64,000 nucleotides of DNA, taken from NCBI GenBank assembly GCA_001767455.1, contig MELC01000019.1:1-64000 (forward strand), read 5' to 3'. The stretch comes from Acidobacteria bacterium RIFCSPLOWO2_12_FULL_66_21. Its GTDB lineage: Bacteria > Acidobacteriota > Vicinamibacteria > Vicinamibacterales > 2-12-FULL-66-21. Positions 1 through 64,000 of this stretch are shown here, piece after piece (positions within the stretch are counted from its first letter, which is position 1; every line of letters begins with the position of its first letter). Below the pieces are notes generated by a model that made no database searches, had not been told where the DNA came from, and worked only from the letters and a program-made list of their open reading frames with translations. The position numbers and the translations under genes are program-made.

Positions 1-333
1 ACGCGTTTGCTGGCGCAACCAGCGGACCGGGGTTGTCAACCAGCGTTTCGCGAGGTTGAGAACGACAGACCCCGCCCCCCCGACCTCTTGACAGCGGATG
101 GACCGGGCGAAGTCACCAGGGATTGGCGGTGTTGACCATCGCCCTGGATGCCGATGCCATCGCTCGAGATCGACGCGAGGAGCACGAAAACTGCAAGGCC
201 GATTCCAGATTGACCGCCGCGGGAGGGATTGGCGACGGAAGGAGGTGGGCGGGGCCGGCCAGCGGACCTCGGCGGAATCCACAGCGGAGGACGACGATGC
301 GACGGCTAGGCTATCGGCTTGTTGCCGGTTCGC
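1..333. other. Non-coding or unresolved stretch before the first operon's end
   Basis: No convincing gene is visible in either direction. Short open frames exist but their translations are Arg/Gly-rich, lack any recognisable motif and have no ribosome binding site, which is what GC-rich non-coding DNA gives. It lies downstream of the E1-beta stop at 334. I see no clear hairpin-plus-U terminator. It may be an intergenic region or the end of a gene starting outside the window. Confidence 0.4.
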
Positions 334-1305
334 TCAGCGCGTGGCGCGTACGGCCCTGACGATGTCGGCCTCGGACGGGACGTAGGCGTCCACGAGAATC
401 TGGCCGAATGGGACGGGGCTCCAGGGCGCTCCGACCCGCTGGATCGGCGCGTCCAGGTACCCCAGGGCCTTGGTCGCGACGACGGCCGCGACTTCCCCGC
501 CGAACCCTCCGCGCACGGGCGCCTCGTGCACGATCACCAGCCGCCCGGTCTTCTCGACCGAGGCGAGGATCGTGTCCTCGTCCAGTGGCTGAATCGAGCG
601 GAGATCGATCACCTCGGCGCTGATGCCGTCCGCCGCCAGGCTCCGCGCCGCACCCAGGGCCCGGTCCACCATCAGGCCGGTGGCGACGATGGTCACCGCG
701 TCACCTGGCCGCTTGACGTCCGCCTTGCCAATCGGCACGACATACTCCGCCTCGGGCACGTCTCCCTTTTTGCCGTAGAGCAGCTTGTGCTCGAGGAAGA
801 TGACGGGGTTCGGTGTCCGGATGGCCGCCTTCAGCAGGCCCTTGGCATCGTACGGGGTGGCGGGCATCACGATGGTCAGGCCGGGGACGTTGGCGAGCCA
901 CGATTCCACGCTCTGGGTATGGTGGCACCCCCAGCGGGGACCCGCGCCGTAGGCCATGCGCACCACGAGGGGAGCCGAGGTCTCGCCGCCCGACATGTAG
1001 TTCACCTTGGCGGCGTGATTGACGATCGCATCCATCGCCACGCCCGTGAAATCGGCGAACATCACCTCGGCGACGGGCCGCATCCCCATCAGTGCGGCTC
1101 CGACCGCGGCCCCGACAATCGCAGATTCGCTGAGCGGCGTGTCGAAGATCCGATCGGGACCGAACTCCGCCAGCAGCCCGTCGGTCACCTTGAAGATCCC
1201 GCCGTACTCCGCGATGTCTTCACCCATCAGGAAGACGCTGTCGTCCCGGCGCATCTCCTCGCGGAGGGCCTCTCGGATCGCGTCGCGGCAGGTGATCTCC
1301 CTCAC
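334..1305 (-). CDS. 2-oxoacid dehydrogenase complex, E1 component beta subunit
   Basis: Transketolase-like C-terminal half of a heterotetrameric thiamine-diphosphate E1 of the pyruvate, acetoin or branched-chain 2-oxoacid type, 323 residues, the usual length. The N-terminus (REITCRDAIREAL, then GEDIAEYGGIFKVTDGL) and the segments DTPLSESAIVGAAVGAA and EVMFADF are family hallmarks. The C-terminal transketolase domain contains the conserved IDLRSIQPLD segment. The start is a GTG at 1305: GGGAG lies six bases upstream, and the GTG overlaps the TGA of the alpha-subunit gene (GTGA), so the two are translationally coupled. It is the last gene of the minus-strand operon. No E3 (dihydrolipoamide dehydrogenase) follows. 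The true 2-oxoacid cannot be decided from sequence. Confidence 0.93.
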   Translation of the reverse strand: MREITCRDAIREALREEMRRDDSVFLMGEDIAEYGGIFKVTDGLLAEFGPDRIFDTPLSESAIVGAAVGAALMGMRPVAEVMFADFTGVAMDAIVNHAAKVNYMSGGETSAPLVVRMAYGAGPRWGCHHTQSVESWLANVPGLTIVMPATPYDAKGLLKAAIRTPNPVIFLEHKLLYGKKGDVPEAEYVVPIGKADVKRPGDAVTIVATGLMVDRALGAARSLAADGISAEVIDLRSIQPLDEDTILASVEKTGRLVIVHEAPVRGGFGGEVAAVVATKALGYLDAPIQRVGAPWSPVPFGQILVDAYVPSEADIVRAVRATR

Positions 1306-2312
1306 GATCGTCTCCCGACCACCAGCTCTGAGCTTTCCGCCGCGTAGACGTCCTTGCAGAGATCGTCCACGGCGGGGGGGAGGCTCTCCTCTGCGAACGC
1401 GATCGCATCCTCGATCTCCGCACCGACCTCGGCGTCGACCGTCGCCACGTGCTCGCCGGTGATGATCCCGCGCTGCAGGAGATCGTTGCGCATCCTCGCG
1501 ATCGGATCTCTGGCACGCCACGCCTCCACCTCGGACATCTCCCGGCAGGTCGCGATCGGATTGTTCTCGCAATGACCGCGCTGGCGATAGGTCACGCACT
1601 CCAGCAGGGTCGGGCCCTCTCCGGCCCTGGCCCGCGCCGCCGCTGTCTGTACCGCATCGTACACGGCGAGGACATCGTTGCCATCCAGCCGGATCCCCGG
1701 GAAGCCGTACCCCTCGGCGCGACAGGCAAAGTCCGGGCCGGCAAAGTGCTTTGAGACGGGCGTCATCTCGGCAAACCCGTTGTTCTCGAGCACGAAGATG
1801 ACGGGCAGCTTGAACACGCCGGCAAAGTTGAGACCTTCGTGAAAATCCCCCCGCTGGGCGGCACCATCTCCGAAGAAATTCACCACGAGATGATCTTTCC
1901 GCTGGAGTCTGAAGGCCAGCGCGGCGCCGACCCCGACAGTGATGGACGCGCCGATGATGCCGCTGCCCACCAGGACGCCACGCCCGGCGTCTCCCATGTG
2001 GTGCGAGGACGTCCGGCCTTCTGCCGCGCCGGTGCGCTTGTTGAACATCCCCGCCATCTGCACGCGCGTGGGAATGCCCTTCACGAAGAAGGCGCCCCGC
2101 GTGCGAAGGGACGGCAGGACCTGATCCTCCCGGCGCAATCCGTAGCACGCGCCGACCGCAATCGCCTCCTGGCCCTGGCTCCCGTGCGGCAATTCCATGA
2201 TCCCGGCCTTGGCCCACAGCTCACACACCCGGTCCTCGAACGCGCGGATGAGGACGAGCCAGCGGTACATCTGGATCAGGTCTTTTTCGGTGAGCTGATC
2301 GGCGTAACTCAC
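1302..2312 (-). CDS. 2-oxoacid dehydrogenase complex, E1 component alpha subunit
   Basis: Thiamine-diphosphate-binding E1-alpha subunit, 336 residues. The ThDP motif is present as GDGAAQ about 30 residues before ENNGFAE, and SQGQEAIAVG and RTRGAFFVKG are typical of the family. It forms an alpha2-beta2 E1 with the downstream subunit and decarboxylates a 2-oxoacid, passing the acyl group to the lipoyl domain of the E2 encoded just upstream. I choose the GTG at 2312 because GAGGAGAGG precedes it and it overlaps the E2 stop as GTGA. A longer open frame extends upstream but runs antiparallel to conserved E2 sequence. Pyruvate/acetoin versus branched-chain specificity is open. Confidence 0.93.
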   Translation of the reverse strand: MSYADQLTEKDLIQMYRWLVLIRAFEDRVCELWAKAGIMELPHGSQGQEAIAVGACYGLRREDQVLPSLRTRGAFFVKGIPTRVQMAGMFNKRTGAAEGRTSSHHMGDAGRGVLVGSGIIGASITVGVGAALAFRLQRKDHLVVNFFGDGAAQRGDFHEGLNFAGVFKLPVIFVLENNGFAEMTPVSKHFAGPDFACRAEGYGFPGIRLDGNDVLAVYDAVQTAAARARAGEGPTLLECVTYRQRGHCENNPIATCREMSEVEAWRARDPIARMRNDLLQRGIITGEHVATVDAEVGAEIEDAIAFAEESLPPAVDDLCKDVYAAESSELVVGRRS

Positions 2313-3490
2313 GACACCTCTCCTCCCTCTTTCCCGAACTCCTCCAGCCGGCGCTTCACGGCATTGAGGAACTGGACTGCCGGGGCGCCGTCGACGACCC
2401 GATGATCGTAGGACAGGCACAGATACATCACCTGGCGAACCACGATCTGCCCGTCCCGGACCGCCGGCGTCTCGGCCACCTTTCCCATACCGAGGATCGC
2501 GACCTCGGGCTGGTTGATGATCGGGGTGAAGAGCAACGAGCCAAAGGCGCCCGAGTTCGTGACGGTGAACGTGCTCCCGGTCAGCTCGTCCGGGGTGAGC
2601 CGGCCCTCCTGGGCCCGCACGGCCAGCGCGTCTATCTCCCGCGAGATCTCCTCGACGCTCTTGCGGTCCGCGAAGCGAACCACCGGCACGACGAGTCCCC
2701 GATCGAGCGAAACCGCGACACCGATGTGGATGTCCCGCTTGACCAGGATCTGATCCCCGACCAGCGACGCGTTCAGGATGGGAAACGCGCTCAACGCCTG
2801 CGTCACGGCCCGGACGACGTACGCAGTGTACGAGAGCCTCGAGTCCTTCCTGAGGTCCGCGATCTTTGTCATGTCGACATCGATCACCGTCGTCACGTCT
2901 GCCGCGGTGTGGCGACTCAAGGAAAGCCGCTCGGCGATCCGGCGCCGCAGGCCGGTGAACGGGATCACGGCGGCATTCGAAGGATCCTCGCGTGCCGGCG
3001 GTGGCGGCGTCTGTGAGGCGAAGCTGCGGACGTCGCCCTCGGTCACGAGACCGCCTGCCCCGGTCCCCTCGACCAGGGAGAGGTCGACGCCCAGTTCGCG
3101 TGCGATCCGGCGCGCCACCGGGGAGACGGGCTGACGCGCGCCGCTCCTGTCGGAATGGGTTGACTCATGCGAGGAGAGCTGGGGCGGCGTGGGCGCGACG
3201 ACGATCTTCGAAGGCGCCTTGCCAATCGTGAGAAGCGCGTCGATGTTCTCCCCGGCGCCGGCCAGGATGGCGAGCGGCGTGCCCACGTCGGCGTCCTGGC
3301 CGGGCTCGATCAGCACTCGCCTGAGAATGCCGGAGCCGGGCGATGGCACCTCCATGACCGCCTTGTCGGTCTCGATGGAGACGAGCGGATCGCCTTCTTT
3401 GACGGCCTCGCCTTCCTGCTTCAGCCACTTGACGATGCGGCCCTGGGTCATGTCCTGGGAGAGGCGGGGCAAGCACACGTGTTCGGCCAT
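2309..3490 (-). CDS. 2-oxoacid dehydrogenase complex, E2 lipoyl acyltransferase
   Basis: Dihydrolipoamide acyltransferase of 393 residues. Domain order is one N-terminal lipoyl domain (residues 1 to about 77, lipoyl Lys43 in ETDKAVMEV), a Pro/Ser-rich linker, an E3/E1-binding domain near residues 122-157 (PVSPVARRIARELGV...GGLVTEGDV), and the catalytic domain ending with SYDHRVVDG (His363, Asp367). It accepts the acyl group from the E1 encoded by the next two genes and transfers it to CoA. The start ATG at 3490 lies three bases after the stop of the LVIVD-repeat gene. An E3-binding domain with no E3 gene nearby implies a shared E3 encoded elsewhere. Confidence 0.94.
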   Translation of the reverse strand: MAEHVCLPRLSQDMTQGRIVKWLKQEGEAVKEGDPLVSIETDKAVMEVPSPGSGILRRVLIEPGQDADVGTPLAILAGAGENIDALLTIGKAPSKIVVAPTPPQLSSHESTHSDRSGARQPVSPVARRIARELGVDLSLVEGTGAGGLVTEGDVRSFASQTPPPPAREDPSNAAVIPFTGLRRRIAERLSLSRHTAADVTTVIDVDMTKIADLRKDSRLSYTAYVVRAVTQALSAFPILNASLVGDQILVKRDIHIGVAVSLDRGLVVPVVRFADRKSVEEISREIDALAVRAQEGRLTPDELTGSTFTVTNSGAFGSLLFTPIINQPEVAILGMGKVAETPAVRDGQIVVRQVMYLCLSYDHRVVDGAPAVQFLNAVKRRLEEFGKEGGEVS

Positions 3491-3493
3491 CAG

Positions 3494-5038
3494 CTACGCG
3501 CCTTCATTCAGTTTCTCCAGCGACCACTGGGCGATCGGCATGGGGTCGAGAATCGGCGTGCCCAGATTCGGGCAGCTCAGAATGTACAGCCCGGTGTCGG
3601 CCGCGCAGTAGATGAGGTTCCGATCCCACTCGATGAACACGTTGTCCACCGTCCGGTTCCAGCTGTCGAACCTGGCCAGGTCGCCCCCTTGCGGGGGAAT
3701 GAAGTACGCGACCTCCTCGGGCCGGTACAGATTCCCGATGTCGTAGCAGCGCAGGCCGCCGACGAAATACGAGTACGCGATGAAATCCTGACGGGGCTTG
3801 CCCGGGGCCTTCAGGTGAGGCGGGTTGTGGGGTCCGAAGCGCCCGCGCTTGAAACAGAAGTCGCTGTATGGAGCCTCGGGAGGGGGAACCGGCCGCGGCA
3901 GCTGGGACACGGGCACCGGGTTCCGCTCGTCTCGGACATCCACGACCCAGATGGGAAGGTAGATCATGTCGCAGTCGGGATTCGCGGTCTCGCCATTGGC
4001 GAGCACGAACCCCCGGTCGAGGACCCCGCAGTAGATGGTGTGGAAGCCGAAACCCATCCCGGCATACTGCGGTGGCGGCTCGAACTTGCCGACTTCTCTC
4101 TGGTGCGCGGGATCCGACACGTCGAGAATCCTCATGCCGTTGGACGAGAACCCGCCGTACCCCCGGGTGCCGCCGTCTTCGATCTTCTTGGGCACGTACA
4201 CGGGCCCGTGCAGGCCGGCGACCGGCGTGTGCAACGGCGCAACGTTGGGAGGCACGAGCCTGGAGATGGCCCATTTCTCGTACTCGGCTTCTTCGCCCTT
4301 GCGGGACCCGGGTATCCACCAGTGCGAGACCTGTTTGACGTTGAGCGGATCGGAACAATCCACGATCATGTTGCCGTTGACCAGCACCCGGGTGTAGTAC
4401 GGCTGATGGATGAACGTGTCATCGGGGGCCGTGTCGAGGAACGCGTATTTGCCGCCATCGTAGTAGTTCCGATGTGTGCCGCTCCCCGTGGCGCCCGTAC
4501 TGAACTCCGACAGCTTGACGATCTTCGACGGATCGGTGGCGTCGTAGAACCGCACGCCTCTCAGCCCCTTGTAGTCCTTCTGCACGTTGACCCAGGTCGG
4601 GTCGTCGTACTTGGGAGCCGGATGCTCCGCGGTTCTGACCGGTTTGGCCGCTTCGGCCCCGGTCATCAGGATCCACTTCTTCAGGTTCTTGTTGTAGGCC
4701 AGCTGGACCTGGCCGCCCTCGAAGCCCTTCGCGTTGTACATGTGCGGCTTGCGCGCATCGCTGACGTCGATCACGTCGCCAGCCTGGAACATGTAGCGCC
4801 GATCCCCGATCGACATCATCTGCATCTTGCCACCGCGCCGAGTACCCGGCCCGAAGTGGGCGATCACCTCCATGTTGCGAACGTAGGTCCGCCGGTCCAG
4901 GTAGGTGAGACTCATCGGGCTCGTGGGACGCTGTTTCGCCAATGCCGGCACGGCCGCGCCAGCCACCGCCATTCCGGTGGCGCCAGCCACTTTTTTCAAG
5001 AACTCCCGCCGGCTCCGCCTGGGCGTCTTGTTTTTCAT
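3494..5038 (-). CDS. Tat-exported LVIVD-repeat beta-propeller protein
   Basis: A 514-residue protein starting with a twin-arginine signal (RRSRREFLKK followed by a short Ala/Gly-rich hydrophobic stretch ending near AAVPALA), so probably periplasmic. The mature part contains repeated LVIVD-type blades: GDVIDVSDARKP, GVRFYDATDPSKIVKLSEF, MIVDCSDPLNVKQV, GMRILDVSDPAHQREVGKF and WVVDVRDERNPVPVSQL. This fits a WD40-like propeller with no obvious catalytic residues. A good AGGAG lies before the ATG. The gene is inside the catabolic operon, 28 bases after the symporter and three bases before E2, so I infer co-expression; its role (binding protein, or carrier of a folded cofactor) is unknown. Confidence 0.85.
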   Translation of the reverse strand: MKNKTPRRSRREFLKKVAGATGMAVAGAAVPALAKQRPTSPMSLTYLDRRTYVRNMEVIAHFGPGTRRGGKMQMMSIGDRRYMFQAGDVIDVSDARKPHMYNAKGFEGGQVQLAYNKNLKKWILMTGAEAAKPVRTAEHPAPKYDDPTWVNVQKDYKGLRGVRFYDATDPSKIVKLSEFSTGATGSGTHRNYYDGGKYAFLDTAPDDTFIHQPYYTRVLVNGNMIVDCSDPLNVKQVSHWWIPGSRKGEEAEYEKWAISRLVPPNVAPLHTPVAGLHGPVYVPKKIEDGGTRGYGGFSSNGMRILDVSDPAHQREVGKFEPPPQYAGMGFGFHTIYCGVLDRGFVLANGETANPDCDMIYLPIWVVDVRDERNPVPVSQLPRPVPPPEAPYSDFCFKRGRFGPHNPPHLKAPGKPRQDFIAYSYFVGGLRCYDIGNLYRPEEVAYFIPPQGGDLARFDSWNRTVDNVFIEWDRNLIYCAADTGLYILSCPNLGTPILDPMPIAQWSLEKLNEGA

Positions 5039-5066
5039 CGGTCGGCTCCTGTTCGGTCAGCCTTTG

Positions 5067-6365
5067 TCACGCGCCATCGTCCCCAGCGGTCCGCGGCGGC
5101 TGCGATGCCGCATGCGCAAGGGCGTCCCGCACCGTCTCCTTCTTCAGTTCACCCTCCCATCGGCTGACGACAATCGTGGCCACGCCGTTTCCCACTACGT
5201 TGGTGAGGGCGCGGCACTCGCTCATGAACTTGTCGATGCCCAGCAGGAGCGCGAGCACCTGGATGGGAATCTGCGGCACGACCGACAGGATGCCGGCCAG
5301 CGTCACGAACCCCGTGCCCGAGACCCCCGACGCCCCTTTCGACGCGATCATGGCGAAGAGCAGGACGCGCAGCTCCTCGGCCCACGTGAGGTGCGTATTG
5401 GTGGCCTGCGCCAGGAACAACACACAGAGCGTGAGGTAGATGTTGGTGCCGTCGGTGTTGAAACTGTAGCCCGTCGGAAACACGAGGCCGACGGTGGTCG
5501 GCGGGATGCCGAGGCGCTCCAGTTTCTGCATCATCGCAGGCAGCACCGTCTCGGACGAGCTCGTGCCCAGCACGATCAACAGTTCGTCCTTGATGAACAC
5601 GATGAACCGCAGGATGGAAAAGCCGGCCAGCCAGGCAACCAGGCCCAGGCCGAGGAGCACGAAGAGGAGGGCGGTCAGATAGAAGGTGCCGATGAGGTAG
5701 ACCAGGTTCGACAGGGACGCAATGCTGTACTTGCCCACCGTGAACCCGATGGCGCCGAACGCACCCACTGGCGCGGCCTTGGTGATCATGCGGATGATGC
5801 CGAAGAACACCTTGCCGGCGGCACCCACGGCACGCGTGATCCCCTCGCCGAAGGCGCCGAGCTGGGAGATGGCGAAGCCGGTCAGGATCGCGAGCAGCAG
5901 GACCTGGAGCACGTCCCCGTGCACGAAGCCTCCGACGAACGTGTCGGGAATGATCGTGAGCAGCCGGGTGACGAACCCGTATTCCCCCGACTGCGGCACG
6001 TAGGTCGAGATGATCTTCGGGTCGAGCGTCGCAGGATCGATATTGAGACCGACGCCGGGCTGGACCACGTGCGCCACCAGCATGCCCACGACGAGCGCCA
6101 GCGTGGACATGATCTCGAAGTAGATCAGCGTCTTCAGCCCGACGCGGCCGACCTTCTTCATGTCCCTCACCGACGCGATGCCCGACACGACGATGCAGAA
6201 GATCACCGGCGCGATCATCATCTTGATGAGCGCCACAAAGCCGTCGCCAAGGGGCTTGAGCGCGATGCCTGTCTTGGGGAAGAAATGCCCCACGAGGCTG
6301 CCCAGGACGATCGCCACGAGCACCTGGACGTAGAGGACGGCGTACCAGGGTCGGCGCGTTGCCAT
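5067..6365 (-). CDS. Dicarboxylate/amino acid:cation symporter (SLC1/DctA-GltP type)
   Basis: A 432-residue inner-membrane symporter of the SLC1-type family. Family signatures visible are [19 protein letters not shown] near the N-terminus, the serine-rich re-entrant loop [10 protein letters not shown], and the sodium/substrate site [14 protein letters not shown], with about eight hydrophobic segments. It imports C4-dicarboxylates or acidic amino acids with Na+ or H+. The ATG at 6365 overlaps the previous stop (TGATG), indicating coupling. Its place between a hydroxyacid dehydrogenase and a 2-oxoacid dehydrogenase suggests it brings in the pathway substrate. A second, paralogous symporter occurs in the cluster at 31875. 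Confidence 0.93.
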
Positions 6366-7342
6366 CAATACGCCCTGTTCAACGGCGCCTCGCCGTCGAT
6401 GAGCACACGCTCGACGTTGCGCCACGCCGACCGGCACAGGAACGCGGCTGACTGGCGCGTCACGCCGGCGATGTGCGGCGTGAACAGCACGCGGCGCGCC
6501 GCCTCGCCGTCGAGCGTCACCAGGGGGTGGTCCGCTCCTGGAGGCTCCGACGAATAGACGTCGATGGCGGCGCCACCCAAATGCCCCGCGCGCAGGTGCG
6601 CCGCCAGCGCGAGCTCGTCGACGATGCCGCCGCGGGACGCCTGGATCAGGATCGCACCTGGCTTCATCAGCGCCATCTCGCGATCGCCGATCAGGTTTCT
6701 TGTCTCCGTCAGCAGGGGAAGGTGCAGCGTGACGACGTCCGAAACGGTCAGCAGTTCATCGAGCGACATCGACTCCGCGCCCAGCGCACGCGCGCCGGCG
6801 GAGTTGGGCGCGGGATCGTAGAAACAGATCCGGCAGCCCATGTGCTGGAACGCCTCGGAAACGGCGAGGCCGATGGTGCCGAGTCCGACGACGCCTACCA
6901 GCAGCCCGTCGAGGCCGCCGAGATTGTCGGCGATCATTCGCGCCCGGAACGCGCCGTAGTTCCCGCGCCGGATTTCCGCGTCAGCCCAGGCGAACCGCCG
7001 CAGGAGCGTCGACGCCACGGTCACCGCGTACTCCGCGACGGCGCGATTGCTGCCGCCGGGCACGTTCGCGACCGGAATGCCGAGCCGCTGCAACGTGGGG
7101 CGATCGAGGCGATCGAGGCCAGCACCGGTGACCTGGATCAGCGTAAGCGCTGTTCTCTCGAAGAGCGCCGAGGAAAGGGGCGGGCCGACAGCCGGTATGA
7201 CGAGTGCGCGCGCCCCTTTCATCAGCGCGGGAACATCGGCATCGCCCGGAGCCCGGTAGGTCACGTCGAGCGCCTCCGGCGGCAGGGCGCTGGCCCGTTC
7301 GAAATCCGCCCTCGGACGCAGGCACAGCACCGCTGCTGTCAT
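6365..7342 (-). CDS. D-2-hydroxyacid dehydrogenase (NAD(P)-dependent)
   Basis: A 325-residue member of the D-isomer-specific 2-hydroxyacid dehydrogenase family. The Rossmann fingerprint is GVVGLGTIG, and the catalytic Arg, Glu and His are present in ASRGG, SSEPPG and FTPHIAG. It interconverts a D-2-hydroxyacid and its 2-oxoacid. In this operon the product could feed the 2-oxoacid dehydrogenase complex encoded downstream. The ATG at 7342 overlaps the cupin stop as ATGA. Glycerate, lactate or phosphoglycerate-like substrates cannot be told apart here; it is short for a SerA and lacks an ACT domain. Confidence 0.92.
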
Positions 7343-7737
7343 GAGTGTGTCCGGGAATCACGGACATCAGGCTCGACGGTGCCCGTTACGACATCAGGCA
7401 GAGGGTAGAAACAGAGCAAGCGGAGAGGCGTCGTGCCGGTATTGCGCGTGACGTGGTTCTCGCCCGGAGGAATCAGGATCGTATCTCCCGGGTTGAGCGC
7501 GTATTCGCCGCTGTCGGCAAACGTCCGGCCCGTGCCCGACAGGACGAAGATGCACTCCTCGCAATCACGATGGTGGTGGGGACCACGCCGCGGTCCGGCG
7601 GGATCCTCCGGAGGGATCTCCGCAAGCCTCAGCGTGACGCTCTTCGATCCGGTGTTCGCCGAGACGATCTCCAGCGACGTGCGTCCCGGCAGGCCGAGCC
7701 GGGTCGCGGACGCAAAGGTGAAGACGCGCGCCATCAT
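7339..7737 (-). CDS. Small cupin-2 domain protein
   Basis: A single-domain cupin of about 132 residues. Cupin motif 1 is GPHHHRDCEECIFVLSGTG, with three adjacent histidines and a Glu as probable metal ligands, and motif 2 is NPGDTILIPPGENHVTRN. Such proteins act as small isomerases, dioxygenases or ligand sensors; nothing here decides which. The start region reads GTGATGATG: GTG 7740 overlaps the previous stop as GTGA, ATG 7737 as TGATG, and ATG 7734 is also possible; I use 7737. The stop overlaps the dehydrogenase start, so the gene is embedded in the operon. Confidence 0.87.
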   Translation of the reverse strand: MMARVFTFASATRLGLPGRTSLEIVSANTGSKSVTLRLAEIPPEDPAGPRRGPHHHRDCEECIFVLSGTGRTFADSGEYALNPGDTILIPPGENHVTRNTGTTPLRLLCFYPLPDVVTGTVEPDVRDSRTHS

Positions 7738-8537
7738 CACACCCGATCGATTGTCCGGAGCTCGCCGACGCCCCCTTGAACGCGGGCCATCTGCCGGAAG
7801 ATTTCCGTCGCATCCCTGGCGATCGCGTCAGCCACGCCGTCGATCACGCGATGACCGTTCTCCGCGGTCGCGCCCTGCGGACTGCCGTACCAGCCCGTCG
7901 GCGCGATGGATCGCACGTCGGTCAGCACCGGCTGATACGCGCGCGTGCGGCGGAGGGCATCCATGCTCCGTCCGTGCTGGTGATCCGACGACCCGTCGAT
8001 GCGATCCAGGTGGACCAGATCCGGCCGGTGCGCGAGGACGGCCAGGGTTTCGATCTCGCCGCCGTGGGTCAGGCCGTTGAACTCCTTGCCGTACATCTCT
8101 TCGGCGACGTAGCAGGCCTGCACCGTCAGGACGGCCATGCCCCATTCCCGGTGAATGGCGTCCGCCGCGATCGCGAGCGGCGGGATGTTGCCTTCGTGCC
8201 AGTTGAGGATCAGCAGATGTTTCGCGCCGTGCCTCGCCGTCGAGGCGCACGTCTCGGTCACGAGCCGGACGTAGGTGTCCGGCCTCAGCGTGATCGTCCC
8301 CTCGTATCCCATGTGCAGCGGCGTGACGCCCAGCGGACCGCCCGGGAGCACCAGGCCGTCCATCCGTTCGGCCACCGCGTGCGCGATGACGCGGGCGGCG
8401 AAGATGTCGGTGCCCGCCGGCAGGTGCGGGCCGTGCTGCTCGACGCTGCCCGCGGGCAGGATCACCAGCGGGTTCGCCTTCAATTGCGCGGCGATCTCCG
8501 GCTGGGTCAATTCGATGAAGTAGCGGCTAGGCAACAC
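7737..8537 (-). CDS. Creatininase-family amidohydrolase
   Basis: A 266-residue member of the creatininase family, metal-dependent cyclic-amide or amide hydrolases that include creatininase and the formamide hydrolases of FAPy and mycofactocin pathways. The metal-site signature GSVEQHGPHLPAGTD (Glu33, His35, Asp44) is intact, and NWHEGN and THGGEIET occupy the positions of the usual NGHGGN and HAGxxET motifs. The start is GTG 8537 (TTG 8534 is an alternative), overlapping the oxidoreductase gene by 11 bases. Given its operon partners, I infer that it opens or trims a cyclic or amide-containing substrate before dehydrogenation; true creatinine activity is not implied. Confidence 0.88.
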   Translation of the reverse strand: MLPSRYFIELTQPEIAAQLKANPLVILPAGSVEQHGPHLPAGTDIFAARVIAHAVAERMDGLVLPGGPLGVTPLHMGYEGTITLRPDTYVRLVTETCASTARHGAKHLLILNWHEGNIPPLAIAADAIHREWGMAVLTVQACYVAEEMYGKEFNGLTHGGEIETLAVLAHRPDLVHLDRIDGSSDHQHGRSMDALRRTRAYQPVLTDVRSIAPTGWYGSPQGATAENGHRVIDGVADAIARDATEIFRQMARVQGGVGELRTIDRV

Positions 8538-9618
8538 GGCCGCTCCCCTGCGCCACGCGCGCTCGCGCCTCGTCGAGCACGTCCGCCACGCGGACGGCCT
8601 GTCCGTGACGCTCGATCGACCGCAGCGCCGCGTAGACGATGGCGAGCGCGACGTTGCCGTTGTGCGCGTTGAGGCTGCCCGCCCTGCCCGTGCGGCACGC
8701 CTCGGCGAACATCTCGAGCTCCGCCTGAAACATGTCGCTCGGGCGGGGCGCCAGCACCTCGCGGCTGGCGTAGCCGCTCTTGCCTCGCTGGATGTACAGG
8801 GTCGACGACTCGTGCAGCGCGTCGGGTGTGTCCCACGTGCCGAAATCGATCTCGTAGTGCATCAACCCCTTGGATCCGAACACCCGCACGGCGAAGACAC
8901 CGGGAGAGGTCCAGCACGAGCCCACGTAGCCGACCTTGCCGTCGGCGAACTTCAGAAGCGTCATCGACTGATCGTCGACTTCGGCTCCGACCGGGGACAG
9001 CCTGGACGCGATCGCGCTGGCCTCGAGGATTTCCCCGCCGAGGTAGTGCAGGACGTCGAACTGGTGGATCGCCAGTTGAGACAGCGGTCCGCCGGGAGCC
9101 CGGTCCTTGTACCACCGCCACGTCGCGGGCGTGAGTTCGAGCGCGCGCTCGTTGGAGAAGTTCGCCTCGAGGAACGCGACGCGGCCCAGGTCGCCGGCGT
9201 CGATGGCCTCGCGGATCTGCTGGATCCCGGCCATGAGGCGGGCGCTGTGCCCGACGGTCACGGTCACGCCGTGCGCCTGTTCGAGCGCGGCAATCTGCAA
9301 CCCGTCGTCGAGCGTGCTGGCAATCGGCTTCTCGGTGTACACGTGCTTGCCGGCCGCGGCGACCCGGGCGGCGACCGCCAGGTGCTGTTCGTTGGGCACC
9401 GTGAGGATGACGCCGCGGATCGCCGGGTCGGCCAGCATCGCGTCCAGGGTGGGCACCGAGGGGACGCCGGTCTCCCGCTGAAACGCGGTGCGTTTCTCGT
9501 CGGAGCGGCTGTAGCCGGCGACGATCGCGAGGGCGTCGGACGTGCGGGCGGCCCTGGTCAAGACCTTGGCCCAGCGGCCGAGCCCGACGATACCGACCTT
9601 CAGCGGGTGTGCGTCCAT
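8527..9618 (-). CDS. Gfo/Idh/MocA-family oxidoreductase
   Basis: A 363-residue NAD(P)-dependent oxidoreductase and first gene of the minus-strand operon. The N-terminal Rossmann fold starts with KVGIVGLGRWAKVL, and the family signature EKPIA is present in GKHVYTEKPIASTLDDG. The C-terminal alpha/beta domain contains PGGPLSQLAIHQFDVLHYLGG with the conserved His-rich substrate loop. Members oxidise sugar, inositol or polyol derivatives and similar hydroxy compounds. I choose the ATG at 9618 because sequence upstream lacks family similarity and enters the regulatory palindrome at 9684-9700. The divergent GntR gene is the probable regulator. Confidence 0.9.
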   Translation of the reverse strand: MDAHPLKVGIVGLGRWAKVLTRAARTSDALAIVAGYSRSDEKRTAFQRETGVPSVPTLDAMLADPAIRGVILTVPNEQHLAVAARVAAAGKHVYTEKPIASTLDDGLQIAALEQAHGVTVTVGHSARLMAGIQQIREAIDAGDLGRVAFLEANFSNERALELTPATWRWYKDRAPGGPLSQLAIHQFDVLHYLGGEILEASAIASRLSPVGAEVDDQSMTLLKFADGKVGYVGSCWTSPGVFAVRVFGSKGLMHYEIDFGTWDTPDALHESSTLYIQRGKSGYASREVLAPRPSDMFQAELEMFAEACRTGRAGSLNAHNGNVALAIVYAALRSIERHGQAVRVADVLDEARARVAQGSGRVA

Positions 9619-9683
9619 GTGCGCCTCGGGTCGTGAGCGGGCAGGGGGCGGCGGCCGGACGTTGCCAGGATCACGACGCGATG

Positions 9684-9700
9684 ATACGGTATTACCGTAT
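9684..9700. promoter_or_regulatory. Operator-like palindrome between divergent GntR gene and catabolic operon
   Basis: ATACGGTATTACCGTAT is a perfect inverted repeat with 7-base arms and a 3-base centre. It lies in the only gap between the minus-strand operon (first gene starts at 9618) and the divergent FCD-type GntR gene. FCD-type GntR operators are typically short palindromes with a three-base centre, so autoregulation plus operon control is a natural inference. Confidence 0.65.
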
Positions 9701-10454
9701 GATCGTAGTGTCAAGCCATGCGCCCGCGGGCGCCGACACCCGGCTCCCCGTCGAGCGGTCCGTCGCCCCGCTGCGACGCCAGGTCGCCGAGCGACTCCGC
9801 CAGTCGATCATCGCGGGGCGCCTGCCCCCGGGCGCGCGGCTGATCGAGCGGGAACTGATCGCCTCGATGGGCGTGTCGCGGACGGTCATTCGCGAGACCC
9901 TCCGGGAGCTCGAGTCCGAAGGCCTCATCGCGATGATCCCCAACAAGGGACCGATCGTGCGCGAACTGACGCTGGCGGAAGCGACCGACCTCTATTCGAT
10001 TCGAGCGGTGCTCGAAGGCCTGGCCGCACGCCTCTTCGCCGCACGCGCGGACCCGTCCCACGTGGCCCGGCTGGCGCGCGCGCTCGACCTGACGGCGAAG
10101 GCGTACAAGAAGGGCGATCCCGCGCGCATCTTCGAGACCAAGGATGCGTTCTACGACGCGTTCTTCGAGGGCGCCGGCAGCGAGACGCTGTCCTTGATGA
10201 TCGGCACGCTCCACGGTCGAATCTCGCGCTGGCGGTCGCTCGGCCTCGGGCATCCGCGGCGCTCACCCTCCCGCTCGCGCGAGACCATCAGGAACCTGCG
10301 TGCCCTGGTCGCGGCGCTCAGGAAACGAGACCCCGACCTCGCCGAGCGGATCATCCGGCACGAGGTGACCCGCGCCGCGGCCGAGGTGACGCGCCTGCTG
10401 GCGGGGCCGGACGAAGAGTCGCTGGTGGACAGCCGCTCCATGAGACGACGGTAG
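9699..10454 (+). CDS. GntR-family transcriptional regulator, FadR/FCD subfamily
   Basis: About 251 residues: an N-terminal winged helix (PLRRQVAERLRQSIIAGRLPPGARLIERELIASMGVSRTVIRETLRELESEGLI) and a C-terminal all-helical FCD ligand-binding domain (TDLYSIRAVLEGLAARLFA onward). FCD regulators bind small carboxylates, often with a metal, and usually repress nearby catabolic genes. The gene is divergent from the operon at 334-9618. The start is uncertain: ATG 9699 overlaps the palindrome's last bases and would suggest an almost leaderless message; GTG 9708 is the alternative. A second FCD regulator heads the parallel cluster at 24793. Confidence 0.9.
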   Translation: MIVVSSHAPAGADTRLPVERSVAPLRRQVAERLRQSIIAGRLPPGARLIERELIASMGVSRTVIRETLRELESEGLIAMIPNKGPIVRELTLAEATDLYSIRAVLEGLAARLFAARADPSHVARLARALDLTAKAYKKGDPARIFETKDAFYDAFFEGAGSETLSLMIGTLHGRISRWRSLGLGHPRRSPSRSRETIRNLRALVAALRKRDPDLAERIIRHEVTRAAAEVTRLLAGPDEESLVDSRSMRRR

Positions 10455-10634
10455 ACGGTTTCGAGCCGGTGCAGCGGCGTCTCGGCTTCTGAGATCTGAA
10501 CCTCCGCTGTCGCGAACCCGAGCCGCTTGGCGCGGTTGCGGCACGGTGCCACGGCGAAAGGGCGTCGACGACCTCGTTTCGGCGTTCGGGGCTGATCAGG
10601 TCGGGGATTGAACCTTGGTTCAGTCCAAAGTCTG
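10455..10634 (-). other. Possible eroded coding remnant
   Basis: Read on the minus strand, two patches look protein-like but lie in different frames: one containing IPDLISPERRNEVVDALSPWH (about 10613-10550) and one containing NRAKRLGFATAEVQISEAE (about 10540-10485). The change of frame between them and the lack of a start codon suggest a decayed gene next to the HTH gene upstream. I do not recognise the family, and chance open frames in GC-rich DNA are a real alternative. Confidence 0.25.
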
Positions 10635-11207
10635 TCAGGAGACGGCCGCGCGCCCGACCGGCGAGTCGGCGTGCCGTTGCCGTCGCGTTTCAGACCGGTG
10701 CGACATCTGCCGCGCGCGTGCGCGAGGCTCCGGCCTGTCGAGAGATTCCCGCCGCTGGCGGTAGGCGTCGGCGGACGCTCGGCTGACGACCGTCACGTTT
10801 CCAATCCGGATCGCCTCGAGCGCGCCCTTCTCGATGGCTTTGTAGATGGCCGCACGGGTGATCCCTATCACGTCTGCCGTCTGGGCGACGCTGATCATCG
10901 ATGCATCCCGCGGTGCGGTGGGTCGCTCGTTCTCATGCTCCGGTGCGAGCACCAGACCCTGCCTGATGCCTGCGCGAGTCGCGATGTCCCGCGCGACGAG
11001 GTAGAGCGGCGATTCCACGACCCGGCGATCGATCCGGTCTCTGCCATGGAGCGCCGGCGACCCCGGGCCGATGGCGGCGCGGTACACCTCGAAGTAGCTC
11101 ACGTCCTGCCGGGCCATCTTCTGGAGGTCGGCCAGGAACGCCTTCTGGCGCGCGTTGCACTCGACGAGGTCGACGCGGCGCCCATCAAGCAGGCGGTGAC
11201 TCTTCAT
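10635..11207 (-). CDS. Helix-turn-helix (excisionase/MerR-like) DNA-binding protein
   Basis: A 190-residue protein. The C-terminal half carries an excisionase-type winged HTH: ISVAQTADVIGITRAAIYKAIEKGALEAIRIGNVTVVSRASADAYRQRR. The N-terminal half (about residues 1-100) is not recognised. The ATG at 11207 is supported by AAGGAGTG six bases upstream. A good promoter and three copies of the half-site GGTTGA/TCAACC lie just upstream, suggesting autoregulation. The gene sits in a zone of toxin-antitoxin remnants, so a plausible role is the regulator or antitoxin of a module whose partner has decayed (see the remnant downstream). A phage-type excisionase is less likely since no integrase is seen. 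Confidence 0.75.
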   Translation of the reverse strand: MKSHRLLDGRRVDLVECNARQKAFLADLQKMARQDVSYFEVYRAAIGPGSPALHGRDRIDRRVVESPLYLVARDIATRAGIRQGLVLAPEHENERPTAPRDASMISVAQTADVIGITRAAIYKAIEKGALEAIRIGNVTVVSRASADAYRQRRESLDRPEPRARARQMSHRSETRRQRHADSPVGRAAVS

Positions 11208-11228
11208 GCGCACACTCCTTGCCGACTC

Positions 11229-11278
11229 GACGGTTGACAATGTGATAGTACGTTTATGGTTGAATATTATCAACCGTC
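11229..11278 (-). promoter_or_regulatory. Promoter and repeated half-sites upstream of the HTH gene
   Basis: On the minus strand TTGATA (11273-11268) and TACTAT (11250-11245) are separated by exactly 17 bases, a good sigma-70-type promoter for the HTH gene starting at 11207. It is overlaid by GGTTGA-N6-TCAACC (11258-11275), and the right arm also pairs with a distant copy: GACGGTTGA (11229-11237) against TCAACCGTC (11270-11278), 9 of 9. Three half-sites flanking -35 and -10 suggest a repressor site. Confidence 0.6.
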
Positions 11279-11324
11279 GTGGTGAGGAGCTTCACGATGT
11301 CCGCCAGAAGCGTGGCTGAATCGG

Positions 11325-11789
11325 TCATGAGGCGCCGAGAGCGCCCTTGACGGCGCGAATGGAGAGGAACATGGGCGTCGGTGCAGGCCGCGCGTCCGAT
11401 CGGCCCTCGACCGCGTCGACCTTGACGAACCCGTACTTCGCGTAGAAGGCGGACGCGTCGGGCTTGGCATCGACGATGACGCCAACGCACCCGTAGTCGT
11501 CCGCCATCCCGAGGGTGAGCTGGAGCACGAAGCGAAGGAGCTGAACGCCGAGTCCCTGGCCCTGCGCCGGCTGATCCACCCCAAGCCGCGCGTCGCCGGA
11601 CTTCCTCTTCACGACGAGCTTCGGATGAATGACGATGTCCGCCGGCAGTTCCTGAAGAGCCTGGAGATGGTGGCGGAGGGCCTGCTCGACAAGGTGGCCC
11701 TTCTTCACGCCTGTCGCGCGGACGTGCCGCTCGAGCAGTTCCTTGGTCGTCCGAGAGACGAGGGCCGAGATCTGCGTTTCGTCCTCCAT
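11325..11789 (-). CDS. Ribbon-helix-helix domain fused to a truncated GNAT acetyltransferase
   Basis: A 154-residue chimera. Residues 1 to about 63 look like an RHH antitoxin with its usual tail (TKELLERHVRATGVKKGHLVEQALRHH, then ELPADIVIHPKLVVKRKSG). From about residue 65 the protein is the C-terminal half of a TacT-like GNAT toxin: LGVDQPAQGQGLGVQLL (acetyl-CoA loop QxxGxG), then VDAKPDASAFYAKYGF. The first beta-strands of the GNAT fold are missing. RHH and GNAT normally form separate antitoxin and toxin genes, so an internal deletion joining the two is the simplest explanation. The ATG at 11789 follows GAGGGACC and a promoter with an overlapping inverted repeat. Confidence 0.72.
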   Translation of the reverse strand: MEDETQISALVSRTTKELLERHVRATGVKKGHLVEQALRHHLQALQELPADIVIHPKLVVKRKSGDARLGVDQPAQGQGLGVQLLRFVLQLTLGMADDYGCVGVIVDAKPDASAFYAKYGFVKVDAVEGRSDARPAPTPMFLSIRAVKGALGAS

Positions 11790-11803
11790 GGTCCCTCAAA
11801 AAT

Positions 11804-11832
11804 AATCTACAGTTCTGTATGGATGGCGTCAA
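11804..11832 (-). promoter_or_regulatory. Promoter with embedded inverted repeat for the RHH-GNAT gene
   Basis: On the minus strand TTGACG (11832-11827) and TAGATT (11809-11804) are 17 bases apart. The spacer and -10 contain TACAG-TT-CTGTA (11808-11819 on the plus strand), a perfect inverted repeat with a two-base centre. Toxin-antitoxin operons are usually autoregulated by the RHH antitoxin binding such sites. Confidence 0.55.
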
Positions 11833-11909
11833 CCCGCAGGTCGCAGCTGGGCCGCGCTTCCGGTCGTGGGTGTTGCACGCGCCCCGGCAGACGATGGTAA
11901 AGTCAGGTC

Positions 11910-12620
11910 GTGAACCCCGACATCGAACCGTTGGACGTGCCGATGTACTCCCAGGCTATGGCGTCCCGTCTGGTGGGCCTGGACTCCGGCCGGGTCAGGC
12001 GCTGGCTCCAAGGGTATGAGTACACCTACGCGCCGAGGACGAGCGCAGCGAAGGGCCGCCGCCGGCAGCCTCCTCTCGTGCGCAGACGCGGAGCTCTCGG
12101 GTCGCGATATGCCTCCTTCGTGGATCTCATGGATCTGCTCTTCGTGAAGAAGTTCGTCGAGCACGGAATCTCCGTCCAGAGATTGCGCAAGGCCCTCGAA
12201 GAAGCCGTAGACCTGACCGGGGATCGCCATTTCGCACAGCGGCGGTTCTGGACTGACGGCCGGAAGATATATCTCCAGATCAAGGACAAGCCCGCTGAAG
12301 CGCTGCTCGAGCTCCTGTCCGGAGGGCAGTGGGTGATCGCCCCGATCATCAAGCAAGTTGCGCATCAGATCGAGTTCGATGCAATCACGGGTCTTTCAAA
12401 GAGGTGGTTTCCGCTCGGCAAGGACCGATCCGTGGTTGTGGACCCGAGCGTGGCGTTCGGCGCGCCAACGATCGCGGGACGGGGAGTCCAGACAGCCAAC
12501 GTATTCGACCTCTACGAGGGCGAGGAACGCAACATCGGGCGCGTCTCGGCTTGGCTCGATCTTCCACCGGAAGCGGTTCGAAACGCCGTCGAGTTCGAAC
12601 AGGCTCTCGCCGCTGCATGA
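11910..12620 (+). CDS. DUF433-domain protein, likely antitoxin
   Basis: A 236-residue protein with an N-terminal DNA-binding region (PMYSQAMASRLVGLDSGRVRRWLQGYEYTYAP, resembling a MerR-like helix-turn-helix) and a C-terminal DUF433 domain (VVVDPSVAFGAPTIAGRGVQTANVFDLYEGEERNIGRVSAWLDLPPEAVRNAVEFE). DUF433 proteins are typical antitoxins paired with DUF5615 PIN-like toxins, and the next overlapping gene is such a toxin, though broken. The GTG at 11910 is the longest start; ATG 11943 would keep all recognised domains. It is divergent from the RHH-GNAT gene. Confidence 0.82.
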   Translation: MNPDIEPLDVPMYSQAMASRLVGLDSGRVRRWLQGYEYTYAPRTSAAKGRRRQPPLVRRRGALGSRYASFVDLMDLLFVKKFVEHGISVQRLRKALEEAVDLTGDRHFAQRRFWTDGRKIYLQIKDKPAEALLELLSGGQWVIAPIIKQVAHQIEFDAITGLSKRWFPLGKDRSVVVDPSVAFGAPTIAGRGVQTANVFDLYEGEERNIGRVSAWLDLPPEAVRNAVEFEQALAAA

Positions 12621-12984
12621 GATTCTTTGTCGACAACAATCTCAGCCCGAAGCTGGCGCGCGGGATGGCGGCCTTCGGAGAAGACGTGACGCATCTGCAG
12701 GATCATTACCCTGTTGACGCGAAGGACACGGACTCGGTCGAGACGAGTGGATTCTGTTGACCCGCGACGATGTTGCTTGATGGCGCCGAGTTCGGCAGGT
12801 CTGAACCGGACCCTGTCGAGTCGGTGCGTTCTTTCTCGGAGGAAAAGAGCGCTCGCGCTGGGAACTCATTCAGCAGGTCGTCAGAAACTGGCCGCGTATG
12901 AATGAGCTGGCCGAGAAGACTGTCAGGCCCTTTGCCTTCCGCGTGCCTCCGCAAGGCACCGCGATTCACCGACTGACGCTTTGA
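12617..12984 (+). pseudogene. Frameshifted DUF5615 PIN-like toxin
   Basis: The ATG at 12617 overlaps the DUF433 stop (ATGA), as in intact modules. The first part (MRFFVDNNLSPKLARGMAAFGEDVTHLQDHYP) is a normal DUF5615 start but the frame ends at 12760. The neighbouring frame continues the family sequence (WILLTRDDVA), and a third frame carries the C-terminus (AFFLGGKERSRWELIQQVVRNWP... through AFRVPPQGTAIHRLTL, stop at 12982-12984). At least two frameshifts and an internal stop therefore inactivate it. The residual 47-residue open frame is unlikely to be a functional nuclease. Confidence 0.78.
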
Positions 12985-13164
12985 GATTCTGGCCCTTCGA
13001 GCTTGATGCGCACACCCGGAGCGGAGCAGAACACGATCGGTTCGAGGAACGGCGACCGCTTGACCCGTGGCATGGCTGCGGATACAGTGCCGCCGTTCAT
13101 ACACTGGTGTACACGTGGGCCGCGTACGCCCCGTGAAGAGACCCTGACAACCTGGTGGGAGGCG
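12985..13164 (+). other. Intergenic region with possible promoter element
   Basis: No gene seen. An inverted repeat TACAC-TG-GTGTA lies near 13099-13110, about 55 bases before the hydrolase remnant. It may be what is left of that gene's regulatory region. The Arg-rich open frame overlapping this stretch has no ribosome binding site. Confidence 0.35.
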
Positions 13165-13392
13165 ATGACGCGCACGTATCGAGGTCTCGTCGCGTTGGCT
13201 TTCGGACTGTGTCTCGCGGGCGCCGGGCAGCCCCCGGCACAGGGCCGGCCGGGCGGCGTCGGACCCAACGGTGAAGTGGACGGACTCTCGGCCAAGTTCG
13301 TGGACGTCAACGGTGTCCGCACCCGCTATTTCGAGACTTTCATCGACGCATGGAACCGCCAGCCGGCTGCCGCGCGGCGCGGGAGGCAGTAA
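13165..13392 (+). pseudogene. N-terminal fragment of an exported alpha/beta hydrolase
   Basis: A 75-residue open frame with a signal peptide (MTRTYRGLVALAFGLCLAGAGQPPAQG) followed by GPNGEVDGLSAKFVDVNGVRTRYFE. This closely matches the start of the intact hydrolase at 37791 (GPDGSIDGLTARFVDVGGIRTRYYD) in spacing and sequence. Similarity stops immediately after RTRYFE, just before the catalytic core would begin, and the frame ends 17 residues later. The nucleophile, acid and His are all missing. I read it as a paralogue truncated by deletion or recombination at about 13335, next to the maturase gene. Confidence 0.68.
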
Positions 13393-13430
13393 TCCAGGCG
13401 AGCGCCGTGCCGGATGGAGGATTCAGGAAC

Positions 13431-14579
13431 ATGGCCAGGGACCCTCGCGAATTCCAGGTGTTCGCGAAACCGGCTGGCGCCCTCTGCAATCTGGACTGTC
13501 ACTACTGCTACTACCTCGCAAAGCAGGATCTCTACCCCGACCGGCCGTCGCCTCGCATGCCTGACCGCCTGCTGGAGGAGTACATCGTCCAGCATCTCGA
13601 CGCCTCCTCGGGCAGCCAGGCCGCCAATTTCTCCTGGCATGGCGGCGAGCCGACCGTCCTGGGGCTGGACTATTTCCGCAGGATCGTCGCGCTTCAGCGC
13701 AAGCACCAGCGACCGGGCCTGCCCGTCACCAACGGCGTGCAGACCAACGGCTGCCTCCTCGACGAGGACTGGTGCCGCTTTCTTGCGGCCGAGGGCTTCA
13801 GCGTCGGCCTCAGTCTGGATGGTCCAGAGGACCTGCACGATGGTTACCGCGTCACCAAGGGGGGAAAACCGACCCACAAACTAGCCGTCCGCGCGTTCAG
13901 GCTTCTGCGCCGGCACCGGATTTCGTGCGACATCCTGTGCGTGCTTCACGACAAGAACGTCGGGCATCCCACGTCGGTCTACCGGTACCTGAAGGACATC
14001 GGCGCTCGACACATCGCGTTTCTCCCCGTCGTCGAGCCGATGCGAGACGGGACGGTCGGTCCACACACCGTGGCGGCCGCCGCATACGGCGCGTTTCTGT
14101 GCGCCGTCTTCGACGAATGGGTGCAGCAGGATGTCGGGAAGATCACCGTCCAGATCTTCGAGGAGACCGCCAGGCCCGCACGCCGGATGGATCATTCATT
14201 GTGTATCTTCCGGAGGACCTGCGGCGACATCCCGGTCGTCGAACACAACGGGGATTTCTACTGTTGCGATCACTACGTGGACCCGCCGCACCGCCTGGGG
14301 AACATCCAGCAGACCCGGCTGGTCGAACTGCTCGAGAGCCCCGCGCAGCGAGCCTTCGGCCAGGCCAAGCTGGACACGTTGCCCCGCTACTGCCGGACGT
14401 GCGAGGTCCGGGCCATGTGCAACGGCGGGTGCCCCAAGGACCGCTTCATCAGGACTCCGGACGGCGAGGCAGGCCTGAACTACCTCTGTGCCGGATACAA
14501 GCGCTTCTTCAACCACTGCCTGCAGTACGCGCTCGAATCACGTCGCCCGCGCCACCCAGCCCGCCGCCCGCACGCCTGA
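13431..14579 (+). CDS. Radical SAM/SPASM protein, anaerobic sulfatase-maturase type
   Basis: A 382-residue radical SAM enzyme. The SAM-binding cluster motif is CNLDCHYCYY (Cys19, Cys23, Cys26). NFSWHGGEPTVLGLDYF and VTNGVQTNGCLLD are typical of anSME. The C-terminal SPASM region binds auxiliary clusters through CGDIPVVEHNGDFYCCDHYVDP and CRTCEVRAMCNGGCPKDR. Such enzymes oxidise an active-site Cys or Ser of type I sulfatases to formylglycine. No sulfatase is present in the window, so the client must be elsewhere or another substrate is used. The ATG at 13431 (MARDPREFQVFAKP) matches the family N-terminus; upstream sequence has no similarity. Confidence 0.9.
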   Translation: MARDPREFQVFAKPAGALCNLDCHYCYYLAKQDLYPDRPSPRMPDRLLEEYIVQHLDASSGSQAANFSWHGGEPTVLGLDYFRRIVALQRKHQRPGLPVTNGVQTNGCLLDEDWCRFLAAEGFSVGLSLDGPEDLHDGYRVTKGGKPTHKLAVRAFRLLRRHRISCDILCVLHDKNVGHPTSVYRYLKDIGARHIAFLPVVEPMRDGTVGPHTVAAAAYGAFLCAVFDEWVQQDVGKITVQIFEETARPARRMDHSLCIFRRTCGDIPVVEHNGDFYCCDHYVDPPHRLGNIQQTRLVELLESPAQRAFGQAKLDTLPRYCRTCEVRAMCNGGCPKDRFIRTPDGEAGLNYLCAGYKRFFNHCLQYALESRRPRHPARRPHA

Positions 14580-14619
14580 ATCGGCCAACCTCGACCCTCG
14601 CGCCGAAACGAACCTGGAT

Positions 14620-15480
14620 CTACCCGCCCAGGTACTTCTTGAAGAAGGCGAGGGTGCGGCCCCAGGCAAGGGTGGCCGCCTCCTTGTTGTAGCGCGCCGC
14701 GTTCGTGTCGTTGTTGAACGCGTGGTTCGCCCCTTCGTAGATGTACAGCTCGTACGGCTTCTTGTTCGCCTTGAGCGCGGTCTCGTAGTCGGCGATGCCC
14801 GCATTGATGCGCTGGTCGAGCGATCCGTAGTGCAACAGGAGCGGCGCGGTGATTTTCGGCACGTCCGCCGCGGGGATCTGCATGCCGTAGTACGCCACGG
14901 CGGCATTGAGCGACGTGCCCGCGGCGGCCAGCCGGTTCACCAGGCCCCCACCCCAGCAGAAGCCGACGACACCGACCTTGCCGTTCGACTCCGCATGGCC
15001 CGCCAGAAACGGCACCGTGGCGGTCAGGCGGGCGGCGGTCTCGGCCGCGTCCAGCTTCCCGATCAGTTCGATGGCCTTCGCCTCGTCGGGCGGTGTGCCG
15101 CCGGAGGGCGACAGCATGTCGGGCGCCAGGGCCAGGAAGCCCTCCACCGCCAGCCGCCGCGCGACATCCTGGATGTGGGGGTTCAGGCCGCGGTTCTCGT
15201 GGATGACAATCACGGCCGGGTGCTTCCTGCCGCCCGTCGGCCGCGCCAGATAGCCGGACATCCTGGCGCCGCCGGCATCGTATTCCACCCGGCCGGTCAC
15301 CAGGCGATCGTCGGTCTCGGCGATGGTCTGCGCGAGGGCGTAGTTGTTCTCGAGCAAGGGCAGCAGCGTCAGCGCCGCCACGGTGCTCCCGGCGAGCTTC
15401 GTCAGCCGGTCGAGGAACTCCCGGCGACTCGCGCCACCATGGACGTAGTCGTCGTACAGATCGATCAGCTTCTGGTCCAT
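14620..15480 (-). CDS. Dienelactone hydrolase family protein, exported or anchored
   Basis: A 286-residue alpha/beta hydrolase. After an N-terminal segment with a Tat-like SRREFLDRL and a hydrophobic stretch (TVAALTLLPLL), the catalytic domain shows the dienelactone-hydrolase layout: HENRGLNPHIQDVARRLA, the Cys nucleophile in GFCWGGG, acid in YGSLDQRI and His in GANHAFNND. The ATG at 15480 is preceded by GAGGAGGG. It lies 20 bases downstream of the M24-family gene, so the two probably form a two-gene unit. The long open frame running upstream through that gene is an antiparallel-frame artefact. The substrate is unknown. Confidence 0.88.
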   Translation of the reverse strand: MDQKLIDLYDDYVHGGASRREFLDRLTKLAGSTVAALTLLPLLENNYALAQTIAETDDRLVTGRVEYDAGGARMSGYLARPTGGRKHPAVIVIHENRGLNPHIQDVARRLAVEGFLALAPDMLSPSGGTPPDEAKAIELIGKLDAAETAARLTATVPFLAGHAESNGKVGVVGFCWGGGLVNRLAAAGTSLNAAVAYYGMQIPAADVPKITAPLLLHYGSLDQRINAGIADYETALKANKKPYELYIYEGANHAFNNDTNAARYNKEAATLAWGRTLAFFKKYLGG

Positions 15481-15500
15481 GCGGTCTTCCCTCCTCGCAA

Positions 15501-16958
15501 TTAACCGTGCGTGGCGATCGGCACGATCGCGCGCGTGCCAAGACGCACCGCGCCTTTCTCCGTCACCAGGATCGACTCGCCCACCTGCACCGGGCGGTTC
15601 TTCTCGCCGACATCCTTCGTCTTCGCGCGATCGAGCGTCACGGCCGGCTTGAAGTCGAACGTGTGCCCCGGCTGCATGACGACGAGGTAGTCCTCGGCCG
15701 ACTGCCGCGGCCGCGACAGGAAGCCCAGACCGCCGCCGTGGGTGTTGAGGCCGCTGCCCCTCTCGCCGAATTCCTTCATCGTCTTCTCGTTGTTCGCCAG
15801 GAAGTCGCCGTACGTCGTCTTGCCTGGCTGTATGAACGCAACGGCCCGATCGATCACCTTGGCCAGCAGCTCGACGGCCGTGTGGTAGTACTCGTACCCG
15901 GGCGTCGCGCGCGTGCCGACGAAGAACGCGTGGTTGATCTGGCTGCCGTAGCCCTGGCATGCCGAGCTGATTTCCTGGTTGCAGATCTGACCGGCGCGCA
16001 CGGGGTGATCCGTCGGCTCGCCCAGCGTCATGTTGCCGCCGCCGTCGAGGCCGAGCGAGCAGCGAATGACATCCTCTCCGGCGCCGCGGTACATCGTCTC
16101 GAAGCACGCCCACCACAGATCCGCCAGGCGCGTCGCTCCGTTGCGGGCGGCAGCCATCGCCGCGGCGATCCCCTGCTCGTTGAGCGACACCGCCTTGCGG
16201 ATGACGTCCTGCTCCTCGGGACCCTTCGACATCGACGCGTCCTCGATCGGACCGGTGTCGTTGCCGGCCTGCGGCGGAAACTGGTCGATGGGCAGGAAGA
16301 CGACGCCGGACAGCGCGCTCTTGAGACGCTCGAACCACGTAGCCGACACCAGGCCCTCGGGATCGAAGCGGCTGCCTTTGAGCTTTGCCACGCCGATGCG
16401 CATGCCCGGCCGGTTGTAGCCCTCGGCCGCCAGCAGCTTCGCCAGTGCTTCCGACCCGGACTCGGCCTTGAGCACCAGTTTGCCGTCGGACAGCCAGTTG
16501 CCTCCCCTGAGCCGTCGCGTCCATTCCTCCACGTGCCGCGCACCGCTGATGTGGGCGACGACGGGTCTGGCCGGATCCCGGGGGAAGAAAAGTTCGGGCG
16601 CCGATTGTGAGTACTTCTGAATGACGATCTGGGTGAGATAGCGCGCGTTGTTGCCCAGCGCGTCGCTGCCGGCGGTGATGATGGCGTCGAGGTTCCATTG
16701 CGGCTTCGCCATGTTCGCGCGCACCGCCGCCCATCGCCGGTTGCGCTCGGCGAGCGAGAAGACAGGGGTGGGCACGGTAAAGGCCGCCCGCGCCACCTGC
16801 GGCTGCGCGTCGCTCTCGGCGGCTGTCACTGCGTGCTCGGGCGCCGTCGCTGCAGCGGAGGCGGCCGCCAACGGCAGGCCCACGCCCGCGGCCGCCGCTC
16901 GCTGCAACATCCGCCGTCGCGAGAAGCCCGCGTCGCCGCCGTGCTTCATTCGGGTCAT
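15501..16958 (-). CDS. Tat-exported M24-family (Xaa-Pro peptidase/creatinase fold) protein with degenerate metal site
   Basis: A 485-residue protein with a twin-arginine signal (SRRRMLQRAAAAGVG, Ala-rich h-region), a creatinase-N-like domain and a C-terminal pita-bread domain. The region matching the two metal Asp residues reads NQEISSACQGYGSQINHAF, giving Glu and Gln where Asp and Asp are expected. The His is kept (NTHGGGLGF), the PGMxFxxEP motif is PGHTFDFKP, and the last Glu is probably kept in GESILVTEKG. It is therefore unlikely to be a normal di-metal aminopeptidase, and a creatinase-like or non-hydrolytic role is possible. The ATG at 16958 follows ACAGGAGACCAC. It leads the unit with the dienelactone hydrolase. 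Confidence 0.83.
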   Translation of the reverse strand: MTRMKHGGDAGFSRRRMLQRAAAAGVGLPLAAASAAATAPEHAVTAAESDAQPQVARAAFTVPTPVFSLAERNRRWAAVRANMAKPQWNLDAIITAGSDALGNNARYLTQIVIQKYSQSAPELFFPRDPARPVVAHISGARHVEEWTRRLRGGNWLSDGKLVLKAESGSEALAKLLAAEGYNRPGMRIGVAKLKGSRFDPEGLVSATWFERLKSALSGVVFLPIDQFPPQAGNDTGPIEDASMSKGPEEQDVIRKAVSLNEQGIAAAMAAARNGATRLADLWWACFETMYRGAGEDVIRCSLGLDGGGNMTLGEPTDHPVRAGQICNQEISSACQGYGSQINHAFFVGTRATPGYEYYHTAVELLAKVIDRAVAFIQPGKTTYGDFLANNEKTMKEFGERGSGLNTHGGGLGFLSRPRQSAEDYLVVMQPGHTFDFKPAVTLDRAKTKDVGEKNRPVQVGESILVTEKGAVRLGTRAIVPIATHG

Positions 16959-17019
16959 GTGGTCTCCTGTCTTGCGCGGTCGCCACGCGCGGCGTCGCAG
17001 GCCTGCCGAATCACGTGCG

Positions 17020-17025
17020 TATACT
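17020..17025 (+). promoter_or_regulatory. Possible -10 element for the membrane/TPR gene
   Basis: TATACT stands out in a GC-rich stretch 25 bases before the proposed TTG start. No good -35 is visible at 16-18 bases. Confidence 0.3.
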
Positions 17026-17049
17026 ACGCCTTCTGGCCTCGTATCTCCC

Positions 17050-20000
17050 TTGAAGACATCGGCCGCAGCGGCGATAATCAACCGGCCTATCGCCTTGCTC
17101 TATCTCCTGTTCCTTCTGTCGGGCCTCAGCGGGCTGATCTACCAGGTCATATGGGTCCGGGTGTTTGGAAACGTGTTCGGCAACACGATCTACTCCGCAT
17201 CGCTGGTCGTCGCGGTGTTCATGCTGGGGCTCGGCGTCGGCAGCTACATCGTCGGAGCCTGGTCGGATCGCCGGTATGCCGCCAGACCCGAGTCCCTGCT
17301 GCGCGCGTACGGCTGCTTTGAACTGCTGATCGGCGCACTGGGGCTGGGCATCTCCGCCCTTCTGCCGCACCTCGTCCAGGTGTCCGCGCTGGTATCCTCG
17401 TACGCACGCGAAGCCTCCGGCTGGCACGCGCTGTCCACGGCCTCCTACCTGGCCCGTGCCGGCATCATCGTCGTCCTGCTCGCGCCGATCACGATGCTGA
17501 TGGGCGGGACGCTGACGCTCCTTGTTCGACATCTCGTTCGACAGGACCCGGTGTCCGGCGGGTGGCGGATCGCCGTCCTTTACGGCGCCAACACGGCCGG
17601 CGCGGCCCTCGGCTGCTTCCTGACCGACTTCGCACTCGTGCCGGCCGTCGGGCTTCGCGACACGCAGATTGTCGCGGTGCTGTTCAACTTCGTTGCCGCC
17701 GCGGGCGCGTTCTATCTGGCCCGCCTTCGCTCGCGGAGGACCCCGGGCGAGCGTCGGCGAGGCCTCGCCGGAGCTCCGGGCACCGGACTTCCCGCAGCGG
17801 CAGCGCGGCCGGCCCTGCCCGAGCAGAGACGGTTCGCGCTCTTCTCCATCAGCCTGGCGCTCGCGATGTCCGGTTTCGCGGCGATGGGCATGGAGATCGT
17901 GTGGTTCCGCCACTTTACGATCCTGCTGGGCGGGTTCCGCGCGGTGTTCTCCCTGCTGCTGACAATCATCCTCATCGGCATCGGCGCGGGCTCGCTCGCC
18001 TCCGGCTTCCTCTATCGCCGCACGGTGCGACCGGCGCAGTGGCTGATGGGCGCGCAGGGACTCTTCGTCGCAGTCACTCTCGCCGGGTTGGCGATCGTCA
18101 ACGGACGCGATCTCGACACGCTGGCCGCGGCAGACACGGCGTATCGAGCGGCCCTGGGGCCGGTTGCCGCGGGCGCGCAGGCGGGATTGGCGCGCGCATT
18201 CACGGAGCTGTGGTTCAACGCGAAACCGATGCTGATCGAGCTTGGTCTCCCCGCGCTGCTGATGGGATTCAGCTTTCCCCTGGCGAACGCGATCGTCCAG
18301 CGCCAGGAGCGCTCGGTCGGCCGGAGCGCGGGCATGCTCTATCTCGCCAATACCGCGGGCGCCGTGTGCGGCAGCCTGGCGGCGGGCTTTCTATTTCTAC
18401 CGATGCTCGGGATCCAGGGCAGCGCGACCGTCCTGATGGTCGCCTCCGCGCTCGCGGTGGCGCCGCTCTACGTCGCGACGCGAACCAGCGCTCCACCGTG
18501 GCCCGCGGCATTTGCGTGCTCGTTGCTCATCGGAGGCGGATCGCTCACGCTGTGGCTGCTGTTGCCGGCCGACTACATCATCACGCGCTCGCTGCCGGCT
18601 CTCGTCGAAGGCGAACGGCTGCTCAACCAAAGCGAGGGCCTCACCGAAGTCATCACCGTCGTGGAGCGGCCCGGCTACGGACGGATACTGTTCACCAACG
18701 GACATCCGATGTCCTCGACCGCGAGATTCTCTCAGCGCTACATGCGAGCGCTTGCCCACATTCCACTGCTGTCGATCGACAACCCCGAAACCGTGCTGGT
18801 GATCGGCTTCGGCGTGGGGAACACGACACATGCGGCGACACTCCACCCTTCTGTCCGGCGCGTCGAGGTGGCCGATCTTTCCCGGGACATCCTGACCCGC
18901 GCCGACTACTTCAGCGACGTCAATCAGCACGTGCTCAATGACCCGCCGGTGGTCGTGTACATCAATGATGGCCGCCACCACCTGCAGATGCAGCCGCCGG
19001 CCTCGTACGACCTGATCACGCTGGAACCGCCGCCAATCGGGTACGCCGGGGTGGCAGCGCTCTATTCCCGGGAGTTCTACCAACTGGCGCGGACGCGTTT
19101 GAAGACGAGCGGTTATCTCAGCCAATGGCTGCCGGCCTATCAAGTGCCGACCTCGACGACGCTGGCCATGATTCGGGCGTTCGTCGATGTGTTCCCGAAC
19201 GCGGTGCTGCTGTCAGGCGCGCAGGCGGACCTGCTCCTGATCGGCACGACCGGCTCGCCGATTGAGATCGACCCTGGCCGCGTGGTCGCGGCCCTCTCGA
19301 GAGCTCCAGCGGTACAGGCAGATCTGCAGCGGCTCGATCTTGGCAGTGTGCGTGAGATCGTGGGGACCTTCATCGGATCGGCGCAGAGGCTTGCCGAGGC
19401 GACGCGCGACACGGTCCCCGTGAGCGACGACCGTCCCATACAGGAATACGGCCCGAGAACGTTGCCGAGCCTTGGCGAGGCCGTCCCCGGGACGGTGGTC
19501 GACCTCAGTCAGGTTGCTGCCTGGTGCCCGCGTTGCTTCATCGACGGTAGGCCCGCTCCGCTCGCGGAGGGACTCGACACGTATCTTGGTCTGCTCGATC
19601 GTGCCTACATGGCGTCGCCCGCCGACGTGTTTCGCGCGCGCGGTCTCGCAGACCGGGAGGGGCGTCTCATCGACGGCAGCGCCTACCTCGGCGCGATTGT
19701 CCCTGAGTCCGTGGACGTGCATGACTACCTCGGCATCGCGCTCGCCGGGAAGGGTCAGTTGGACAAGGCGATCGCTCAGTTCCGCCAGTCTCTGCAACTG
19801 GATCCCGATTCGGCCAGGACCTACTGGCATCTGGGCGCCGCGCTGGCCGCGCGGGGCGCGACTCAGGACGCCATCGAGCATCTGCGCCGATCGGTCGAGC
19901 TCGACCCTGCCAACGCGCAGGTCCGCGCGGATCTGGCGAGCCTGTTCATCGACGCCCGCCAGCTCGATGCCGCCGTCGAGCAATCGCGCGCGGCGCTCCG

Positions 20001-20190
20001 GCTGACGCCCGATTCGGTCGAGGCCCACAACAGCCTCGGCATCGCGCTCGCCATGCAGGGCCATCTCGATGAAGCCATCGACCATTTTCAACGGGCGCTG
20101 GCACTCAATCCGGACCTGCCCGACACCCGCCGCCACCTGGCGATCGCGCTGCAGCAGCGGCGGCAGCTCACCAGGCGCCGCAAGCCCTGA
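17050..20190 (+). CDS. Multi-pass membrane protein with spermidine-synthase-like domain and C-terminal TPR repeats
   Basis: About 1046 residues. The N-terminal part has many transmembrane segments in the fused polyamine-synthase style (LFLLSGLSGLIYQVIWVR, then FSISLALAMSGFAAMGMEIVWFRH). The middle is a Rossmann methyltransferase-like domain (VLVIGFGVGNTTHAATLHP, then YDLITLEPPPIGYAGVAALYSREFYQLA). The C-terminus holds at least three TPRs (DYLGIALAGKGQLDKAIAQFRQSLQLDPDSARTYWHLG and following). No ATG or GTG fits the first membrane segment; I use TTG 17050, downstream of TATACT at 17020-17025. It is divergent from the M24 gene. Actual polyamine synthesis is doubtful in such membrane fusions. 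A paralogue lies at 51790. Confidence 0.82.
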   Translation: MKTSAAAAIINRPIALLYLLFLLSGLSGLIYQVIWVRVFGNVFGNTIYSASLVVAVFMLGLGVGSYIVGAWSDRRYAARPESLLRAYGCFELLIGALGLGISALLPHLVQVSALVSSYAREASGWHALSTASYLARAGIIVVLLAPITMLMGGTLTLLVRHLVRQDPVSGGWRIAVLYGANTAGAALGCFLTDFALVPAVGLRDTQIVAVLFNFVAAAGAFYLARLRSRRTPGERRRGLAGAPGTGLPAAAARPALPEQRRFALFSISLALAMSGFAAMGMEIVWFRHFTILLGGFRAVFSLLLTIILIGIGAGSLASGFLYRRTVRPAQWLMGAQGLFVAVTLAGLAIVNGRDLDTLAAADTAYRAALGPVAAGAQAGLARAFTELWFNAKPMLIELGLPALLMGFSFPLANAIVQRQERSVGRSAGMLYLANTAGAVCGSLAAGFLFLPMLGIQGSATVLMVASALAVAPLYVATRTSAPPWPAAFACSLLIGGGSLTLWLLLPADYIITRSLPALVEGERLLNQSEGLTEVITVVERPGYGRILFTNGHPMSSTARFSQRYMRALAHIPLLSIDNPETVLVIGFGVGNTTHAATLHPSVRRVEVADLSRDILTRADYFSDVNQHVLNDPPVVVYINDGRHHLQMQPPASYDLITLEPPPIGYAGVAALYSREFYQLARTRLKTSGYLSQWLPAYQVPTSTTLAMIRAFVDVFPNAVLLSGAQADLLLIGTTGSPIEIDPGRVVAALSRAPAVQADLQRLDLGSVREIVGTFIGSAQRLAEATRDTVPVSDDRPIQEYGPRTLPSLGEAVPGTVVDLSQVAAWCPRCFIDGRPAPLAEGLDTYLGLLDRAYMASPADVFRARGLADREGRLIDGSAYLGAIVPESVDVHDYLGIALAGKGQLDKAIAQFRQSLQLDPDSARTYWHLGAALAARGATQDAIEHLRRSVELDPANAQVRADLASLFIDARQLDAAVEQSRAALRLTPDSVEAHNSLGIALAMQGHLDEAIDHFQRALALNPDLPDTRRHLAIALQQRRQLTRRRKP

Positions 20191-20269
20191 TACCGGACGA
20201 GGCGGATCGGTTATGCTCCCTCGGGCTGACAGTAGAAGCGACGACGATCATCGAATGAAGGAGGAGGCC

Positions 20270-21361
20270 GTGCCGAATCGCAGAGAGTTCTTCAGAACCG
20301 TCGCGGGGGCCGCAGCGGGACTCGTGGTCACCGACCGCGGGTTGGCGGGCGTTGGCCTTCGGCCCTACCAGACCGGCCCCGCCAAGCGCCGGGAAGTGTT
20401 CGTCGGAAGTCGACGCGCGAAGGTGGTCGATGTGCATTGCCACTGCGTCATTCCGGAGGCGGCCGAAGTCGTCAAGGGCACGCCGCTGGCCGACGCTGCG
20501 AGAGGGGGCGGGGCCAATGTCCTCGGGCCGCAGCGCCTGGAGGTCATGGACCGGCAGGGCGTCGATGTTCAGGCGCTCAGCATCAACGCGTACTGGTGGT
20601 ACGCGGCCGACCGCGACCTCGCGAGCCGGATCGTCCGGGCCCAGAACGAAGGACTGGCCACGTGGGTCGCGGCCCACCCGGACCGTTTCGTGGCGCTCGC
20701 GTCGGTCGCGCTGCAGTATCCCGACCTGGCGGCCGAGCAACTGGAACACGCGGTCAAGCAGATGGGGATGCGCGGCGTGTCAATCGGCGGCCACGTCAAG
20801 GGCGAAGATCTGTCGCTGCCGAAGTTCGATCCGTTCTGGGCCAAGGCCGCGGAGCTCGGGGTCCTCGTCGTGATGCATCCTCAAAGCGGCGACAACATCG
20901 CCCGCGAAGGCGCGTTGGGAGGACGGGGCGATCTCGGCAACATCATCGGCAATCCGCTCGAGACCACCGTGTTCCTTTCGCGCTTGATCTTCGACGGGAC
21001 GCTGGACCGGTTCCCGGGGCTGACGATCTTCGGCCCTCACGGAGGCGGCTACCTGCCGTCGTATCTCGGCCGGACCGACGTCGCCTGCGACGTGCGAGCC
21101 AATGCCAATTGCGCCAACAAGAGGCGCCCGCGCGACTACTTCAAGCGGGAGATCTTCATCGACACGATGGTCTTCTCGGAAGAGGGGCTGAGGCACCTGG
21201 TGGCCGAGGTGGGTGTGAGTCAGGTCCTGTATGGGACCGATGTTCCGTTCAACTGGCCGGTCACGGTGGACCTGGTCCTGAACGCGCCGTTCTTGAGCGA
21301 CGCCGACAAGGCGGCGATCCTGGGCGGAAACGCCGCGAAAGTGCTTCGCATTCCTTCCTAA
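20270..21361 (+). CDS. Tat-signal amidohydrolase 2 family protein (ACMSD-like)
   Basis: A 363-residue metal-dependent hydrolase or decarboxylase of the amidohydrolase-2 family. After the twin-arginine leader (NRREFFRTVAGAAAGLVV), the TIM barrel starts with the metal motif DVHCHCVIPEAAE. Further ligands are in VVMHPQSGDN and FGPHGGG, with the final Asp in YGTDVPFNWP. Relatives include 2-amino-3-carboxymuconate semialdehyde decarboxylase and related decarboxylases. I prefer GTG 20270 since AAGGAGG lies six bases upstream; ATG 20255 would place that Shine-Dalgarno inside the gene. It ends before a strong hairpin shared with the convergent receptor gene. The substrate is unknown. Confidence 0.88.
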   Translation: MPNRREFFRTVAGAAAGLVVTDRGLAGVGLRPYQTGPAKRREVFVGSRRAKVVDVHCHCVIPEAAEVVKGTPLADAARGGGANVLGPQRLEVMDRQGVDVQALSINAYWWYAADRDLASRIVRAQNEGLATWVAAHPDRFVALASVALQYPDLAAEQLEHAVKQMGMRGVSIGGHVKGEDLSLPKFDPFWAKAAELGVLVVMHPQSGDNIAREGALGGRGDLGNIIGNPLETTVFLSRLIFDGTLDRFPGLTIFGPHGGGYLPSYLGRTDVACDVRANANCANKRRPRDYFKREIFIDTMVFSEEGLRHLVAEVGVSQVLYGTDVPFNWPVTVDLVLNAPFLSDADKAAILGGNAAKVLRIPS

Positions 21362-21373
21362 GCGCGTTTGCGC

Positions 21374-21402
21374 GGCGCGGGGGCTCGACAAGCCCCCGCG
21401 CC
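21374..21402. terminator. Bidirectional stem-loop between convergent genes
   Basis: GGCGCGGGGGCT (21374-21385) and AGCCCCCGCGCC (21391-21402) form a perfect 12-bp stem with a 5-base loop. It lies between the amidohydrolase stop (21361) and the receptor stop (21420). There is no U-run, so it may act as a transcript end or mRNA stabiliser for both genes. Confidence 0.65.
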
Positions 21403-21419
21403 CGAGTTGAAGCCGCCGC

Positions 21420-24290
21420 CTAGAAGATCACCCGGAAGCCGATTTGCGCCGTGCGGTACTCGCCATCGGTGTGCTGCAGGTATTCGCTGCTGTTTTCCTG
21501 GACGCCGATTTCCCAGTTCGGCCGGTTGAACAGGTTGAACACTTCCGCGATGGCATCGACGGAGACGCGACCCTTGAGGGGGATGCGCTGCTGCAGTCGC
21601 AGATCCGTCCGGTTGTGCGCCGGCGCGAGGATCGAGTTGCGCGGGACGATAGTGCCGTCCGGACGCAGGCGCGGGATGAGCTCGTTCCCCTGGATGTCGC
21701 GGCGATCGCCACCGTACCTGTTCGACTGGCGAACGCCGGAGCCCTGATAGTGGATCGCGCTTGCCTGGAAGCCCTTGCCGACTTCCCAGATGACGGAGCC
21801 CGTCATGCGCTGGCGCTGGTCGCCGTCCGCCAGACTCCACTCACCGCCCATGTCCGGAGCGGTCGCGAACGGAACCGGCTCCCGGCCGCTGAACGGCCTC
21901 GGCTCGGCATCCCAGAAGTAGCGCAGCGAGTGGGTCGCCTGGGCCTGCCAGCGATTGGCGAACCGCTTCGTGATCGTGGTTCGCAGCTCCTGCACTGTGG
22001 AGCGGCCGTCCGACACGGTCGCGCTCACGACGCCCCAATTCGGATTGAACCTGCGGCTTCGGTCGCTGAACGGATAATTGGCGCCGGTCGCCGGATCGTA
22101 GGTCAAGTTGAGGTTGTCGACGAAGCCCTTTTCATTGTAGCCGTGGCTGTAGACGTAGTCGATCTGGAGGCCGACCGTGTCGCCAAACTGGTGCTGCAGG
22201 CCGATGGAGCCCTGCCAGTTGTGCGCCAGCTGCGCATACTTCGGGTCCAGGACCACTTCGATGGCATCCTGCAGGACGCATCCTGTCGCGTTGTTGTTGT
22301 TGTGGCAGAACAGCGGCTGGACCTGTGCGAAGGTCGGCAGCGGCTGGCCGTTCGTCGGGTTGGCGGTGAAGTCCGGCCGGCCGTCATTGACGTACCGGAT
22401 GAGGCTGATCTGCACGTTGCCGTTCGACTGCGTCTCCCAGCCGGATGTCGCGCCGGCGATGTAGAGTCCGGCGCCGCCGCGCACTACCGACCGATCGCCC
22501 AGCTTGTAGGCAAAGCCGACCCGCGGCTGGAAGCCAGTCTTGTCGTTGTAAGCGCCGGGGTCTCCCTTCGACTGCCACGGCAGCAGGTCGACCTCCGAAA
22601 ACGAGCCGATCTCCAGGTCCCACCGCAGCCCGAGATTCAGCGTGAGGCTATCGGTGACCTGCCAGTCGTCCTGGGCCCAGGCCGCGAATTTCTTCGAGCG
22701 GACCCAGTTGTCGAAGTCGCCGACGCCGATGAGGTAGCTGCGCGTGATGGGCGAGAGGGCCGCCAGGTTCCAGGTGTCGACGTCGTTCCACACGGGGAGG
22801 AGCGCTTCGATGTTGGCGGGTGTCGCGCCGCCCCGGGCGTCAATCTCGCCGCTCGCGAACCGCCGGTTCGCCTGGATGTGGTCGCGCTTGAGGAACTCGC
22901 CCCCCAGCCGCACGTCGTGCCGGCCCTTCGCGTCGTACGAAACCGTGAAGCTGTCGCGGATGCTCCAGTACCACTGGTCCTGGTGGCGCGGGAGGTTCTG
23001 GTTCGGCGTGATGTTGAAGTTGCTGAACCTGATGCGGGGCGACCCGTTCGTGACGCCCAACGGCGCCAGCCAGTGCTTCGACCACGTCGTGAGGCCCGCC
23101 TGGGCGAGACCGTAATTGGAGCGCCCGCCTTCGATCTCGTTCACCATCCGGTTGCTCAGGACCTGGGTGAACCTCCCGTAGGCTTCGTTGTTGTATTCGT
23201 AGTTCTTGGCCGTCCCGGACGGGTGGGCCGTCCCGCCTGTCCCGAACGGTTGGGACAACGTGCTCTTGGAGTACTTGCCCATCAGTCGGGTGTTCGCGGA
23301 CAGCTGATAGTCGAAACGAATGCCACCCTTCTTCTGATTCGCCAAGCCGTCCAGCGTGATGTTGAACGACGGGTATCGGGTGTTCCAGACGCTGGTGGTC
23401 GGTTCGCGCTCGTACTCGAAGTTGCCGAAGTAGTGCAGCTTGTCCGTCTTGATTGGCCCGCCGATGGCCGTGCTCATCTGCAGGTTGTCGATCGGGACGA
23501 CCTTTTCGTTTATCGGGTCCTTCGAACTGAACTTGCTGCTGCGGTAGTTCAACCGGGCCACGCCCGAGTGCTGGTTGGTGCCCGACTTGGAGATGATGTT
23601 CACCAGGACACCCGAGGACCGGCCCATCGTCGCGTCGAACCGGTTCGAGATGTACTGGAACTCCGCGACCATGTCCTGGCTGTACTTGGGCTGGGTGCCG
23701 GTCCCCATGTCCCTCGTCACCTGCTGTCCGTCGAGGTTGATCTGGAATTCCCGCACGTCTCCGGCCCGCCCGCGGTCGGGCAGCGGCTGCGTGACGTTCG
23801 ACGTCTCGGTCCGGCTCCCCGGGGCCAGCAACGCGAGCGCCATGAAGTTGCGTCCGGACACCGGGAGCTCCGCGACCTGCTTCGGGTCGACGTTGCCGCC
23901 CAGGGTCGACGAGGTGGTGTTGACGAGCGGTGTTTCACCCGTGACGTTCACCGTCTCGGCGACGCCGCCGGGTGACATCGGCACGTTGACGGTGACCGTC
24001 TGTCCCAATAGCAGCTGCACGCCGGACCGCGGAGCGGCCGAAAAACCCGACAGCTCGGTGGCGAGCTTGTAGGTTCCGGTGCGCACGGAAATCCGGTAGC
24101 GGCCGGTCGCGTCGGTGACCGCCACGAACGTGTTTCCCGTCGCCTCGTTGGTCGCCGTCATCGTGACGCCGGGCAGCACGGCGCCCGAGGAATCGGTCAC
24201 GGTGCCGTTGATTACCGCTTCTTGCGCATACCCGATGGCAGGAAGCGTCAGGATGGCGCAAACCAGAAGAAACCGCCTGATACCTGACAT
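21420..24290 (-). CDS. TonB-dependent receptor, Oar-like, with carboxypeptidase-regulatory domain
   Basis: A 956-residue outer-membrane protein: signal peptide (RRFLLVCAILTLPAIGYAQ), an N-terminal carboxypeptidase-regulatory beta-sandwich (VINGTVTDSSGAVLPGVTMTATNEATG...GRYRI), a plug-like region (PKQVAELPVSGRNFMALALLAPG) and a large beta-barrel ending in GFRVIF. The terminal Phe is the usual barrel-assembly signal. This architecture is abundant in Acidobacteriota and is thought to import large or scarce nutrients. The ATG at 24290 follows GAGGAGGG. It is divergent from the GntR-led cluster, and the first of three GntR-type palindromes lies 240 bases upstream, so co-regulation is plausible. 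Confidence 0.9.
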   Translation of the reverse strand: MSGIRRFLLVCAILTLPAIGYAQEAVINGTVTDSSGAVLPGVTMTATNEATGNTFVAVTDATGRYRISVRTGTYKLATELSGFSAAPRSGVQLLLGQTVTVNVPMSPGGVAETVNVTGETPLVNTTSSTLGGNVDPKQVAELPVSGRNFMALALLAPGSRTETSNVTQPLPDRGRAGDVREFQINLDGQQVTRDMGTGTQPKYSQDMVAEFQYISNRFDATMGRSSGVLVNIISKSGTNQHSGVARLNYRSSKFSSKDPINEKVVPIDNLQMSTAIGGPIKTDKLHYFGNFEYEREPTTSVWNTRYPSFNITLDGLANQKKGGIRFDYQLSANTRLMGKYSKSTLSQPFGTGGTAHPSGTAKNYEYNNEAYGRFTQVLSNRMVNEIEGGRSNYGLAQAGLTTWSKHWLAPLGVTNGSPRIRFSNFNITPNQNLPRHQDQWYWSIRDSFTVSYDAKGRHDVRLGGEFLKRDHIQANRRFASGEIDARGGATPANIEALLPVWNDVDTWNLAALSPITRSYLIGVGDFDNWVRSKKFAAWAQDDWQVTDSLTLNLGLRWDLEIGSFSEVDLLPWQSKGDPGAYNDKTGFQPRVGFAYKLGDRSVVRGGAGLYIAGATSGWETQSNGNVQISLIRYVNDGRPDFTANPTNGQPLPTFAQVQPLFCHNNNNATGCVLQDAIEVVLDPKYAQLAHNWQGSIGLQHQFGDTVGLQIDYVYSHGYNEKGFVDNLNLTYDPATGANYPFSDRSRRFNPNWGVVSATVSDGRSTVQELRTTITKRFANRWQAQATHSLRYFWDAEPRPFSGREPVPFATAPDMGGEWSLADGDQRQRMTGSVIWEVGKGFQASAIHYQGSGVRQSNRYGGDRRDIQGNELIPRLRPDGTIVPRNSILAPAHNRTDLRLQQRIPLKGRVSVDAIAEVFNLFNRPNWEIGVQENSSEYLQHTDGEYRTAQIGFRVIF

Positions 24291-24529
24291 TGAAACCCTC
24301 CTCGTCTCAACACGGACAGGTTGAACGTTCCGCGCGTCAGCGGCACGTTGTGACCGTCTGCCGGTCAATGAGTGCGTCCACCCCGCTCGGTGCCACCAAG
24401 GGCATCCGGAGATGCGACGCCGAAGGGCCGGGGGCATCGTCTGCATGCCCTGTGAGAGACGCCGCGACCACTCCGTACGCGAGCAAGAACCCCACGACGT
24501 GACGGCAACGACCTGGATGGAACCCGGAT

Positions 24530-24540
24530 TGGTTGGACCA
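24530..24540. promoter_or_regulatory. GntR/FCD operator-like palindrome, copy 1
   Basis: TGGTTGGACCA, arms TGGT/ACCA around a three-base centre, the general form of FadR/FCD-type operators. This copy is the farthest from the GntR gene and nearest to the receptor gene (240 bases upstream of its start). Confidence 0.6.
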
Positions 24541-24648
24541 CCCTACCAGCGGGCGACCGTCAATGTCAAGCGCGGACTGCCGAGGATCCGGCGCCGGTCA
24601 AGTGACGCCACACCGGGGCGACATTCCAGGAATCCAGTTGTGTTATGT

Positions 24649-24666
24649 GGTATGGTGGTTGGACCA
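24649..24666. promoter_or_regulatory. GntR/FCD operator-like palindrome, copy 2
   Basis: The same TGGTTGGACCA at 24656-24666, preceded by GGTAT at 24649-24653 exactly as in copy 3. It is 98 bases from copy 3 centre to centre. Confidence 0.65.
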
Positions 24667-24746
24667 TTCTCGCCACGATCTCCCGGCGCCTCGTCGGAGT
24701 TGCGTGTCGGTCGAGAGGTCAGCTCTTCGTGATGTCGCGCGACCAA

Positions 24747-24770
24747 GGTATGATGGTTGGACCAAATACC
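24747..24770. promoter_or_regulatory. GntR/FCD operator-like palindrome, copy 3 (extended)
   Basis: TGGTTGGACCA at 24754-24764, flanked by GGTAT (24747-24751) and ATACC (24766-24770), so the symmetry extends over 24 bases. It ends 22 bases before the GntR start codon, a classic autorepression position. Confidence 0.72.
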
Positions 24771-24792
24771 CCGCGTCACCAGGAGAACTCGC

Positions 24793-25503
24793 ATGTACAC
24801 AGCCGTTCGAGCATCCAGGCTCTACCAGCAGATCGTCGAACAGATCGAGCAGTCGATCCGCGGCGGCCAACTCAAACCTGGAGACCAGCTCCCGGCCGAG
24901 CGCGATCTCGCCGAGCGGTTCGGCGTCAGCCGAACGGCCGTTCGGGAAGCGGTCAAGGCTCTGTGCGAGAAGGGACTGGTTGAAGCGCTCCCCGGGCGGG
25001 GCACCTTCGTCATCGACGCCACCTCGCAGGTCATCAAGCAGTCGCTGGACCTGCTGGTCAACATCGGCACCGAAAAGGGCCTGGCCGTCCTCGAGGACGT
25101 GCGCGAGATCTTCGAGCCCGAGATCGCCGCCCGCGCCGCCATCCGCGCCGAACCGAAGCAAGTCTCAGCGATGCGGGACGCCATCGCGGTGATGGACCGC
25201 TCGATGGACGACCCGGACGCGTACATCGAAGCCGACCTCGATTTCCACCTGGCGCTCGCCGAGGCCGCGCAGAACCCGCTCGTGCTCACCCTCATCGACT
25301 CCATCGTGGGTCTGCTGCGCGTGCAGCGGACTCGCTGTTTCCACGCCCCCGAAGGCCCCGCGCGCGGGCAACTCCATCACCGGCGCATTCTGCAGGCGGT
25401 CGAGAATCGCGACGCGGCCGCCGCCCGGGCGGCCATGCAGGGCCACCTCGAGCAGGTTCGGGAGGACTCGCAGGCCGACGCCTCATCTGCCGCCGACGCG
25501 TGA
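24793..25503 (+). CDS. GntR-family transcriptional regulator, FadR/FCD subfamily
   Basis: A 236-residue FCD regulator. The N-terminal winged helix is YQQIVEQIEQSIRGGQLKPGDQLPAERDLAERFGVSRTAVREAVKALCEKGLV with the conserved wing LPGRGTFV. The C-terminal FCD domain includes DLDFHLALAEAAQNPL and HRRILQAVENRDAAAARAAMQGHL, whose Asp and His residues usually bind a metal and carboxylate ligand. The ATG at 24793 has AGGAG eight bases upstream. Three palindromes precede it. The stop overlaps a possible GTG start of the next gene, so it heads the catabolic operon and probably represses it until a carboxylate inducer binds. Confidence 0.93.
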   Translation: MYTAVRASRLYQQIVEQIEQSIRGGQLKPGDQLPAERDLAERFGVSRTAVREAVKALCEKGLVEALPGRGTFVIDATSQVIKQSLDLLVNIGTEKGLAVLEDVREIFEPEIAARAAIRAEPKQVSAMRDAIAVMDRSMDDPDAYIEADLDFHLALAEAAQNPLVLTLIDSIVGLLRVQRTRCFHAPEGPARGQLHHRRILQAVENRDAAAARAAMQGHLEQVREDSQADASSAADA

Positions 25504-25532
25504 TCGAGAACCAGACGCCCGGAGTGATCCCC

Positions 25533-26414
25533 ATGGCAAACCTTGGATACGTCGGACTTGGATTGATGGGCGGCGCGGTCGCCAAACGGCTGCTCGAAAA
25601 AGGCCATGCCGTGACCGGGCACAACCGCACCCGGTCGAAGGTGCAGTGGCTCGAAGCGGCGGGCATGCGCTTCGCGCAGACGCCTCGCGAAGTGGCGGAA
25701 GCCACCGATATGGTCTTCTCGATGGTGACCGACACGAAGGCGCTGCATGCCATCGTCGACGGACCGGACGGCATCCTGGCGGGGTTGAGGCCGGGCACGA
25801 TCTACATCGACATGAGCACGGTCGACGCGGCCGCCAGCCGGGCACTGTCGGTCCGCGTGGCGGCGGCCGGCGCCCAGATGCTGGATGCGCCGGTGTCGGG
25901 CAATCACATCACGCTCAAACAGGGCACGCTTGCGATCATGGTGGGCGGCCAGGCGGAGGCGTTCGAGCGCGCCAGGCCGGTCCTTCTGGACATCGGCCCG
26001 AAGGTGACCCGCGTCGGGGCGAACGGGCTGGCGCTCTCGATGAAGATCGCGTCGAACCTCGGCCTGGCGGTGCAGATGCTCGCCTTCTGCGAGGCGGTCC
26101 TGCTGGCGGAAAAGAGCGGCATCGCGCGCAGCGTGGCGGTCGAGGTGCTCACCAACAGCGTGATCGCCTCTCCGATGATCAAGTACCGCGGGCCGTTCGT
26201 CATGACGCTTCCGGACGAGGCGTGGTTCAACGTCAACATGATGCAGAAGGACATGAACCTCGCGCTCGCCATGGGCCAGCAGCTCAACGTGCCGCTGCCC
26301 ACGACCGCCACCACTAACGAGTTCCTCACGGCGGCCCGCGCCATGGGCCACGCGGACAAAGACTTCGCGGTGATCTTCGACGTGCTGGCGGAGATGGCCG
26401 GAGTGAAGAGGTGA
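25533..26414 (+). CDS. 3-hydroxyisobutyrate dehydrogenase-like NAD(P) enzyme, copy 1
   Basis: A 293-residue beta-hydroxyacid dehydrogenase. The Rossmann motif is GYVGLGLMGGAVAKRLLEKGH, the substrate motif is LDAPVSGNHITLKQGTLAIMVGG, and the family's catalytic Lys region reads SMKIASNLG. It oxidises a 3-hydroxyacid (3-hydroxyisobutyrate, tartronate semialdehyde or similar) at NAD(P). ATG 25533 has GGAG with good spacing; GTG 25500, overlapping the GntR stop as GTGA, is the alternative. The following gene is a close paralogue, evidently a tandem duplication. Confidence 0.92.
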   Translation: MANLGYVGLGLMGGAVAKRLLEKGHAVTGHNRTRSKVQWLEAAGMRFAQTPREVAEATDMVFSMVTDTKALHAIVDGPDGILAGLRPGTIYIDMSTVDAAASRALSVRVAAAGAQMLDAPVSGNHITLKQGTLAIMVGGQAEAFERARPVLLDIGPKVTRVGANGLALSMKIASNLGLAVQMLAFCEAVLLAEKSGIARSVAVEVLTNSVIASPMIKYRGPFVMTLPDEAWFNVNMMQKDMNLALAMGQQLNVPLPTTATTNEFLTAARAMGHADKDFAVIFDVLAEMAGVKR

Positions 26415-27295
26415 AGGCGGCGCTCGGGTTCGTCGGCCTCGGTCTGATGGGCGGCGCGATTGTCAGACGGCTGCTCGAGAAGGGCCACGTCGTGACCGGG
26501 CACAACCGCACTCGGTCGAGGGCACAGCCGCTCGTGGAGGCGGGCATGCGCTTCGCGCAGACACCGCGCGACGCGGCGGAGGCCGCCGACATCGTCTTCT
26601 CGATGGTGACCGACACCCAGGCCCTGCGCGCCATCGCCGACGGCCCCGGCGGCATTGTGGCCGGGCTGAAGCCGGGCAGCATCTACGTCGAGATGAGCAC
26701 GGTCGACGCCGACGCCAGCCGCGAGATCGCCGACGCCGTGTCCAGGGCCGGATGCGTGATGCTCGATGCCCCGGTGTCGGGCAGCGTCCTCACCATCCAG
26801 CGCGGCGAACTGTCGATCATGGTGGGCGGACCGCGCGAGGCGTTCGAGCGCGTCAGGCCGTTGCTCCTGGACATCGGGCCGAAAGTGACGCACGTCGGCG
26901 GCAACGGCCTCGCCGTGTCGATGAAGATCGCGGTGAACCTGAGCATCGGGGTACAGATGCAGGCGCTCTGCGAGTCCCTGCTGCTCGCCGAGAAGGCCGG
27001 CATCGCGCGCGCGACCGCCCTCGAGGTCCTGATGAACTGCGCGACGGCCTCACCGATGATCAAGTACCGGGGGCCGTTCCTGCTCGCGCCGCCCGATCCG
27101 GTGTGGTTCAACGTGAACATGATGCAGAAGGATCTCAATCTCGCCGTGGCCATGGGCCAGCGGCTCGGCGTGCCGCTGCCCTCCGCGGCGGTCAGCAACG
27201 GGATGTTCACAGCGGCCCGCGGCATGGGCTTCGCCGAAAAGGAAATGTCCGTCGTCTTCGACGTAATGGCCCGTCTCTCCGGGGTGTCCGCATGA
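26411..27295 (+). CDS. 3-hydroxyisobutyrate dehydrogenase-like NAD(P) enzyme, copy 2
   Basis: A 294-residue paralogue of the preceding gene, nearly collinear through GHNRTRS, GMRFAQTPR, FSMVTDT, MSTVDA, SPMIKYRGPF and WFNVNMMQKD. The Rossmann motif GFVGLGLMGGAIVRRLLEKGH, the loop LDAPVSGSVLTIQRGELSIMVGG and the catalytic-Lys region SMKIAVNLS are intact, so both copies look active. The GTG at 26411 overlaps the upstream stop (GTGA). The two enzymes may act on different intermediates or form a heteromer. The stop overlaps the E1-alpha start as ATGA. Confidence 0.92.
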   Translation: MKAALGFVGLGLMGGAIVRRLLEKGHVVTGHNRTRSRAQPLVEAGMRFAQTPRDAAEAADIVFSMVTDTQALRAIADGPGGIVAGLKPGSIYVEMSTVDADASREIADAVSRAGCVMLDAPVSGSVLTIQRGELSIMVGGPREAFERVRPLLLDIGPKVTHVGGNGLAVSMKIAVNLSIGVQMQALCESLLLAEKAGIARATALEVLMNCATASPMIKYRGPFLLAPPDPVWFNVNMMQKDLNLAVAMGQRLGVPLPSAAVSNGMFTAARGMGFAEKEMSVVFDVMARLSGVSA

Positions 27296-28290
27296 CCACC
27301 GAGACCCGTGCCGACCGGACCGACGAGGCCATCGACGCGGCCCGCGGGCTGGAGTTCTATTCGCAGATGGTCCACATCCGGGCCTTCGAGGACGTCGTCA
27401 ACGATCTCTACAAGCGGGCCGCGATGCCCGGCCTGGCGCACCTGTACAGCGGCCAGGAGGCCGTCGCCGTCGGCGTCTGCCAGGCCTTGCACCGCGACGA
27501 CTACATCACGAGCACGCACCGCGGCCACGGCCACTGCCTGGCCAAGGGCGCGGATCCGAAACTGATGTTCGCCGAACTGCTCGGGAAGGAAATCGGGTAC
27601 TGCGGCGGCCGGGGCGGATCGATGCACATCGCCGATCAGGAGACCGGCAACCTGGGCGCCAACGCGATCGTCGGCGGCAGCACCGGCATCGCGACGGGCG
27701 CGGCGCTGTCGGCGAAATCGCTCGGCAACCATCGCGTCGCCGTGTGTTTCTTCGGCGAAGGCGCGCTCGGCCAGGGATTGCTCTACGAGGTCATGAATCT
27801 CGCCGCGTTATGGACGTTGCCCGTCATCTACGTCTGCGAGAACAACCTGTACAACGAGTACACGCATTTCCGCGAGACGACGGCCGGCGAGATCCTGGCG
27901 CGTCCGGCGGCCTTCGGGATCCGTGCGGAGCGCGTCGACGGCCAGGACGTGCGGGCCGTGTACGCGGCCGCGTCGGCGCTCGTCGCGCGGGCACGCGAGG
28001 GCGGGGGCCCGGCGTTCCTGGAGTGTGACACGTACCGGTACCACGGGCATCACGTCGGCGACATCGACCGCGCCTACTACCGATCGAAGGACGAAGAGCA
28101 CGAGTGGATGACCACCCGCGATCCCATCGGCCGGTTCGGCGAGTGGCTGTGCGAGCAGGGGTTCGCCGCACCCGTCACGCTCGACGACATCCGGTCGCAG
28201 GCCGCCACCGCCATCGAGGCCGCGGCCCAGTTCGCACTCGACGCCCCGTACCCGGTGGCGGGCGATGTGTGGCGGCATGTCTATGCCTGA
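27292..28290 (+). CDS. 2-oxoacid (acetoin/pyruvate type) dehydrogenase E1 alpha subunit, second set
   Basis: A 332-residue ThDP-dependent E1-alpha. Typical motifs are LAHLYSGQEAVAVGVCQAL, STHRGHGHCLAKG, and the ThDP motif FFGEGALGQG followed by CENNLYNEY; the GEG variant in place of GDG is common in acetoin-dehydrogenase-like enzymes. The segment CDTYRYHGHHVGD is also conserved. ATG 27292 overlaps the previous stop (ATGA), and the beta-subunit gene overlaps its 3' end. It is paralogous to 1302-2312 but clearly diverged, so the two clusters are not recent duplicates. Confidence 0.93.
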   Translation: MTTETRADRTDEAIDAARGLEFYSQMVHIRAFEDVVNDLYKRAAMPGLAHLYSGQEAVAVGVCQALHRDDYITSTHRGHGHCLAKGADPKLMFAELLGKEIGYCGGRGGSMHIADQETGNLGANAIVGGSTGIATGAALSAKSLGNHRVAVCFFGEGALGQGLLYEVMNLAALWTLPVIYVCENNLYNEYTHFRETTAGEILARPAAFGIRAERVDGQDVRAVYAAASALVARAREGGGPAFLECDTYRYHGHHVGDIDRAYYRSKDEEHEWMTTRDPIGRFGEWLCEQGFAAPVTLDDIRSQAATAIEAAAQFALDAPYPVAGDVWRHVYA

Positions 28291-29278
28291 GACCCCTCAA
28301 CGCGAACTGACATTTGCCGAGGCCGTCCGCGAAGCGCTGGCGGAGGAAATGCGCCGCGACCCGCGGGTCGTCATCCTCGGCGAGGACGTCGCGGAGGCCG
28401 GCACCCCGTTCAAAGTCCTGTCCGGTCTCGTGGAGGAGTTCGGGAGGGCCCGCGTGATCGACACGCCGATCTCGGAGGCGGGCTTTACGGGCGTCGCCGT
28501 CGGCGCGGCGATGACGGGCATGCGGCCCGTCGCCGACATCATGTTCGGGGACTTCCTCACCCTCACGATGGACCAGATCGTGAATCAGGCCGCCAAGATT
28601 CACTACATGTCCGGCGGGAAGCTCAAAGTACCGATGGTGCTGCGCACGACGATGGGCGCGGCGCGGCGCTCGGCGGCTCAGCACTCTCAGTCGTTGCACG
28701 TGTGGCTGAGCCACGTGCCGGGGCTGAAGGTCGTTCTGCCCTCGACTCCGTACGACGCCAAGGGCCTGCTCAAGACCGCGATCCGCGACGACAACCCGGT
28801 CGTCTTCATTGAAGACAAGATGATGTTCCGGATGAAAGGCCCGGTGCCCTCCGACGACTACACCATTCCGTTCGGCGTGGCGGACGTCAAGCGGGTCGGC
28901 ACCGACGTCACCATCGTCGCCACGAGCAGCATGGTGCAGACCGCGCTCGGGGCGGCCCGGATGCTCGAAGACGCCGGGATCAGCGCCGAGGTGATCGACC
29001 CTCGGACGATTTCCCCGCTCGATCGCGGCACGATCATCGCGTCGGTCAAGAAGACCTCAAGGGCCGTGGTCGTCGACGAAGGACACCTGCAGTACGGCGT
29101 CACGGCCGAGATCGCCTCGATGATCGCTGATGAGGCCTTTTACCACCTCGATGCGCCGGTCAAGCGGCTGGGGGCGATGGACGTGCCCGTGCCCTTCTCG
29201 CCTCCGCTGGAAGACGCGACCGTGCCGACCGAGGAAGCCCTCGTCGACGTGGTCAGGGGGCTGTTCAAGAAGACCTGA
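28283..29278 (+). CDS. 2-oxoacid dehydrogenase E1 beta subunit, second set
   Basis: A 331-residue E1-beta subunit. Family motifs are LTFAEAVREALAEEMRRD, LGEDVAEAGTPFKVLSGL, DTPISEAGFTGVAVGAAMTG, GAARRSAAQHSQS and EVIDPRTISPLD. The start is ambiguous among ATG 28265, 28277 and 28283, all within the end of the alpha gene; I use 28283. The E2 partner is not immediately next but follows after the M24 gene at 30637. No E3 gene occurs in the cluster. Confidence 0.92.
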   Translation: MPETPQRELTFAEAVREALAEEMRRDPRVVILGEDVAEAGTPFKVLSGLVEEFGRARVIDTPISEAGFTGVAVGAAMTGMRPVADIMFGDFLTLTMDQIVNQAAKIHYMSGGKLKVPMVLRTTMGAARRSAAQHSQSLHVWLSHVPGLKVVLPSTPYDAKGLLKTAIRDDNPVVFIEDKMMFRMKGPVPSDDYTIPFGVADVKRVGTDVTIVATSSMVQTALGAARMLEDAGISAEVIDPRTISPLDRGTIIASVKKTSRAVVVDEGHLQYGVTAEIASMIADEAFYHLDAPVKRLGAMDVPVPFSPPLEDATVPTEEALVDVVRGLFKKT

Positions 29279-29294
29279 TTAGAGGGGAGCGCAG

Positions 29295-30629
29295 ATGGGG
29301 ATCAAGACATACGGGACGATGGCCGTCGACTGGGAGCAGCGGATCAACTTCGACCGGCTGCGGACCGAGCGTCTGGCGAAAACGCGCGCGGAGATGGAGA
29401 AGTCCGAGCTGGGTTCACTGCTCTGCTTCGACATGAACAACGTCCGGTACATCACCGCCACGCACATCGGCACCTGGGCGCAGGACAAGGCCAACCGGTT
29501 CACCTTGCTGCCGCGCGGCGATGAGCCGATCCTGTGGGACTTCGGTTCGGCCGCCCGGCACCACCAGCTGCATTGCCCCTGGCTCGGCGAGCGCTCACGG
29601 GCTGGCATCTCGATGCTGCGCGGGGCGATGTCCCCCGAGATGGGCCGCGCCGAGGACGTCGCGCGCAAGATCCGGATCGAGCTCGAGTCGCGTGGCCTGC
29701 ACAAGGAGCCGGTCGGCGTCGACATCATCGAGCCGCCCGTGCTGTTCGCGCTCCAGAAGGAGGGCCTGACGGTCGTCGACGGCCAGCCGGTGATGTCGGA
29801 GGCGCGCCTGATCAAGACGCAGGACGAGATCGCGCTGCTCAACCACGCCGCCATGATGGTCGATGCGGCGTACGACGAGCTCTACCGCGCGATGAAGCCC
29901 GGGATGCGCGAGAACGAGGCGGTCGGGCTCGTGTCCAAGGTGCTCTACGACCTCGGGTCCGAGTACGTCGAGGCGGTCAACGCGATCTCCGGCGAGCGCT
30001 GCAACCCCCACCCGCACGTGTTCTCCGATCGCGTGCTGCGCCCCGGCGACCCGGTGTACTACGACATCCTCCAGTCGTACATGGGCTACCGCACCTGCTA
30101 TTACCGCTGCTTCACGATCGGCTACGGTTCGCACGCCATGGTCGATGCCTACAAGCGCTGCCGCGATTATCTCGACGCCGCCATCGAGCTCATTCGCCCC
30201 GGCCGGACGACCGCCGAGGTCGCCGCGGTGTGGCCCAAGGCGACGGAGTTCGGGTTCCCGAACGAAGAAGCGGCGTTCGCCCTGCAGTACGGCCACGGCG
30301 TGGGCCTGGCCATCTGGGAGAGACCGGTCATCAGCCGCCTCGTGTCTCTGGACCATCCGGTGACGCTGAAGCCCGGCATGGTGTTCGCGCTCGAGACGTT
30401 CTGGCCGTCCACCGATGGCTGGAGCGCCGCGCGGATCGAAGAAGAGATCGTCGTGACCGAGAAGGGCCACGAGGTGATCACCAAGTTCCCGGCCGAGAAG
30501 CTGATGGTCGCCGGCGCGCACTACGTCAGCGTCGAAGGGCCGCTGCCGACCACGCGGGAGCACGAGAGCCCGCCGAGCGCCGATGTGATCGACATGATTA
30601 GCAAGAGCGCGCTGATCGAACAAATCTAG
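29295..30629 (+). CDS. M24-family (creatinase/Xaa-Pro peptidase fold) protein with altered metal ligand
   Basis: A 444-residue two-domain protein. The C-terminal pita-bread domain keeps Asp257 (VYYDILQSY), the His in QYGHGVGLAI, and Glu residues in FALETFWP and RIEEEIVVTEKG. The second metal Asp, expected 11 residues after Asp257, is Cys268 (YRTCYYR). It may therefore be mono-metallic or metal-free, as in creatinase; DMSP-lyase-like and hydrolase activities are also known in this fold. RBS is GAGGGGAGCGCAG. Its position between E1-beta and E2 indicates a role in the same pathway, perhaps releasing the substrate that feeds the dehydrogenases. Confidence 0.86.
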   Translation: MGIKTYGTMAVDWEQRINFDRLRTERLAKTRAEMEKSELGSLLCFDMNNVRYITATHIGTWAQDKANRFTLLPRGDEPILWDFGSAARHHQLHCPWLGERSRAGISMLRGAMSPEMGRAEDVARKIRIELESRGLHKEPVGVDIIEPPVLFALQKEGLTVVDGQPVMSEARLIKTQDEIALLNHAAMMVDAAYDELYRAMKPGMRENEAVGLVSKVLYDLGSEYVEAVNAISGERCNPHPHVFSDRVLRPGDPVYYDILQSYMGYRTCYYRCFTIGYGSHAMVDAYKRCRDYLDAAIELIRPGRTTAEVAAVWPKATEFGFPNEEAAFALQYGHGVGLAIWERPVISRLVSLDHPVTLKPGMVFALETFWPSTDGWSAARIEEEIVVTEKGHEVITKFPAEKLMVAGAHYVSVEGPLPTTREHESPPSADVIDMISKSALIEQI

Positions 30630-30636
30630 GAGGCCA

Positions 30637-31803
30637 ATGGCGACCAGCGTCATCATGCCCGCGCTCGAGATGGCCCAGGAGACGGGCAAGCTCGTCACGT
30701 GGTACAAGCGCGAAGGCGAGGCCGTCACCAAGGGCGAGATCCTGATGGCCATCGAGACCGACAAGGCCGTCATCGAAATCGAGGCGGAGGCCAGCGGCAC
30801 CCTCGCTGCCGTCCGCGCGCAGGAAGGCGACGTCGTCACTGTCGGGCACGTGATCGCGTGGCTGCTCGCGCCGGGCGAGACGGCTCCGACCGACGTGGTC
30901 CAGACGGTCTCGGGGCGCCAGACTACGGGCGCGCCGCCGCAGGCTCAGGCCGTGGCCGCCGCACAGAAGCCGGCCGGGACCGGCGAGCGTGCGCTCCTCT
31001 CGCCGAAAGCGCGCCGGCTCGCGGCCGAGCGCGGCGTGGATGTGCGTGCGGTGCACGGGTCAGGACCCGGAGGCGCCGTCGTGGCCGCCGATCTCGAGGC
31101 GACCTCACCCTCGTCCGAGCAACCGGGACAGGCCTGGCGGATGATGGCCGATCGCGTGACGGCCTCGTGGACCTCCGTTCCCCACTTCTTCCTGACCCGC
31201 GACGTCGACGCCACCGGCATGGCTGCGACACGCGCGCGCCTGGCCCTGCAGGGCCCGAATGAGGCCGGCGACAGCGTCACCTACACGGATCAACTGGTGG
31301 CGCTCGTCGCCAGAGTCATTGGGAAGCACCCGCGGCTCAACGCGAGCTGGGTTGACGGCACCATCCGGTACCACAACGAGATCAACATCGGCATCGCCAC
31401 TGCTGTCGAACAGGGCCTGGTGGTGCCCGTCATCCACGGCGCCGATCATCTGTCGATTCACGACATCGCGAAGCGGCGACGCGAGGTGATCGCCAGGGCC
31501 AAGGCGGGCCGGCTCCAGCCTGCCGACCTGGCCCAGGGCACGTTTACGATCAGCAATCTCGGCATGTTCGGGGTCGATGCGTTCAGCGCCATCGTGAACG
31601 CTCCCCAGGCGGCCATCCTCGCTGTCGGCCGGATCGCCGATCGCGTGGTGGCGCAGGAGGGCCGTGCCGTCGTCTGCCCGCGGATGACCTTGACCTTGTC
31701 CTGCGACCATCGCGTCGTGGATGGCGCGCGGGGAGCGGAGTTCCTCCGCGATCTGGCCGATGGCATCGAACACCCGGAAAACGTCAGCGTCGCGGTTGGC
31801 TGA
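30637..31803 (+). CDS. 2-oxoacid dehydrogenase E2 lipoyl acyltransferase, second set
   Basis: A 388-residue E2 with a lipoyl domain (lipoyl Lys43 in ETDKAVIEI), an E3/E1-binding domain near residues 118-155 (LLSPKARRLAAERGVDVRAVHGSGPGGAVVAADL) and a catalytic domain ending in SCDHRVVDG (His358, Asp362). The ATG at 30637 follows AGGAGGCCA, a strong binding site, and lies seven bases after the M24 stop. Together with 27292 and 28283 it makes a complete E1-E2 set; E3 must come from elsewhere. Confidence 0.94.
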   Translation: MATSVIMPALEMAQETGKLVTWYKREGEAVTKGEILMAIETDKAVIEIEAEASGTLAAVRAQEGDVVTVGHVIAWLLAPGETAPTDVVQTVSGRQTTGAPPQAQAVAAAQKPAGTGERALLSPKARRLAAERGVDVRAVHGSGPGGAVVAADLEATSPSSEQPGQAWRMMADRVTASWTSVPHFFLTRDVDATGMAATRARLALQGPNEAGDSVTYTDQLVALVARVIGKHPRLNASWVDGTIRYHNEINIGIATAVEQGLVVPVIHGADHLSIHDIAKRRREVIARAKAGRLQPADLAQGTFTISNLGMFGVDAFSAIVNAPQAAILAVGRIADRVVAQEGRAVVCPRMTLTLSCDHRVVDGARGAEFLRDLADGIEHPENVSVAVG

Positions 31804-31874
31804 GCGCACGAAACGGTCCGGGCGGACAATCGCCACCGATCGGACGAACAACTCGAACCCCCAAGGAGGAACAC

Positions 31875-33185
31875 GTGGCGCAAGGTCCTGCCAAACCGAA
31901 AGCGTTCTACAAGAAGCTCTGGGTGCAGGTGCTGATCGGCATGGGCATCGGCGTCGTCCTCGGCCACGTGGCCCCGGAAACGGGAGCGGCCATGAAGCCG
32001 CTCGGCGACGCGTTCATCAAGCTGATCAAGATGATCATTGCGCCGATCATCTTCGTGACCGTCGTCTCCGGCTTGTCCAAGATGTCGAACATGAAGGAGG
32101 TCGGGCGCATCGGCGTCCGCGCCGTCCTCCTGTTCGAGATCGTCTCGACCCTGGCCATGATTGTCGGCCTGGTCGTCGGCATCCTGGTCCAGCCGGGCGC
32201 CGGCCTGAACGCGGACCCGGCGACGCTGAACGCAGGCGCGGTGGCCGCCCAGACGAGCAGATCCGCCACTCCCCCCGGGAGCGTTGAGTTCTTCATGAAC
32301 ATCATCCCGGAGACGGTGATCGGCGCCTTCTCCACCGGCTCCATCCTCCAGGTTCTGTTCTTCTCGGTCCTGTTCGGCCTCGCCCTGCTCAAGCTGGGCG
32401 AAAAGGGCCGCCCGCTCCTCAACCTGATCGACAACCTCTCGACCGCCCTGTTCGCCGTACTGGCCTTGATCATGACCCTGGCCCCCATCGGCACGTTTGG
32501 CGCCATGGCATTCTCGATCGGGAGGTACGGGATCGGCGCGCTCGTGCCCATGGCGAAGGTCGTGGGCGCCGTCTACATCACGTGCATCCTGTTCATCCTC
32601 GTACTCTTCGGCCCGATCGCGCGGATCATCGGCTTCAACATCATGAAGTACCTCGCCTACATAAAGGAGGAGATCCTGATCGTGCTGGCCACCTCGACCT
32701 CCGAGGTGGCGCTCCCGCGGCTGATGACCAAACTCGAACACTTGGGCTGCAAGGGAAGCGTCGTCGGCCTCGTCGTTCCCACGGGGTACTCCTTCAACCA
32801 GGACGGGTCGGCCATCTACCAGATGATCTCGGTGATGTTCATCGCGCAGGCCATGAACATCCACCTGGAGTGGGGCGTCATCATGACTTTCTTCATGGTG
32901 CTGCTCCTCACGTCGAAGGGGGCCGCCGGCGTGTCTGGCTCGGCGTTCGTCGTGCTGGCGGCGACGCTCGCCTCGACCGGGACGTTACCGGTCGCCGGCA
33001 TGGCCCTCCTGCTCGGTATCGAGCGCTTCATGTCGATGGCCCGCGGCACCACCAACATGATCTGCAACGGGCTCGTGACCATCATCGTCGCCGCGTGGGA
33101 CGGGGCGCTCGACAGGGTCCAGATGGCGAAGGTACTGAACGGGGAGGTGGCCGCTGCGCCGGCCGCGACGAACGGCGTGGCGTGA
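31875..33185 (+). CDS. Dicarboxylate/amino acid:cation symporter (SLC1/DctA type), second copy
   Basis: A 436-residue inner-membrane symporter homologous to 5067-6365. Motifs are IKLIKMIIAPIIFVTVVSGLSK, ATSTSEVALP (re-entrant loop) and PTGYSFNQDGSAIY (ion/substrate site); the last differs from the NTDGTNIY of the other copy, hinting at a different substrate. The GTG at 31875 is supported by AAGGAGGAACAC. It follows E2 after a 71-base gap that may hold a secondary promoter. Confidence 0.92.
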   Translation: MAQGPAKPKAFYKKLWVQVLIGMGIGVVLGHVAPETGAAMKPLGDAFIKLIKMIIAPIIFVTVVSGLSKMSNMKEVGRIGVRAVLLFEIVSTLAMIVGLVVGILVQPGAGLNADPATLNAGAVAAQTSRSATPPGSVEFFMNIIPETVIGAFSTGSILQVLFFSVLFGLALLKLGEKGRPLLNLIDNLSTALFAVLALIMTLAPIGTFGAMAFSIGRYGIGALVPMAKVVGAVYITCILFILVLFGPIARIIGFNIMKYLAYIKEEILIVLATSTSEVALPRLMTKLEHLGCKGSVVGLVVPTGYSFNQDGSAIYQMISVMFIAQAMNIHLEWGVIMTFFMVLLLTSKGAAGVSGSAFVVLAATLASTGTLPVAGMALLLGIERFMSMARGTTNMICNGLVTIIVAAWDGALDRVQMAKVLNGEVAAAPAATNGVA

Positions 33186-33218
33186 CGTTCTTCCAACCTG
33201 TCCGTTCACGGATTTGAT

Positions 33219-34943
33219 ATGGCCGCTGATTACGATCTGAAAGTCTGGCGCGTGAACGTTCGTACCCAGACGGTGACGAAAGAGCCCGTTCCCGCCTCGT
33301 GGGAACGCCTTGGCGGGCGCGGGCTCCTGGCCAGGATCCTCCTCGACGAGGTCGAGCCGACCTGCGAGCCCCTCGGTCAGAAGAGCAAGCTCGTCTTCGC
33401 TCCGGGCCTCCTTGTCGGGCACATGTTGAGCGCGAGCGATCGCCTGTCGGTGGGTGCGAAGTCTCCGATGTCAGGCGGCTTCCGGGAAAGCAACTCGGGC
33501 GGCAGCACCGGCCTGCACATGACATCGATGGGGATCAAGGCGCTGATCCTCGAAGACAGGCCGACCGACCCGGCCTTCTGGACGCTCTATCTGAGCCTGC
33601 AGGAGGTTCGCTGGTCGCGGGCGGACGACCTCGTCGGCGTGGGGGTGTACGAGACCGCCCCCCGCCTGCTTGCGGAATACGGCAACAAGGTCGCCATCTC
33701 CCTCCTCGGCCCGGGCGGTGAGAACCAGCTTGGCACAGCGGGCATCCAGAACCTCGACAAGGAGCGCATCCCCGGTCGGATCAACGCGCGGGGCGGCCTT
33801 GGCGCGGTCATGGGATCGAAGCGGCTCAAAGCCATCGTCTTCAACGATGCGGGCGGCCAGAAGCCGCCCATCAAGGACCCCGAAGGTTTCAAGAAAGCGC
33901 AGAAGGCGTACACGCAGGCCGTGCTGGCGCACCCGGTCTCGCAGACGTATCGCGACTACGGCACCGCGGCCAACGTGCTGGTCTGCGACGCGCTCGGAGC
34001 GCTGCCCACGCGCAACTTCTCGTCCGGGACCTTCGAACAGGCCGAGTCGGTCAGCGGCGAGCACATGCGCGATCTGCTCCTGAAGCGCGGGGGCGAGTCC
34101 AACACGTCGCACGCGTGCATGGCGGGCTGCACGATCCGCTGTTCCAACATCTTCGGCGGCGACGATGGCAAGACGATCGTGTCACCGCTTGAATACGAGA
34201 CCATTGGTCTGCTGGGACCGAATCTGGGCATCGCCGACCTCGACGTGATCGGACGGATGAACTGGCAGATCAACGACATCGGCCTGGATACCATCGACGT
34301 CGGCGCGGCGCTGGGCGTCGCCTGCGACGCCGGGCTGATGACGTGGGGAGACAGCGCCCGCGCGTTGGAACTAATCGACGAAATCCGGCGGAACACTCCG
34401 GTCGGCCGCATCCTGGGCATGGGCGCCACCATGGCCGGCAAGGTCCTCGGCATCGAGCGCGTTCCAGCGACCAAGGGCATCGCCATGTCGGCCTACGACC
34501 CTCGCGCCATCAAGGGTACCGGTGTCACCTTCGCGACCTCGACGCAGGGCGGCGATCACACCAGCGGCCTGACGCTGCGCGTCAAGATCGACCACCGCGA
34601 TCCGAAAGGCCAGGTGGCCGCGTCGCGGACGGCCCAGATCAACATCGCCGGCTACGACACGCTCGGCGCCTGCATCATGTCCGGCTTCGGCTACGCGACG
34701 TCCCCCGACGCCGTGCGGGATCTGCTCAACGCCCGCTACGGGTGGAACATGGGCGACGATGCGCTGCAGGTGCTCGGCAAGGAGACCATCCGGCTGGAGC
34801 GCGAGTTCAACCGTCGCGCGGGATTCACCAAGGCTCACGACCGCATGCCGGAGTGGATGACGCGCGAAGCGCTGCCGCCGTACAACGTCGTGTTCGACGT
34901 GCCGCAGGACGAAATGGACAACATCTTCAGCGATCTTGATTAG
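33219..34943 (+). CDS. Aldehyde:ferredoxin oxidoreductase family protein (tungsten enzyme)
   Basis: A 574-residue AOR-family enzyme using a bis-molybdopterin tungsten cofactor and a [4Fe-4S] cluster. Cluster ligands visible are Cys300, Cys304 and Cys308 (HACMAGCTIRCSN) plus a C-terminal Cys in GACIMSGF. The N-terminal cofactor domain has LGGRGLLARILLDE, SVGAKSPMSGGFRESNSGG and INARGGLGAVMGSKRLKAI. It would interconvert an aldehyde and carboxylate with ferredoxin. The next two genes (MoaD-like and ThiF-like) fit cofactor biosynthesis, making a self-contained unit. AORs are typical of anaerobic or low-oxygen metabolism, so this is informative about the habitat. Confidence 0.92.
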   Translation: MAADYDLKVWRVNVRTQTVTKEPVPASWERLGGRGLLARILLDEVEPTCEPLGQKSKLVFAPGLLVGHMLSASDRLSVGAKSPMSGGFRESNSGGSTGLHMTSMGIKALILEDRPTDPAFWTLYLSLQEVRWSRADDLVGVGVYETAPRLLAEYGNKVAISLLGPGGENQLGTAGIQNLDKERIPGRINARGGLGAVMGSKRLKAIVFNDAGGQKPPIKDPEGFKKAQKAYTQAVLAHPVSQTYRDYGTAANVLVCDALGALPTRNFSSGTFEQAESVSGEHMRDLLLKRGGESNTSHACMAGCTIRCSNIFGGDDGKTIVSPLEYETIGLLGPNLGIADLDVIGRMNWQINDIGLDTIDVGAALGVACDAGLMTWGDSARALELIDEIRRNTPVGRILGMGATMAGKVLGIERVPATKGIAMSAYDPRAIKGTGVTFATSTQGGDHTSGLTLRVKIDHRDPKGQVAASRTAQINIAGYDTLGACIMSGFGYATSPDAVRDLLNARYGWNMGDDALQVLGKETIRLEREFNRRAGFTKAHDRMPEWMTREALPPYNVVFDVPQDEMDNIFSDLD

Positions 34944-34975
34944 GCGGCGCGGCGCCACGAAAGAGAATCGACCTC

Positions 34976-35200
34976 ATGGAGATCACCGTCCGGCTTTACC
35001 TGACGTTCCGAACCGGACGATTCCGCGTCGAGACGCGCGAGTGCCCGGCTGGCGCGACGGCGGCCGGGGTGGCGCGCGATCTCGAGATTCGCGACGCCGA
35101 CATCGGGATGGTGCTCGTCAACGACCGCCAGGCGGAATTGGAGCAGCAGCTCCTCCCCGGCGACACGCTGTCCCTGTTCCCCGTTGTCGGGGGAGGCTAG
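34976..35200 (+). CDS. MoaD/ThiS-like beta-grasp sulfur carrier
   Basis: A 74-residue ubiquitin-like protein: ITVRLYLTFRTGRFRVETREC at the start, GDTLSLFPVVGGG at the end. The C-terminal Gly-Gly is required for adenylation and thiocarboxylate formation. It starts 32 bases after the AOR gene and is followed by a ThiF/MoeB-like adenylyltransferase, so the pair most probably supplies sulfur for the pterin dithiolene of the AOR cofactor. Confidence 0.86.
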   Translation: MEITVRLYLTFRTGRFRVETRECPAGATAAGVARDLEIRDADIGMVLVNDRQAELEQQLLPGDTLSLFPVVGGG

Positions 35201-35204
35201 GCGG

Positions 35205-36065
35205 GTGGGCTCCGGCCCACGCGCGGTCGCACACGGAATGCAGAACATGGACGCATTGCGCGCGTTGCTGGCCGAGCGGGCGGATGGGGACGTGGTGGCC
35301 TGGGCCGATCACGCGGAAGTCATGCGTCGTTTCGGGCTGGACTGTCCGTCAGCCGAAGAGGCGATTCTCTCGGCCGGGTTTCTGCCTGCGCGCTATCGCC
35401 GGAACCGGCAGACCATCTCGACCGAGCTGCAGTTACGGCTGCACCGCAGCACAGTGGCGGTGGTGGGATGCGGCGGCCTTGGCGGCTATGTCATCGAGGA
35501 GCTGGCCAGGCTCGGTATCGGACGATTGGTCGCTATCGATCCCGACGCCTTTGAAGAGCACAACCTCAACAGGCAGCTGCTGTCTTCCCCGGCGGCGATC
35601 GGACAGAGCAAGGCCCAGGCTGCCGAGCGCAGGGTGGCCGACATCAATCCAGGGATTGTCGTGCGCCCCGTTGAGGTGGCGTTCTCACCGGAGACCGCGG
35701 CCGACTCGTTCGGCGGCGTCGACGTCGTCGTCGACGCGGCCGACAGCGTGCCGATCCGGCTGCAATTGGCCGACGCCTGTTCGCAGTTGAAGATCCCGCT
35801 CGTGCACGGAGCCATTGCCGGCTGGTACGGGCAGGTGTGCACGGTCATGCCCGGCGACGAGACGTTGCGGCATCTTTACGGACGGGGGTCCGAACCCAAG
35901 GGCGTCGAGGTCGTGCTGGGCAATCCTTCCTTCACCCCGGCAGTCGTCGCCAGTTTCGAGGCGGCGGAGGTCTGTAAGATCCTGCTGGAACAGGGTTGTC
36001 TGCTGCGCAATCAGATCCTCGTCATCGACCTCTTGCACATGGAGGTGGACCACATCCGGTTCTGA
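35205..36065 (+). CDS. ThiF/MoeB/HesA-family adenylyltransferase
   Basis: About 286 residues. An N-terminal helical extension is followed by the E1-like adenylation domain: VAVVGCGGLGGYVIEELARLGIGRLVAIDPDAFEEHNLNRQLL binds ATP, and VDVVVDAADSVPIRLQLADAC completes the core. The paired CxxC zinc motifs of MoeB are not seen. It should activate the C-terminal glycine of the preceding MoaD-like protein. GTG 35205 has GGGGGAGG upstream; ATG 35238 is the alternative. Confidence 0.88.
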   Translation: MGSGPRAVAHGMQNMDALRALLAERADGDVVAWADHAEVMRRFGLDCPSAEEAILSAGFLPARYRRNRQTISTELQLRLHRSTVAVVGCGGLGGYVIEELARLGIGRLVAIDPDAFEEHNLNRQLLSSPAAIGQSKAQAAERRVADINPGIVVRPVEVAFSPETAADSFGGVDVVVDAADSVPIRLQLADACSQLKIPLVHGAIAGWYGQVCTVMPGDETLRHLYGRGSEPKGVEVVLGNPSFTPAVVASFEAAEVCKILLEQGCLLRNQILVIDLLHMEVDHIRF

Positions 36066-36126
36066 ACGAGGCCGAGGCCGGCCGAGCGAACCTGTTCGTC
36101 GATAACCGCCAACCCCGGAGACTGTC

Positions 36127-37761
36127 ATGAGCCAGATCACCCGCCGGGAATTCGTGACGGGCGCGGCCCTCACCCCGTTTGCGATTCGCGCGCCGAATCG
36201 CGACGCGCAGCAGTCCAGCACCGATTCGACTCAGCTTGACATCGTCGTGGCGGGTGCCGGCCACAACAGCCTGATCGCCGCCGCCTACCTGGCAAAGGCC
36301 GGCTATCGCTGCGTGGTGCTCGAGGACCAGCCGCGGATCGGCGGCGGCGTCGGCACCGCCGAAGTCACGCTGCCGGGGTTCAAACACGATCTCGCCTCGA
36401 GCGTGCATGGCGGCATGCAGAGCAACCCGGCCATGAAGGACCTGGATCTGGCCAATTACGGCCTGTCGTACATCGTGCCGGATCCGGTGATGCACACCTC
36501 GTTTCCCGACGGCAGCTACCTCACGGTGTGGCGCGACTTCGAGCGCACCGCGCGCGAATTCGACCGGATCAATCCAAGGGACGGGCAGGCGTTCCGGCGT
36601 ATCGCGGCGGAGCTCGAGGAGGTGCGGGCGCTGCTCGGCAACGAGGAGAAGCTCGCGCAGCATTCGTTGGGCAACGTCTGGCGCCGTCGCCTGAAGATGT
36701 CCGCCTACGACATGGCGTGCCACGTGTTCGAGGACAGCCGCTGCCGCGCCTTCGCGCTCGCAGCCGGCCATCTGGGCGGCGACCCGCCGTGCGAGCCTGG
36801 CAGCTACCGCTCGGCGCTCTCGGTCGTGAGCTCGGGCCGCAATGGACGGCCGATCGCGGTCGGGGGTTCAGACGCGCTCGCGCAGGCGCTCGCCCGGTTC
36901 ATCACCGCGCGCGGCGGCACGGTCCTCACGAACAAGAGGGTGACGCGCCTGATCATCGAGGACAAGCGCTGTGCCGGTGTCGAGTGCGCCGATGGCACCA
37001 GCTACCGCGGCGGCAAGGCGGTGCTGTCCACGCTCCACGTGAAGCACCTGCTTGACATGGCGCCGCGGGCACTCTGGCCCGATGACTTCGTACAGAACGT
37101 CGGGATGTGGAGACCCGAGGTCGCGATGTTCATCGCGCATTACGCCGTGAAGGAGCCGCCGAAGTACCCGGTGGCCGGCGGCACGCTCTCGCCGTGCGAA
37201 TCGGTGACGCTGGTCAACCCGGCGCGCCTGCTGCGGCTGGAGTTCGACGACGCGAACGGGCAGATCGACACGGAGGATCCGCCGCTGCAGATCGTCTGCC
37301 CGACGGTGGCCGATCCCTCCCGGGCGCCCGGGGGCATGCACACGCTGAAGATCAACGGGTTCCAGCCGTATGCGATTCGGCAGGGTCCGCAGCACTGGGA
37401 GCAACTCAAGCACCAGGTTGCCGACGCGTATCTCAACACCCTGCGGCGGCTGGCGCCGAACCTGACCGACGACAGGATCCTCGGCCGCTACATCGTCAGC
37501 CCGGTCGATCTCGAACGGCTGAATCGTCACTTCTGGCACGGCAGCGCGCACGCGGGGTACGACGGCCCGGGACAATCCGGCGATATGCGGCCGGTGCCCG
37601 GCTGGAGTGACTACCGGATGCCGATTGCCGGTCTGTATCAGACGGGTGCCTGCACGAAGCCGGGGGGATCGGTCAACGGGAATCCCGGCCGGAACGCGGC
37701 GGCCGTCATGCTGAAGGACTTCGGCGGCAGCATCGAGGAGGTCGCGAAGAGAATCGGTTGA
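36127..37761 (+). CDS. FAD-dependent oxidoreductase, phytoene-desaturase-like (COG1233 type)
   Basis: A 544-residue flavoprotein with a short Tat-like leader (TRREFVTGAALTPF) and the dinucleotide motif VVAGAGHNSLIAAAYLAKAGYRCVVLEDQPRIGGG. The C-terminal FAD motif is present around GLYQTGACTKPGGSVNGNPGRNAAAVML. Relatives desaturate or oxidise diverse hydrophobic compounds. The ATG follows CCCGGAG. It continues the plus-strand series after the AOR unit with a 61-base gap, but its link to the pathway is only positional. Confidence 0.86.
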   Translation: MSQITRREFVTGAALTPFAIRAPNRDAQQSSTDSTQLDIVVAGAGHNSLIAAAYLAKAGYRCVVLEDQPRIGGGVGTAEVTLPGFKHDLASSVHGGMQSNPAMKDLDLANYGLSYIVPDPVMHTSFPDGSYLTVWRDFERTAREFDRINPRDGQAFRRIAAELEEVRALLGNEEKLAQHSLGNVWRRRLKMSAYDMACHVFEDSRCRAFALAAGHLGGDPPCEPGSYRSALSVVSSGRNGRPIAVGGSDALAQALARFITARGGTVLTNKRVTRLIIEDKRCAGVECADGTSYRGGKAVLSTLHVKHLLDMAPRALWPDDFVQNVGMWRPEVAMFIAHYAVKEPPKYPVAGGTLSPCESVTLVNPARLLRLEFDDANGQIDTEDPPLQIVCPTVADPSRAPGGMHTLKINGFQPYAIRQGPQHWEQLKHQVADAYLNTLRRLAPNLTDDRILGRYIVSPVDLERLNRHFWHGSAHAGYDGPGQSGDMRPVPGWSDYRMPIAGLYQTGACTKPGGSVNGNPGRNAAAVMLKDFGGSIEEVAKRIG

Positions 37762-37790
37762 CAGCGTTCTCGTTCAGGTGGAGGTGAGAC

Positions 37791-38849
37791 ATGTGCGATG
37801 CCGTCAGGAGAACTCCCATTCGCCGCGCGCGCTCGTTGGGGTGGGGGGCGGCGACGGCCGCGGCCTTGGTCCTGTGCTTCCTCGGCGAGGGTCTGCAGGC
37901 GGCACGTCCCGCGGCAGGGCCCGATGGGTCGATTGACGGGCTCACGGCCAGGTTCGTGGATGTCGGCGGGATCCGGACCCGGTACTACGACTATGGCAAG
38001 GGCGAGCCGATCTTGATGCTCCATGGCGGCTCCAGGTCCGGGGCGAACGTCTTCTCCAGGAACATCCCCGGTCTTGCCAAGCGGTTCCGGGTGCTCGCCA
38101 TCGACCGGCTCGGGTACGGACTGACCGACAATCCGAAGACCGCTGCCGAGGGCGGCAACGAGGGCCAGGTCAGGTTCGTACGCGCGTTCATCGAGACGCT
38201 GAAGCTCGGCCCCGTCCACATGGTTGGTCACTCGGGCGGCGGCGCCGTGGCGTTCTACTTCGCGGTGGAACATCCGGAACTCGTGAAGACCTTGAGCGTG
38301 CTGGCCCACGGACCGGGCATGCCAGCGCTTGGCGATGGCCCGAGCAAACTCCAGGCGGCGCTCGACAAGTGCCCACCCGTCGAGAGCTTCGAGCACCCGA
38401 GCTGCCGGCTTGCGGCGCTTGGGCACACGGCAGCCACCTTCCCGCCCGAGTTCTGGGAGGCCGAGCGTTTTGTCCTGAGCCAGCCCAAGTGGAAGGAACA
38501 GTACGAACGACAGCAGGCCGCAAGGAAACAGGCCGGCCCTGCGCAGGGCGCCCGAACGGACGCATACCGGGACAAGATGTGGGCGCGGGCCCGCGCCGAA
38601 GGAATGAAGATGCCGGTCCTGATCTACGGCGGCAAGCAGGACACCCTGGACTGGGACGCGCGCGACCCGCACGCGATGCTGAAAGGCGAGCTCGGCTTCT
38701 TCGACATCGTCGGGGCCAGGACCACGCGCGTGAAGATGATCGTGGTCAACGAAGGCGGCCACTTCATGTACCGGGAACATCCGGAGCAGTTCAACGCCGA
38801 TCTGATGGCGTTCATAGAGTTCTGGAAGACCAACCCTTTGGCAAAGTGA
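37791..38849 (+). CDS. Exported alpha/beta hydrolase
   Basis: A 352-residue alpha/beta hydrolase with an N-terminal hydrophobic signal (AATAAALVLCFLGEGLQA). The nucleophile elbow is VGHSGGGAVA, the oxyanion loop MLHGGSRSGAN and the catalytic His in VNEGGHFMYREHP. It is an esterase-like or epoxide-hydrolase-like enzyme acting outside the cytoplasm. GGTGGAGGTGAGAC precedes the ATG, 29 bases after the flavoprotein. A truncated paralogue is at 13165-13392. Confidence 0.88.
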   Translation: MCDAVRRTPIRRARSLGWGAATAAALVLCFLGEGLQAARPAAGPDGSIDGLTARFVDVGGIRTRYYDYGKGEPILMLHGGSRSGANVFSRNIPGLAKRFRVLAIDRLGYGLTDNPKTAAEGGNEGQVRFVRAFIETLKLGPVHMVGHSGGGAVAFYFAVEHPELVKTLSVLAHGPGMPALGDGPSKLQAALDKCPPVESFEHPSCRLAALGHTAATFPPEFWEAERFVLSQPKWKEQYERQQAARKQAGPAQGARTDAYRDKMWARARAEGMKMPVLIYGGKQDTLDWDARDPHAMLKGELGFFDIVGARTTRVKMIVVNEGGHFMYREHPEQFNADLMAFIEFWKTNPLAK

Positions 38850-38896
38850 GAACCGGGTCTTCCGAATCCAGAGACCACGGCCGCGTCTCTTCACGC

Positions 38897-41146
38897 ATGA
38901 AGAGCGCGGCCTGCTCTCTTCTGCTGCTGGTACTCTCTGCGCCGCTGGCGGCGCAGGAGCTCCCGTCTGGCTACGATGGTCCGCCGCCGCCGGTTCTCCC
39001 GACAACGGTCTCGCGCGACGCGCAAGGGCGCGTCACCGTGCGCGCGGTCCGCTTGACCGCTCCCCTCCGCATCGATGGCCAACTCGACGAGGCGTTGTAT
39101 CGCACGGTCACGCCGATCTCCGATTTCATCCAGCTCGAGCCGCAACCGGGCGCGCCGGCCACTGAAAAGACCGAAGTGTGGGTCGCCTTCGACGAGGACA
39201 ACGTCTATGTCGGCGTTCGCGCGTCGGAGAGCCAACCCGGGCGCATGGTGGCGAACGAGATGCGGCGGGACGCCGCGGGCGTCTACCAGAACGAGAACTT
39301 CGCGTTCGCCTTCGACACCTTCTACGACCGGCGCAACAGCGTCAACTTCCAGTTCAACCCGGTTGGCGGCCGCATGGACGGGCAGAACACCAACGAGGGG
39401 CAGTACAACGGAGACTGGAACCCCGTGTGGGATTTCGCGGTCCGCAAGGTGGACGGCGGCTGGACGGGCGAGGCCGCGGTGCCCTTCAAGTCGCTGCGCT
39501 ACCGTCCGGGCCGGGCGCAGGTCTGGGGCGTCCAGTTTCGGCGCGTCAACCGCTGGAAGAACGAGATCTCGTTTCTGACCCGCGTGCCCGACGGGCTTGG
39601 CACCAACGGCATTCAACGCACGTCGCGCTCCGCCACGCTGGTCGGCATCGAGGCGCCGCCCGGATCGCGGGCGCTGGACATCAAGCCGTACGTCACGTCG
39701 GACCTGTCGACCGACCTGACCGCGGACTTGCCCGTCCGGAACAAGGTCGGCAAGGACTTCGGCGCAGATGTGAAGTACGGCCTCACGCGGGGCCTGACCG
39801 CCGATTTCACTTACAACACGGATTTCGCGCACGTGGAGGCCGACGAGCAGCAGGTCAACCTCACCAGGTTCAGCCTCTTCTTCCCTGAGAAGCGCGAGTT
39901 CTTCCTCGAGAACCAGGGGATCTTCAACTTCGGGGGGGCCGGCAGCACCAGCCAGACAATCTTCGACACGCCAATCATGTTTTACAGCCGCCGCATCGGG
40001 CTCGACCAGGAGCAGGAGATTCCGGTCCGTGTCGGCGGGCGCCTGACGGGACGCGCCGGACCCTACACCCTCGGCTTGCTCAACATGGAGACCAAGGATG
40101 TTGACCGGCTCGGGGTCCCGGCCACGAACTTCGCCGTGGCGCGCGTGAGACGCGACATCCTGCGGCGCAGCGCCATCGGCGCCATCGCGACCAGGCGTTC
40201 GCGGCTTGCCAGCGGCACGGGGTCCGGGGAGACCTTCGGCGTGGACGGCTCGTTCGCCTTTTTCACCAACCTGTCCGTCACCGGGTACTGGGCGCGCACC
40301 CGAACGCCCGGCCTCCGGGACGGCGACACGAGTTACCGCGTCAATGCCAACTACAACGCCGACCGCTACGGCGTGATGCTCGAGAACATGATGACCGGCG
40401 GCAATTTCAAGCCCGAGATCGGATATGTGCGCCGCGACAACTTCCGCAAGAGCCGCCTGGCGCTGCGCTTCAGCCCGCGGCCGACGCGCATCAGGAGCGT
40501 GCGGAAGTTCACCTACGAGGTCCAGGGCGTCTATTACGAGACGCTCGCCGGGGTGAAGGAGACGCGCGACGTCGAGTTCACTTTTCAGACCGAGTTCCAG
40601 AGCAGCGAGCGCATCCAGGTGAGCTACCTGGACACGTTCGAGCTGCTCACGTCGCCGTTGCGCCTGGCGCGCGGCGTCACCGTGCCTCCGGGCGGCTACT
40701 ATCTGCGCACGCTGACGGCCCAGACGACGATCGGCCAGCAGCGCGCCATCTCGGGCGACATTTCCGTCGAGCACGGCCCGTTCTACTCCGGCGATCGCAC
40801 CGCGTTCGGCTTCACCGGCGCGCGAGTCAAGCTGAACGCCCACCTCGCGTTCGAGCCCGGGATCCAGATCAACCGCGTCACACTGCCATTCGGCTCATTC
40901 AACACCGCGCTGGTGAGCACGCGCACGACATACGCGATCACGCCGATGATGTTCCTCAGCGGGCTCGTGCAGTACAACTCGAGCAACAACGCGTTCAGCA
41001 CGAACGTGCGTCTGCGGTGGGAATACCGGCCCGGCAGCGAGCTCTTCGTGGTCCTGAACGAAGGCCGCCACACCCGCCGTGGCGGTTTCCCGCACCTGGA
41101 GAACCGGTCGTTTGTCGTGAAGGTGAACCGCCTGCTGCGATTCTAG
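38897..41146 (+). CDS. DUF5916 protein: CBM9-like domain plus outer-membrane barrel, copy 1
   Basis: A 749-residue secreted/outer-membrane protein. It has a signal peptide (KSAACSLLLLVLSAPLAAQ), a CBM9-like beta-sandwich (LTAPLRIDGQLDEALYRTV...TEKTEVWVAFDEDNVYVGVRA), then the DUF5916 region (VEADEQQVNLTRFSLFFPEKREFFLENQGIFNFGG) and a barrel-like tail ending in VNRLLRF with a terminal Phe. The function of the family is unknown; the layout suggests carbohydrate or polymer binding at the cell surface. Its TAG directly abuts the stop of the convergent gene, leaving no intergenic bases. Confidence 0.88.
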   Translation: MKSAACSLLLLVLSAPLAAQELPSGYDGPPPPVLPTTVSRDAQGRVTVRAVRLTAPLRIDGQLDEALYRTVTPISDFIQLEPQPGAPATEKTEVWVAFDEDNVYVGVRASESQPGRMVANEMRRDAAGVYQNENFAFAFDTFYDRRNSVNFQFNPVGGRMDGQNTNEGQYNGDWNPVWDFAVRKVDGGWTGEAAVPFKSLRYRPGRAQVWGVQFRRVNRWKNEISFLTRVPDGLGTNGIQRTSRSATLVGIEAPPGSRALDIKPYVTSDLSTDLTADLPVRNKVGKDFGADVKYGLTRGLTADFTYNTDFAHVEADEQQVNLTRFSLFFPEKREFFLENQGIFNFGGAGSTSQTIFDTPIMFYSRRIGLDQEQEIPVRVGGRLTGRAGPYTLGLLNMETKDVDRLGVPATNFAVARVRRDILRRSAIGAIATRRSRLASGTGSGETFGVDGSFAFFTNLSVTGYWARTRTPGLRDGDTSYRVNANYNADRYGVMLENMMTGGNFKPEIGYVRRDNFRKSRLALRFSPRPTRIRSVRKFTYEVQGVYYETLAGVKETRDVEFTFQTEFQSSERIQVSYLDTFELLTSPLRLARGVTVPPGGYYLRTLTAQTTIGQQRAISGDISVEHGPFYSGDRTAFGFTGARVKLNAHLAFEPGIQINRVTLPFGSFNTALVSTRTTYAITPMMFLSGLVQYNSSNNAFSTNVRLRWEYRPGSELFVVLNEGRHTRRGGFPHLENRSFVVKVNRLLRF

Positions 41147-42148
41147 TTACTTCGCCCGACCCTGGTAACCCGGCGTCAGTAACTGAACCTTCCACGCGGC
41201 ACCGCGCCCGACGATGTAGAGGGTCTTCTTGTCGGCGCCCGCGAACGCGATGTTCTGGGGCGCTCTCGAGACAGGGATCGTGCCGAGGTGAGCGCCCTTC
41301 GCATCGAAGACCTGCACGCCGGCGGTGGTCGCGGCGTAGACTCGCCCTTCCTGGTCGATCGCCAGTCCATCCGCGCCGCTGCGCACGCCCTGGGCGTTTG
41401 ACGTGACCCCCTCGTACTTCGCGAAGTCGCGACGTCGGCGCACCGTTCCGTCCGGGTTGATGTCGAAGGCAATCATGTACTCGCCAACCGTGTTGTTCAC
41501 GTACAGGGTCTGCTCGTCCGGGCTGAGCTGAATCCCGTTCGGACGTTCGATGCCTTCGGCAATCCTGATGGCCTTGCCCCCAGGAGGAATGTAGTAGACC
41601 GAGGGGGGCAGCGGTGGAGTCGCCGGCGGCGCCGGGACCGCCCCAGGCGCGATCGGCTGAGCGGCGTTGGGCCCGGGCTCGGTGAAATACACGCCGCCCT
41701 TCCTGTCGATAACGAGATCGTTCGGGCGGCCGAACGGCTTGCCGTCGAAATTGTCGGCAAGAACCGCTTCGCTTCCCTTCGGGTAGATCACACCGACTTT
41801 CGTGTCCCCCGGCGTGGTCTGTACCGCGATCAAACGGCCCTTCGTGTCGAAGGCCAGGCCGTTGGCGCCGTTCGTGTTCTCGAGGAAGGTGGACGTGCGT
41901 CCGTCCGCGTCGATCCTCGTGATGCGGTTCGCGTTGGTCTCGGTGAAGATCAGGCTGCCGTCCGAGAGCGCGATCGGGCCTTCGGTGCCCGTGAACCCGT
42001 CCTTGATCACCTGGACACGCGTTCCGGCGGTGACAACGCCCGGGATGCCGCCCGCCACGGTGTCCGCCGGGGGCGGCTGCGGCTGCCCGACTGCCGTCAG
42101 GCCGCAAGCCAGGCACGCCCCCACCACCAACGTTGCTGTTGACCTCAT
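41147..42148 (-). CDS. SMP-30/gluconolactonase-like beta-propeller, exported
   Basis: A 333-residue six-bladed propeller of the SMP-30/gluconolactonase/LRE type. Features are FTGTEGPIALSDGSLIFTE (metal Glu), PFGRPNDLVIDRKGGVYFTEPG, ERPNGIQLSPDEQTLYVNNT and ADGLAIDQEGRVYAAT, i.e. conserved Glu, Asn and Asp ligands. The N-terminus (LVVGACLACGLTAVG) is a signal peptide and could be a lipobox. It would hydrolyse a lactone in the periplasm. ATG 42148 is chosen; GTG 42154 is in frame. Confidence 0.87.
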   Translation of the reverse strand: MRSTATLVVGACLACGLTAVGQPQPPPADTVAGGIPGVVTAGTRVQVIKDGFTGTEGPIALSDGSLIFTETNANRITRIDADGRTSTFLENTNGANGLAFDTKGRLIAVQTTPGDTKVGVIYPKGSEAVLADNFDGKPFGRPNDLVIDRKGGVYFTEPGPNAAQPIAPGAVPAPPATPPLPPSVYYIPPGGKAIRIAEGIERPNGIQLSPDEQTLYVNNTVGEYMIAFDINPDGTVRRRRDFAKYEGVTSNAQGVRSGADGLAIDQEGRVYAATTAGVQVFDAKGAHLGTIPVSRAPQNIAFAGADKKTLYIVGRGAAWKVQLLTPGYQGRAK

Positions 42149-42256
42149 GCGCACATTGTACAGGGGTCGAGAGGTGTTGCGCTCTCCGGCGCATCGCAGT
42201 TACTCTCCGCAGACACAAATCGAAGGGTCTCCGAGAAGCACACCTCAGGGGGGTTC

Positions 42257-43585
42257 ATGAGGATCGCGACACGCATCACCTGGCTGGCCGTTACGCTCGC
42301 GGTTTCCCTGCTGGGCGCCTCGGCGTCCGCGGAGAACTGGCCGCAATGGCGCGGGCCTGCCGGTACCGGCGCATCCAGCGAAACGCGGCTGCCCGAATCG
42401 TGGAGCGACACCCGGAACATTGCGTGGAAAACGCGGTTGCACGGCGTCGGCGTGTCGTCGCCGATTGTGTGGGGCGATCGCGTGTTCGTCACGTCGCAGG
42501 TTGGAAGCGGCCCCAGCCAAGAGGGACCCCGGCTCGGGCAGGGCGAGGAGGCCTCTCCCGCGGAGCGGTCGCTGGGGAGCGGCGCCGCACAGGGACAGGA
42601 GGTCAGGTTTCTCATCGAGGCGCTCAATCGCGCCAACGGGGCGCGGGCGTGGACGTTCGAGCTCGCGGCGGAAGGCACGCTGCCCTCGGTGCACGACAAG
42701 CACAACCTTGCGAGCGCGAGCCCGGTGGTCGATGGTGAGCGCGTGTACGCCGTGTTCGGCTCAGGACAGGTCGTCGCCGTGAACATGAGCGGCAGGCAGA
42801 TCTGGACCCGTAATCTCGCCAAGGAGTACGCCCCCTTTGACATCAACTGGGGCGCGGCCAGCTCGCCGATCCTGCACCGCGGATCGCTCATCGTCGTGTG
42901 CTACCACGACAGCGCGTCCTACCTGCTGGCGCTCGACGCCCGCACGGGCAAGCCACTGTGGAAGACGGATCGCCCCAAGGGTGTGCTCTCCTACAGCACC
43001 CCCGTCGTCGTGCCCGGTCCCCAAAGCGACGAGCTGATCGTGAACTCCAGCGAGGGCATCGAATCCTACGACCCGGCGACCGGCGGGGCGCTCTGGCACT
43101 TCGACGAACCGAGCCGGTTTCCGATTCCGGTGGCGATGCATCACGACGGCGTCATTTATCTCTCTCGCGGGTACCGCAGCGGTCCGTATGCGGCGATCCG
43201 TCCGGGCGGGCGCGGCGACATTTCGAAGACGCACGTCGTGTGGCGCGTGCCGACGGGCGCCCCGTACATCTCGTCGCTCGTCTACTACGACGGGCTGCTC
43301 TACATGGCGGGTGACGTCGGCGTGATTACCTGTGTAGATGCCAAAACCGGTGCGCAGGTCTGGCGCCAGCGTCTCGGCGGCATCTACACGGCGTCTCCCG
43401 CCGCGGGCGATGGCAAGATCTACCTGCTCGGTGAATCGGGTGAGACCCTGGTTCTGCGCGCGGGGCGCACGCCAGAGGTGCTCGCGCGCAACAGGATCGA
43501 CGGCCGTCTCCTCGCGTCGCCGGCGATCTCCGGCGGCCGCATTTTCCTTCGCACCGACGACCATGTGGTCGCCATCGGCCGGTGA
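42257..43585 (+). CDS. Exported PQQ-like beta-propeller repeat protein
   Basis: A 442-residue protein with a signal peptide (WLAVTLAVSLLGASASA) followed by ENWPQWRGPAGTGASSETRLPESWS, the typical start of PQQ-like (BamB/quinoprotein-type) propellers in this group. Repeats such as VVDGERVYAVFGSGQVVAVNMSG and LLALDARTGKPLWKTDR form the blades. No PQQ-binding dehydrogenase residues are evident, so it is probably a structural or binding propeller. AGGGGGGTTC precedes the ATG. It is translationally coupled to the next gene (GTGA). Confidence 0.86.
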   Translation: MRIATRITWLAVTLAVSLLGASASAENWPQWRGPAGTGASSETRLPESWSDTRNIAWKTRLHGVGVSSPIVWGDRVFVTSQVGSGPSQEGPRLGQGEEASPAERSLGSGAAQGQEVRFLIEALNRANGARAWTFELAAEGTLPSVHDKHNLASASPVVDGERVYAVFGSGQVVAVNMSGRQIWTRNLAKEYAPFDINWGAASSPILHRGSLIVVCYHDSASYLLALDARTGKPLWKTDRPKGVLSYSTPVVVPGPQSDELIVNSSEGIESYDPATGGALWHFDEPSRFPIPVAMHHDGVIYLSRGYRSGPYAAIRPGGRGDISKTHVVWRVPTGAPYISSLVYYDGLLYMAGDVGVITCVDAKTGAQVWRQRLGGIYTASPAAGDGKIYLLGESGETLVLRAGRTPEVLARNRIDGRLLASPAISGGRIFLRTDDHVVAIGR

Positions 43586-46245
43586 GCGCGCCGACGGGTC
43601 AGCTCGCCAGGAAGACGCCGGCCGTTCTGTCACTTGTCTTCTGCTGTCTTCTCATCGCGCCTCCGGCCGTCGGCGCCCAGACAGCGAGCGCGAAGGATCA
43701 TCTGCGGGCGACCGCGATGCGGTTGCCGTCCGGAGCCGCCATTCGCCTCGACGGGCGCCTCGATGAGCAGGTCTGGCGCGCAGGCACGCCGCTCACAGAG
43801 TTCGTCCAGAAGGAGCCGAACGAAGGGGCGCCTCCGACCGAGCGTATGGAGGTCCGTTTTGTGTACGACGACGGTGCGCTGTTCGTCGGCGCTCGCATGT
43901 ACAGCCGGACCGGCGCTGCCGGAATTCAGGCGCCGCGCGGCCGGCGCGATGAAGTCGAGCAGACGGAGTATCTGCTGATTGCGCTCGACACGTATCTCGA
44001 TCGGCGCACGGCGTACTGCTTTGGCGTGACCGCGTCGGGCGTCCGCCTCGACCACTATCATTCAACCGATTCCGAGTCGAATACCGATGCAGGGTTCGAT
44101 CCGGTCTGGCAGGCGCGAACCCAGATCGATGGAGAGGGATGGACCGCGGAACTGTGGATCCCGTTTTCGCAGCTTCGCTTCAATGAATCGTCCGGGCAGA
44201 CCTGGGGACTGAACATCCACCGGCGGACGCCGACGCGAAACGAGGACGACTACTGGGCGGTGATCCCGCGGACGGAACGTGCCTGGGCCTCGCGCTTTGG
44301 TGAACTGGTCGGCATCGACCTCATCAGGTCCCCGCGCCGGGTCGAATGGCTCCCGTACTTTGCTGGGGGGGCGACGGTGACCGGTCAGCCGGACACGCAG
44401 AACCCGTTTGACGATGGAACGAACCTGACCAGGAGCGTGGGTCTCGACGCCAGAGTGGGAATCGGCCCGAGCCTGACACTGGATGCGACGATCAATCCCG
44501 ATTTCGGGCAGGTGGAGGCCGATCCTGCGGAAGTGAATCTCTCGAATTTCGAGACGATTTTCAGCGAGCGGCGGCCCTTTTTTACGGCGGGAAGCCAGTT
44601 GTTCACCGGGGGCGCCAACAACTACTTCTACTCGCGCCGTATCGGTGCGGTGCCCACGCAGTCTGCGTCGGGCGACTACGTTGACCAGCCTCGCACCGCC
44701 ACGATCCTCGGCGCCGCGAAGCTCACCGGCCGCCTCGCCTCAAGGCGGTCGGTGGGGATCGTCGCGGCCGTGACTGATGAAGAGCACGCGCGGACCTTCG
44801 ATCGTGCGACCGGCGCGTTCGGCAGCGTGGCCGTGGCGCCGAGGAGCGTATGGATTGTGACGCGCGCACTGCAGGAATTCGGGCCAGCCGGTTCGACCGC
44901 CGGGTTCATGTTCACAGGCGTCCATCGCGACGTCGGCCCCGGTGCGCCCTTGGCCGCGCTCCTGACGCGGAACGCGTTCAGTCTGAGCGCCGATTCGGTG
45001 TGGCGGCTGCGCGGAGGCGAGTACCAGATTTCGACCGACGCCGGGTTGACGCACGTGGATGGGGACGGCGCGGCCATCCTGCGGGTCCAGCGCGCAAGTC
45101 CGAGGTATTTCCAGCGGCCCGACGCGACGCACGTGAAGCTCGACCCGAACCGAACGTCCATGAATGGCGGCCGCGGGGACCTGACGGTGGAACGGCTCAA
45201 TGGCAGGCATTGGCTATGGGCGGCTGCGCTCCGCATCGAGTCTCCGGAGCTGGAACACAACGACACCGGACGTTTGACAAGCGGCGACGGCATTCAGATT
45301 CGGGATCCCGGCATCACGTACCGCGAAACCCGGCCAGGACGGATATTCCGGAGCTACAGCATCACGGGCAGCACGAACCATGAATGGACCTTCGGCGGCG
45401 ATCGGACGTCGAGCCGCGTGCGAACCGACTTCGAGAGTACGTGGAAGAACTTCTGGAGAACGACACTCTCCGCCACCCTGGATTTTCGAGGGTACAACTG
45501 GCAACTGACGCGAGGCGGACCTTTGATGGGAACGCCTCGAGGCTGGACGTGGCAGGGACGGCTCCAGAACCGGAGCGGCGCGCAGACCGTGTGGGACGCC
45601 ACCGTTCAGTACAAGTCCGACGAATCCGGAGGCGTCACGCGGCACCTCGACGGCCAGCTCGCGTTTCACCCCCGCCCGAGTTGGCGGCTGTCGGTCAGTC
45701 CCGTGTACCAACGCGAGATCAATCCCCGGCAGTACGTGACAACGCGCAGCGGGGGCCGAACGGAAACGTACGACAGCCGCTACATCTTTGCGCTCATCGA
45801 CCGGACCACGCTGTCCACCCAGGGGCGCTTGAACTACACGTTCAAACCTGACCTGACCCTGGACCTGTACGCGGAGCCGTTCGTGGCGAGCGGCCGCTAC
45901 GACAACTTCGGGGAGTTGCTGGCGGCACGAAGCCGATTTCTGCGCGCCTACGGTACCGACGGTACGACGATTGAGACTCGGTCCGACGGCAGTCGAATCG
46001 TTCGCGACGGTCCCGAGACGTTCATGATGGGGAATCAGGACTTCACCATCCGTTCGTTCCGCAGCACTGTGGTTCTTCGATGGGAATGGCGGCCCGGCAG
46101 CACCCTGTACGTGGTCTGGCAGCAGGACCGCTCAGATTCGCGGCCAATCGGCAGTCACGTGAGCGTCGGCGACCTACTGGGATCGTTCGGCGCACCGGGT
46201 ACCAACTTCTTCGCGATCAAGGCGAGTGTCTGGCTCGCGCGATAG
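43582..46245 (+). CDS. DUF5916 protein: CBM9-like domain plus outer-membrane barrel, copy 2
   Basis: An 887-residue paralogue of 38897-41146. After a hydrophobic leader (VLSLVFCCLLIAPPAVGAQ), it has a CBM9-like domain (GAAIRLDGRLDEQVWRAGTPLTEFVQKEPNEGAPPTERMEV) and DUF5916 (VEADPAEVNLSNFETIFSERRPFFTAGSQLFTGG), then a long beta-strand-rich region. It ends in KASVWLAR rather than Phe. The GTG at 43582 overlaps the propeller gene's stop. Coupled expression suggests the propeller and this barrel protein work together at the envelope. Confidence 0.86.
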   Translation: MSAPTGQLARKTPAVLSLVFCCLLIAPPAVGAQTASAKDHLRATAMRLPSGAAIRLDGRLDEQVWRAGTPLTEFVQKEPNEGAPPTERMEVRFVYDDGALFVGARMYSRTGAAGIQAPRGRRDEVEQTEYLLIALDTYLDRRTAYCFGVTASGVRLDHYHSTDSESNTDAGFDPVWQARTQIDGEGWTAELWIPFSQLRFNESSGQTWGLNIHRRTPTRNEDDYWAVIPRTERAWASRFGELVGIDLIRSPRRVEWLPYFAGGATVTGQPDTQNPFDDGTNLTRSVGLDARVGIGPSLTLDATINPDFGQVEADPAEVNLSNFETIFSERRPFFTAGSQLFTGGANNYFYSRRIGAVPTQSASGDYVDQPRTATILGAAKLTGRLASRRSVGIVAAVTDEEHARTFDRATGAFGSVAVAPRSVWIVTRALQEFGPAGSTAGFMFTGVHRDVGPGAPLAALLTRNAFSLSADSVWRLRGGEYQISTDAGLTHVDGDGAAILRVQRASPRYFQRPDATHVKLDPNRTSMNGGRGDLTVERLNGRHWLWAAALRIESPELEHNDTGRLTSGDGIQIRDPGITYRETRPGRIFRSYSITGSTNHEWTFGGDRTSSRVRTDFESTWKNFWRTTLSATLDFRGYNWQLTRGGPLMGTPRGWTWQGRLQNRSGAQTVWDATVQYKSDESGGVTRHLDGQLAFHPRPSWRLSVSPVYQREINPRQYVTTRSGGRTETYDSRYIFALIDRTTLSTQGRLNYTFKPDLTLDLYAEPFVASGRYDNFGELLAARSRFLRAYGTDGTTIETRSDGSRIVRDGPETFMMGNQDFTIRSFRSTVVLRWEWRPGSTLYVVWQQDRSDSRPIGSHVSVGDLLGSFGAPGTNFFAIKASVWLAR

Positions 46246-46375
46246 ACGGCGGCAGAGAAGCCATGACGGCGTCCCTGGCCGGTTGACCGTCCTGTTGTCG
46301 CCGACTCGATTTGCGCGTAGGCTGGTCCATCTCGCGGGCTGATGGGACGCCTGGCGGCGGGGAGGAGAGGCTCTG

Positions 46376-47440
46376 ATGAAACGCCACGTTCTTGCGATTA
46401 GCGCGGCCGCGGCGGCCCTGGCGACGGCCGTGCTTCCGACGCGAGCGCAGCAGTCATCGATCCGGCTCAGGGATTTCGCGATGGCGGGCGGCCAGTACTA
46501 CCTCAGGGTCCCCGAGTTCGTCGCCGCCGCGAAGGCCACGTTCCTGAGAGATGGGGATCGGGTGATCGGTGTCGTCGGCGACGGTGTGACCAAGGCGTAT
46601 CCGGCAGCGGCCGTCACCTGGCACCACGGGGTGGAGGATCGCATTGGCAGGCTGCCCGTCTTCGTTACGTGGTGAAACCGCTGCAACACGGCCCTCGTGT
46701 TCAGGGCCGAAGTCGACGGCCGCGCGCTGATGTTCTTCCACACCAATATGCGCGGCATGAATATGACGTTCGCGGACCGCGAGACCGGTACGCGCTGGCA
46801 GCAGGAGACCGGCGAGGCGTTCGACGGCCGCCTCAAAGGCAAGCGGCTCGAGGTCCATCCGTTTCTGATCACGACCTGGAAGGCGTGGCGAGATCGCCAT
46901 CCAACCACGCTCGTGATGGCGCCGGTGCCTGGTCTCGAGGAGCTGTACGCGAACATGTGGCGCGAGATTCTCGGGCGGACCAGGGACCGTCCGGGCCCTC
47001 CCTCCGATCGGACGTTCCGTCCGGTCGATCCGCGTCTCCCGGCGTACGAGCCGATCGTGGGACTCGAGGCGGGGGGCGCACGTCGCGCGTATCCGCGGGC
47101 ACTGCTCGCGAGGGCACAGGTAGTCAACGACCGGCTTGGCGGCGAGCCGGTACTGCTCGTGTACATCCGGAGCAATGACACAGTGACCGTGTTTTCACGC
47201 GGCGTGTCCGGGCAGATCCTGACGTTCAAGCCGGGTCGGCGTGCTGGCCGCCTGGCCGATGTGGAGACGCGGTCGCAGTGGGACTCTTACGGAACGTGCC
47301 TGGAGGGGACGCTGCGCGGCAGCCAGTTGAAGGAGCTCACCGGCAGGCCGCAGTTCTGGTGGGGATGGGCGGCCTTCGGCGAGACAGACGTCTACTCGGT
47401 GCCGGGCCGCGGCGCGCGCCCGGGCACCGTCCACAGATAA
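46376..47440 (+). CDS. DUF3179 protein, candidate selenoprotein with in-frame TGA
   Basis: Two open segments in the same frame, 46376-46675 and 46676-47440, are separated only by the TGA at 46673-46675. Read through, they give a 354-residue exported protein: signal peptide (HVLAISAAAAALATAVLPTRAQ), then a complete DUF3179 domain. DUF3179 proteins normally carry VTYCPLCGTA; here the sequence is VTW-[TGA]-NRCNTA, so TGA occupies the first Cys of the CxxC motif (residue 100, partner Cys103). Everything after it is intact (DGRALMFF, MTFADRETGTRWQQETGEAFDG). A hairpin follows at 46689-46709. GGGGAGGAGAGG precedes the ATG. The alternative is a nonsense mutation of a Cys codon. Confidence 0.7.
46689..46709 (+). 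promoter_or_regulatory. Bacterial SECIS-like hairpin downstream of in-frame TGA
   Basis: CGGCCCT (46689-46695) pairs perfectly with AGGGCCG (46703-46709) around the 7-base loop CGTGTTC. The loop starts 20 bases after the TGA, inside the 16-37 base range used to define bacterial SECIS elements, and has a G among its first two bases. A 7-bp stem can occur by chance in GC-rich DNA, so the support lies in its position. Confidence 0.5.
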
Positions 47441-48012
47441 AGGATGGCACGGGGCTTCCCGCGTGGATCCAGGAAGCGGTCGACCCGATCGGGCTTCCAG
47501 TCCTTCATCGAGCCCGCGACGAAGTTGGTGACGATACGGGCGCCGGCTTTCAGCCGTCCGGTCAGCAGCGGCTGCAGGAGGCCGCCGTTGCCCGTCAACC
47601 ACGGCGCCGACTGCGGGATCACCATCGTCACGACGGTCGCCTCGGAGAGATCGATCGCGCCCTGCCGGACGAACCGGACCCGGTTCGACACGCGCGCTTT
47701 CTCCGCGTTCGCGTTCGCCTCCGCGATTCGTTTTGGGTCCGTGTCCACGCCGACGCTCCTGGCGCCGTACTTCTGCGCGGCGAGAATCGAGAGACGGCCG
47801 TTGCCGCAGCCCAGGTCGTAGACGACATCGCTTCTGGTGAGTTGCGCAAGGTCGAGCATGCGTTCCGCCACATCTCTGGGCACGAACATGAGGTGCCGGG
47901 GAACCGGGGGAAGCGGGTCGATGCGGGAACCGCCCTGCCGCGCGCCGGGAGTGCCCCGTGCGGGGCCGGCGACCAGAAGAGCCAGCGCACAGACGATCAG
48001 CTGCCAGGTCAT
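47392..48012 (-). CDS. Exported SAM-dependent methyltransferase-like protein
   Basis: A 206-residue protein with a signal peptide (MTWQLIVCALALLVAGPARG) and a class I methyltransferase core: FVPRDVAERMLDLAQLTRSDVVYDLGCGNGRLSILAAQKYGARSVGVD (motif I and acidic loop), then VRFVRQGAIDLSEATVVTMV. An exported SAM enzyme is odd because SAM is cytoplasmic; a membrane anchor with the domain facing inward is an alternative. Its 3' end overlaps the convergent DUF3179 gene by 49 bases. The target is unknown. Confidence 0.8.
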   Translation of the reverse strand: MTWQLIVCALALLVAGPARGTPGARQGGSRIDPLPPVPRHLMFVPRDVAERMLDLAQLTRSDVVYDLGCGNGRLSILAAQKYGARSVGVDTDPKRIAEANANAEKARVSNRVRFVRQGAIDLSEATVVTMVIPQSAPWLTGNGGLLQPLLTGRLKAGARIVTNFVAGSMKDWKPDRVDRFLDPRGKPRAILYLWTVPGRAPRPGTE

Positions 48013-48071
48013 CGGCGGAATGTTACTATTCTCGTCTGCGTCAGTGTCACCAATTCGCGAGGATTCACGTC

Positions 48072-49553
48072 ATGTTGCCCAGTGTCACACCTGCCTTCCA
48101 GCTCACCGACCCGGCCTTGCTGCGCCAGCAGTGCTACATCGACGGCAAGTGGGTCGATGCCGACGACAAGAGGACCATTGCGGTGCGCAACCCTGCCGAC
48201 GGGCAGCAGATCGGGACGGTGCCGAACCTGGGCGCCGTCGAGACCAGACGCGCGATCGAAGCGGCGAACGCGGCCTGGCCGGCGTGGCGCGTCAGGACCG
48301 CCAAGGAGCGCGCGGCGATCCTGCGCAGATGGTTCGACCTGATGATGGCGAATCAGGAAGACCTCGCGGTGCTGATGACGACCGAGCAGGGCAAGCCGCT
48401 CACCGAGTCGCGCGGCGAGATCGCGTATGGCGCCTCGTTCGTCGAATGGTTCGCCGAGGAAGGCAAGCGCATCTACGGCGACACCATCCCGCCGCACCAG
48501 AGCGACAGGCGCATCGTCGTCATCAAGCAGCCGATCGGCGTGTGCGCGGCGGTCACGCCGTGGAATTTTCCCAACGCGATGATCACGCGCAAGGCGGGTC
48601 CGGCGCTGGCGGCCGGCTGCACGATGATCGTCAAGCCGGCGAGCTCTACGCCCTACTCGGCGCTCGCGCTGTGCGAGCTGGGGGAGCGCGCGGGAATTCC
48701 CAGGGGCGTGCTCAACGTCGTGACCGGGGCGTCGGGCCCCATCGGCGGGGAGCTCACCACCAACCCGATCGTGCGCAAGTTCACGTTCACCGGTTCGACC
48801 GAGGTCGGCAAGCAGCTGATGGCGCAGTGCGCGGGTACCGTCAAGAAAGTGTCGCTCGAACTCGGCGGCAACGCGCCATTCATCGTGTTTGACGATGCCG
48901 ATCTCGAGGCCGCGCTCGACGGCGCGATGGCATCGAAGTTCCGCAACATGGGCCAGACCTGCGTCTGCGCCAACCGGATCTTCGTGCAGGAAGGCGTCTA
49001 CGACGAGTTCGCGCGGAAGCTCGGCGCACGAGTCGCCGCGATGAAGGTCGGGGACGGTCTCGAGGACGGCGTGGTGCAGGGGCCGCTCATCGACATGGCG
49101 GCCGTGGAGAAGGTCGAAGAGCATATCGCCGATGCCGTCGGGAAGGGCGCGCGTATCGTGACCGGTGGCAAGCGCCACGCCAAAGGGGGGACATTCTTCG
49201 AGCCGACTGTGCTGGTTGATGTCACAGCCCGCATGAAGTTGGCTCATGAGGAGACGTTCGGCCCGGTGGCGCCGTTGTTCCGGTTCAGGACGGAACAGGA
49301 GCTGATCGATCTCGCCAACGATACCGAGTACGGTCTCGCGTCGTATTTCTACAGCCGCGACATCGGGCGAATCTGGCGTGTGGCCGAGGCGCTCGAGTAC
49401 GGCATCGTCGGTATCAACGTCGGCGTGATTTCCACCGAGATCGCGCCGTTCGGCGGTGTCAAGGAGTCAGGAATCGGCCGCGAGGGCTCCAAGTACGGGA
49501 TAGAAGAGTTCCTCGAAATCAAGTACGTCTGCATCGGCGGCATCGACAAGTGA
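48072..49553 (+). CDS. gabD: NAD(P)-dependent succinate-semialdehyde dehydrogenase family protein
   Basis: A 493-residue aldehyde dehydrogenase of the GabD type. Hallmarks are QCYIDGKWVDADDKRTIAVRNPADG, TTEQGKPLTESRGEI, the cofactor segment VTPWNFPNAMITRKAGPALAAGC, the catalytic Glu in LELGGNAPF, the nucleophile Cys297 in GQTCVCANR (a CxC arrangement typical of SSADH) and FGPVAPLFRF. It oxidises succinate semialdehyde or a related semialdehyde. The ATG at 48072 gives the family N-terminus. It is a single gene, followed directly by a fragment of a spermidine-synthase-like gene. Confidence 0.93.
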   Translation: MLPSVTPAFQLTDPALLRQQCYIDGKWVDADDKRTIAVRNPADGQQIGTVPNLGAVETRRAIEAANAAWPAWRVRTAKERAAILRRWFDLMMANQEDLAVLMTTEQGKPLTESRGEIAYGASFVEWFAEEGKRIYGDTIPPHQSDRRIVVIKQPIGVCAAVTPWNFPNAMITRKAGPALAAGCTMIVKPASSTPYSALALCELGERAGIPRGVLNVVTGASGPIGGELTTNPIVRKFTFTGSTEVGKQLMAQCAGTVKKVSLELGGNAPFIVFDDADLEAALDGAMASKFRNMGQTCVCANRIFVQEGVYDEFARKLGARVAAMKVGDGLEDGVVQGPLIDMAAVEKVEEHIADAVGKGARIVTGGKRHAKGGTFFEPTVLVDVTARMKLAHEETFGPVAPLFRFRTEQELIDLANDTEYGLASYFYSRDIGRIWRVAEALEYGIVGINVGVISTEIAPFGGVKESGIGREGSKYGIEEFLEIKYVCIGGIDK

Positions 49554-49561
49554 TCCAGGTT

Positions 49562-49656
49562 CGTCAGCACGAAGTGTCTCGCGTCGTCGAGTTCAACGTG
49601 CGTCTTCGGATTGCGGACGACGTCGAAATTGTGCTCGCTGAAGTAGGCGGAGACCA
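49562..49656 (-). pseudogene. 95-bp fragment duplicated from a spermidine-synthase-like gene
   Basis: On the minus strand this encodes AYFSEHNFDVVRNPKTHVELDDARHF, nearly identical to TYFSEHNFDVVRNPKTHVVLDDARHF in the intact gene at 51790-54207 (bases 52414-52508). The DNA match is roughly 85-90 percent by eye over 95 bases and stops abruptly on both sides. No other part of that gene is seen here, so it is an isolated fragment, in the same orientation as its source, about 2.9 kb away. Confidence 0.78.
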
Positions 49657-49695
49657 GCTCTGCCAGCCTTTTAAGCATGCGTTCGCACGGATGTG

Positions 49696-50949
49696 ATGAT
49701 GATGGCGTCCCCGCCCACGTCGCGGCGAATCTTCAGCGGGGTCATCGCCGGATTGATTGCCGGCGCGACGGCCTTGCTGGCCCAGGCGCCGCCAGCACAG
49801 CAACCGCCCCGGTTCCGATCCGGCGTCGAGCTCGTCGCCATTGACGTGGAAGTCGTCGGCCGCGACGGCGAGCCGGTGCTCGGGCTGCGCGGCGATCAGT
49901 TCGAGGTGGAGATCGACGGCCGCAAGCGGCCGGTCGTCTCCGCCCAGTTTCTCCAGCAGGCGCCAAGGTCCGTCTTCGCGGGGCGCGGCAATCAACCCCT
50001 GACGCCGGGCAGCCAGCCTCCGGCCGTCCGCGCGCTGGCCGGTGAGTACACGGGCCGCATCTTCGTCCTCGGCATCGACGAGAACAGCTTCTGGGCGGGT
50101 CACGCGCGCGCCGCGAACGACGCCGCGCGGATCTTCATCGACAGGTTGGAGCCGGAGGATTACATCGGGCTGGCGACCTTCCCGGCCAGCACCGTGCAGG
50201 TCACCCCCACGCGGGAGCACTACAAGGTGCGCGACGCGCTCGACAAGATCGTCGGCCGCAAATCGCCGCCGATGCGTGGCACGACGGCGCTGAGCGCGTC
50301 GGAGGTGATGGACATCACCGCCGGAGATTCCGAGGTCCTCGCGCGGGTCATCGCGCGCGAATGCAGTCCGGCCGACCGGGCCTGCCCCAAGCGGGTGCAG
50401 GCGGACGTGATCGACATGGCGCAGGACCTCGAGATCCGCGCGCTCGTCAGCGTCAGCGGCATTCGGGGCCTGCTGGGCGCGATGGCGAACGTGCAGGGGC
50501 GCAAGACGCTCGTGATCGTGAGCGCCGGCATCACGCTGGGCGATCGGCCGGGCGCGCGTCCCAACGTCCGCGGAGAGGTCGCGGCGGCGGGCCTCGCGGC
50601 GGCCGCGGCGAACACCAATCTCTACGTCCTGCACGTCGACACGAGCTTCCTCGAAACGTTCTCCGCGCAATCGGGAGGGTCCGTGACGACGATGATGCGG
50701 GACTCCTCGGCGTCGGAGAGCGGGCTCGCGGCGATCGCGGCGGCCGCCGGGGGCCAACTCTTCGGCGTGTCGACGCGGGCCGACGATGCGTTCGATCGCG
50801 TGCTGCGCGAGACGTCGGCGTACTACCTCCTCGCGATCGAGCCGCTCGACTCGGACCGCGACGGCCAGACACACCGCGTCAAGGTCAAGGTGCGCCAGAA
50901 AGGCGTGACCGTCCGCAGCAGGTCGACGGTGGTGATTCCGAAGAGATAG
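49696..50949 (+). CDS. Secreted acidobacterial VWFA-related domain protein, copy 1
   Basis: About 417 residues: signal peptide (IFSGVIAGLIAGATALLAQ), then the acidobacterial VWFA-related domain: FRSGVELVAIDVEVVGRDGEPVLGLRGDQFEVEIDGRKRPV, then a von Willebrand A-like fold (GRIFVLGIDENSFW in place of the MIDAS DxSxS, IGLATFPASTVQVTP, GRKTLVIVSAGI) and RETSAYYLLAIEP. The degenerate MIDAS suggests metal-independent binding. The exact start among GTG 49693 and ATGs 49696, 49699 and 49702 is unclear. The role is probably adhesion or protein-protein interaction outside the cell. Confidence 0.85.
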   Translation: MMMASPPTSRRIFSGVIAGLIAGATALLAQAPPAQQPPRFRSGVELVAIDVEVVGRDGEPVLGLRGDQFEVEIDGRKRPVVSAQFLQQAPRSVFAGRGNQPLTPGSQPPAVRALAGEYTGRIFVLGIDENSFWAGHARAANDAARIFIDRLEPEDYIGLATFPASTVQVTPTREHYKVRDALDKIVGRKSPPMRGTTALSASEVMDITAGDSEVLARVIARECSPADRACPKRVQADVIDMAQDLEIRALVSVSGIRGLLGAMANVQGRKTLVIVSAGITLGDRPGARPNVRGEVAAAGLAAAAANTNLYVLHVDTSFLETFSAQSGGSVTTMMRDSSASESGLAAIAAAAGGQLFGVSTRADDAFDRVLRETSAYYLLAIEPLDSDRDGQTHRVKVKVRQKGVTVRSRSTVVIPKR

Positions 50950-50972
50950 AAAGACCGCCATACTTGTCGTAT

Positions 50973-51002
50973 TGACTAGTTAACTTGACAGTATGACTAG
51001 TT
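50973..51002 (+). promoter_or_regulatory. Promoter with direct repeats upstream of XRE gene
   Basis: TTGACA (50985-50990) is followed 16-18 bases later by the AT-rich TATATACT (51005-51012), a good promoter in otherwise GC-rich DNA. TGACTAGTT occurs twice, at 50973-50981 and 50994-51002, exactly 21 bases apart, i.e. two helical turns. Both copies flank the -35 box, so they are likely binding sites for the XRE regulator encoded immediately downstream. Confidence 0.65.
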
Positions 51003-51033
51003 TGCATATATACTTACCATCGAGGTAAGGGAT

Positions 51034-51252
51034 ATGCCCGAACAGCGGCTTGGAAATCGGCTGAAGGTGGCGCGGGCGGAGCGGCAGTTGTCGCAGGAAC
51101 AACTGGCCACTCTGGCCGGGGTCACCCGCCAGACGATCAGCTCCATCGAAACCGGCCAGTACTGTCCGTCCGCCCTGCTCGCCTTCCAACTTGCGGAACG
51201 GCTCGGCAAACGCGTCGACGAGCTGTTCTTTCTCCAGGGAGACCAATCATGA
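51034..51252 (+). CDS. Small XRE/Cro-family transcriptional regulator
   Basis: A 72-residue single-domain HTH_3 protein of the YgzD-like type: NRLKVARAERQLSQEQLATLAGVTRQTISSIETGQYCPSALLAFQLAERLGKRVDELFF. Such tiny Cro-like regulators are often paired with a small membrane protein, as here: the next gene overlaps its stop (ATGA). It follows a strong promoter with two direct repeats, consistent with autoregulation. Confidence 0.92.
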   Translation: MPEQRLGNRLKVARAERQLSQEQLATLAGVTRQTISSIETGQYCPSALLAFQLAERLGKRVDELFFLQGDQS

Positions 51253-51551
51253 GTCAGACATCCGTCGAACGCGATGAGCGCACGGTGAGTGTCGAGAATG
51301 CCAGCTACCGGTGGGGGTACCAGTTCCTGTCGTTCGGCGTCCTGGTACTCGTCGCCTACCGCAGCTTCGTGCGCCACGAGTCGAGCTGGGACCTGCTCGC
51401 GCTCGTAATCCTGGGCGGGTTCGTTCCGAGTCTGTATCAGGGATACCATCGCGTCTTGACGGCGCGGTGGGCCAGGACGCAGGTGATCACCTTCGTCGCT
51501 GCGGCGATCGTGGCGTTGCTGCTGGTGGCCGCGAGAGTGTGGTGGCGGTGA
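51249..51551 (+). CDS. Small multi-pass membrane protein coupled to XRE regulator
   Basis: A 100-residue protein with about three hydrophobic segments (YQFLSFGVLVLVAYRSF, SWDLLALVILGGFVPSLYQGY, VITFVAAAIVALLLVAARVWW). The family is not recognised beyond being the usual small integral partner of such XRE genes. ATG 51249 overlaps the regulator stop, so the two are co-translated. It could sense a membrane signal or sequester the regulator; this is inference. Confidence 0.82.
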   Translation: MSQTSVERDERTVSVENASYRWGYQFLSFGVLVLVAYRSFVRHESSWDLLALVILGGFVPSLYQGYHRVLTARWARTQVITFVAAAIVALLLVAARVWWR

Positions 51552-51789
51552 CGCGATGTCCGGCGGGTCGTGTCCCGCTGCGCGAGGGGCCTCCGTGTCC
51601 TCCGTGTCCTTCGGGATCTTTCTGAAAAGCCGTGGCCCGTCTCAGCGTGGTTCCGGGGCTTTTGCCCTGGGTAGGTCTTCGAACTGTTCGCGGGCGAACT
51701 CGCGCATGGTCAATCCTGGGAGAACGTCGTTGAACAAGTACGGGCATTCTACGTTCCCGTTCTGAGTTCTACGTTTCGGCGGTCTCCAC
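51552..51789. other. Convergent intergenic region with weak stem-loop
   Basis: No gene is seen. AAAAGCC (51625-51631) and GGCTTTT (51657-51663) could form a stem with a 25-base loop, and TTCTACGTT is repeated near its right end (about 51739 and 51768). It separates the stops of two convergent genes and may contain a weak transcript end. Confidence 0.4.
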
Positions 51790-54207
51790 TCAGTATCTGC
51801 CTTGCTGCCTCAGAATGGCCGCGCGCAGCATCTGCTTCATCTCGTCGGAGCCGACGAACAGGTCGTCGGGATACTGGCTGTAGCGCAGCATGTCGGCGTA
51901 GATCGCCTCGCTTTCATACAGGTTGAAGCCCATGCCGGCGAGGTACTGCAGGCGCAGGTTGCGATCGCGGTTGATGATCGCGTCTTTCAGCCACGGGCCA
52001 AGATCGCTCTTCGTGCCGGCGTAGTTCGAGAAGAGATCGATCGCCGAGTTCATGCCGATCTGGGACAGCGAGTGGGCCACAAGCGCCATGTCCGGCTCAT
52101 CGAGGTGGCGCTGCACCGCCGCGACGTCGATGCGCGTCGGCTCGACCTGTCCGAGCAGCACGAGATCGTACCCGGCGCCGTTGTTGGTGTTCCCCCAGAC
52201 GACGCCGTTCGGGAAGGCCTCGAGGAACGTCCCGATCTCGCTCTTCACGGCCTCGGTGTTGCTCTCGTACAACTGCACGAACAAGGTGACCGCCCCGCCC
52301 GGGTTCAGGTGCTGCTTGACGGTCTCGAAGAACTCGCGCGTGTAGAGCATCGCGGCCCCTTTCACCCACGGATCGAGCGGATCCGAGGTGATCGCGTCGA
52401 ACTTCTGATCGGTCGTCAGCAGGAAGTGCCGTGCATCGTCGAGGACCACGTGCGTCTTCGGGTTGCGGACGACGTCGAAGTTGTGCTCGCTGAAGTAGGT
52501 CGAGACCACGCGCGGCACGAGCGGCTCGATCTCGGCAATCGTCAGGCTCTTGACATTGGGATCCACCGACACCGCGCCTGCGGTGACGCCCGCGCCGCAG
52601 CCGATGACGAGCACGGAGGTGGGATTTTTCGGAATCAACGTCGTCAGGTGCCCGAGCATCCGCTGGAGGCGCATGTCCTGCGGCTCGCTGGAGGCCTGCA
52701 CCTTGCCGGCGTTGTGATAGTTCAGGACGCCGTTGGACAGCCGCGAGACGGCCACCGACGCGTTCCATCCCTCACCCATGTAGATGATGTCGGCGTCGCC
52801 GAGGCGCGTGGCCGTGTAGCGGCCGTACGCGACGAAGATGCCCGGCACGGGCTGGATCGTGCGCGCGAGCAGGACCGCGCCGCCCATGGCGGCGGCCAGC
52901 AGCAGCGTGCCCGCGAGCTGAAGGCGGCCCTTCTTCGCCTCCGCATCCGCGCCGGCGGACTCCAGCATCACCAGCGCGGAGATGGCGGAAATGACGACGA
53001 GGATCTGCTGCGCGCGCTGGCTCCCGAGCCACACCACCAGGAACATGCTGGCCGCGACAGATCCGACGATCGCCCCGAGCGTGTTGGCGGCATAGACGCG
53101 CCCGACCAGGCGGGCCGGATCCTTGCCGCCGGTGGCGACCGACGCCAGCGCCAGGGGAAAACTCGCGCCCCAGAGCATCGCGCCGGGCAGCACGACCCAG
53201 ATGCAGCGCACGAGATCGAGCTGCAAGTTGAACCACGGGCTGCTCGAGATCGACGGGTTGATCGGCCAGTACGGCAGCGACTGCGTGAGCATGTAGGCCG
53301 ACCACGCAATCGCGGCACACAGCAGCATCTGGCACCAGCCGAGCGCCAGCCGCGGCCGCGCCATCCGTCCCGCCAGCGACGAGCCGACGCTGCTCCCGAT
53401 GCCGAGGCCGAACAGGAACACCGCGAGAATCAGCGAAAAAGTGTAGACCGTGCCGCCGAACAGCAGCGAGAGCAGGCGCGTCCAGATGACTTCCGCGCCG
53501 AGCGCGGTCATGCCGGACAGGCCGATAGCGACGTACACCGCCCAGGCCCCACCCGACGCCTCGACTTTTCCGCGGGTCTCGACGACGGGCGTGTAGTCAG
53601 TACTTTTGGCCAGCAGCAGCGCCAGGACCGCGACAGTGGCGTTCAGCGCGACGGCCGTGTAGGTCGCCGTCGCGGCGTCGTGGACGCGCAGCAGGTAGAA
53701 ACCGGCGAGCAGGCAGCCGAGCACGCCGCCGCCGATGTTGCCGCCATAGAAAAAGCCCAGCCACGAGACCCCTTCCGGCGTGGATTCGACCCACCGTGAG
53801 ATCGCCGGGAGCGTGGCGCCCATCATGAGCGTCGGCGGAAGCAGGCAGATGCTGGCCGCGAGGCCGCGCATGAGGATGCCCGTGACCCCGGAGCCCGCCC
53901 ATGCGAAGTACGCGCCACCGATGAGCGGCATCCCCCAGAGCAGCAGCAGGCCGATGATGCCGATGCCGATCTCGAGAAACGCGTAGACCCGCAGCGGATG
54001 CCGGCTGACACTGATCGTGCGCGCCAGCAGGAGGCTGCCGAGGCACATCCCCCCCATGAACGTGCCGAGCAGCACGCCGAGCGATACGGCCGACGAGCCG
54101 ATCACCAGCTGCAGGAGCTGGAACCACACGATTTCGTAGATGAGCGCAGCGCAGCCACTGCCGACAAAGAGCAGCAACAGCGCCGGCAGGAACCGGCGCG
54201 CGGACAT
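51790..54207 (-). CDS. Multi-pass membrane protein with spermidine-synthase-like domain
   Basis: An 805-residue protein with about a dozen transmembrane segments (LPALLLLFVGSGCAALIYEIVWFQLLQLVIGSSAVSLG at the start, a second bundle at about residues 220-440), then a methyltransferase-like domain: VLVIGCGAGVTAGAVSVDPNVKSLTIAEIEPLV, YFSEHNFDVVRNPKTHVVLDDARHFL and FDAITSDPLDPWVKGAAMLYTREFFETVKQHLNPGG. It is related to 17050-20190 but lacks TPRs. ATG 54207 follows GAGGAGAGG. The long frame continuing upstream is antiparallel to the S9 peptidase gene and not real. Confidence 0.86.
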   Translation of the reverse strand: MSARRFLPALLLLFVGSGCAALIYEIVWFQLLQLVIGSSAVSLGVLLGTFMGGMCLGSLLLARTISVSRHPLRVYAFLEIGIGIIGLLLLWGMPLIGGAYFAWAGSGVTGILMRGLAASICLLPPTLMMGATLPAISRWVESTPEGVSWLGFFYGGNIGGGVLGCLLAGFYLLRVHDAATATYTAVALNATVAVLALLLAKSTDYTPVVETRGKVEASGGAWAVYVAIGLSGMTALGAEVIWTRLLSLLFGGTVYTFSLILAVFLFGLGIGSSVGSSLAGRMARPRLALGWCQMLLCAAIAWSAYMLTQSLPYWPINPSISSSPWFNLQLDLVRCIWVVLPGAMLWGASFPLALASVATGGKDPARLVGRVYAANTLGAIVGSVAASMFLVVWLGSQRAQQILVVISAISALVMLESAGADAEAKKGRLQLAGTLLLAAAMGGAVLLARTIQPVPGIFVAYGRYTATRLGDADIIYMGEGWNASVAVSRLSNGVLNYHNAGKVQASSEPQDMRLQRMLGHLTTLIPKNPTSVLVIGCGAGVTAGAVSVDPNVKSLTIAEIEPLVPRVVSTYFSEHNFDVVRNPKTHVVLDDARHFLLTTDQKFDAITSDPLDPWVKGAAMLYTREFFETVKQHLNPGGAVTLFVQLYESNTEAVKSEIGTFLEAFPNGVVWGNTNNGAGYDLVLLGQVEPTRIDVAAVQRHLDEPDMALVAHSLSQIGMNSAIDLFSNYAGTKSDLGPWLKDAIINRDRNLRLQYLAGMGFNLYESEAIYADMLRYSQYPDDLFVGSDEMKQMLRAAILRQQGRY

Positions 54208-54267
54208 CGGCGATACCTCTCCTCGGAAAACGACTGCGAATCGTATCACGCCCACGGCAGCCCTGAA

Positions 54268-54460
54268 GGGCTGCGCAACAGGTCGAGAATGAAGCCGGTG
54301 TCGAGAATGAAGCCGGGTCGCGAATGGAGGCCGGGTCGCGAATGGAGGCCGGTGTCGCGAATAGAGGCCGGGGTTGCGAATAGAGGCCGGGGTTGCGAAT
54401 AGAGGCCGGGGTTGCGAATAGAGGCCGGGGTTGCGAATGGAGGCCGGGGTTGCGCAGCCC
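54268..54460. repeat. Inverted repeats flanking the tandem array
   Basis: GGGCTGCGCAA (54268-54278) and TTGCGCAGCCC (54450-54460) are perfect 11-base inverted repeats that bracket the tandem units. The left one lies in a local palindrome (CAGCCCTGAAGGGCTG). The arrangement resembles a REP/BIME-like or miniature mobile element that has expanded internally. Confidence 0.65.
54279..54449. repeat. Tandem array of 18-19-bp units
   Basis: About nine head-to-tail units of the form GGGGTTGCGAATAGAGGCC. Four right-hand units are 19 bases and nearly identical (54369-54387, 54388-54406, 54407-54425, 54426-54444); left-hand units are 18 bases and diverged (GGTGTCGAGAATGAAGCC, then GGGTCGCGAATGGAGGCC twice). 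The gradient of divergence suggests recent expansion at the right end. It lies between the divergent membrane-protein and S9 peptidase genes. Confidence 0.85.
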
Positions 54461-54651
54461 TTTAGAGATGCCGCGACTTCAGGGCCGCCGAGTTGCGGCA
54501 AAACGATGGCAACCGGCGGCCGAGCTCCCGCGCGGCCGGTTCTGGCTCGACACCGTGCCGAGGGTCGTGTATCGTCTTGTCCCCGAAGGCCATTTCCATC
54601 CGCCAACCGCCGTAGCCGGCCCGAGTCGGGGCCTGCGTCATCGGAGGAATC

Positions 54652-57423
54652 ATGAACGTACGCGTAATCACCTCGCAGGGTGTCACCCGACGCCTGGTGC
54701 GGTTCGCCCCCGCCCTGCTGCTCGCTTTGCTCCCGCTGACGCTGACCGCTCAGCAACAGCCCGCCGCGCCGGGCGGCGCGAAGGCGTCCTGGGCTGACGA
54801 GATTCTCAAGACGGAGTCCTACGTGACGCCGCCGCCCGAAGTCGCCGACGCCGTGCTGATCCCGCGCTATCTGAACATCTCGCTCACCAACGCCAGCCCG
54901 GACAAGAAATGGTTCGTGGACGAAATCAGCGACGGGCCGGTCCTGATGAAGACCTTCTCCAAGCCGTTCCACGAGCTCGGAGGCGTGTTCATCGACTTCA
55001 AGGCGAACCGCGCGCGGGCGCTGACCGTCCGCAACAACATCGGCATTCAGATCATCTCGGCGGCCGACGGGACGAAGAAGGCGCTGCAGATTCCGGCGGG
55101 CGCGCGCGTGTCCAACGCCACGTGGTCCCCCGACGGGAAGGCGGTCGCCTACCTGGTGCACACCGAGGAGGCGACGCACATCTGGATGACGGACATCGCC
55201 GCGAACAAGCCGGTCCAGATCACGAAGACGCCGGTGCTGGCCACGCTCGTCTCGAGCTTCGAGTTCACGCAGGACGGCAGACAAATCACCGCCGTGCTCG
55301 CGCCCGATGCGCGCGCGCCGATGCCGCAGGCGCCCGCGGCGCCGGGCGGGCCCGTCGTCAAGATCGCGGATGCGGACAAGAACCGGCTGCGGACCTTCCC
55401 GAGCCTGATGACGACGCCGCACGAGAAGGCGCTGCTCGAGTGGCACGCGACCGGCCAGCTCGCGATGATCGACGTGCAGACGCGCACGGTCCGCAAGGTC
55501 GGGGCCCCGGCCATGATCCGGTCGCTCGACGCGTCGCCCGACGGGAAGTACGTGCGCGTGACGCGCATGGTCAAGCCCTTCTCGTATGACGTGCCGGTGA
55601 GCAACGTCGGATCGATCGAAGAAGTGTGGGATCTCGACGGCAAGGCGCTGGCGAAGCTGAACGAGCGCCCGATCAACCTCGGGGTGCAGGACGACACGCA
55701 GCCGCCCGATCCCACGGCCGCCCCCGGCGGCGGGCGCGGCGGCAATCAGAATCAGGCGGGACCGCGCGAGCTGGCGTGGCGCACCGACGGGCAGGGGCTC
55801 ACCTACCTCGAGCAGGAGCCGGCGCCCGCGGGTTCGGCGGAGGCTGCCGGCAGCGGACGCGCGGCGCGCGCCGGGCGCGGCGCCGGAACGGGCGACGAGG
55901 CGCAGGGCGGCGGCCGGGCCGCGCAGGGCCCGCCGCGCAAGGACCGCCTCGTGCAGTGGCTGCCGCCGTTCGACGCCGCCAGCAAGAAGGTGCTCTACGA
56001 GAACAACACCCGCATGTCGAATCACCGCTTCTCGCCGGACATGCAGATGCTGTTCGTGACGGAGCGGGCCGGACAGAACACCGTCGAGTACGCGGTCGCG
56101 CTCAGCGAGCCGGCGAAGCGCTCCACGCTCGCGCGCTACCGCGCCGACGATCCGGCCGCGAACCCGGGCACGCTCGCGATGGTGCGCGGCGGTGGCGGCG
56201 GCGGTGGACGCGGCGGCGGCGCGCCGGGCGGCGGACGCGGCGCCGCCGGCGGCGCCGGCGGCGGCATCGTGCTGCTGTCGGCCGACAAGTCGAGCGTCTT
56301 CTACCAGGGGACGCAGTACGACAAGAACCCCGAGCAGGTCGGGCCGAAGACGTTCATCGACAAGGTCGCCATCGCGAGCGGCGAAAAGCGCCGGCTCTAC
56401 GAAAGCGACAACACCAATGTCTTCGAGCGCGTCACGACGATCGTCGACGCCGATGCCGGCAGGTTCATCGTCGCGCGCGAGAGCCCGACGGAGGTCGCGC
56501 AGCAGTTCCTGCTCGACGGCACGCGGCGCACGCAGCTCACCCAGAACAAGGACTACACGCCGGACCTGACCCGGGCGGTGAAGAGGCAGTTCTTCGTCGA
56601 GCGGCCGGACGGCTTCAAGTTCAAGGTGAAGGTGACGCTCCCGCCCGACTACAAGGACGGGACGCGCCTGCCGGCGCTCTTCTGGTTCTACCCGCGCGAG
56701 TTCACGACCCAGGACGAGTACGATCGGCCGGAGCGCACGTTCAACAGGAACACGTTCACGAACTTCGGCACCCGCTCGATGCAGTTCTTCGTGCGGCTCG
56801 GCTACGCGGTGATCGAGCCCGACGCGCCGATTGTCGGCCCGCAGGGGCAGATGAACAACAACTACGTGAACGACCTCCGCAACGACCTGGCGGCGACGAT
56901 CGACGAGCTGGACCGGCGCGCGCTGGTCGATCGGCAGCGGCTCGCCATCGGCGGGCACAGCTACGGCGCGTTCTCGACGGTGAACGCGATGGTGCACACG
57001 CCGTTCTTCAAGGCGGGCATCGCGGGTGACGGCGCGTACAACCGCACGCTGACCCCGATCGGATTCCAGAGCGAGCGCCGCGATCTCTGGGAGGCGCGCG
57101 ACGTCTATCTCTCGATGTCCCCGTTCCTCTACGCGAACAACCTGACGGGATCGCTGCTGATGTATCACGCGCTCGCGGACCAGAACGTGGGCACCGACCC
57201 GACCAACTCGATCCGGCTGTACCACGCGCTGAACGGCCTCGGAAAGACGACGGCGCTCTACATGTATCCGTACGAGGACCACGGGCCGGTCGCGAAGGAA
57301 ACGCTGCTGGATCTGTGGGCGCGGTGGGCCGCCTGGCTCGACAAATACGTCAAGAACCCGCAGAAGCCCGACAAGACAGAGAAGAAGATCACGACGGAAG
57401 GGGTCAATCCGGGCGTACAATAA
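54652..57423 (+). CDS. Exported S9-family (prolyl oligopeptidase type) peptidase with Gly-rich inserts
   Basis: A 923-residue serine peptidase. Signal peptide (FAPALLLALLPLTLTAQQ), beta-propeller with TolB-like blades (VSNATWSPDGKAVAYLVHTEEATHIWMTDI, RSLDASPDGKYVRVTR), and a C-terminal alpha/beta hydrolase. The nucleophile is Ser770 (GGHSYGAFSTV), acid in ALADQNVGTDP, His in YEDHGPVAKE. Two low-complexity inserts, near residues 360-430 (GGGRGGNQNQAGP and Ala/Gly/Arg-rich) and 510-540 (RGGGGGGGRGGGAPGGG), break the propeller and are probably surface loops. CGGAGGAATC precedes the ATG. It probably digests peptides in the periplasm. Confidence 0.9.
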   Translation: MNVRVITSQGVTRRLVRFAPALLLALLPLTLTAQQQPAAPGGAKASWADEILKTESYVTPPPEVADAVLIPRYLNISLTNASPDKKWFVDEISDGPVLMKTFSKPFHELGGVFIDFKANRARALTVRNNIGIQIISAADGTKKALQIPAGARVSNATWSPDGKAVAYLVHTEEATHIWMTDIAANKPVQITKTPVLATLVSSFEFTQDGRQITAVLAPDARAPMPQAPAAPGGPVVKIADADKNRLRTFPSLMTTPHEKALLEWHATGQLAMIDVQTRTVRKVGAPAMIRSLDASPDGKYVRVTRMVKPFSYDVPVSNVGSIEEVWDLDGKALAKLNERPINLGVQDDTQPPDPTAAPGGGRGGNQNQAGPRELAWRTDGQGLTYLEQEPAPAGSAEAAGSGRAARAGRGAGTGDEAQGGGRAAQGPPRKDRLVQWLPPFDAASKKVLYENNTRMSNHRFSPDMQMLFVTERAGQNTVEYAVALSEPAKRSTLARYRADDPAANPGTLAMVRGGGGGGGRGGGAPGGGRGAAGGAGGGIVLLSADKSSVFYQGTQYDKNPEQVGPKTFIDKVAIASGEKRRLYESDNTNVFERVTTIVDADAGRFIVARESPTEVAQQFLLDGTRRTQLTQNKDYTPDLTRAVKRQFFVERPDGFKFKVKVTLPPDYKDGTRLPALFWFYPREFTTQDEYDRPERTFNRNTFTNFGTRSMQFFVRLGYAVIEPDAPIVGPQGQMNNNYVNDLRNDLAATIDELDRRALVDRQRLAIGGHSYGAFSTVNAMVHTPFFKAGIAGDGAYNRTLTPIGFQSERRDLWEARDVYLSMSPFLYANNLTGSLLMYHALADQNVGTDPTNSIRLYHALNGLGKTTALYMYPYEDHGPVAKETLLDLWARWAAWLDKYVKNPQKPDKTEKKITTEGVNPGVQ

Positions 57424-57543
57424 TTGCGGATTGCTCAGTGCGGATTGCGGATCGTATTCGCGATTGAAGGTTGCGGATTGGGCTGACCAATCCCCAATCG
57501 CCAATTCGCAATACGATCGGCAATCCGCAATCCGCAGTCGGCA
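57424..57543. repeat. Inverted/tandem repeat rich in ATTGCGGATTG units
   Basis: TGCGGATTGCGG (57439-57450) is perfectly complementary to CCGCAATCCGCA (57525-57536), and ATCGTATT (57451-57458) to AATACGAT (57510-57517), giving a long imperfect hairpin. Further ATTGCGG/CCGCAAT copies are scattered inside. It occupies the whole gap between the S9 gene and the VWFA gene and could act as a transcript end or be an inserted repeat. Confidence 0.75.
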
Positions 57544-59382
57544 ATGCCTATGCATCAGCGCGTCCATGCCCTTGTCTTCGCGCTGACGGTCTGCGCCGCC
57601 GCTCTACCCTGGGCGGCGGCGGTCCAAAACCCTCCCCCTACGCCCCCACCCTCGCAGCAGAAGCCCCCCGTGTTCCGCGGCGGCGCCAACCTCGTCCGCG
57701 TGGACGTGACGGTCACCAGCCCCGGCGGCGAGCCGGTCGCCAACCTGACCCAGGAGGACTTCGTCGTCACCGAGGACGGCCAGCCGCAGACCGTCGAGTC
57801 CTTCGAGTTCGTGCGCGCGACCGGACAGCCCGCCGACGAGCGCTCGCTCGACATCCGCTCGCGGGAGCACGCCGCCTCCGAGGCCAGCCGCGAGGACGTG
57901 CGGCTCTTCCTGATTTTCTGGGACGAATACCACATCGGCGAGTTCATCCCGGCCGTCAAGGGACGCGAGGTGCTGGAGAAATTCGTCCGCACGGCGTTCG
58001 CGCCGACCGATCTCGTCGGCATCATGGACCAGCTCACGACGGTCGATTCGATCCGGTTCACGCGCGACTGGAACACGCTCGCCGAGCATGTGCACAAGCT
58101 CAAGGGACGGATGGGCGTGCTCGTGCCGCCGCGGAGCCCGGTTGAAGAGGCGCACCTCCGGAATCCGCGCGATATCGGGCGGCTGCGGAACGAGGTCACG
58201 ATGACCGCGCTCAATGCGGCCGCGGCGTTTCTCGGAAACTTCCGCGAGGGGCGCAAGGCGCTTCTCTTCGTGAGCCAGGGCATCCCGACGTTCGGGCGCT
58301 CCGGCGAGAGCTCGATGTTCAACGAGATCGTGCAGACGGCCAACACGAACAACACGGCCATCTACACGCTCGACCCCGCATCGCAGGTGGGCCGGACGCC
58401 CGACTCGCTCATGTCCCTGGCGTACTCCACCGGCGGCAAGCCGTTCGTCGGCACGAACGCGCCCGGGCCGATGCTCAACCAGATGGTGCGCGACGCGAGC
58501 GCGTTCTACCTGCTGGGCTATGCCTCCAGTCGCAATCCGATGGACGGAAAGTTCCATCGGATCAAAGTGCATCTGAAAGAGCGATCGAACTACGAGGTCC
58601 GCGCGCGCAGCGGCTACTTCGCGCCGCTCGCGGGGTCAATCGAGCGGGCGCGCTCCGAGGCCGCCGCGGCCGAGCTGCCGGCCGATGCCGAGCGCGCGCT
58701 CGGAGAACTGTCGGGGGTGTCCCGGCTGGAGCGATCGATCGATTTGTGGATGGGCACCTCGCTCGGGCCGGACGGCAAGACGCGATTCACGGTCGCCTGG
58801 ACTCCGCGCCCCGCCCAGCCTCCGCGCGAGCGCGAGGCAGCGGCCAGCCTGACCCTCACGGCAACGAGCCCTCAGGGCGAGCCGTACTTCGCGGTCACCG
58901 ATGCCACGGCGCACGAGCTGTCGTTCGACGTGCCGCCCGGCGAGATGGTGCTGAAGACGCTCGTGCACAACGCGAAGGGAGACGAGATCGACGGTGAGCT
59001 GCGCCACGTGAAGGTGCCGGCATTCGCCGCCGATCGCCTCGGGATCGGCTCACCGGCCGTCTTCGTCGCGCGCAGCGCGCTCGACGCGCGCAACATCGCC
59101 GCGGGCCACGGCCCCGCGCCCGTCGCCGTGCGGGAGTTCGACCGCACCGATCGCCTGTTCATCCGGTTCCCGGTGTACGGGGCGTCCGTGGCGCCCGTGA
59201 TCCGGCTGCTCAACCGGCAGGCGAAGGAGCTGCGCAGGCTCGAGGCGGCGCCGCTCGGCGATGGGCGCTATCAGATCGATCTGCTGCTCACGACGATCGC
59301 CAAGGCCGATTACCTGATCGAGATTGAAGTGCGCGAGGGAGAGAAGTCCGAGAAGACGATCCTGCCGATCCGGATTCGATAG
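57544..59382 (+). CDS. Secreted acidobacterial VWFA-related domain protein, copy 2
   Basis: A 612-residue paralogue of 49696-50949 with a longer C-terminal part. Signal peptide (ALVFALTVCAAALPWAAA), Pro-rich linker, then FRGGANLVRVDVTVTSPGGEPVANLTQEDFVVTEDGQPQTVESFEF, the domain that defines the acidobacterial VWFA-related family, followed by the A-domain-like fold (LFLIFWDEYH, LVGIMDQLTTVDSIRFTR, GRKALLFVSQGIPTFG) and RDASAFYLLGYAS. Residues from about 390 on form an unrecognised beta-rich region. ATG 57544 or 57550 is the start. It converges on the M14 peptidase gene. Confidence 0.87.
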   Translation: MPMHQRVHALVFALTVCAAALPWAAAVQNPPPTPPPSQQKPPVFRGGANLVRVDVTVTSPGGEPVANLTQEDFVVTEDGQPQTVESFEFVRATGQPADERSLDIRSREHAASEASREDVRLFLIFWDEYHIGEFIPAVKGREVLEKFVRTAFAPTDLVGIMDQLTTVDSIRFTRDWNTLAEHVHKLKGRMGVLVPPRSPVEEAHLRNPRDIGRLRNEVTMTALNAAAAFLGNFREGRKALLFVSQGIPTFGRSGESSMFNEIVQTANTNNTAIYTLDPASQVGRTPDSLMSLAYSTGGKPFVGTNAPGPMLNQMVRDASAFYLLGYASSRNPMDGKFHRIKVHLKERSNYEVRARSGYFAPLAGSIERARSEAAAAELPADAERALGELSGVSRLERSIDLWMGTSLGPDGKTRFTVAWTPRPAQPPREREAAASLTLTATSPQGEPYFAVTDATAHELSFDVPPGEMVLKTLVHNAKGDEIDGELRHVKVPAFAADRLGIGSPAVFVARSALDARNIAAGHGPAPVAVREFDRTDRLFIRFPVYGASVAPVIRLLNRQAKELRRLEAAPLGDGRYQIDLLLTTIAKADYLIEIEVREGEKSEKTILPIRIR

Positions 59383-59392
59383 GCGCAGAGAG

Positions 59393-59443
59393 AACGTAGA
59401 AAGCAGAGTCGCGGCAACCGCCCGTGATTCTGCCTTCTACGTT
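59393..59443. terminator. Bidirectional stem-loop between convergent genes
   Basis: 59393-59410 (AACGTAGAAAGCAGAGTC) pairs with 59426-59443 over 18 positions with two mismatches, around a 15-base loop. It lies between the VWFA stop (59382) and the M14 stop (59473). Thymine-rich direct repeats (TTTGGCG) follow. A shared transcript end is likely. Confidence 0.6.
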
Positions 59444-59472
59444 TGGCCTTTGGCGTTTGGCGTTTGGAGTCT

Positions 59473-62400
59473 TTATCTTTGTCCGCCCGTCCCCGTCCCC
59501 ACCGGGCGCGCAGCCGTACGACCCGCGTCCAGATCGTTCCAGTTCAGGATCGCGTTGAACGCGAGGAAGAAGTTCCCCTGCGTCTGCCAGCGCCAGAACG
59601 GCCGGTTCGCGAACATGACCACGTGCCCCTTGCCGATCGGCGAGTCGATCGCAACGGCACGCCCTGTGAGCGCGTCGCCGCCGACGAGCAGCCCTGACAG
59701 CAGCAGATCGTTGGCGCTTGTCGGGAAGGACAGCAGCACGCGCGGAGACGCGGCCTGTGCGCCACCGCCGCCAGGCCCCGCGAATCCTCCTCGGCCGGCG
59801 CCACCCTGACGTCCGCCACGGCCGCCGGCGCCCGGCGCCGCCGCCACCGGCGGACCATCAAGCGTCGTCAACGTCGACGGCGCCGCGTTGGGCTGCATGT
59901 TCGGAACGCCGGGAGCGCTCGCGCCTCCCCGGCCGCCGCGCCCGCCGCCGAATCCGCCTCCGCCGCCGACGCTCATCACGGGCGCCTGGTTGAAGTAGAC
60001 CGCCAGCGCGTTCTGGTCGTAGCCATAGAGCACCGGGCTCGTCCGATCGCCGACGAGCGCCTTCAGCACCGAGCCGCGGACGTAGAGACCCTCAGGCGTC
60101 TCGACGTTCACGCCAGGCGTCAGGTTGTACTCCGGGAACACCGTCGAGGTCGCCCCTTCGGTGATGAACACACCCCCCTGCTGCACGAACTTGTACAGCT
60201 CCATCAGCCCTTCGATGCCGATGTTTCCGCGCATGTCGTCGGTCGAGTCGATCGTGCCGACGTTCGGCGTGAGGTCGGTCTTCTTGTAGGGCCGCGGCTC
60301 GTTGCCCGTGACGCCCCCGGTGATGAGGTCCGCCCCTCCTGCGCCGGCATGCGGGAAGACGATGACGTCGTACTTCGCGCGCAGGTCGCCTTCCCGCAGC
60401 TTCGGCGCGCCGAAGTACGTGTAGGGCACCTTGAAGGTGTCGAACGCGAGCCGCACCCAGCCCTCGTCCTGCGTGCGGTTCCAGGTGTGCACATAGCCGA
60501 TACGCGGCACGTCGAGGTCGTGCATCGCCACGGCCGGCGCGGCATCGACCGCCCACGCGGACAATCCGAGCTCCTTGATCGACGGCTCCAGCGCGGCCCG
60601 GTTGGCGTCGGGGATGATGAAGGCGCCCGCGCCGAACGTGTGACCCGCCGCCTCGAATTCCTTCTCGGCCGCCGACATCTTCACGCCGGCATGCTGGAAC
60701 CGGAACGTCACCAGCGTGTTGTCCGTGTTGTGATCGACGATGATCACCCGTCCGCTGCCCGTGATGGTGCCGGAGATCTTGAAGTCCGCCGCCGCGAGCG
60801 TCATCGGCTGCTGGAGGATCGCCTTGTCGTCGATCTTCTGCGCCTTCACGTTGCGGACCAGCGCGATCGCCCAGCCGGTATCATCGTAGGGCCGCGGGTT
60901 CTGCGGCGCGTAGAACTGCACGCCGAGCAGCGTCTCGACGATGGCGTTGTACGGCTGGTCCATGCGGACGATGTAGTCGCCCGGCGCGACCTGGACGTTC
61001 CCGACGCTGAACGCGGAGGTGGCCGTGTGGACTTCCGCGCCCTCCCGGCGGATCAGGTTCATCAGCTCCGCCGCTTCGACCGGCCGGCGCTGCCTCGCGG
61101 GGACCACGTAGGCGTGCGGCGCCTTCGTCTGGCCGCGCTCGACCGTGTGCTTGTTCTTCAGGTAGTAGTTCTCGAGGAACGTGTCCTTGTTCTTCGCCAC
61201 GTGGTTCATGGCGATGAGGATGGCGCTCTGCTGCATGTTCACGTTGGCGCGCGGCCCCCACTGGATGTCGTTCGGCGTCGGGTTCTGACGGTACCATTCA
61301 CGGCTCTGATTCAACGCGCCCAGGGCGCGGTTCTGCGCTCCGCCGTAGCTCTGGGTCTCGTAGAAGCGCCCGATCGAGTTGTGCGTCACGCCGATCCAGA
61401 ACATGTAGTTCGGCACCCAGCCGTCGTAATAGTTGTAGGTCCACACGCCGGGCACGTTCCGCTTGGTCAACTCCATGACCTCGGTCTCGGCGAGCAGCCA
61501 CCACTCGTTGGTCTGGATCGGATCGACGACGGTGTTGTAAGGCCCGGTCCCGGTCGAGGTGTACAGCAAGGTGGCCGACTCGTGCAGGTCGTGGAACACC
61601 GTCGGGTGCCAGTCCAGGAAGGTCTTCAGCATCACCTGCGTCAGCCGAAGGCCGACGCCGATGCCGTCGCGGTTGTTGTCGTGCTGGACGTACTTGCCCC
61701 AGTAGACCATCGACGGCGACGGCTTGCCGGCCTTGGTCGCCATGAAGTTGTCGACCTGCTTCTCGCGTCCGTCCACCTCACTCGCCGGGTTGATCACGAC
61801 GATCGAGTTGTTGCGAATGGTCTGGATGAACGGCGTCTCCTCAACCGCCAGCCGGAACGCCAGCTCCATCAGCATCTCGGGGCTGCCCACCTCGGGGGAG
61901 TGGATCGCGCCGGTCGCGAAGTAGATCGGCTTGCCGGTCGCGATGAGCTGCTTCGCCTGCGCGTCGGTCAGCTTCCGAGGATCCGTGAGCTGCGCGGTGA
62001 TCTGCCTGTACTTGTCGATTTGCTTGATCGTCGCCTCGTCGGCGACGGCAATCGCGAACATGTCGCGCCCTTCGTCGCTCACGCCGATCTTGAACATCGT
62101 CACGCGGTCCGACGCCTTGTCGAGCGCGGTCAGGTACCGCACGATGTCCTTGTAGTACGTCATCTGGTTGGGTTCGCCCGGGATGTACCCGAGGACCTTG
62201 AGTGGAGAGGGCACCTTGTCGGATGCCGGCATGTGATCCACCAGCTCGGTCAGGATCCGCGGATCGGGCGTCGCCTTCTTGATCTTCTCGGTGTACTCGG
62301 CGTCGAGCTTCTGCGCGGGCGGCTGCGCTTTCGACTGGGCGAGCACGGCCGCGGAGCCCGCGGTCGCGACCGCAAACAGCAGGGCGCCGGCCAGCCGGAC

Positions 62401-62511
62401 GCCCTTCTGGCGTGTTATGCGGTCGGAGTGGAGCCGGCGGCGACGCGCCGGCGCAACGAAGGCCGCCAGTCGGGGTGCAGGGGTCCCCGACGAGTCAAGC
62501 GATGATTTCAT
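59473..62511 (-). CDS. Exported M14-family zinc carboxypeptidase-like protein with Gly-rich inserts
   Basis: A 1012-residue protein with a late signal/anchor (VRLAGALLFAVATAGSAAVLAQ at residues 38-59). The M14 zinc motif is AIHSPEVGSPE (His204, Glu207); the third ligand is His307 or His310 in VFHDLHESATLLYTS. After the peptidase domain comes a long C-terminal region resembling a class-I glutamine-amidotransferase-like fold (DVIVFPHAGAGGADLITGG), interrupted by GGGGGFGGGRGGRGG and a second Gly/Arg-rich stretch. ATG 62511 follows GGAGGATACG. It likely trims or amidohydrolyses extracytoplasmic peptides. Confidence 0.87.
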   Translation of the reverse strand: MKSSLDSSGTPAPRLAAFVAPARRRRLHSDRITRQKGVRLAGALLFAVATAGSAAVLAQSKAQPPAQKLDAEYTEKIKKATPDPRILTELVDHMPASDKVPSPLKVLGYIPGEPNQMTYYKDIVRYLTALDKASDRVTMFKIGVSDEGRDMFAIAVADEATIKQIDKYRQITAQLTDPRKLTDAQAKQLIATGKPIYFATGAIHSPEVGSPEMLMELAFRLAVEETPFIQTIRNNSIVVINPASEVDGREKQVDNFMATKAGKPSPSMVYWGKYVQHDNNRDGIGVGLRLTQVMLKTFLDWHPTVFHDLHESATLLYTSTGTGPYNTVVDPIQTNEWWLLAETEVMELTKRNVPGVWTYNYYDGWVPNYMFWIGVTHNSIGRFYETQSYGGAQNRALGALNQSREWYRQNPTPNDIQWGPRANVNMQQSAILIAMNHVAKNKDTFLENYYLKNKHTVERGQTKAPHAYVVPARQRRPVEAAELMNLIRREGAEVHTATSAFSVGNVQVAPGDYIVRMDQPYNAIVETLLGVQFYAPQNPRPYDDTGWAIALVRNVKAQKIDDKAILQQPMTLAAADFKISGTITGSGRVIIVDHNTDNTLVTFRFQHAGVKMSAAEKEFEAAGHTFGAGAFIIPDANRAALEPSIKELGLSAWAVDAAPAVAMHDLDVPRIGYVHTWNRTQDEGWVRLAFDTFKVPYTYFGAPKLREGDLRAKYDVIVFPHAGAGGADLITGGVTGNEPRPYKKTDLTPNVGTIDSTDDMRGNIGIEGLMELYKFVQQGGVFITEGATSTVFPEYNLTPGVNVETPEGLYVRGSVLKALVGDRTSPVLYGYDQNALAVYFNQAPVMSVGGGGGFGGGRGGRGGASAPGVPNMQPNAAPSTLTTLDGPPVAAAPGAGGRGGRQGGAGRGGFAGPGGGGAQAASPRVLLSFPTSANDLLLSGLLVGGDALTGRAVAIDSPIGKGHVVMFANRPFWRWQTQGNFFLAFNAILNWNDLDAGRTAARPVGTGTGGQR

Positions 62512-62602
62512 CGTATCCTCCAGAAATGCTGCATGAAAGCAACCGACGGATGTTCGACCGGAAGTGTGGTTGGAAAATAGCACAGAAGTGGCGCGGCGGA
62601 GG

Positions 62603-64000
62603 CTAATCCCGGTGCGCCACGGATGAGGCCGGCGCCACCGCCTCGGGCGCGCCGGCCCGCTCGGCGGAGGGCACGGCACGTTGACGCATCAATCGCGGCG
62701 CGGCGATGAGGGCCACGCCGTATAGCGCCAGGGCCGCAAACAGTGTCTCCGGCCGGCCTTGAGGAAAATCGGCGAACAGCACCTTGCACCCGGTCAGCAC
62801 GATCAGCGGGTATACCAGCCAGCCGGCCTCCCGCCCACTCTCGCGGCGCGCCGACGAGGCAGCCGCAAAGGTGGCCAGCACCAGGATCCCCGTCCGAATC
62901 GTCGCCGCCACCGCCGCATCGGCCCGCGCGGACTCGGGCAGCAGCAGGATCCCGACGGCGACAGCCGTGCCGGCCGCGGCCCACAGCGCGGTGGCGACCA
63001 CCACCAGCCTCGGGATCGACGCAAAGACCCCCCACCGCTCCACCGGCCGTACGACCGGCAACGCGACGACGACGGCGATCGCGGCGAGTGCGACGATCGG
63101 CACCGCGGCCGGTGCCCCCCATCCCGCCGATGGCGGCAGCGCCATCGCCAAGGTTGCCGCCGTCAGCAGGCCTGACGCGAACACCGCCGCAAGCACGTAC
63201 ACCGAAGCCTGGAGGCTCAGCGTGAGGCGATGATGACGCCGCGCCAGCACCGCGGCGCCCGCTCCGACGACGGAGTACGTCAAGGCACCGGTGGTCGCGC
63301 CGGCGGTCAACGCGATGCCGACAACGCCGAACAGGAGCGCGAGCAGCGTGTAGAAGAAGAAGTTCTTGACGTGCCGGCGCCGCTCGACGAACGCGAATGC
63401 GATCACGTAGCCGGCCGCGGCAAGCAGCAGACTCGCGATTCCGACCGGCACGACGTTGGCGCCTGTCGAGTGAATGAGGGCAATCGCCCCGCCGAAGGCG
63501 ACCGTGAGCACGCCGATCGACTGCACCACCTCGAAAGGAATGACTTCACGGCCAATCACCAGGGTCCGGATCGCAAAGCTGCCCAGATACGCGGCAAGCA
63601 TCACGAGCTGCACGAGCAGGGCACCGCGTGCGGACCCGCCGACCATCGCACGGCCGGTCACGACGAGCACCATGCAGTTGGCGACGGCCGCCGCCGGCCA
63701 CCGCAGCATCGTCCAGCCCTGCGTGTAGCCCAGCCACAGCGTGGCGACGCCCACGCCAATCGCCAGCACGGTGTACGCGGTCCAGCTGTCCATGGCGATG
63801 GAGAGGACGATCGCGGACACGAGCGCGCCGAAACTCACCACCCAGGCGAGGCCCTGGAGGCCGCGCGTTGATGCGAGCACGAAGGCGCCGGCTGTCAACG
63901 CGGCGAGCAGCATCGCGCTCTGAACGGGGTCGAGGACGCCGAACCGAAGCGTGGCCTCCCAGACGAGCGGATAGCCGATGAGCGCGGTCGTGAGCGCGTG
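62603..64000 (-). CDS. Polytopic membrane protein, DUF2339-like (partial, runs off the window)
   Basis: At least 465 residues of almost continuous transmembrane segments with short loops. The frame is open through 64000 with no start required (an ATG at 63913 is internal), so the N-terminus is outside the window. The segment WLVYPLIVLTGCKVLFADFPQGRPETLFAALALYGVALIAAPRLM near the C-terminus and the many-helix layout recall DUF2339 proteins; the assignment is tentative. It ends 91 bases upstream of the M14 start on the same strand. Confidence 0.72.
   Translation of the reverse strand, partial: HALTTALIGYPLVWEATLRFGVLDPVQSAMLLAALTAGAFVLASTRGLQGLAWVVSFGALVSAIVLSIAMDSWTAYTVLAIGVGVATLWLGYTQGWTMLRWPAAAVANCMVLVVTGRAMVGGSARGALLVQLVMLAAYLGSFAIRTLVIGREVIPFEVVQSIGVLTVAFGGAIALIHSTGANVVPVGIASLLLAAAGYVIAFAFVERRRHVKNFFFYTLLALLFGVVGIALTAGATTGALTYSVVGAGAAVLARRHHRLTLSLQASVYVLAAVFASGLLTAATLAMALPPSAGWGAPAAVPIVALAAIAVVVALPVVRPVERWGVFASIPRLVVVATALWAAAGTAVAVGILLLPESARADAAVAATIRTGILVLATFAAASSARRESGREAGWLVYPLIVLTGCKVLFADFPQGRPETLFAALALYGVALIAAPRLMRQRAVPSAERAGAPEAVAPASSVAHRD

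Follow-up and report, generated by a model that had tools for sequence, protein, structure and literature searches.

Three predicted operators of a GntR/FCD regulator overlap promoter-like elements in an acidobacterial divergent control region

Three identical 11-base palindromes lie between the divergent genes for an outer-membrane receptor and a GntR-type regulator in Acidobacteria bacterium RIFCSPLOWO2_12_FULL_66_21, and they raise the question of which protein reads them and what would follow from its binding. The window analyzed here is the 64,000-nucleotide stretch of contig MELC01000019.1 that contains this locus. An exact search confirmed the copies of TGGTTGGACCA that a first-pass annotation had reported at 24530–24540, 24656–24666, and 24754–24764. 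With up to one mismatch allowed, three copies were found in the window compared to a mean of 0.55 in shuffled sequence, and at least three occurred in 0 of 100 shuffles. Genome-wide (6,475,179 bases, 91 contigs), the window's three were the sole exact copies (3 forward, 0 reverse), and the reversed-pattern control matched at 0 places; the scan that the annotation had proposed thus returned a motif that is not common at unrelated positions. The loose form TGGTNNNACCA was found at 40 places in the genome versus 51 for its reversed control and is therefore uninformative without context; its abundance was dropped as evidence.

The features of the locus are listed below; operators and promoter elements are predictions.

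21420 to 24290, minus strand: divergent Oar/TonB-type outer-membrane receptor (OMP_b-brl_4, 2.7e-72; CarboxypepD_reg, 1.3e-17)
24530 to 24547, minus strand: predicted operator 1, core TGGTCCAACCA with promoter-side arm GGTAGGG; the minus strand reads GGTAGGGTGGTCCAACCA
24540 to 24545, minus strand: -10-like TAGGGT of the candidate receptor promoter, its last base being the first T of core 1; position inferred by consensus
24564 to 24569, minus strand: candidate receptor-promoter -35, a perfect TTGACA, separated by 18 bp from the -10-like hexamer; same element in relatives
24649 to 24666, plus strand: predicted operator 2, GGTATGGTGGTTGGACCA; best match to the position weight matrix (PWM) in the window, score 20.2
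24747 to 24770, plus strand: predicted operator 3, GGTATGATGGTTGGACCA with right arm ATACC one base off register; PWM score 19.6
24793 to 25503, plus strand: GntR/FCD regulator (P0001, 236 aa; Pfam GntR 2.2e-24, FCD 2.7e-27)
25500 to 26414 and 26411 to 27295, plus strand: two tandem 3-hydroxyisobutyrate-dehydrogenase (HIBADH)-type genes
27292 to 28290, plus strand: E1 alpha (Pfam)
28265 to 29278, plus strand: E1 beta (Pfam)
29295 to 30629, plus strand: M24-family enzyme (Pfam)
30637 to 31803, plus strand: E2 (Pfam)
31875 to 33185, plus strand: DctA-type dicarboxylate symporter, downstream of E2 in some relatives and probably the end of the conserved operon

The GGTAT that copies 2 and 3 had been said to share is present immediately 5' of both. 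The 24-base symmetry claimed for copy 3 (24747–24770) holds if a one-base arm offset is allowed; as an exact symmetry it fails, the right ATACC arm lying one base nearer to the core than the left GGTAT. Copy 1 carries its arm on the other strand (24547 down to 24530), so that a promoter-side arm is found in all three copies.

The protein encoded at 24793–25503, whose gene is preceded by a Shine-Dalgarno-like AGGAGA, is a member of the FadR/FCD subfamily of the GntR family. Its N-terminus is a GntR winged helix (PF00392, 2.2e-24, residues 10–73) and its C-terminus an FCD domain (PF07729, 2.7e-27, residues 102–220). The best NCBIfam match was NanR, far below cut-off (160.7 bits vs. 260), and the nearest solved structure was NanR 6on4 (1.9e-33 with an alignment, 1.1e-24 with the sequence alone). 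The protein also scored below the cut-offs of the FadR models (FadR_C 21.3 bits vs. 23.6; NCBIfam FadR 61.8 vs. 189) and of the NCBIfam models for PdhR (103.5 vs. 330) and LldR (129.7 vs. 311). Residues D148, H152, H196, and H218 are invariant in eight orthologues and align with D/H residues of 2di3, which we take to be metal ligands (the Asp-x3-His, His, His of FCD domains). Equally invariant in these eight are R37, R47, and R51 of the winged helix, matched by motif to what we take to be Arg35, Arg45, and Arg49 of FadR. Arginines of FadR-type winged helices contact G or the backbone, according to PMC4494728.

Orthologues of the regulator with 61–69% identity were found at 80 loci of public genomes, with titles nearly all from Acidobacteria, Terriglobia, or Terriglobales, and in a few further genomes. 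The distribution is patchy (10 of 396 sampled genomes of the phylum, 4 of 193 of the class). Contig C230 of genome G467 (L111, L112) carries two copies of the regulator, each with operators, at a distance of approximately 28 kb from one another. The stretch 27292–31803 is a 2-oxoacid dehydrogenase-type operon conserved beside the regulator, and most loci that are long enough keep the order receptor (divergent) / GntR – HIBADH – E1 alpha – E1 beta – M24 – E2, followed in some by DctA. The divergent gene differs from the receptor in part of the loci, and relatives readable through by tblastn have one HIBADH-type gene versus the two in tandem here. Immediately downstream of DctA, the window encodes a tungsten-type aldehyde ferredoxin oxidoreductase (AFOR_N/AFOR_C) and a ThiF/MoeB-type adenylyltransferase (33219–36065); these were not seen as neighbors in the loci of relatives, although most of those loci stop short of this position. 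Assignment of a pathway substrate was given up: the M24 enzyme resembles DddP at a score below cut-off (117 bits vs. 600; nearest solved chain 4s00, 1.4e-22), and the reductases resemble tartronate semialdehyde reductase and HIBADH, likewise below cut-off.

Conservation of the palindromes was assessed in 90 loci (the 80 from public genomes and 10 others, the window included), of which 86 were kept after removal of near-identical upstream regions; many loci come from close relatives, so that locus and site counts are not independent. The 11-mer that the first-pass annotation had seen is the core of a longer element, with the consensus GGTATAG-TGGT-YNR-ACCA-CTATACC over the window and the 89 other regulator loci: a TGGT-N3-ACCA core flanked by outer GGTAT arms exactly 8 bp out. 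An exact core stands within 500 bp upstream of the regulator in 38 of the 90 loci and is absent from 52; two of the 90 have shorter upstream regions. In the 86 non-redundant loci, TGGT-N3-ACCA occurs 41 times in 34,211 bp of upstream sequence (38 without the window's three) versus 24 times in the remaining 812,841 bp. This approximately 40-fold enrichment tops all 96 four-base palindromes tried, and among spacers of 0–8 the best was 3, with a smaller peak at 6.

The outer GGT and ACC arms appear on both sides of the core in an unsymmetrized profile of 41 distinct sites. With the window's three left out, 32 of the 38 exact upstream sites have an arm at exactly 8 bp, 10 of them on both sides; arms at adjoining distances are close to zero. 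A symmetric PWM, iterated on the same loci with the window included and without hold-out, yielded 166 sites in 77 of the 86 loci at a threshold set from shuffled upstream regions; three separate sites above a score of 13 were found in 26 of the 86 and none above it in 10. In genomes of genus g70 the arms are degenerate. Another strong inverted repeat of the window, ATACGGTATTACCGTAT at 9680–9704, matched the PWM weakly and is not of this operator type. Of the 36 comparison sites examined for arms, 14 had them: 13 lie 0.6–1.8 kb upstream of the regulator in orthologue loci, with an aldehyde dehydrogenase in between in all five loci checked, and the fourteenth is, by subtraction, a site on contig C37 of the window's own genome. 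The comparison set thus included probable real operators.

A standard promoter scan of 24250–24850 found none; the promoter assignments consequently rest on hand-read elements and on their conservation. In all three window copies, the final T of a -10-like hexamer is also the first base of the core, and the hexamer overlaps the arm. The candidate promoter at copy 1 lies approximately 240 bases from the receptor start codon, placed at 24290 for the GAGGAGGG just upstream and a signal-peptide-like N-terminus. An extended -10-like TGG-TATGGT, oriented towards the regulator, overlaps the arm of operator 2, and operator 3 has a -10-like TATGAT at 24749–24754 with a candidate -35 TTCGTG at 17 bp. 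Neither copy 2 nor copy 3 has a good -35, and copy 2 would rely on its extended -10.

Across the relatives, the TTG of a -35 lies 16–18 bp from the arm hexamer at 34 of 37 receptor-side sites, compared to 0, 35%, and 8% at other spacings. Their receptor-side order is TTGAC(A/T) – N16 – GGTATGGC – core – ribosome site – ATG; what separates these elements varies in sequence, and the order TTGAC..-N16-GGTA.GG.-core is common to window and relatives. A similar -35–operator order is found on the divergent side of two G467 copies of the locus and of the locus in genome G240, where the -35 is TTGACA or TTGTCA and the spacing differs slightly. Of 62 regulator-proximal sites, 55 have an arm that reads TAnnnT in the direction of the regulator and 6 have one that reads so in the opposite direction, and the -35 is weakly enriched (TTG 20% vs. 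0–5% at other spacings). On these grounds the predicted fusion of copy 1 to a promoter is firm, and that of copies 2 and 3 is put forward with moderate confidence. In genome G007 (L017:1470-1510) the regulator ATG directly follows the operator core, TGGTCATACCAATG, which suggests a leaderless or nearly leaderless regulator mRNA.

The palindromes are very probably binding sites of the regulator encoded beside them, and we predict with good confidence that they are its operators, each fused to a promoter and acting by occlusion. In this arrangement the core TGGT-N3-ACCA starts on the last base of the -10-like hexamer, most of which lies within the outer arm, a GGTAT or GGTAG placed 8 bp from the inner GGT. 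Copy 1 would control the divergent receptor (TTGACA, 18 bp, TAGGGT), and copies 2 and 3 the gene for the regulator together with the catabolic operon that follows it. A dimer of the regulator bound to the core, and probably touching the arm as well, would keep RNA polymerase off the -10 and the putative start region, and would in this way repress the regulator itself, the operon, and the receptor. A metabolite of the pathway, probably a carboxylic acid in the FCD pocket, would most likely lift this autoregulated repression. The motif follows the regulator across its relatives, as expected if the sites are FadR/FCD-type operators of the adjacent gene, and the conserved receptor-side promoter with its operator supports the proposed tie of receptor and catabolic operon to one regulator; both suggestions of the first-pass annotation are upheld to this extent.

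Its further suggestion, looping between distant sites, is not borne out by the site spacing. A looped or multi-site complex, or activation, might operate instead of simple occlusion at each promoter: three sites share one region here, as three above a score of 13 do in 26 of the 86 loci, the 126 bp between copies 1 and 2 amount to nearly 12 helical turns, and FadR-type regulators can activate from some positions. However, distal–middle spacings showed no helical phasing over 35 loci (R 0.10, p ~0.7), the phasing of middle–proximal spacings lost its significance when each distinct spacing entered a single time (p ~0.14), and copies 2 and 3 are 98 bp, or 9.3 turns, apart. Moreover, each site sits on a -10-like hexamer and not at -40 or further. 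Looping with helical phasing was therefore rejected, and we regard a looped or activating complex in general as unlikely.

The occlusion reading assigns the sites to the adjacent regulator, and another FCD protein of the same genome could be their reader. The candidate would be a 36–37% identical paralogue on contig C75, which has its own TGGTCTAACCA upstream and so may read a similar core. That site is, however, without GGTAT arms, the armed operator tracks the orthologues of the window's regulator across loci, and all three window copies flank this regulator only, which makes such an assignment quite improbable. Least credible of all is that the copies are chance or recently duplicated promoter sequence: although the arm is itself -10-like and the cores are identical down to their centers, as duplication would give, the flanks of the three copies differ, relatives keep core and arms while the surroundings and the core center vary, and the far-side ACC arm, needless for a promoter, is conserved too.

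Occlusion by the adjacent regulator may extend beyond this locus. The half-element GGTATRGTGGTNNNACCA with up to one mismatch occurs at four places in the genome, the three window sites and C37:6850; with up to two mismatches there are 10 places versus 6 for the reversed control. One of these, C37:12576 (2 mismatches), lies 5.7 kb from C37:6850 and is also matched by the full 25-mer. The two C37 sites precede genes of a single block (L129:3723-12553) by 81 and 16 bases; the block encodes an AAA/MoxR-type ATPase, DUF58 and VWA proteins, and a protein of 581 aa that has a weak LVIVD match and a Tat-like start. This MoxR/DUF58/VWA block appears to be under the same operator as the window's regulator and part of one regulon. 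A syntenic block on contig C239 of G240, a genome that has the regulator, carries sites at corresponding places, and the 581-aa protein shares ~38–39% identity with the product of the divergent gene in eight orthologue loci, seven of which are listed with armed operators beyond the aldehyde dehydrogenase position. After the C37 and G240 sites had been found, we dropped the idea of a regulon confined to the window's intergenic region. Three genes of the window have relatives beside the block in G240 (L130, L131): M24a (79%), whose relative stands behind a predicted operator, the amidohydrolase (66%), and the FAD amine oxidase (88%).

The exact half-element was found in 3 of the 396 phylum genomes, and two of these three carry the regulator. 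Among 22 chosen genomes, it occurred with up to one mismatch in 5 of 11 with the regulator and in 0 of 11 without; the total of 13 matches equals that of the reversed control, which spreads over both groups, so that pattern and control differ in distribution and location only.

Operators of FadR-subfamily (FCD) regulators consist of TKGT/ACMA boxes with accessory half-sites (Suvorova et al., 2015; PMC4494728). Those at the present locus are a new member of this class. Features shared with the operators of that source are a TGGT-N3-ACCA core, a location in a divergon containing the gene of the regulator, and additional half-sites 7–12 nt from the center; the N3 spacing between GT and AC is likewise that of E. 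coli PdhR, LldR, and FadR operators, although the window's regulator scores far below the corresponding NCBIfam cut-offs. The palindromic core TNGT-N3-ACNA that is typical of the subfamily is present upstream of the regulator gene. In contrast to the operators described in PMC4494728, the extra half-site here keeps one fixed distance (8 bp between GGT units, 10–12 nt from the center), often flanks the core left and right, and falls on a -10-like hexamer where it faces the promoter. The unusual trait is a NanR-like 8-bp repeat. GGT-GGT direct repeats peak at a period of 8 (3.71 per kb upstream vs. 0.40 elsewhere), and three GGT in a row at this period occur 21 times upstream in relatives versus twice in 812.8 kb elsewhere; at periods of 6, 7, 9, 10, and 11 no such triple was found upstream of regulators. 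Cores of the TGGT-N3-ACCA type are also characteristic of the E. coli operators of PdhR, LldR, and FadR.

NanR of E. coli, the closest solved relative, occupies its three GGTATA repeats with three dimers, which bind cooperatively by means of a 32-residue N-terminal extension (PMC8012715). The present operators share with it the GGTAT units and, in part of the relatives, the period-8 GGT triples; unlike the purely direct repeat (GGTATA)3, they have a palindromic core. The extension is absent, the winged helix of our regulator beginning at residue 10, the triple GGTATA direct repeat is absent from the window, and no sialic acid genes were recognized beside the window's regulator. In the literature on Acidobacteria GntR operators and TonB regulons, on FadR-subfamily GGTATA half-sites, and on the gene cluster, we found no description of the armed operator.

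The locus is a well-supported new case of a familiar type of bacterial switch. More tentatively, and as a possibility to which we would not yet commit, the orthologue group may use a mixed code in which a FadR-type inverted core and NanR-type direct repeats are built from one GGTAT unit repeated on a grid of 8 bp, the unit nearest the promoter also serving as the -10. It might then represent a living intermediate between palindromic and direct-repeat operators, take up extra dimers without the NanR extension, and govern a scattered regulon of receptor, 2-oxoacid dehydrogenase operon, Tat-exported LVIVD protein, and MoxR/VWA operon. The operator illustrates how both operator types of FCD regulators, the inverted core and the direct repeat, could be assembled from a single unit. 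One protein could switch on an outer-membrane receptor and a breakdown operon together, and linking the Oar/TonB-type receptor with a single catabolic operon would narrow the search for its substrate. The orthologues being mostly in Acidobacteriota records, the finding would offer a concrete regulon for a bacterial group with little-studied gene control.

Follow-up and report, generated by a model that had tools for sequence, protein, structure and literature searches.

An in-frame TGA with a SECIS-like hairpin in an acidobacterial DUF3179 gene: a divergent member of a known selenoprotein family

The DUF3179 gene, its internal TGA and the Sec-decoding genes

The window (the whole stretch analysed, 64,000 nucleotides of contig MELC01000019.1 from an Acidobacteria bacterium) carries a DUF3179 gene at 46376..47440 on the plus strand, coding for 354 aa if residue 100 is counted as selenocysteine (Sec). 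All features of this gene described below lie on the same strand. Its frame contains a single in-frame TGA (codon 100, 46673-46675) and is then open to the TAA stop. The gene is otherwise intact, as the initial annotation had claimed: the read-through product matches PF11376 over residues 45-335 with 206.9 bits (cut-off 27, E 6e-61). By eye, the ATG is preceded by a purine-rich, ribosome-binding-like sequence, GGGAGGAGAG (46360..46369), and residues about 1-24 look like an N-terminal signal peptide. Only one DUF3179 copy was found in the window genome. Mechanical ORF calling of this region returns two fragments, with an ORF running from GTG 46697 to 47440, and ordinary annotation would split the gene or label it a pseudogene.

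The TGA is embedded in VTW-U-NRC-NTA (where U stands for Sec) and Cys-type relatives carry T(W/Y/F)-C-PLC at this site. Read as Sec, a reading that draws on TGA/Cys pairs in this column and on dN/dS, the codon would provide U100 of a UxxC motif. The second residue of the motif, Cys103 (TGC, 46682..46684), was assigned by translation and alignment and is a possible resolving thiol. Just downstream of the TGA lies a SECIS-like hairpin, CGGCCCT-[CGTGTTC]-AGGGCCG (46689..46709), composed of a 5′ stem (46689-46695), a loop (46696-46702) and a 3′ stem (46703-46709). The neighbouring genes encode SMP-30-like, PQQ propeller, DUF5916, methyltransferase and aldehyde dehydrogenase proteins. None of these had a match near the DUF3179 genes of ten relatives, for which up to about 6 kb of flanking DNA on each side was compared, so that the operon context gives no functional clue.

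The sel genes, which the initial annotation had named as a check of its reading, are present in the genome: tRNA-Sec (59.5 bits, anticodon TCA), selA, selB and selD were all found. The selD gene (L018 1468-2529) itself contains one TGA, in a CAGU motif, and is thus a selenoprotein gene. Since Sec in SelD at the CAGU motif is well known, this gene serves as an internal positive control.

Coding constraint and hairpin conservation around the TGA

The nearest relative, L023, has 68% protein identity to the window gene and keeps the TGA. Between these two genes, dN is 0.24 before the TGA and 0.23 after it, and dS 1.1 and 1.2, respectively, giving a dN/dS of about 0.21 before and about 0.19 after. 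Pairwise comparison also revealed an identical 44-nt block (46667..46710) which spans both the TGA and the hairpin; the two genes are 71% identical overall, and the longest identical run after this block is 14 nt. The window gene belongs to a subfamily with UNRC or USYC at the site, and all 8 members found carry the TGA. A 26-nt stretch that begins at the Cys103 codon and extends as far as the hairpin's 3′ arm is invariant in these 8 members, and the next base differs in L053 only, where a G-C pair becomes G-U.

A Cys-type gene in which a recent nonsense mutation had turned TGC or TGT into TGA, or which carried a sequencing error, would show a lone in-frame TGA at the Cys column and two fragments in ORF calling, but this is extremely improbable here, given the same TGA throughout the subfamily and in 50 distinct sequences, the dN/dS of about 0.2 downstream, the conserved 44-nt block and a hairpin tied to the TGA. 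Alternatively, the TGA could be a real stop and the gene could be made as two pieces with a restart at GTG 46697, as the ORF beginning there might suggest. This is very unlikely. With such a restart, the break would fall in the middle of the first beta domain (strand 93-100 precedes the GTG), relatives have Cys at the site in one unbroken chain, and the GTG sits in the hairpin loop. We therefore retain Sec decoding: the genome has the sel genes, TGA and hairpin are conserved as a pair, and the coding constraint does not end at the TGA. On this sequence evidence, the window gene is almost certainly a functional DUF3179 selenoprotein gene.

The coordinates given for the hairpin in the initial annotation were confirmed: 7 bp, a loop starting 20 nt after the TGA and G at loop position 2. 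The window gene thus has a hairpin just downstream of the TGA and a G among the first two loop bases, as in the SECIS criterion. Judged from this gene by itself, the hairpin is of moderate rarity only: one as good or better arises in 2% of synonymous recodings. Energy folding of the window sequence by itself gave a z of -0.57; single-sequence folding is thus no evidence for it. Moreover, a 53-nt segment reaches its lowest folding energy with a competing hairpin at 46681-46704, which leaves two candidate hairpins as the target of SelB. This alternative overlaps the main hairpin and is the weaker of the two as a simple stem (-5.7 kcal/mol versus -13.0 kcal/mol for the main hairpin).

The strength of the hairpin as evidence comes from the relatives and not from the window gene alone. 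Among TGA rows, 49 of 50 scored above the hairpin threshold, compared with a mean of 14.4 and a maximum of 21 upon synonymous recoding (200 trials). Cys rows showed no excess (10/92, with 9.3 expected), so that the hairpin goes with the TGA. Recoding, alignment and the invariance in 8 members all bear on the hairpin assignment. Two main registers were observed. In register 1, seen in UPLC rows and in the window subfamily, the loop is CGTGT or CGTGTTC and starts 20 nt after the TGA. Its stem pairs covary around the fixed loop CGTGT: GC (10 rows) is replaced by TA (9 rows), CG by AT and AT by GC. In register 2, found in the UxLCHTGxVW subfamily, the loop is GGTCT and starts 15 nt after the TGA. 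Register 2 rows (L137-L142, L144-L148, L150, L151 and L153-L155) mostly have the stem (C/T)CACACC/GGTGTGG, with a 9-bp variant in L144, L145 and L148. GGTCT is also the apical loop of the Escherichia coli fdhF SECIS.

TGA-type and Cys-type genes and the distribution of selA

DUF3179 matches were obtained in 86/193 genomes in a class-wide search and in 128/396 genomes of a phylum sample. A scan of named genomes by alignment query gave 80 DUF3179 loci; unlike this alignment query, a single-protein query of the same contigs found nothing. Among distinct sequences, the codon at the Sec column is TGA in 50, TGC in 59 and TGT in 33, that is, a Cys codon in 92. The TGA of the window thus falls on the Cys column of the family, as first proposed, and TGA/Cys pairs at this column are numerous. 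TGA rows come from the phylum of the window and, as far as named records are concerned, from Acidobacteria (L052, L053 and L056), Chloroflexota (L064, L097, L120, L127 and L130) and a Tectomicrobia genome (L115). In the tree, the window gene belongs to a clade with strong support in which every row has TGA (UNRC, USYC), and the Sec label changes at least 8 times. Two TGAs in L024-L026 were considered as a UxxU motif, which was rejected because the second TGA is an ordinary terminal stop.

In the full-text literature searched, DUF3179 occurs in three papers only. A DUF3179 domain-containing protein with UxxC/T is nonetheless listed as a selenoprotein family in two reviews (PMC9312934, 2022; PMC13188914, 2026), which credit Zhang & Gladyshev 2007 (Olavius algarvensis symbiont). 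The initial annotation knew of no established Sec member of DUF3179 and proposed a new selenoprotein; its identification of a selenoprotein gene carrying a SECIS hairpin has strong support, but the family is not new. The window gene is a well-supported added member of a known selenoprotein family. It shares with the listed proteins the Pfam family (PF11376) and Sec at the first motif position, and differs from them in belonging to the divergent UNRC/USYC subfamily. Cys-type DUF3179 proteins (VTYCPLC; many bacteria, Thaumarchaeota) are collinear with it and have the same conserved residues, with Cys at the Sec column; unlike the window gene, they have a Cys codon there and show no hairpin excess.

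Acidobacteria are unmentioned in both reviews, and the phylum of the window gene is probably one that neither covers. The UPLA and UPLV forms are likewise absent from them, and four Sec-DUF3179 sequences with UPLV or UPLA (L143, L149, L152 and L157) fall outside the published UxxC/T. Apparently new are, therefore, the UNRC/USYC subfamily, the Sec members that lack the second Cys, and the wide spread of Sec-DUF3179 in this phylum. In the sampled phylum the Sec type is common, with TGA read at the site in at least 24 of the 128 matching genomes, which implies that many of these genes are probably misannotated. An uncharacterised family also gains a clear active-site residue.

In tested genomes of the phylum outside the class, selA was found in 20/20 of those with TGA-type DUF3179. 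In family f26, selA was absent from 10/10 genomes whose DUF3179 gene has no internal TGA (4 of these 10 loci were read at the site, all Cys-type), and present in both genomes with TGA at the site (G270 and G382). Comparison of the 20 selA-positive TGA genomes with the ten of f26 gave a Fisher p of 3e-8, kinship being uncorrected. Within the class, selA was present in 20/22 TGA genomes versus 150/193 genomes overall, and this high overall frequency makes co-occurrence within the class weak evidence. The two TGA genomes in which the selA search found none (G063 and G132, both drafts) do contain tRNA-Sec.

The four f26 Cys rows are nested within TGA rows in the tree, a placement consistent with reversion once the machinery had been lost. 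The f26 Cys-type genes L156, L158, L159 and L161 have decayed hairpins, in genomes without selA, and the f26 TGA-type genes L183 and L184 have intact hairpins, in genomes with selA. As judged from these sequences, Sec-to-Cys reversion following loss of the decoding machinery is the probable origin of the f26 Cys-type genes. The f26 split (selA and TGA versus neither) would then offer a clean example of such a return upon loss of decoding genes.

Structure model and possible role of residue 100

A sequence search for a solved structure gave none, and no NCBIfam model was found. The structure model (mean pLDDT 85.6, 79-row alignment) contains two beta domains. The first (residues 56-185, 46541..46930) carries Sec100 at the end of a strand (93-100), and the second (residues 222-336, 47039..47383) has no Cys/Sec at the equivalent site. 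Profile comparison of the two halves (E 3.5e-30) indicates an internal duplication, in agreement with the two homologous domains of the model. Compared with known structures (VIA), each half gave Z of 7-9, up to 9.2, and the 50 matches listed were all Rieske-type domains, whereas Foldseek with the same model returned weak E-values, above 0.01. In the model, each half aligns with Rieske domains, as in Rieske-fold ferredoxins and NirD. In contrast to these, the Rieske ligands CxH...CxxH are absent from the DUF3179 alignments. Rieske homology by profile was tried and rejected, since hhalign against the Rieske proteins of the same genome gave a probability of 1.2%. Because of the weak Foldseek E-values and the absence of a detected sequence relation, the resemblance in fold is no more than a lead. 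As a prediction of the model, a tandem pair of Rieske-like beta domains devoid of Rieske ligands is apparently also new.

In the proposed mechanism, UGA codon 100 would be decoded as Sec by tRNA-Sec and SelB during translation, SelB binding the coding-sequence hairpin about 20 nt downstream, and a full-length protein would be made. The signal-peptide-like N-terminus implies export. The product would comprise the two tandem Rieske-like beta domains, the first with the active site, where Sec100, with its partner Cys103 where present, may carry out a thiol/selenol redox or peroxide-reducing step on a substrate. Most likely, as far as the sequence indicates, the window protein is an exported Sec/Cys redox protein. 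This reading relies on the U/CxxC motif, and for Sec100 itself we moderately favour a redox role.

Conversely, Sec100 could be mainly a metal ligand or a single nucleophile and not half of a UxxC pair. Across the aligned rows, position 100 holds Sec or Cys without exception. Position 103 varies, with A or V in 4/50 Sec rows (Cys in the other 46) and T in 4/92 Cys rows, so that a classical dithiol may not be the right reading for the whole family; the resemblance to Rieske metal domains points the same way. However, most rows have Cys at position 103, the window gene among them, and with the Rieske ligands missing and the profile comparison empty we consider this alternative possible but unlikely. 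A more speculative and rather doubtful proposal is that DUF3179 has a tandem Rieske fold but no iron-sulfur cluster, that its Sec/Cys active site lies at another turn of domain one, and that Sec is partnerless in some members (UPLA, UPLV). If true, the partnerless Sec would give exported proteins a selenol site of a new type.

Two further observations concern the window outside the DUF3179 gene. A short minus-strand ORF (49349-49678) is a near-repeat of the YFSEHNFDVVRNPKTHV-LDDARHF stretch of a larger gene (51790-57567 frame), and from its sequence is read as a partial duplicate of this stretch, a few kb away. At about 54200-54500, ATPASIRNPGLYS-like repeats follow one another in the long minus-strand frame; they probably represent a non-coding tandem repeat translated as if it were protein.
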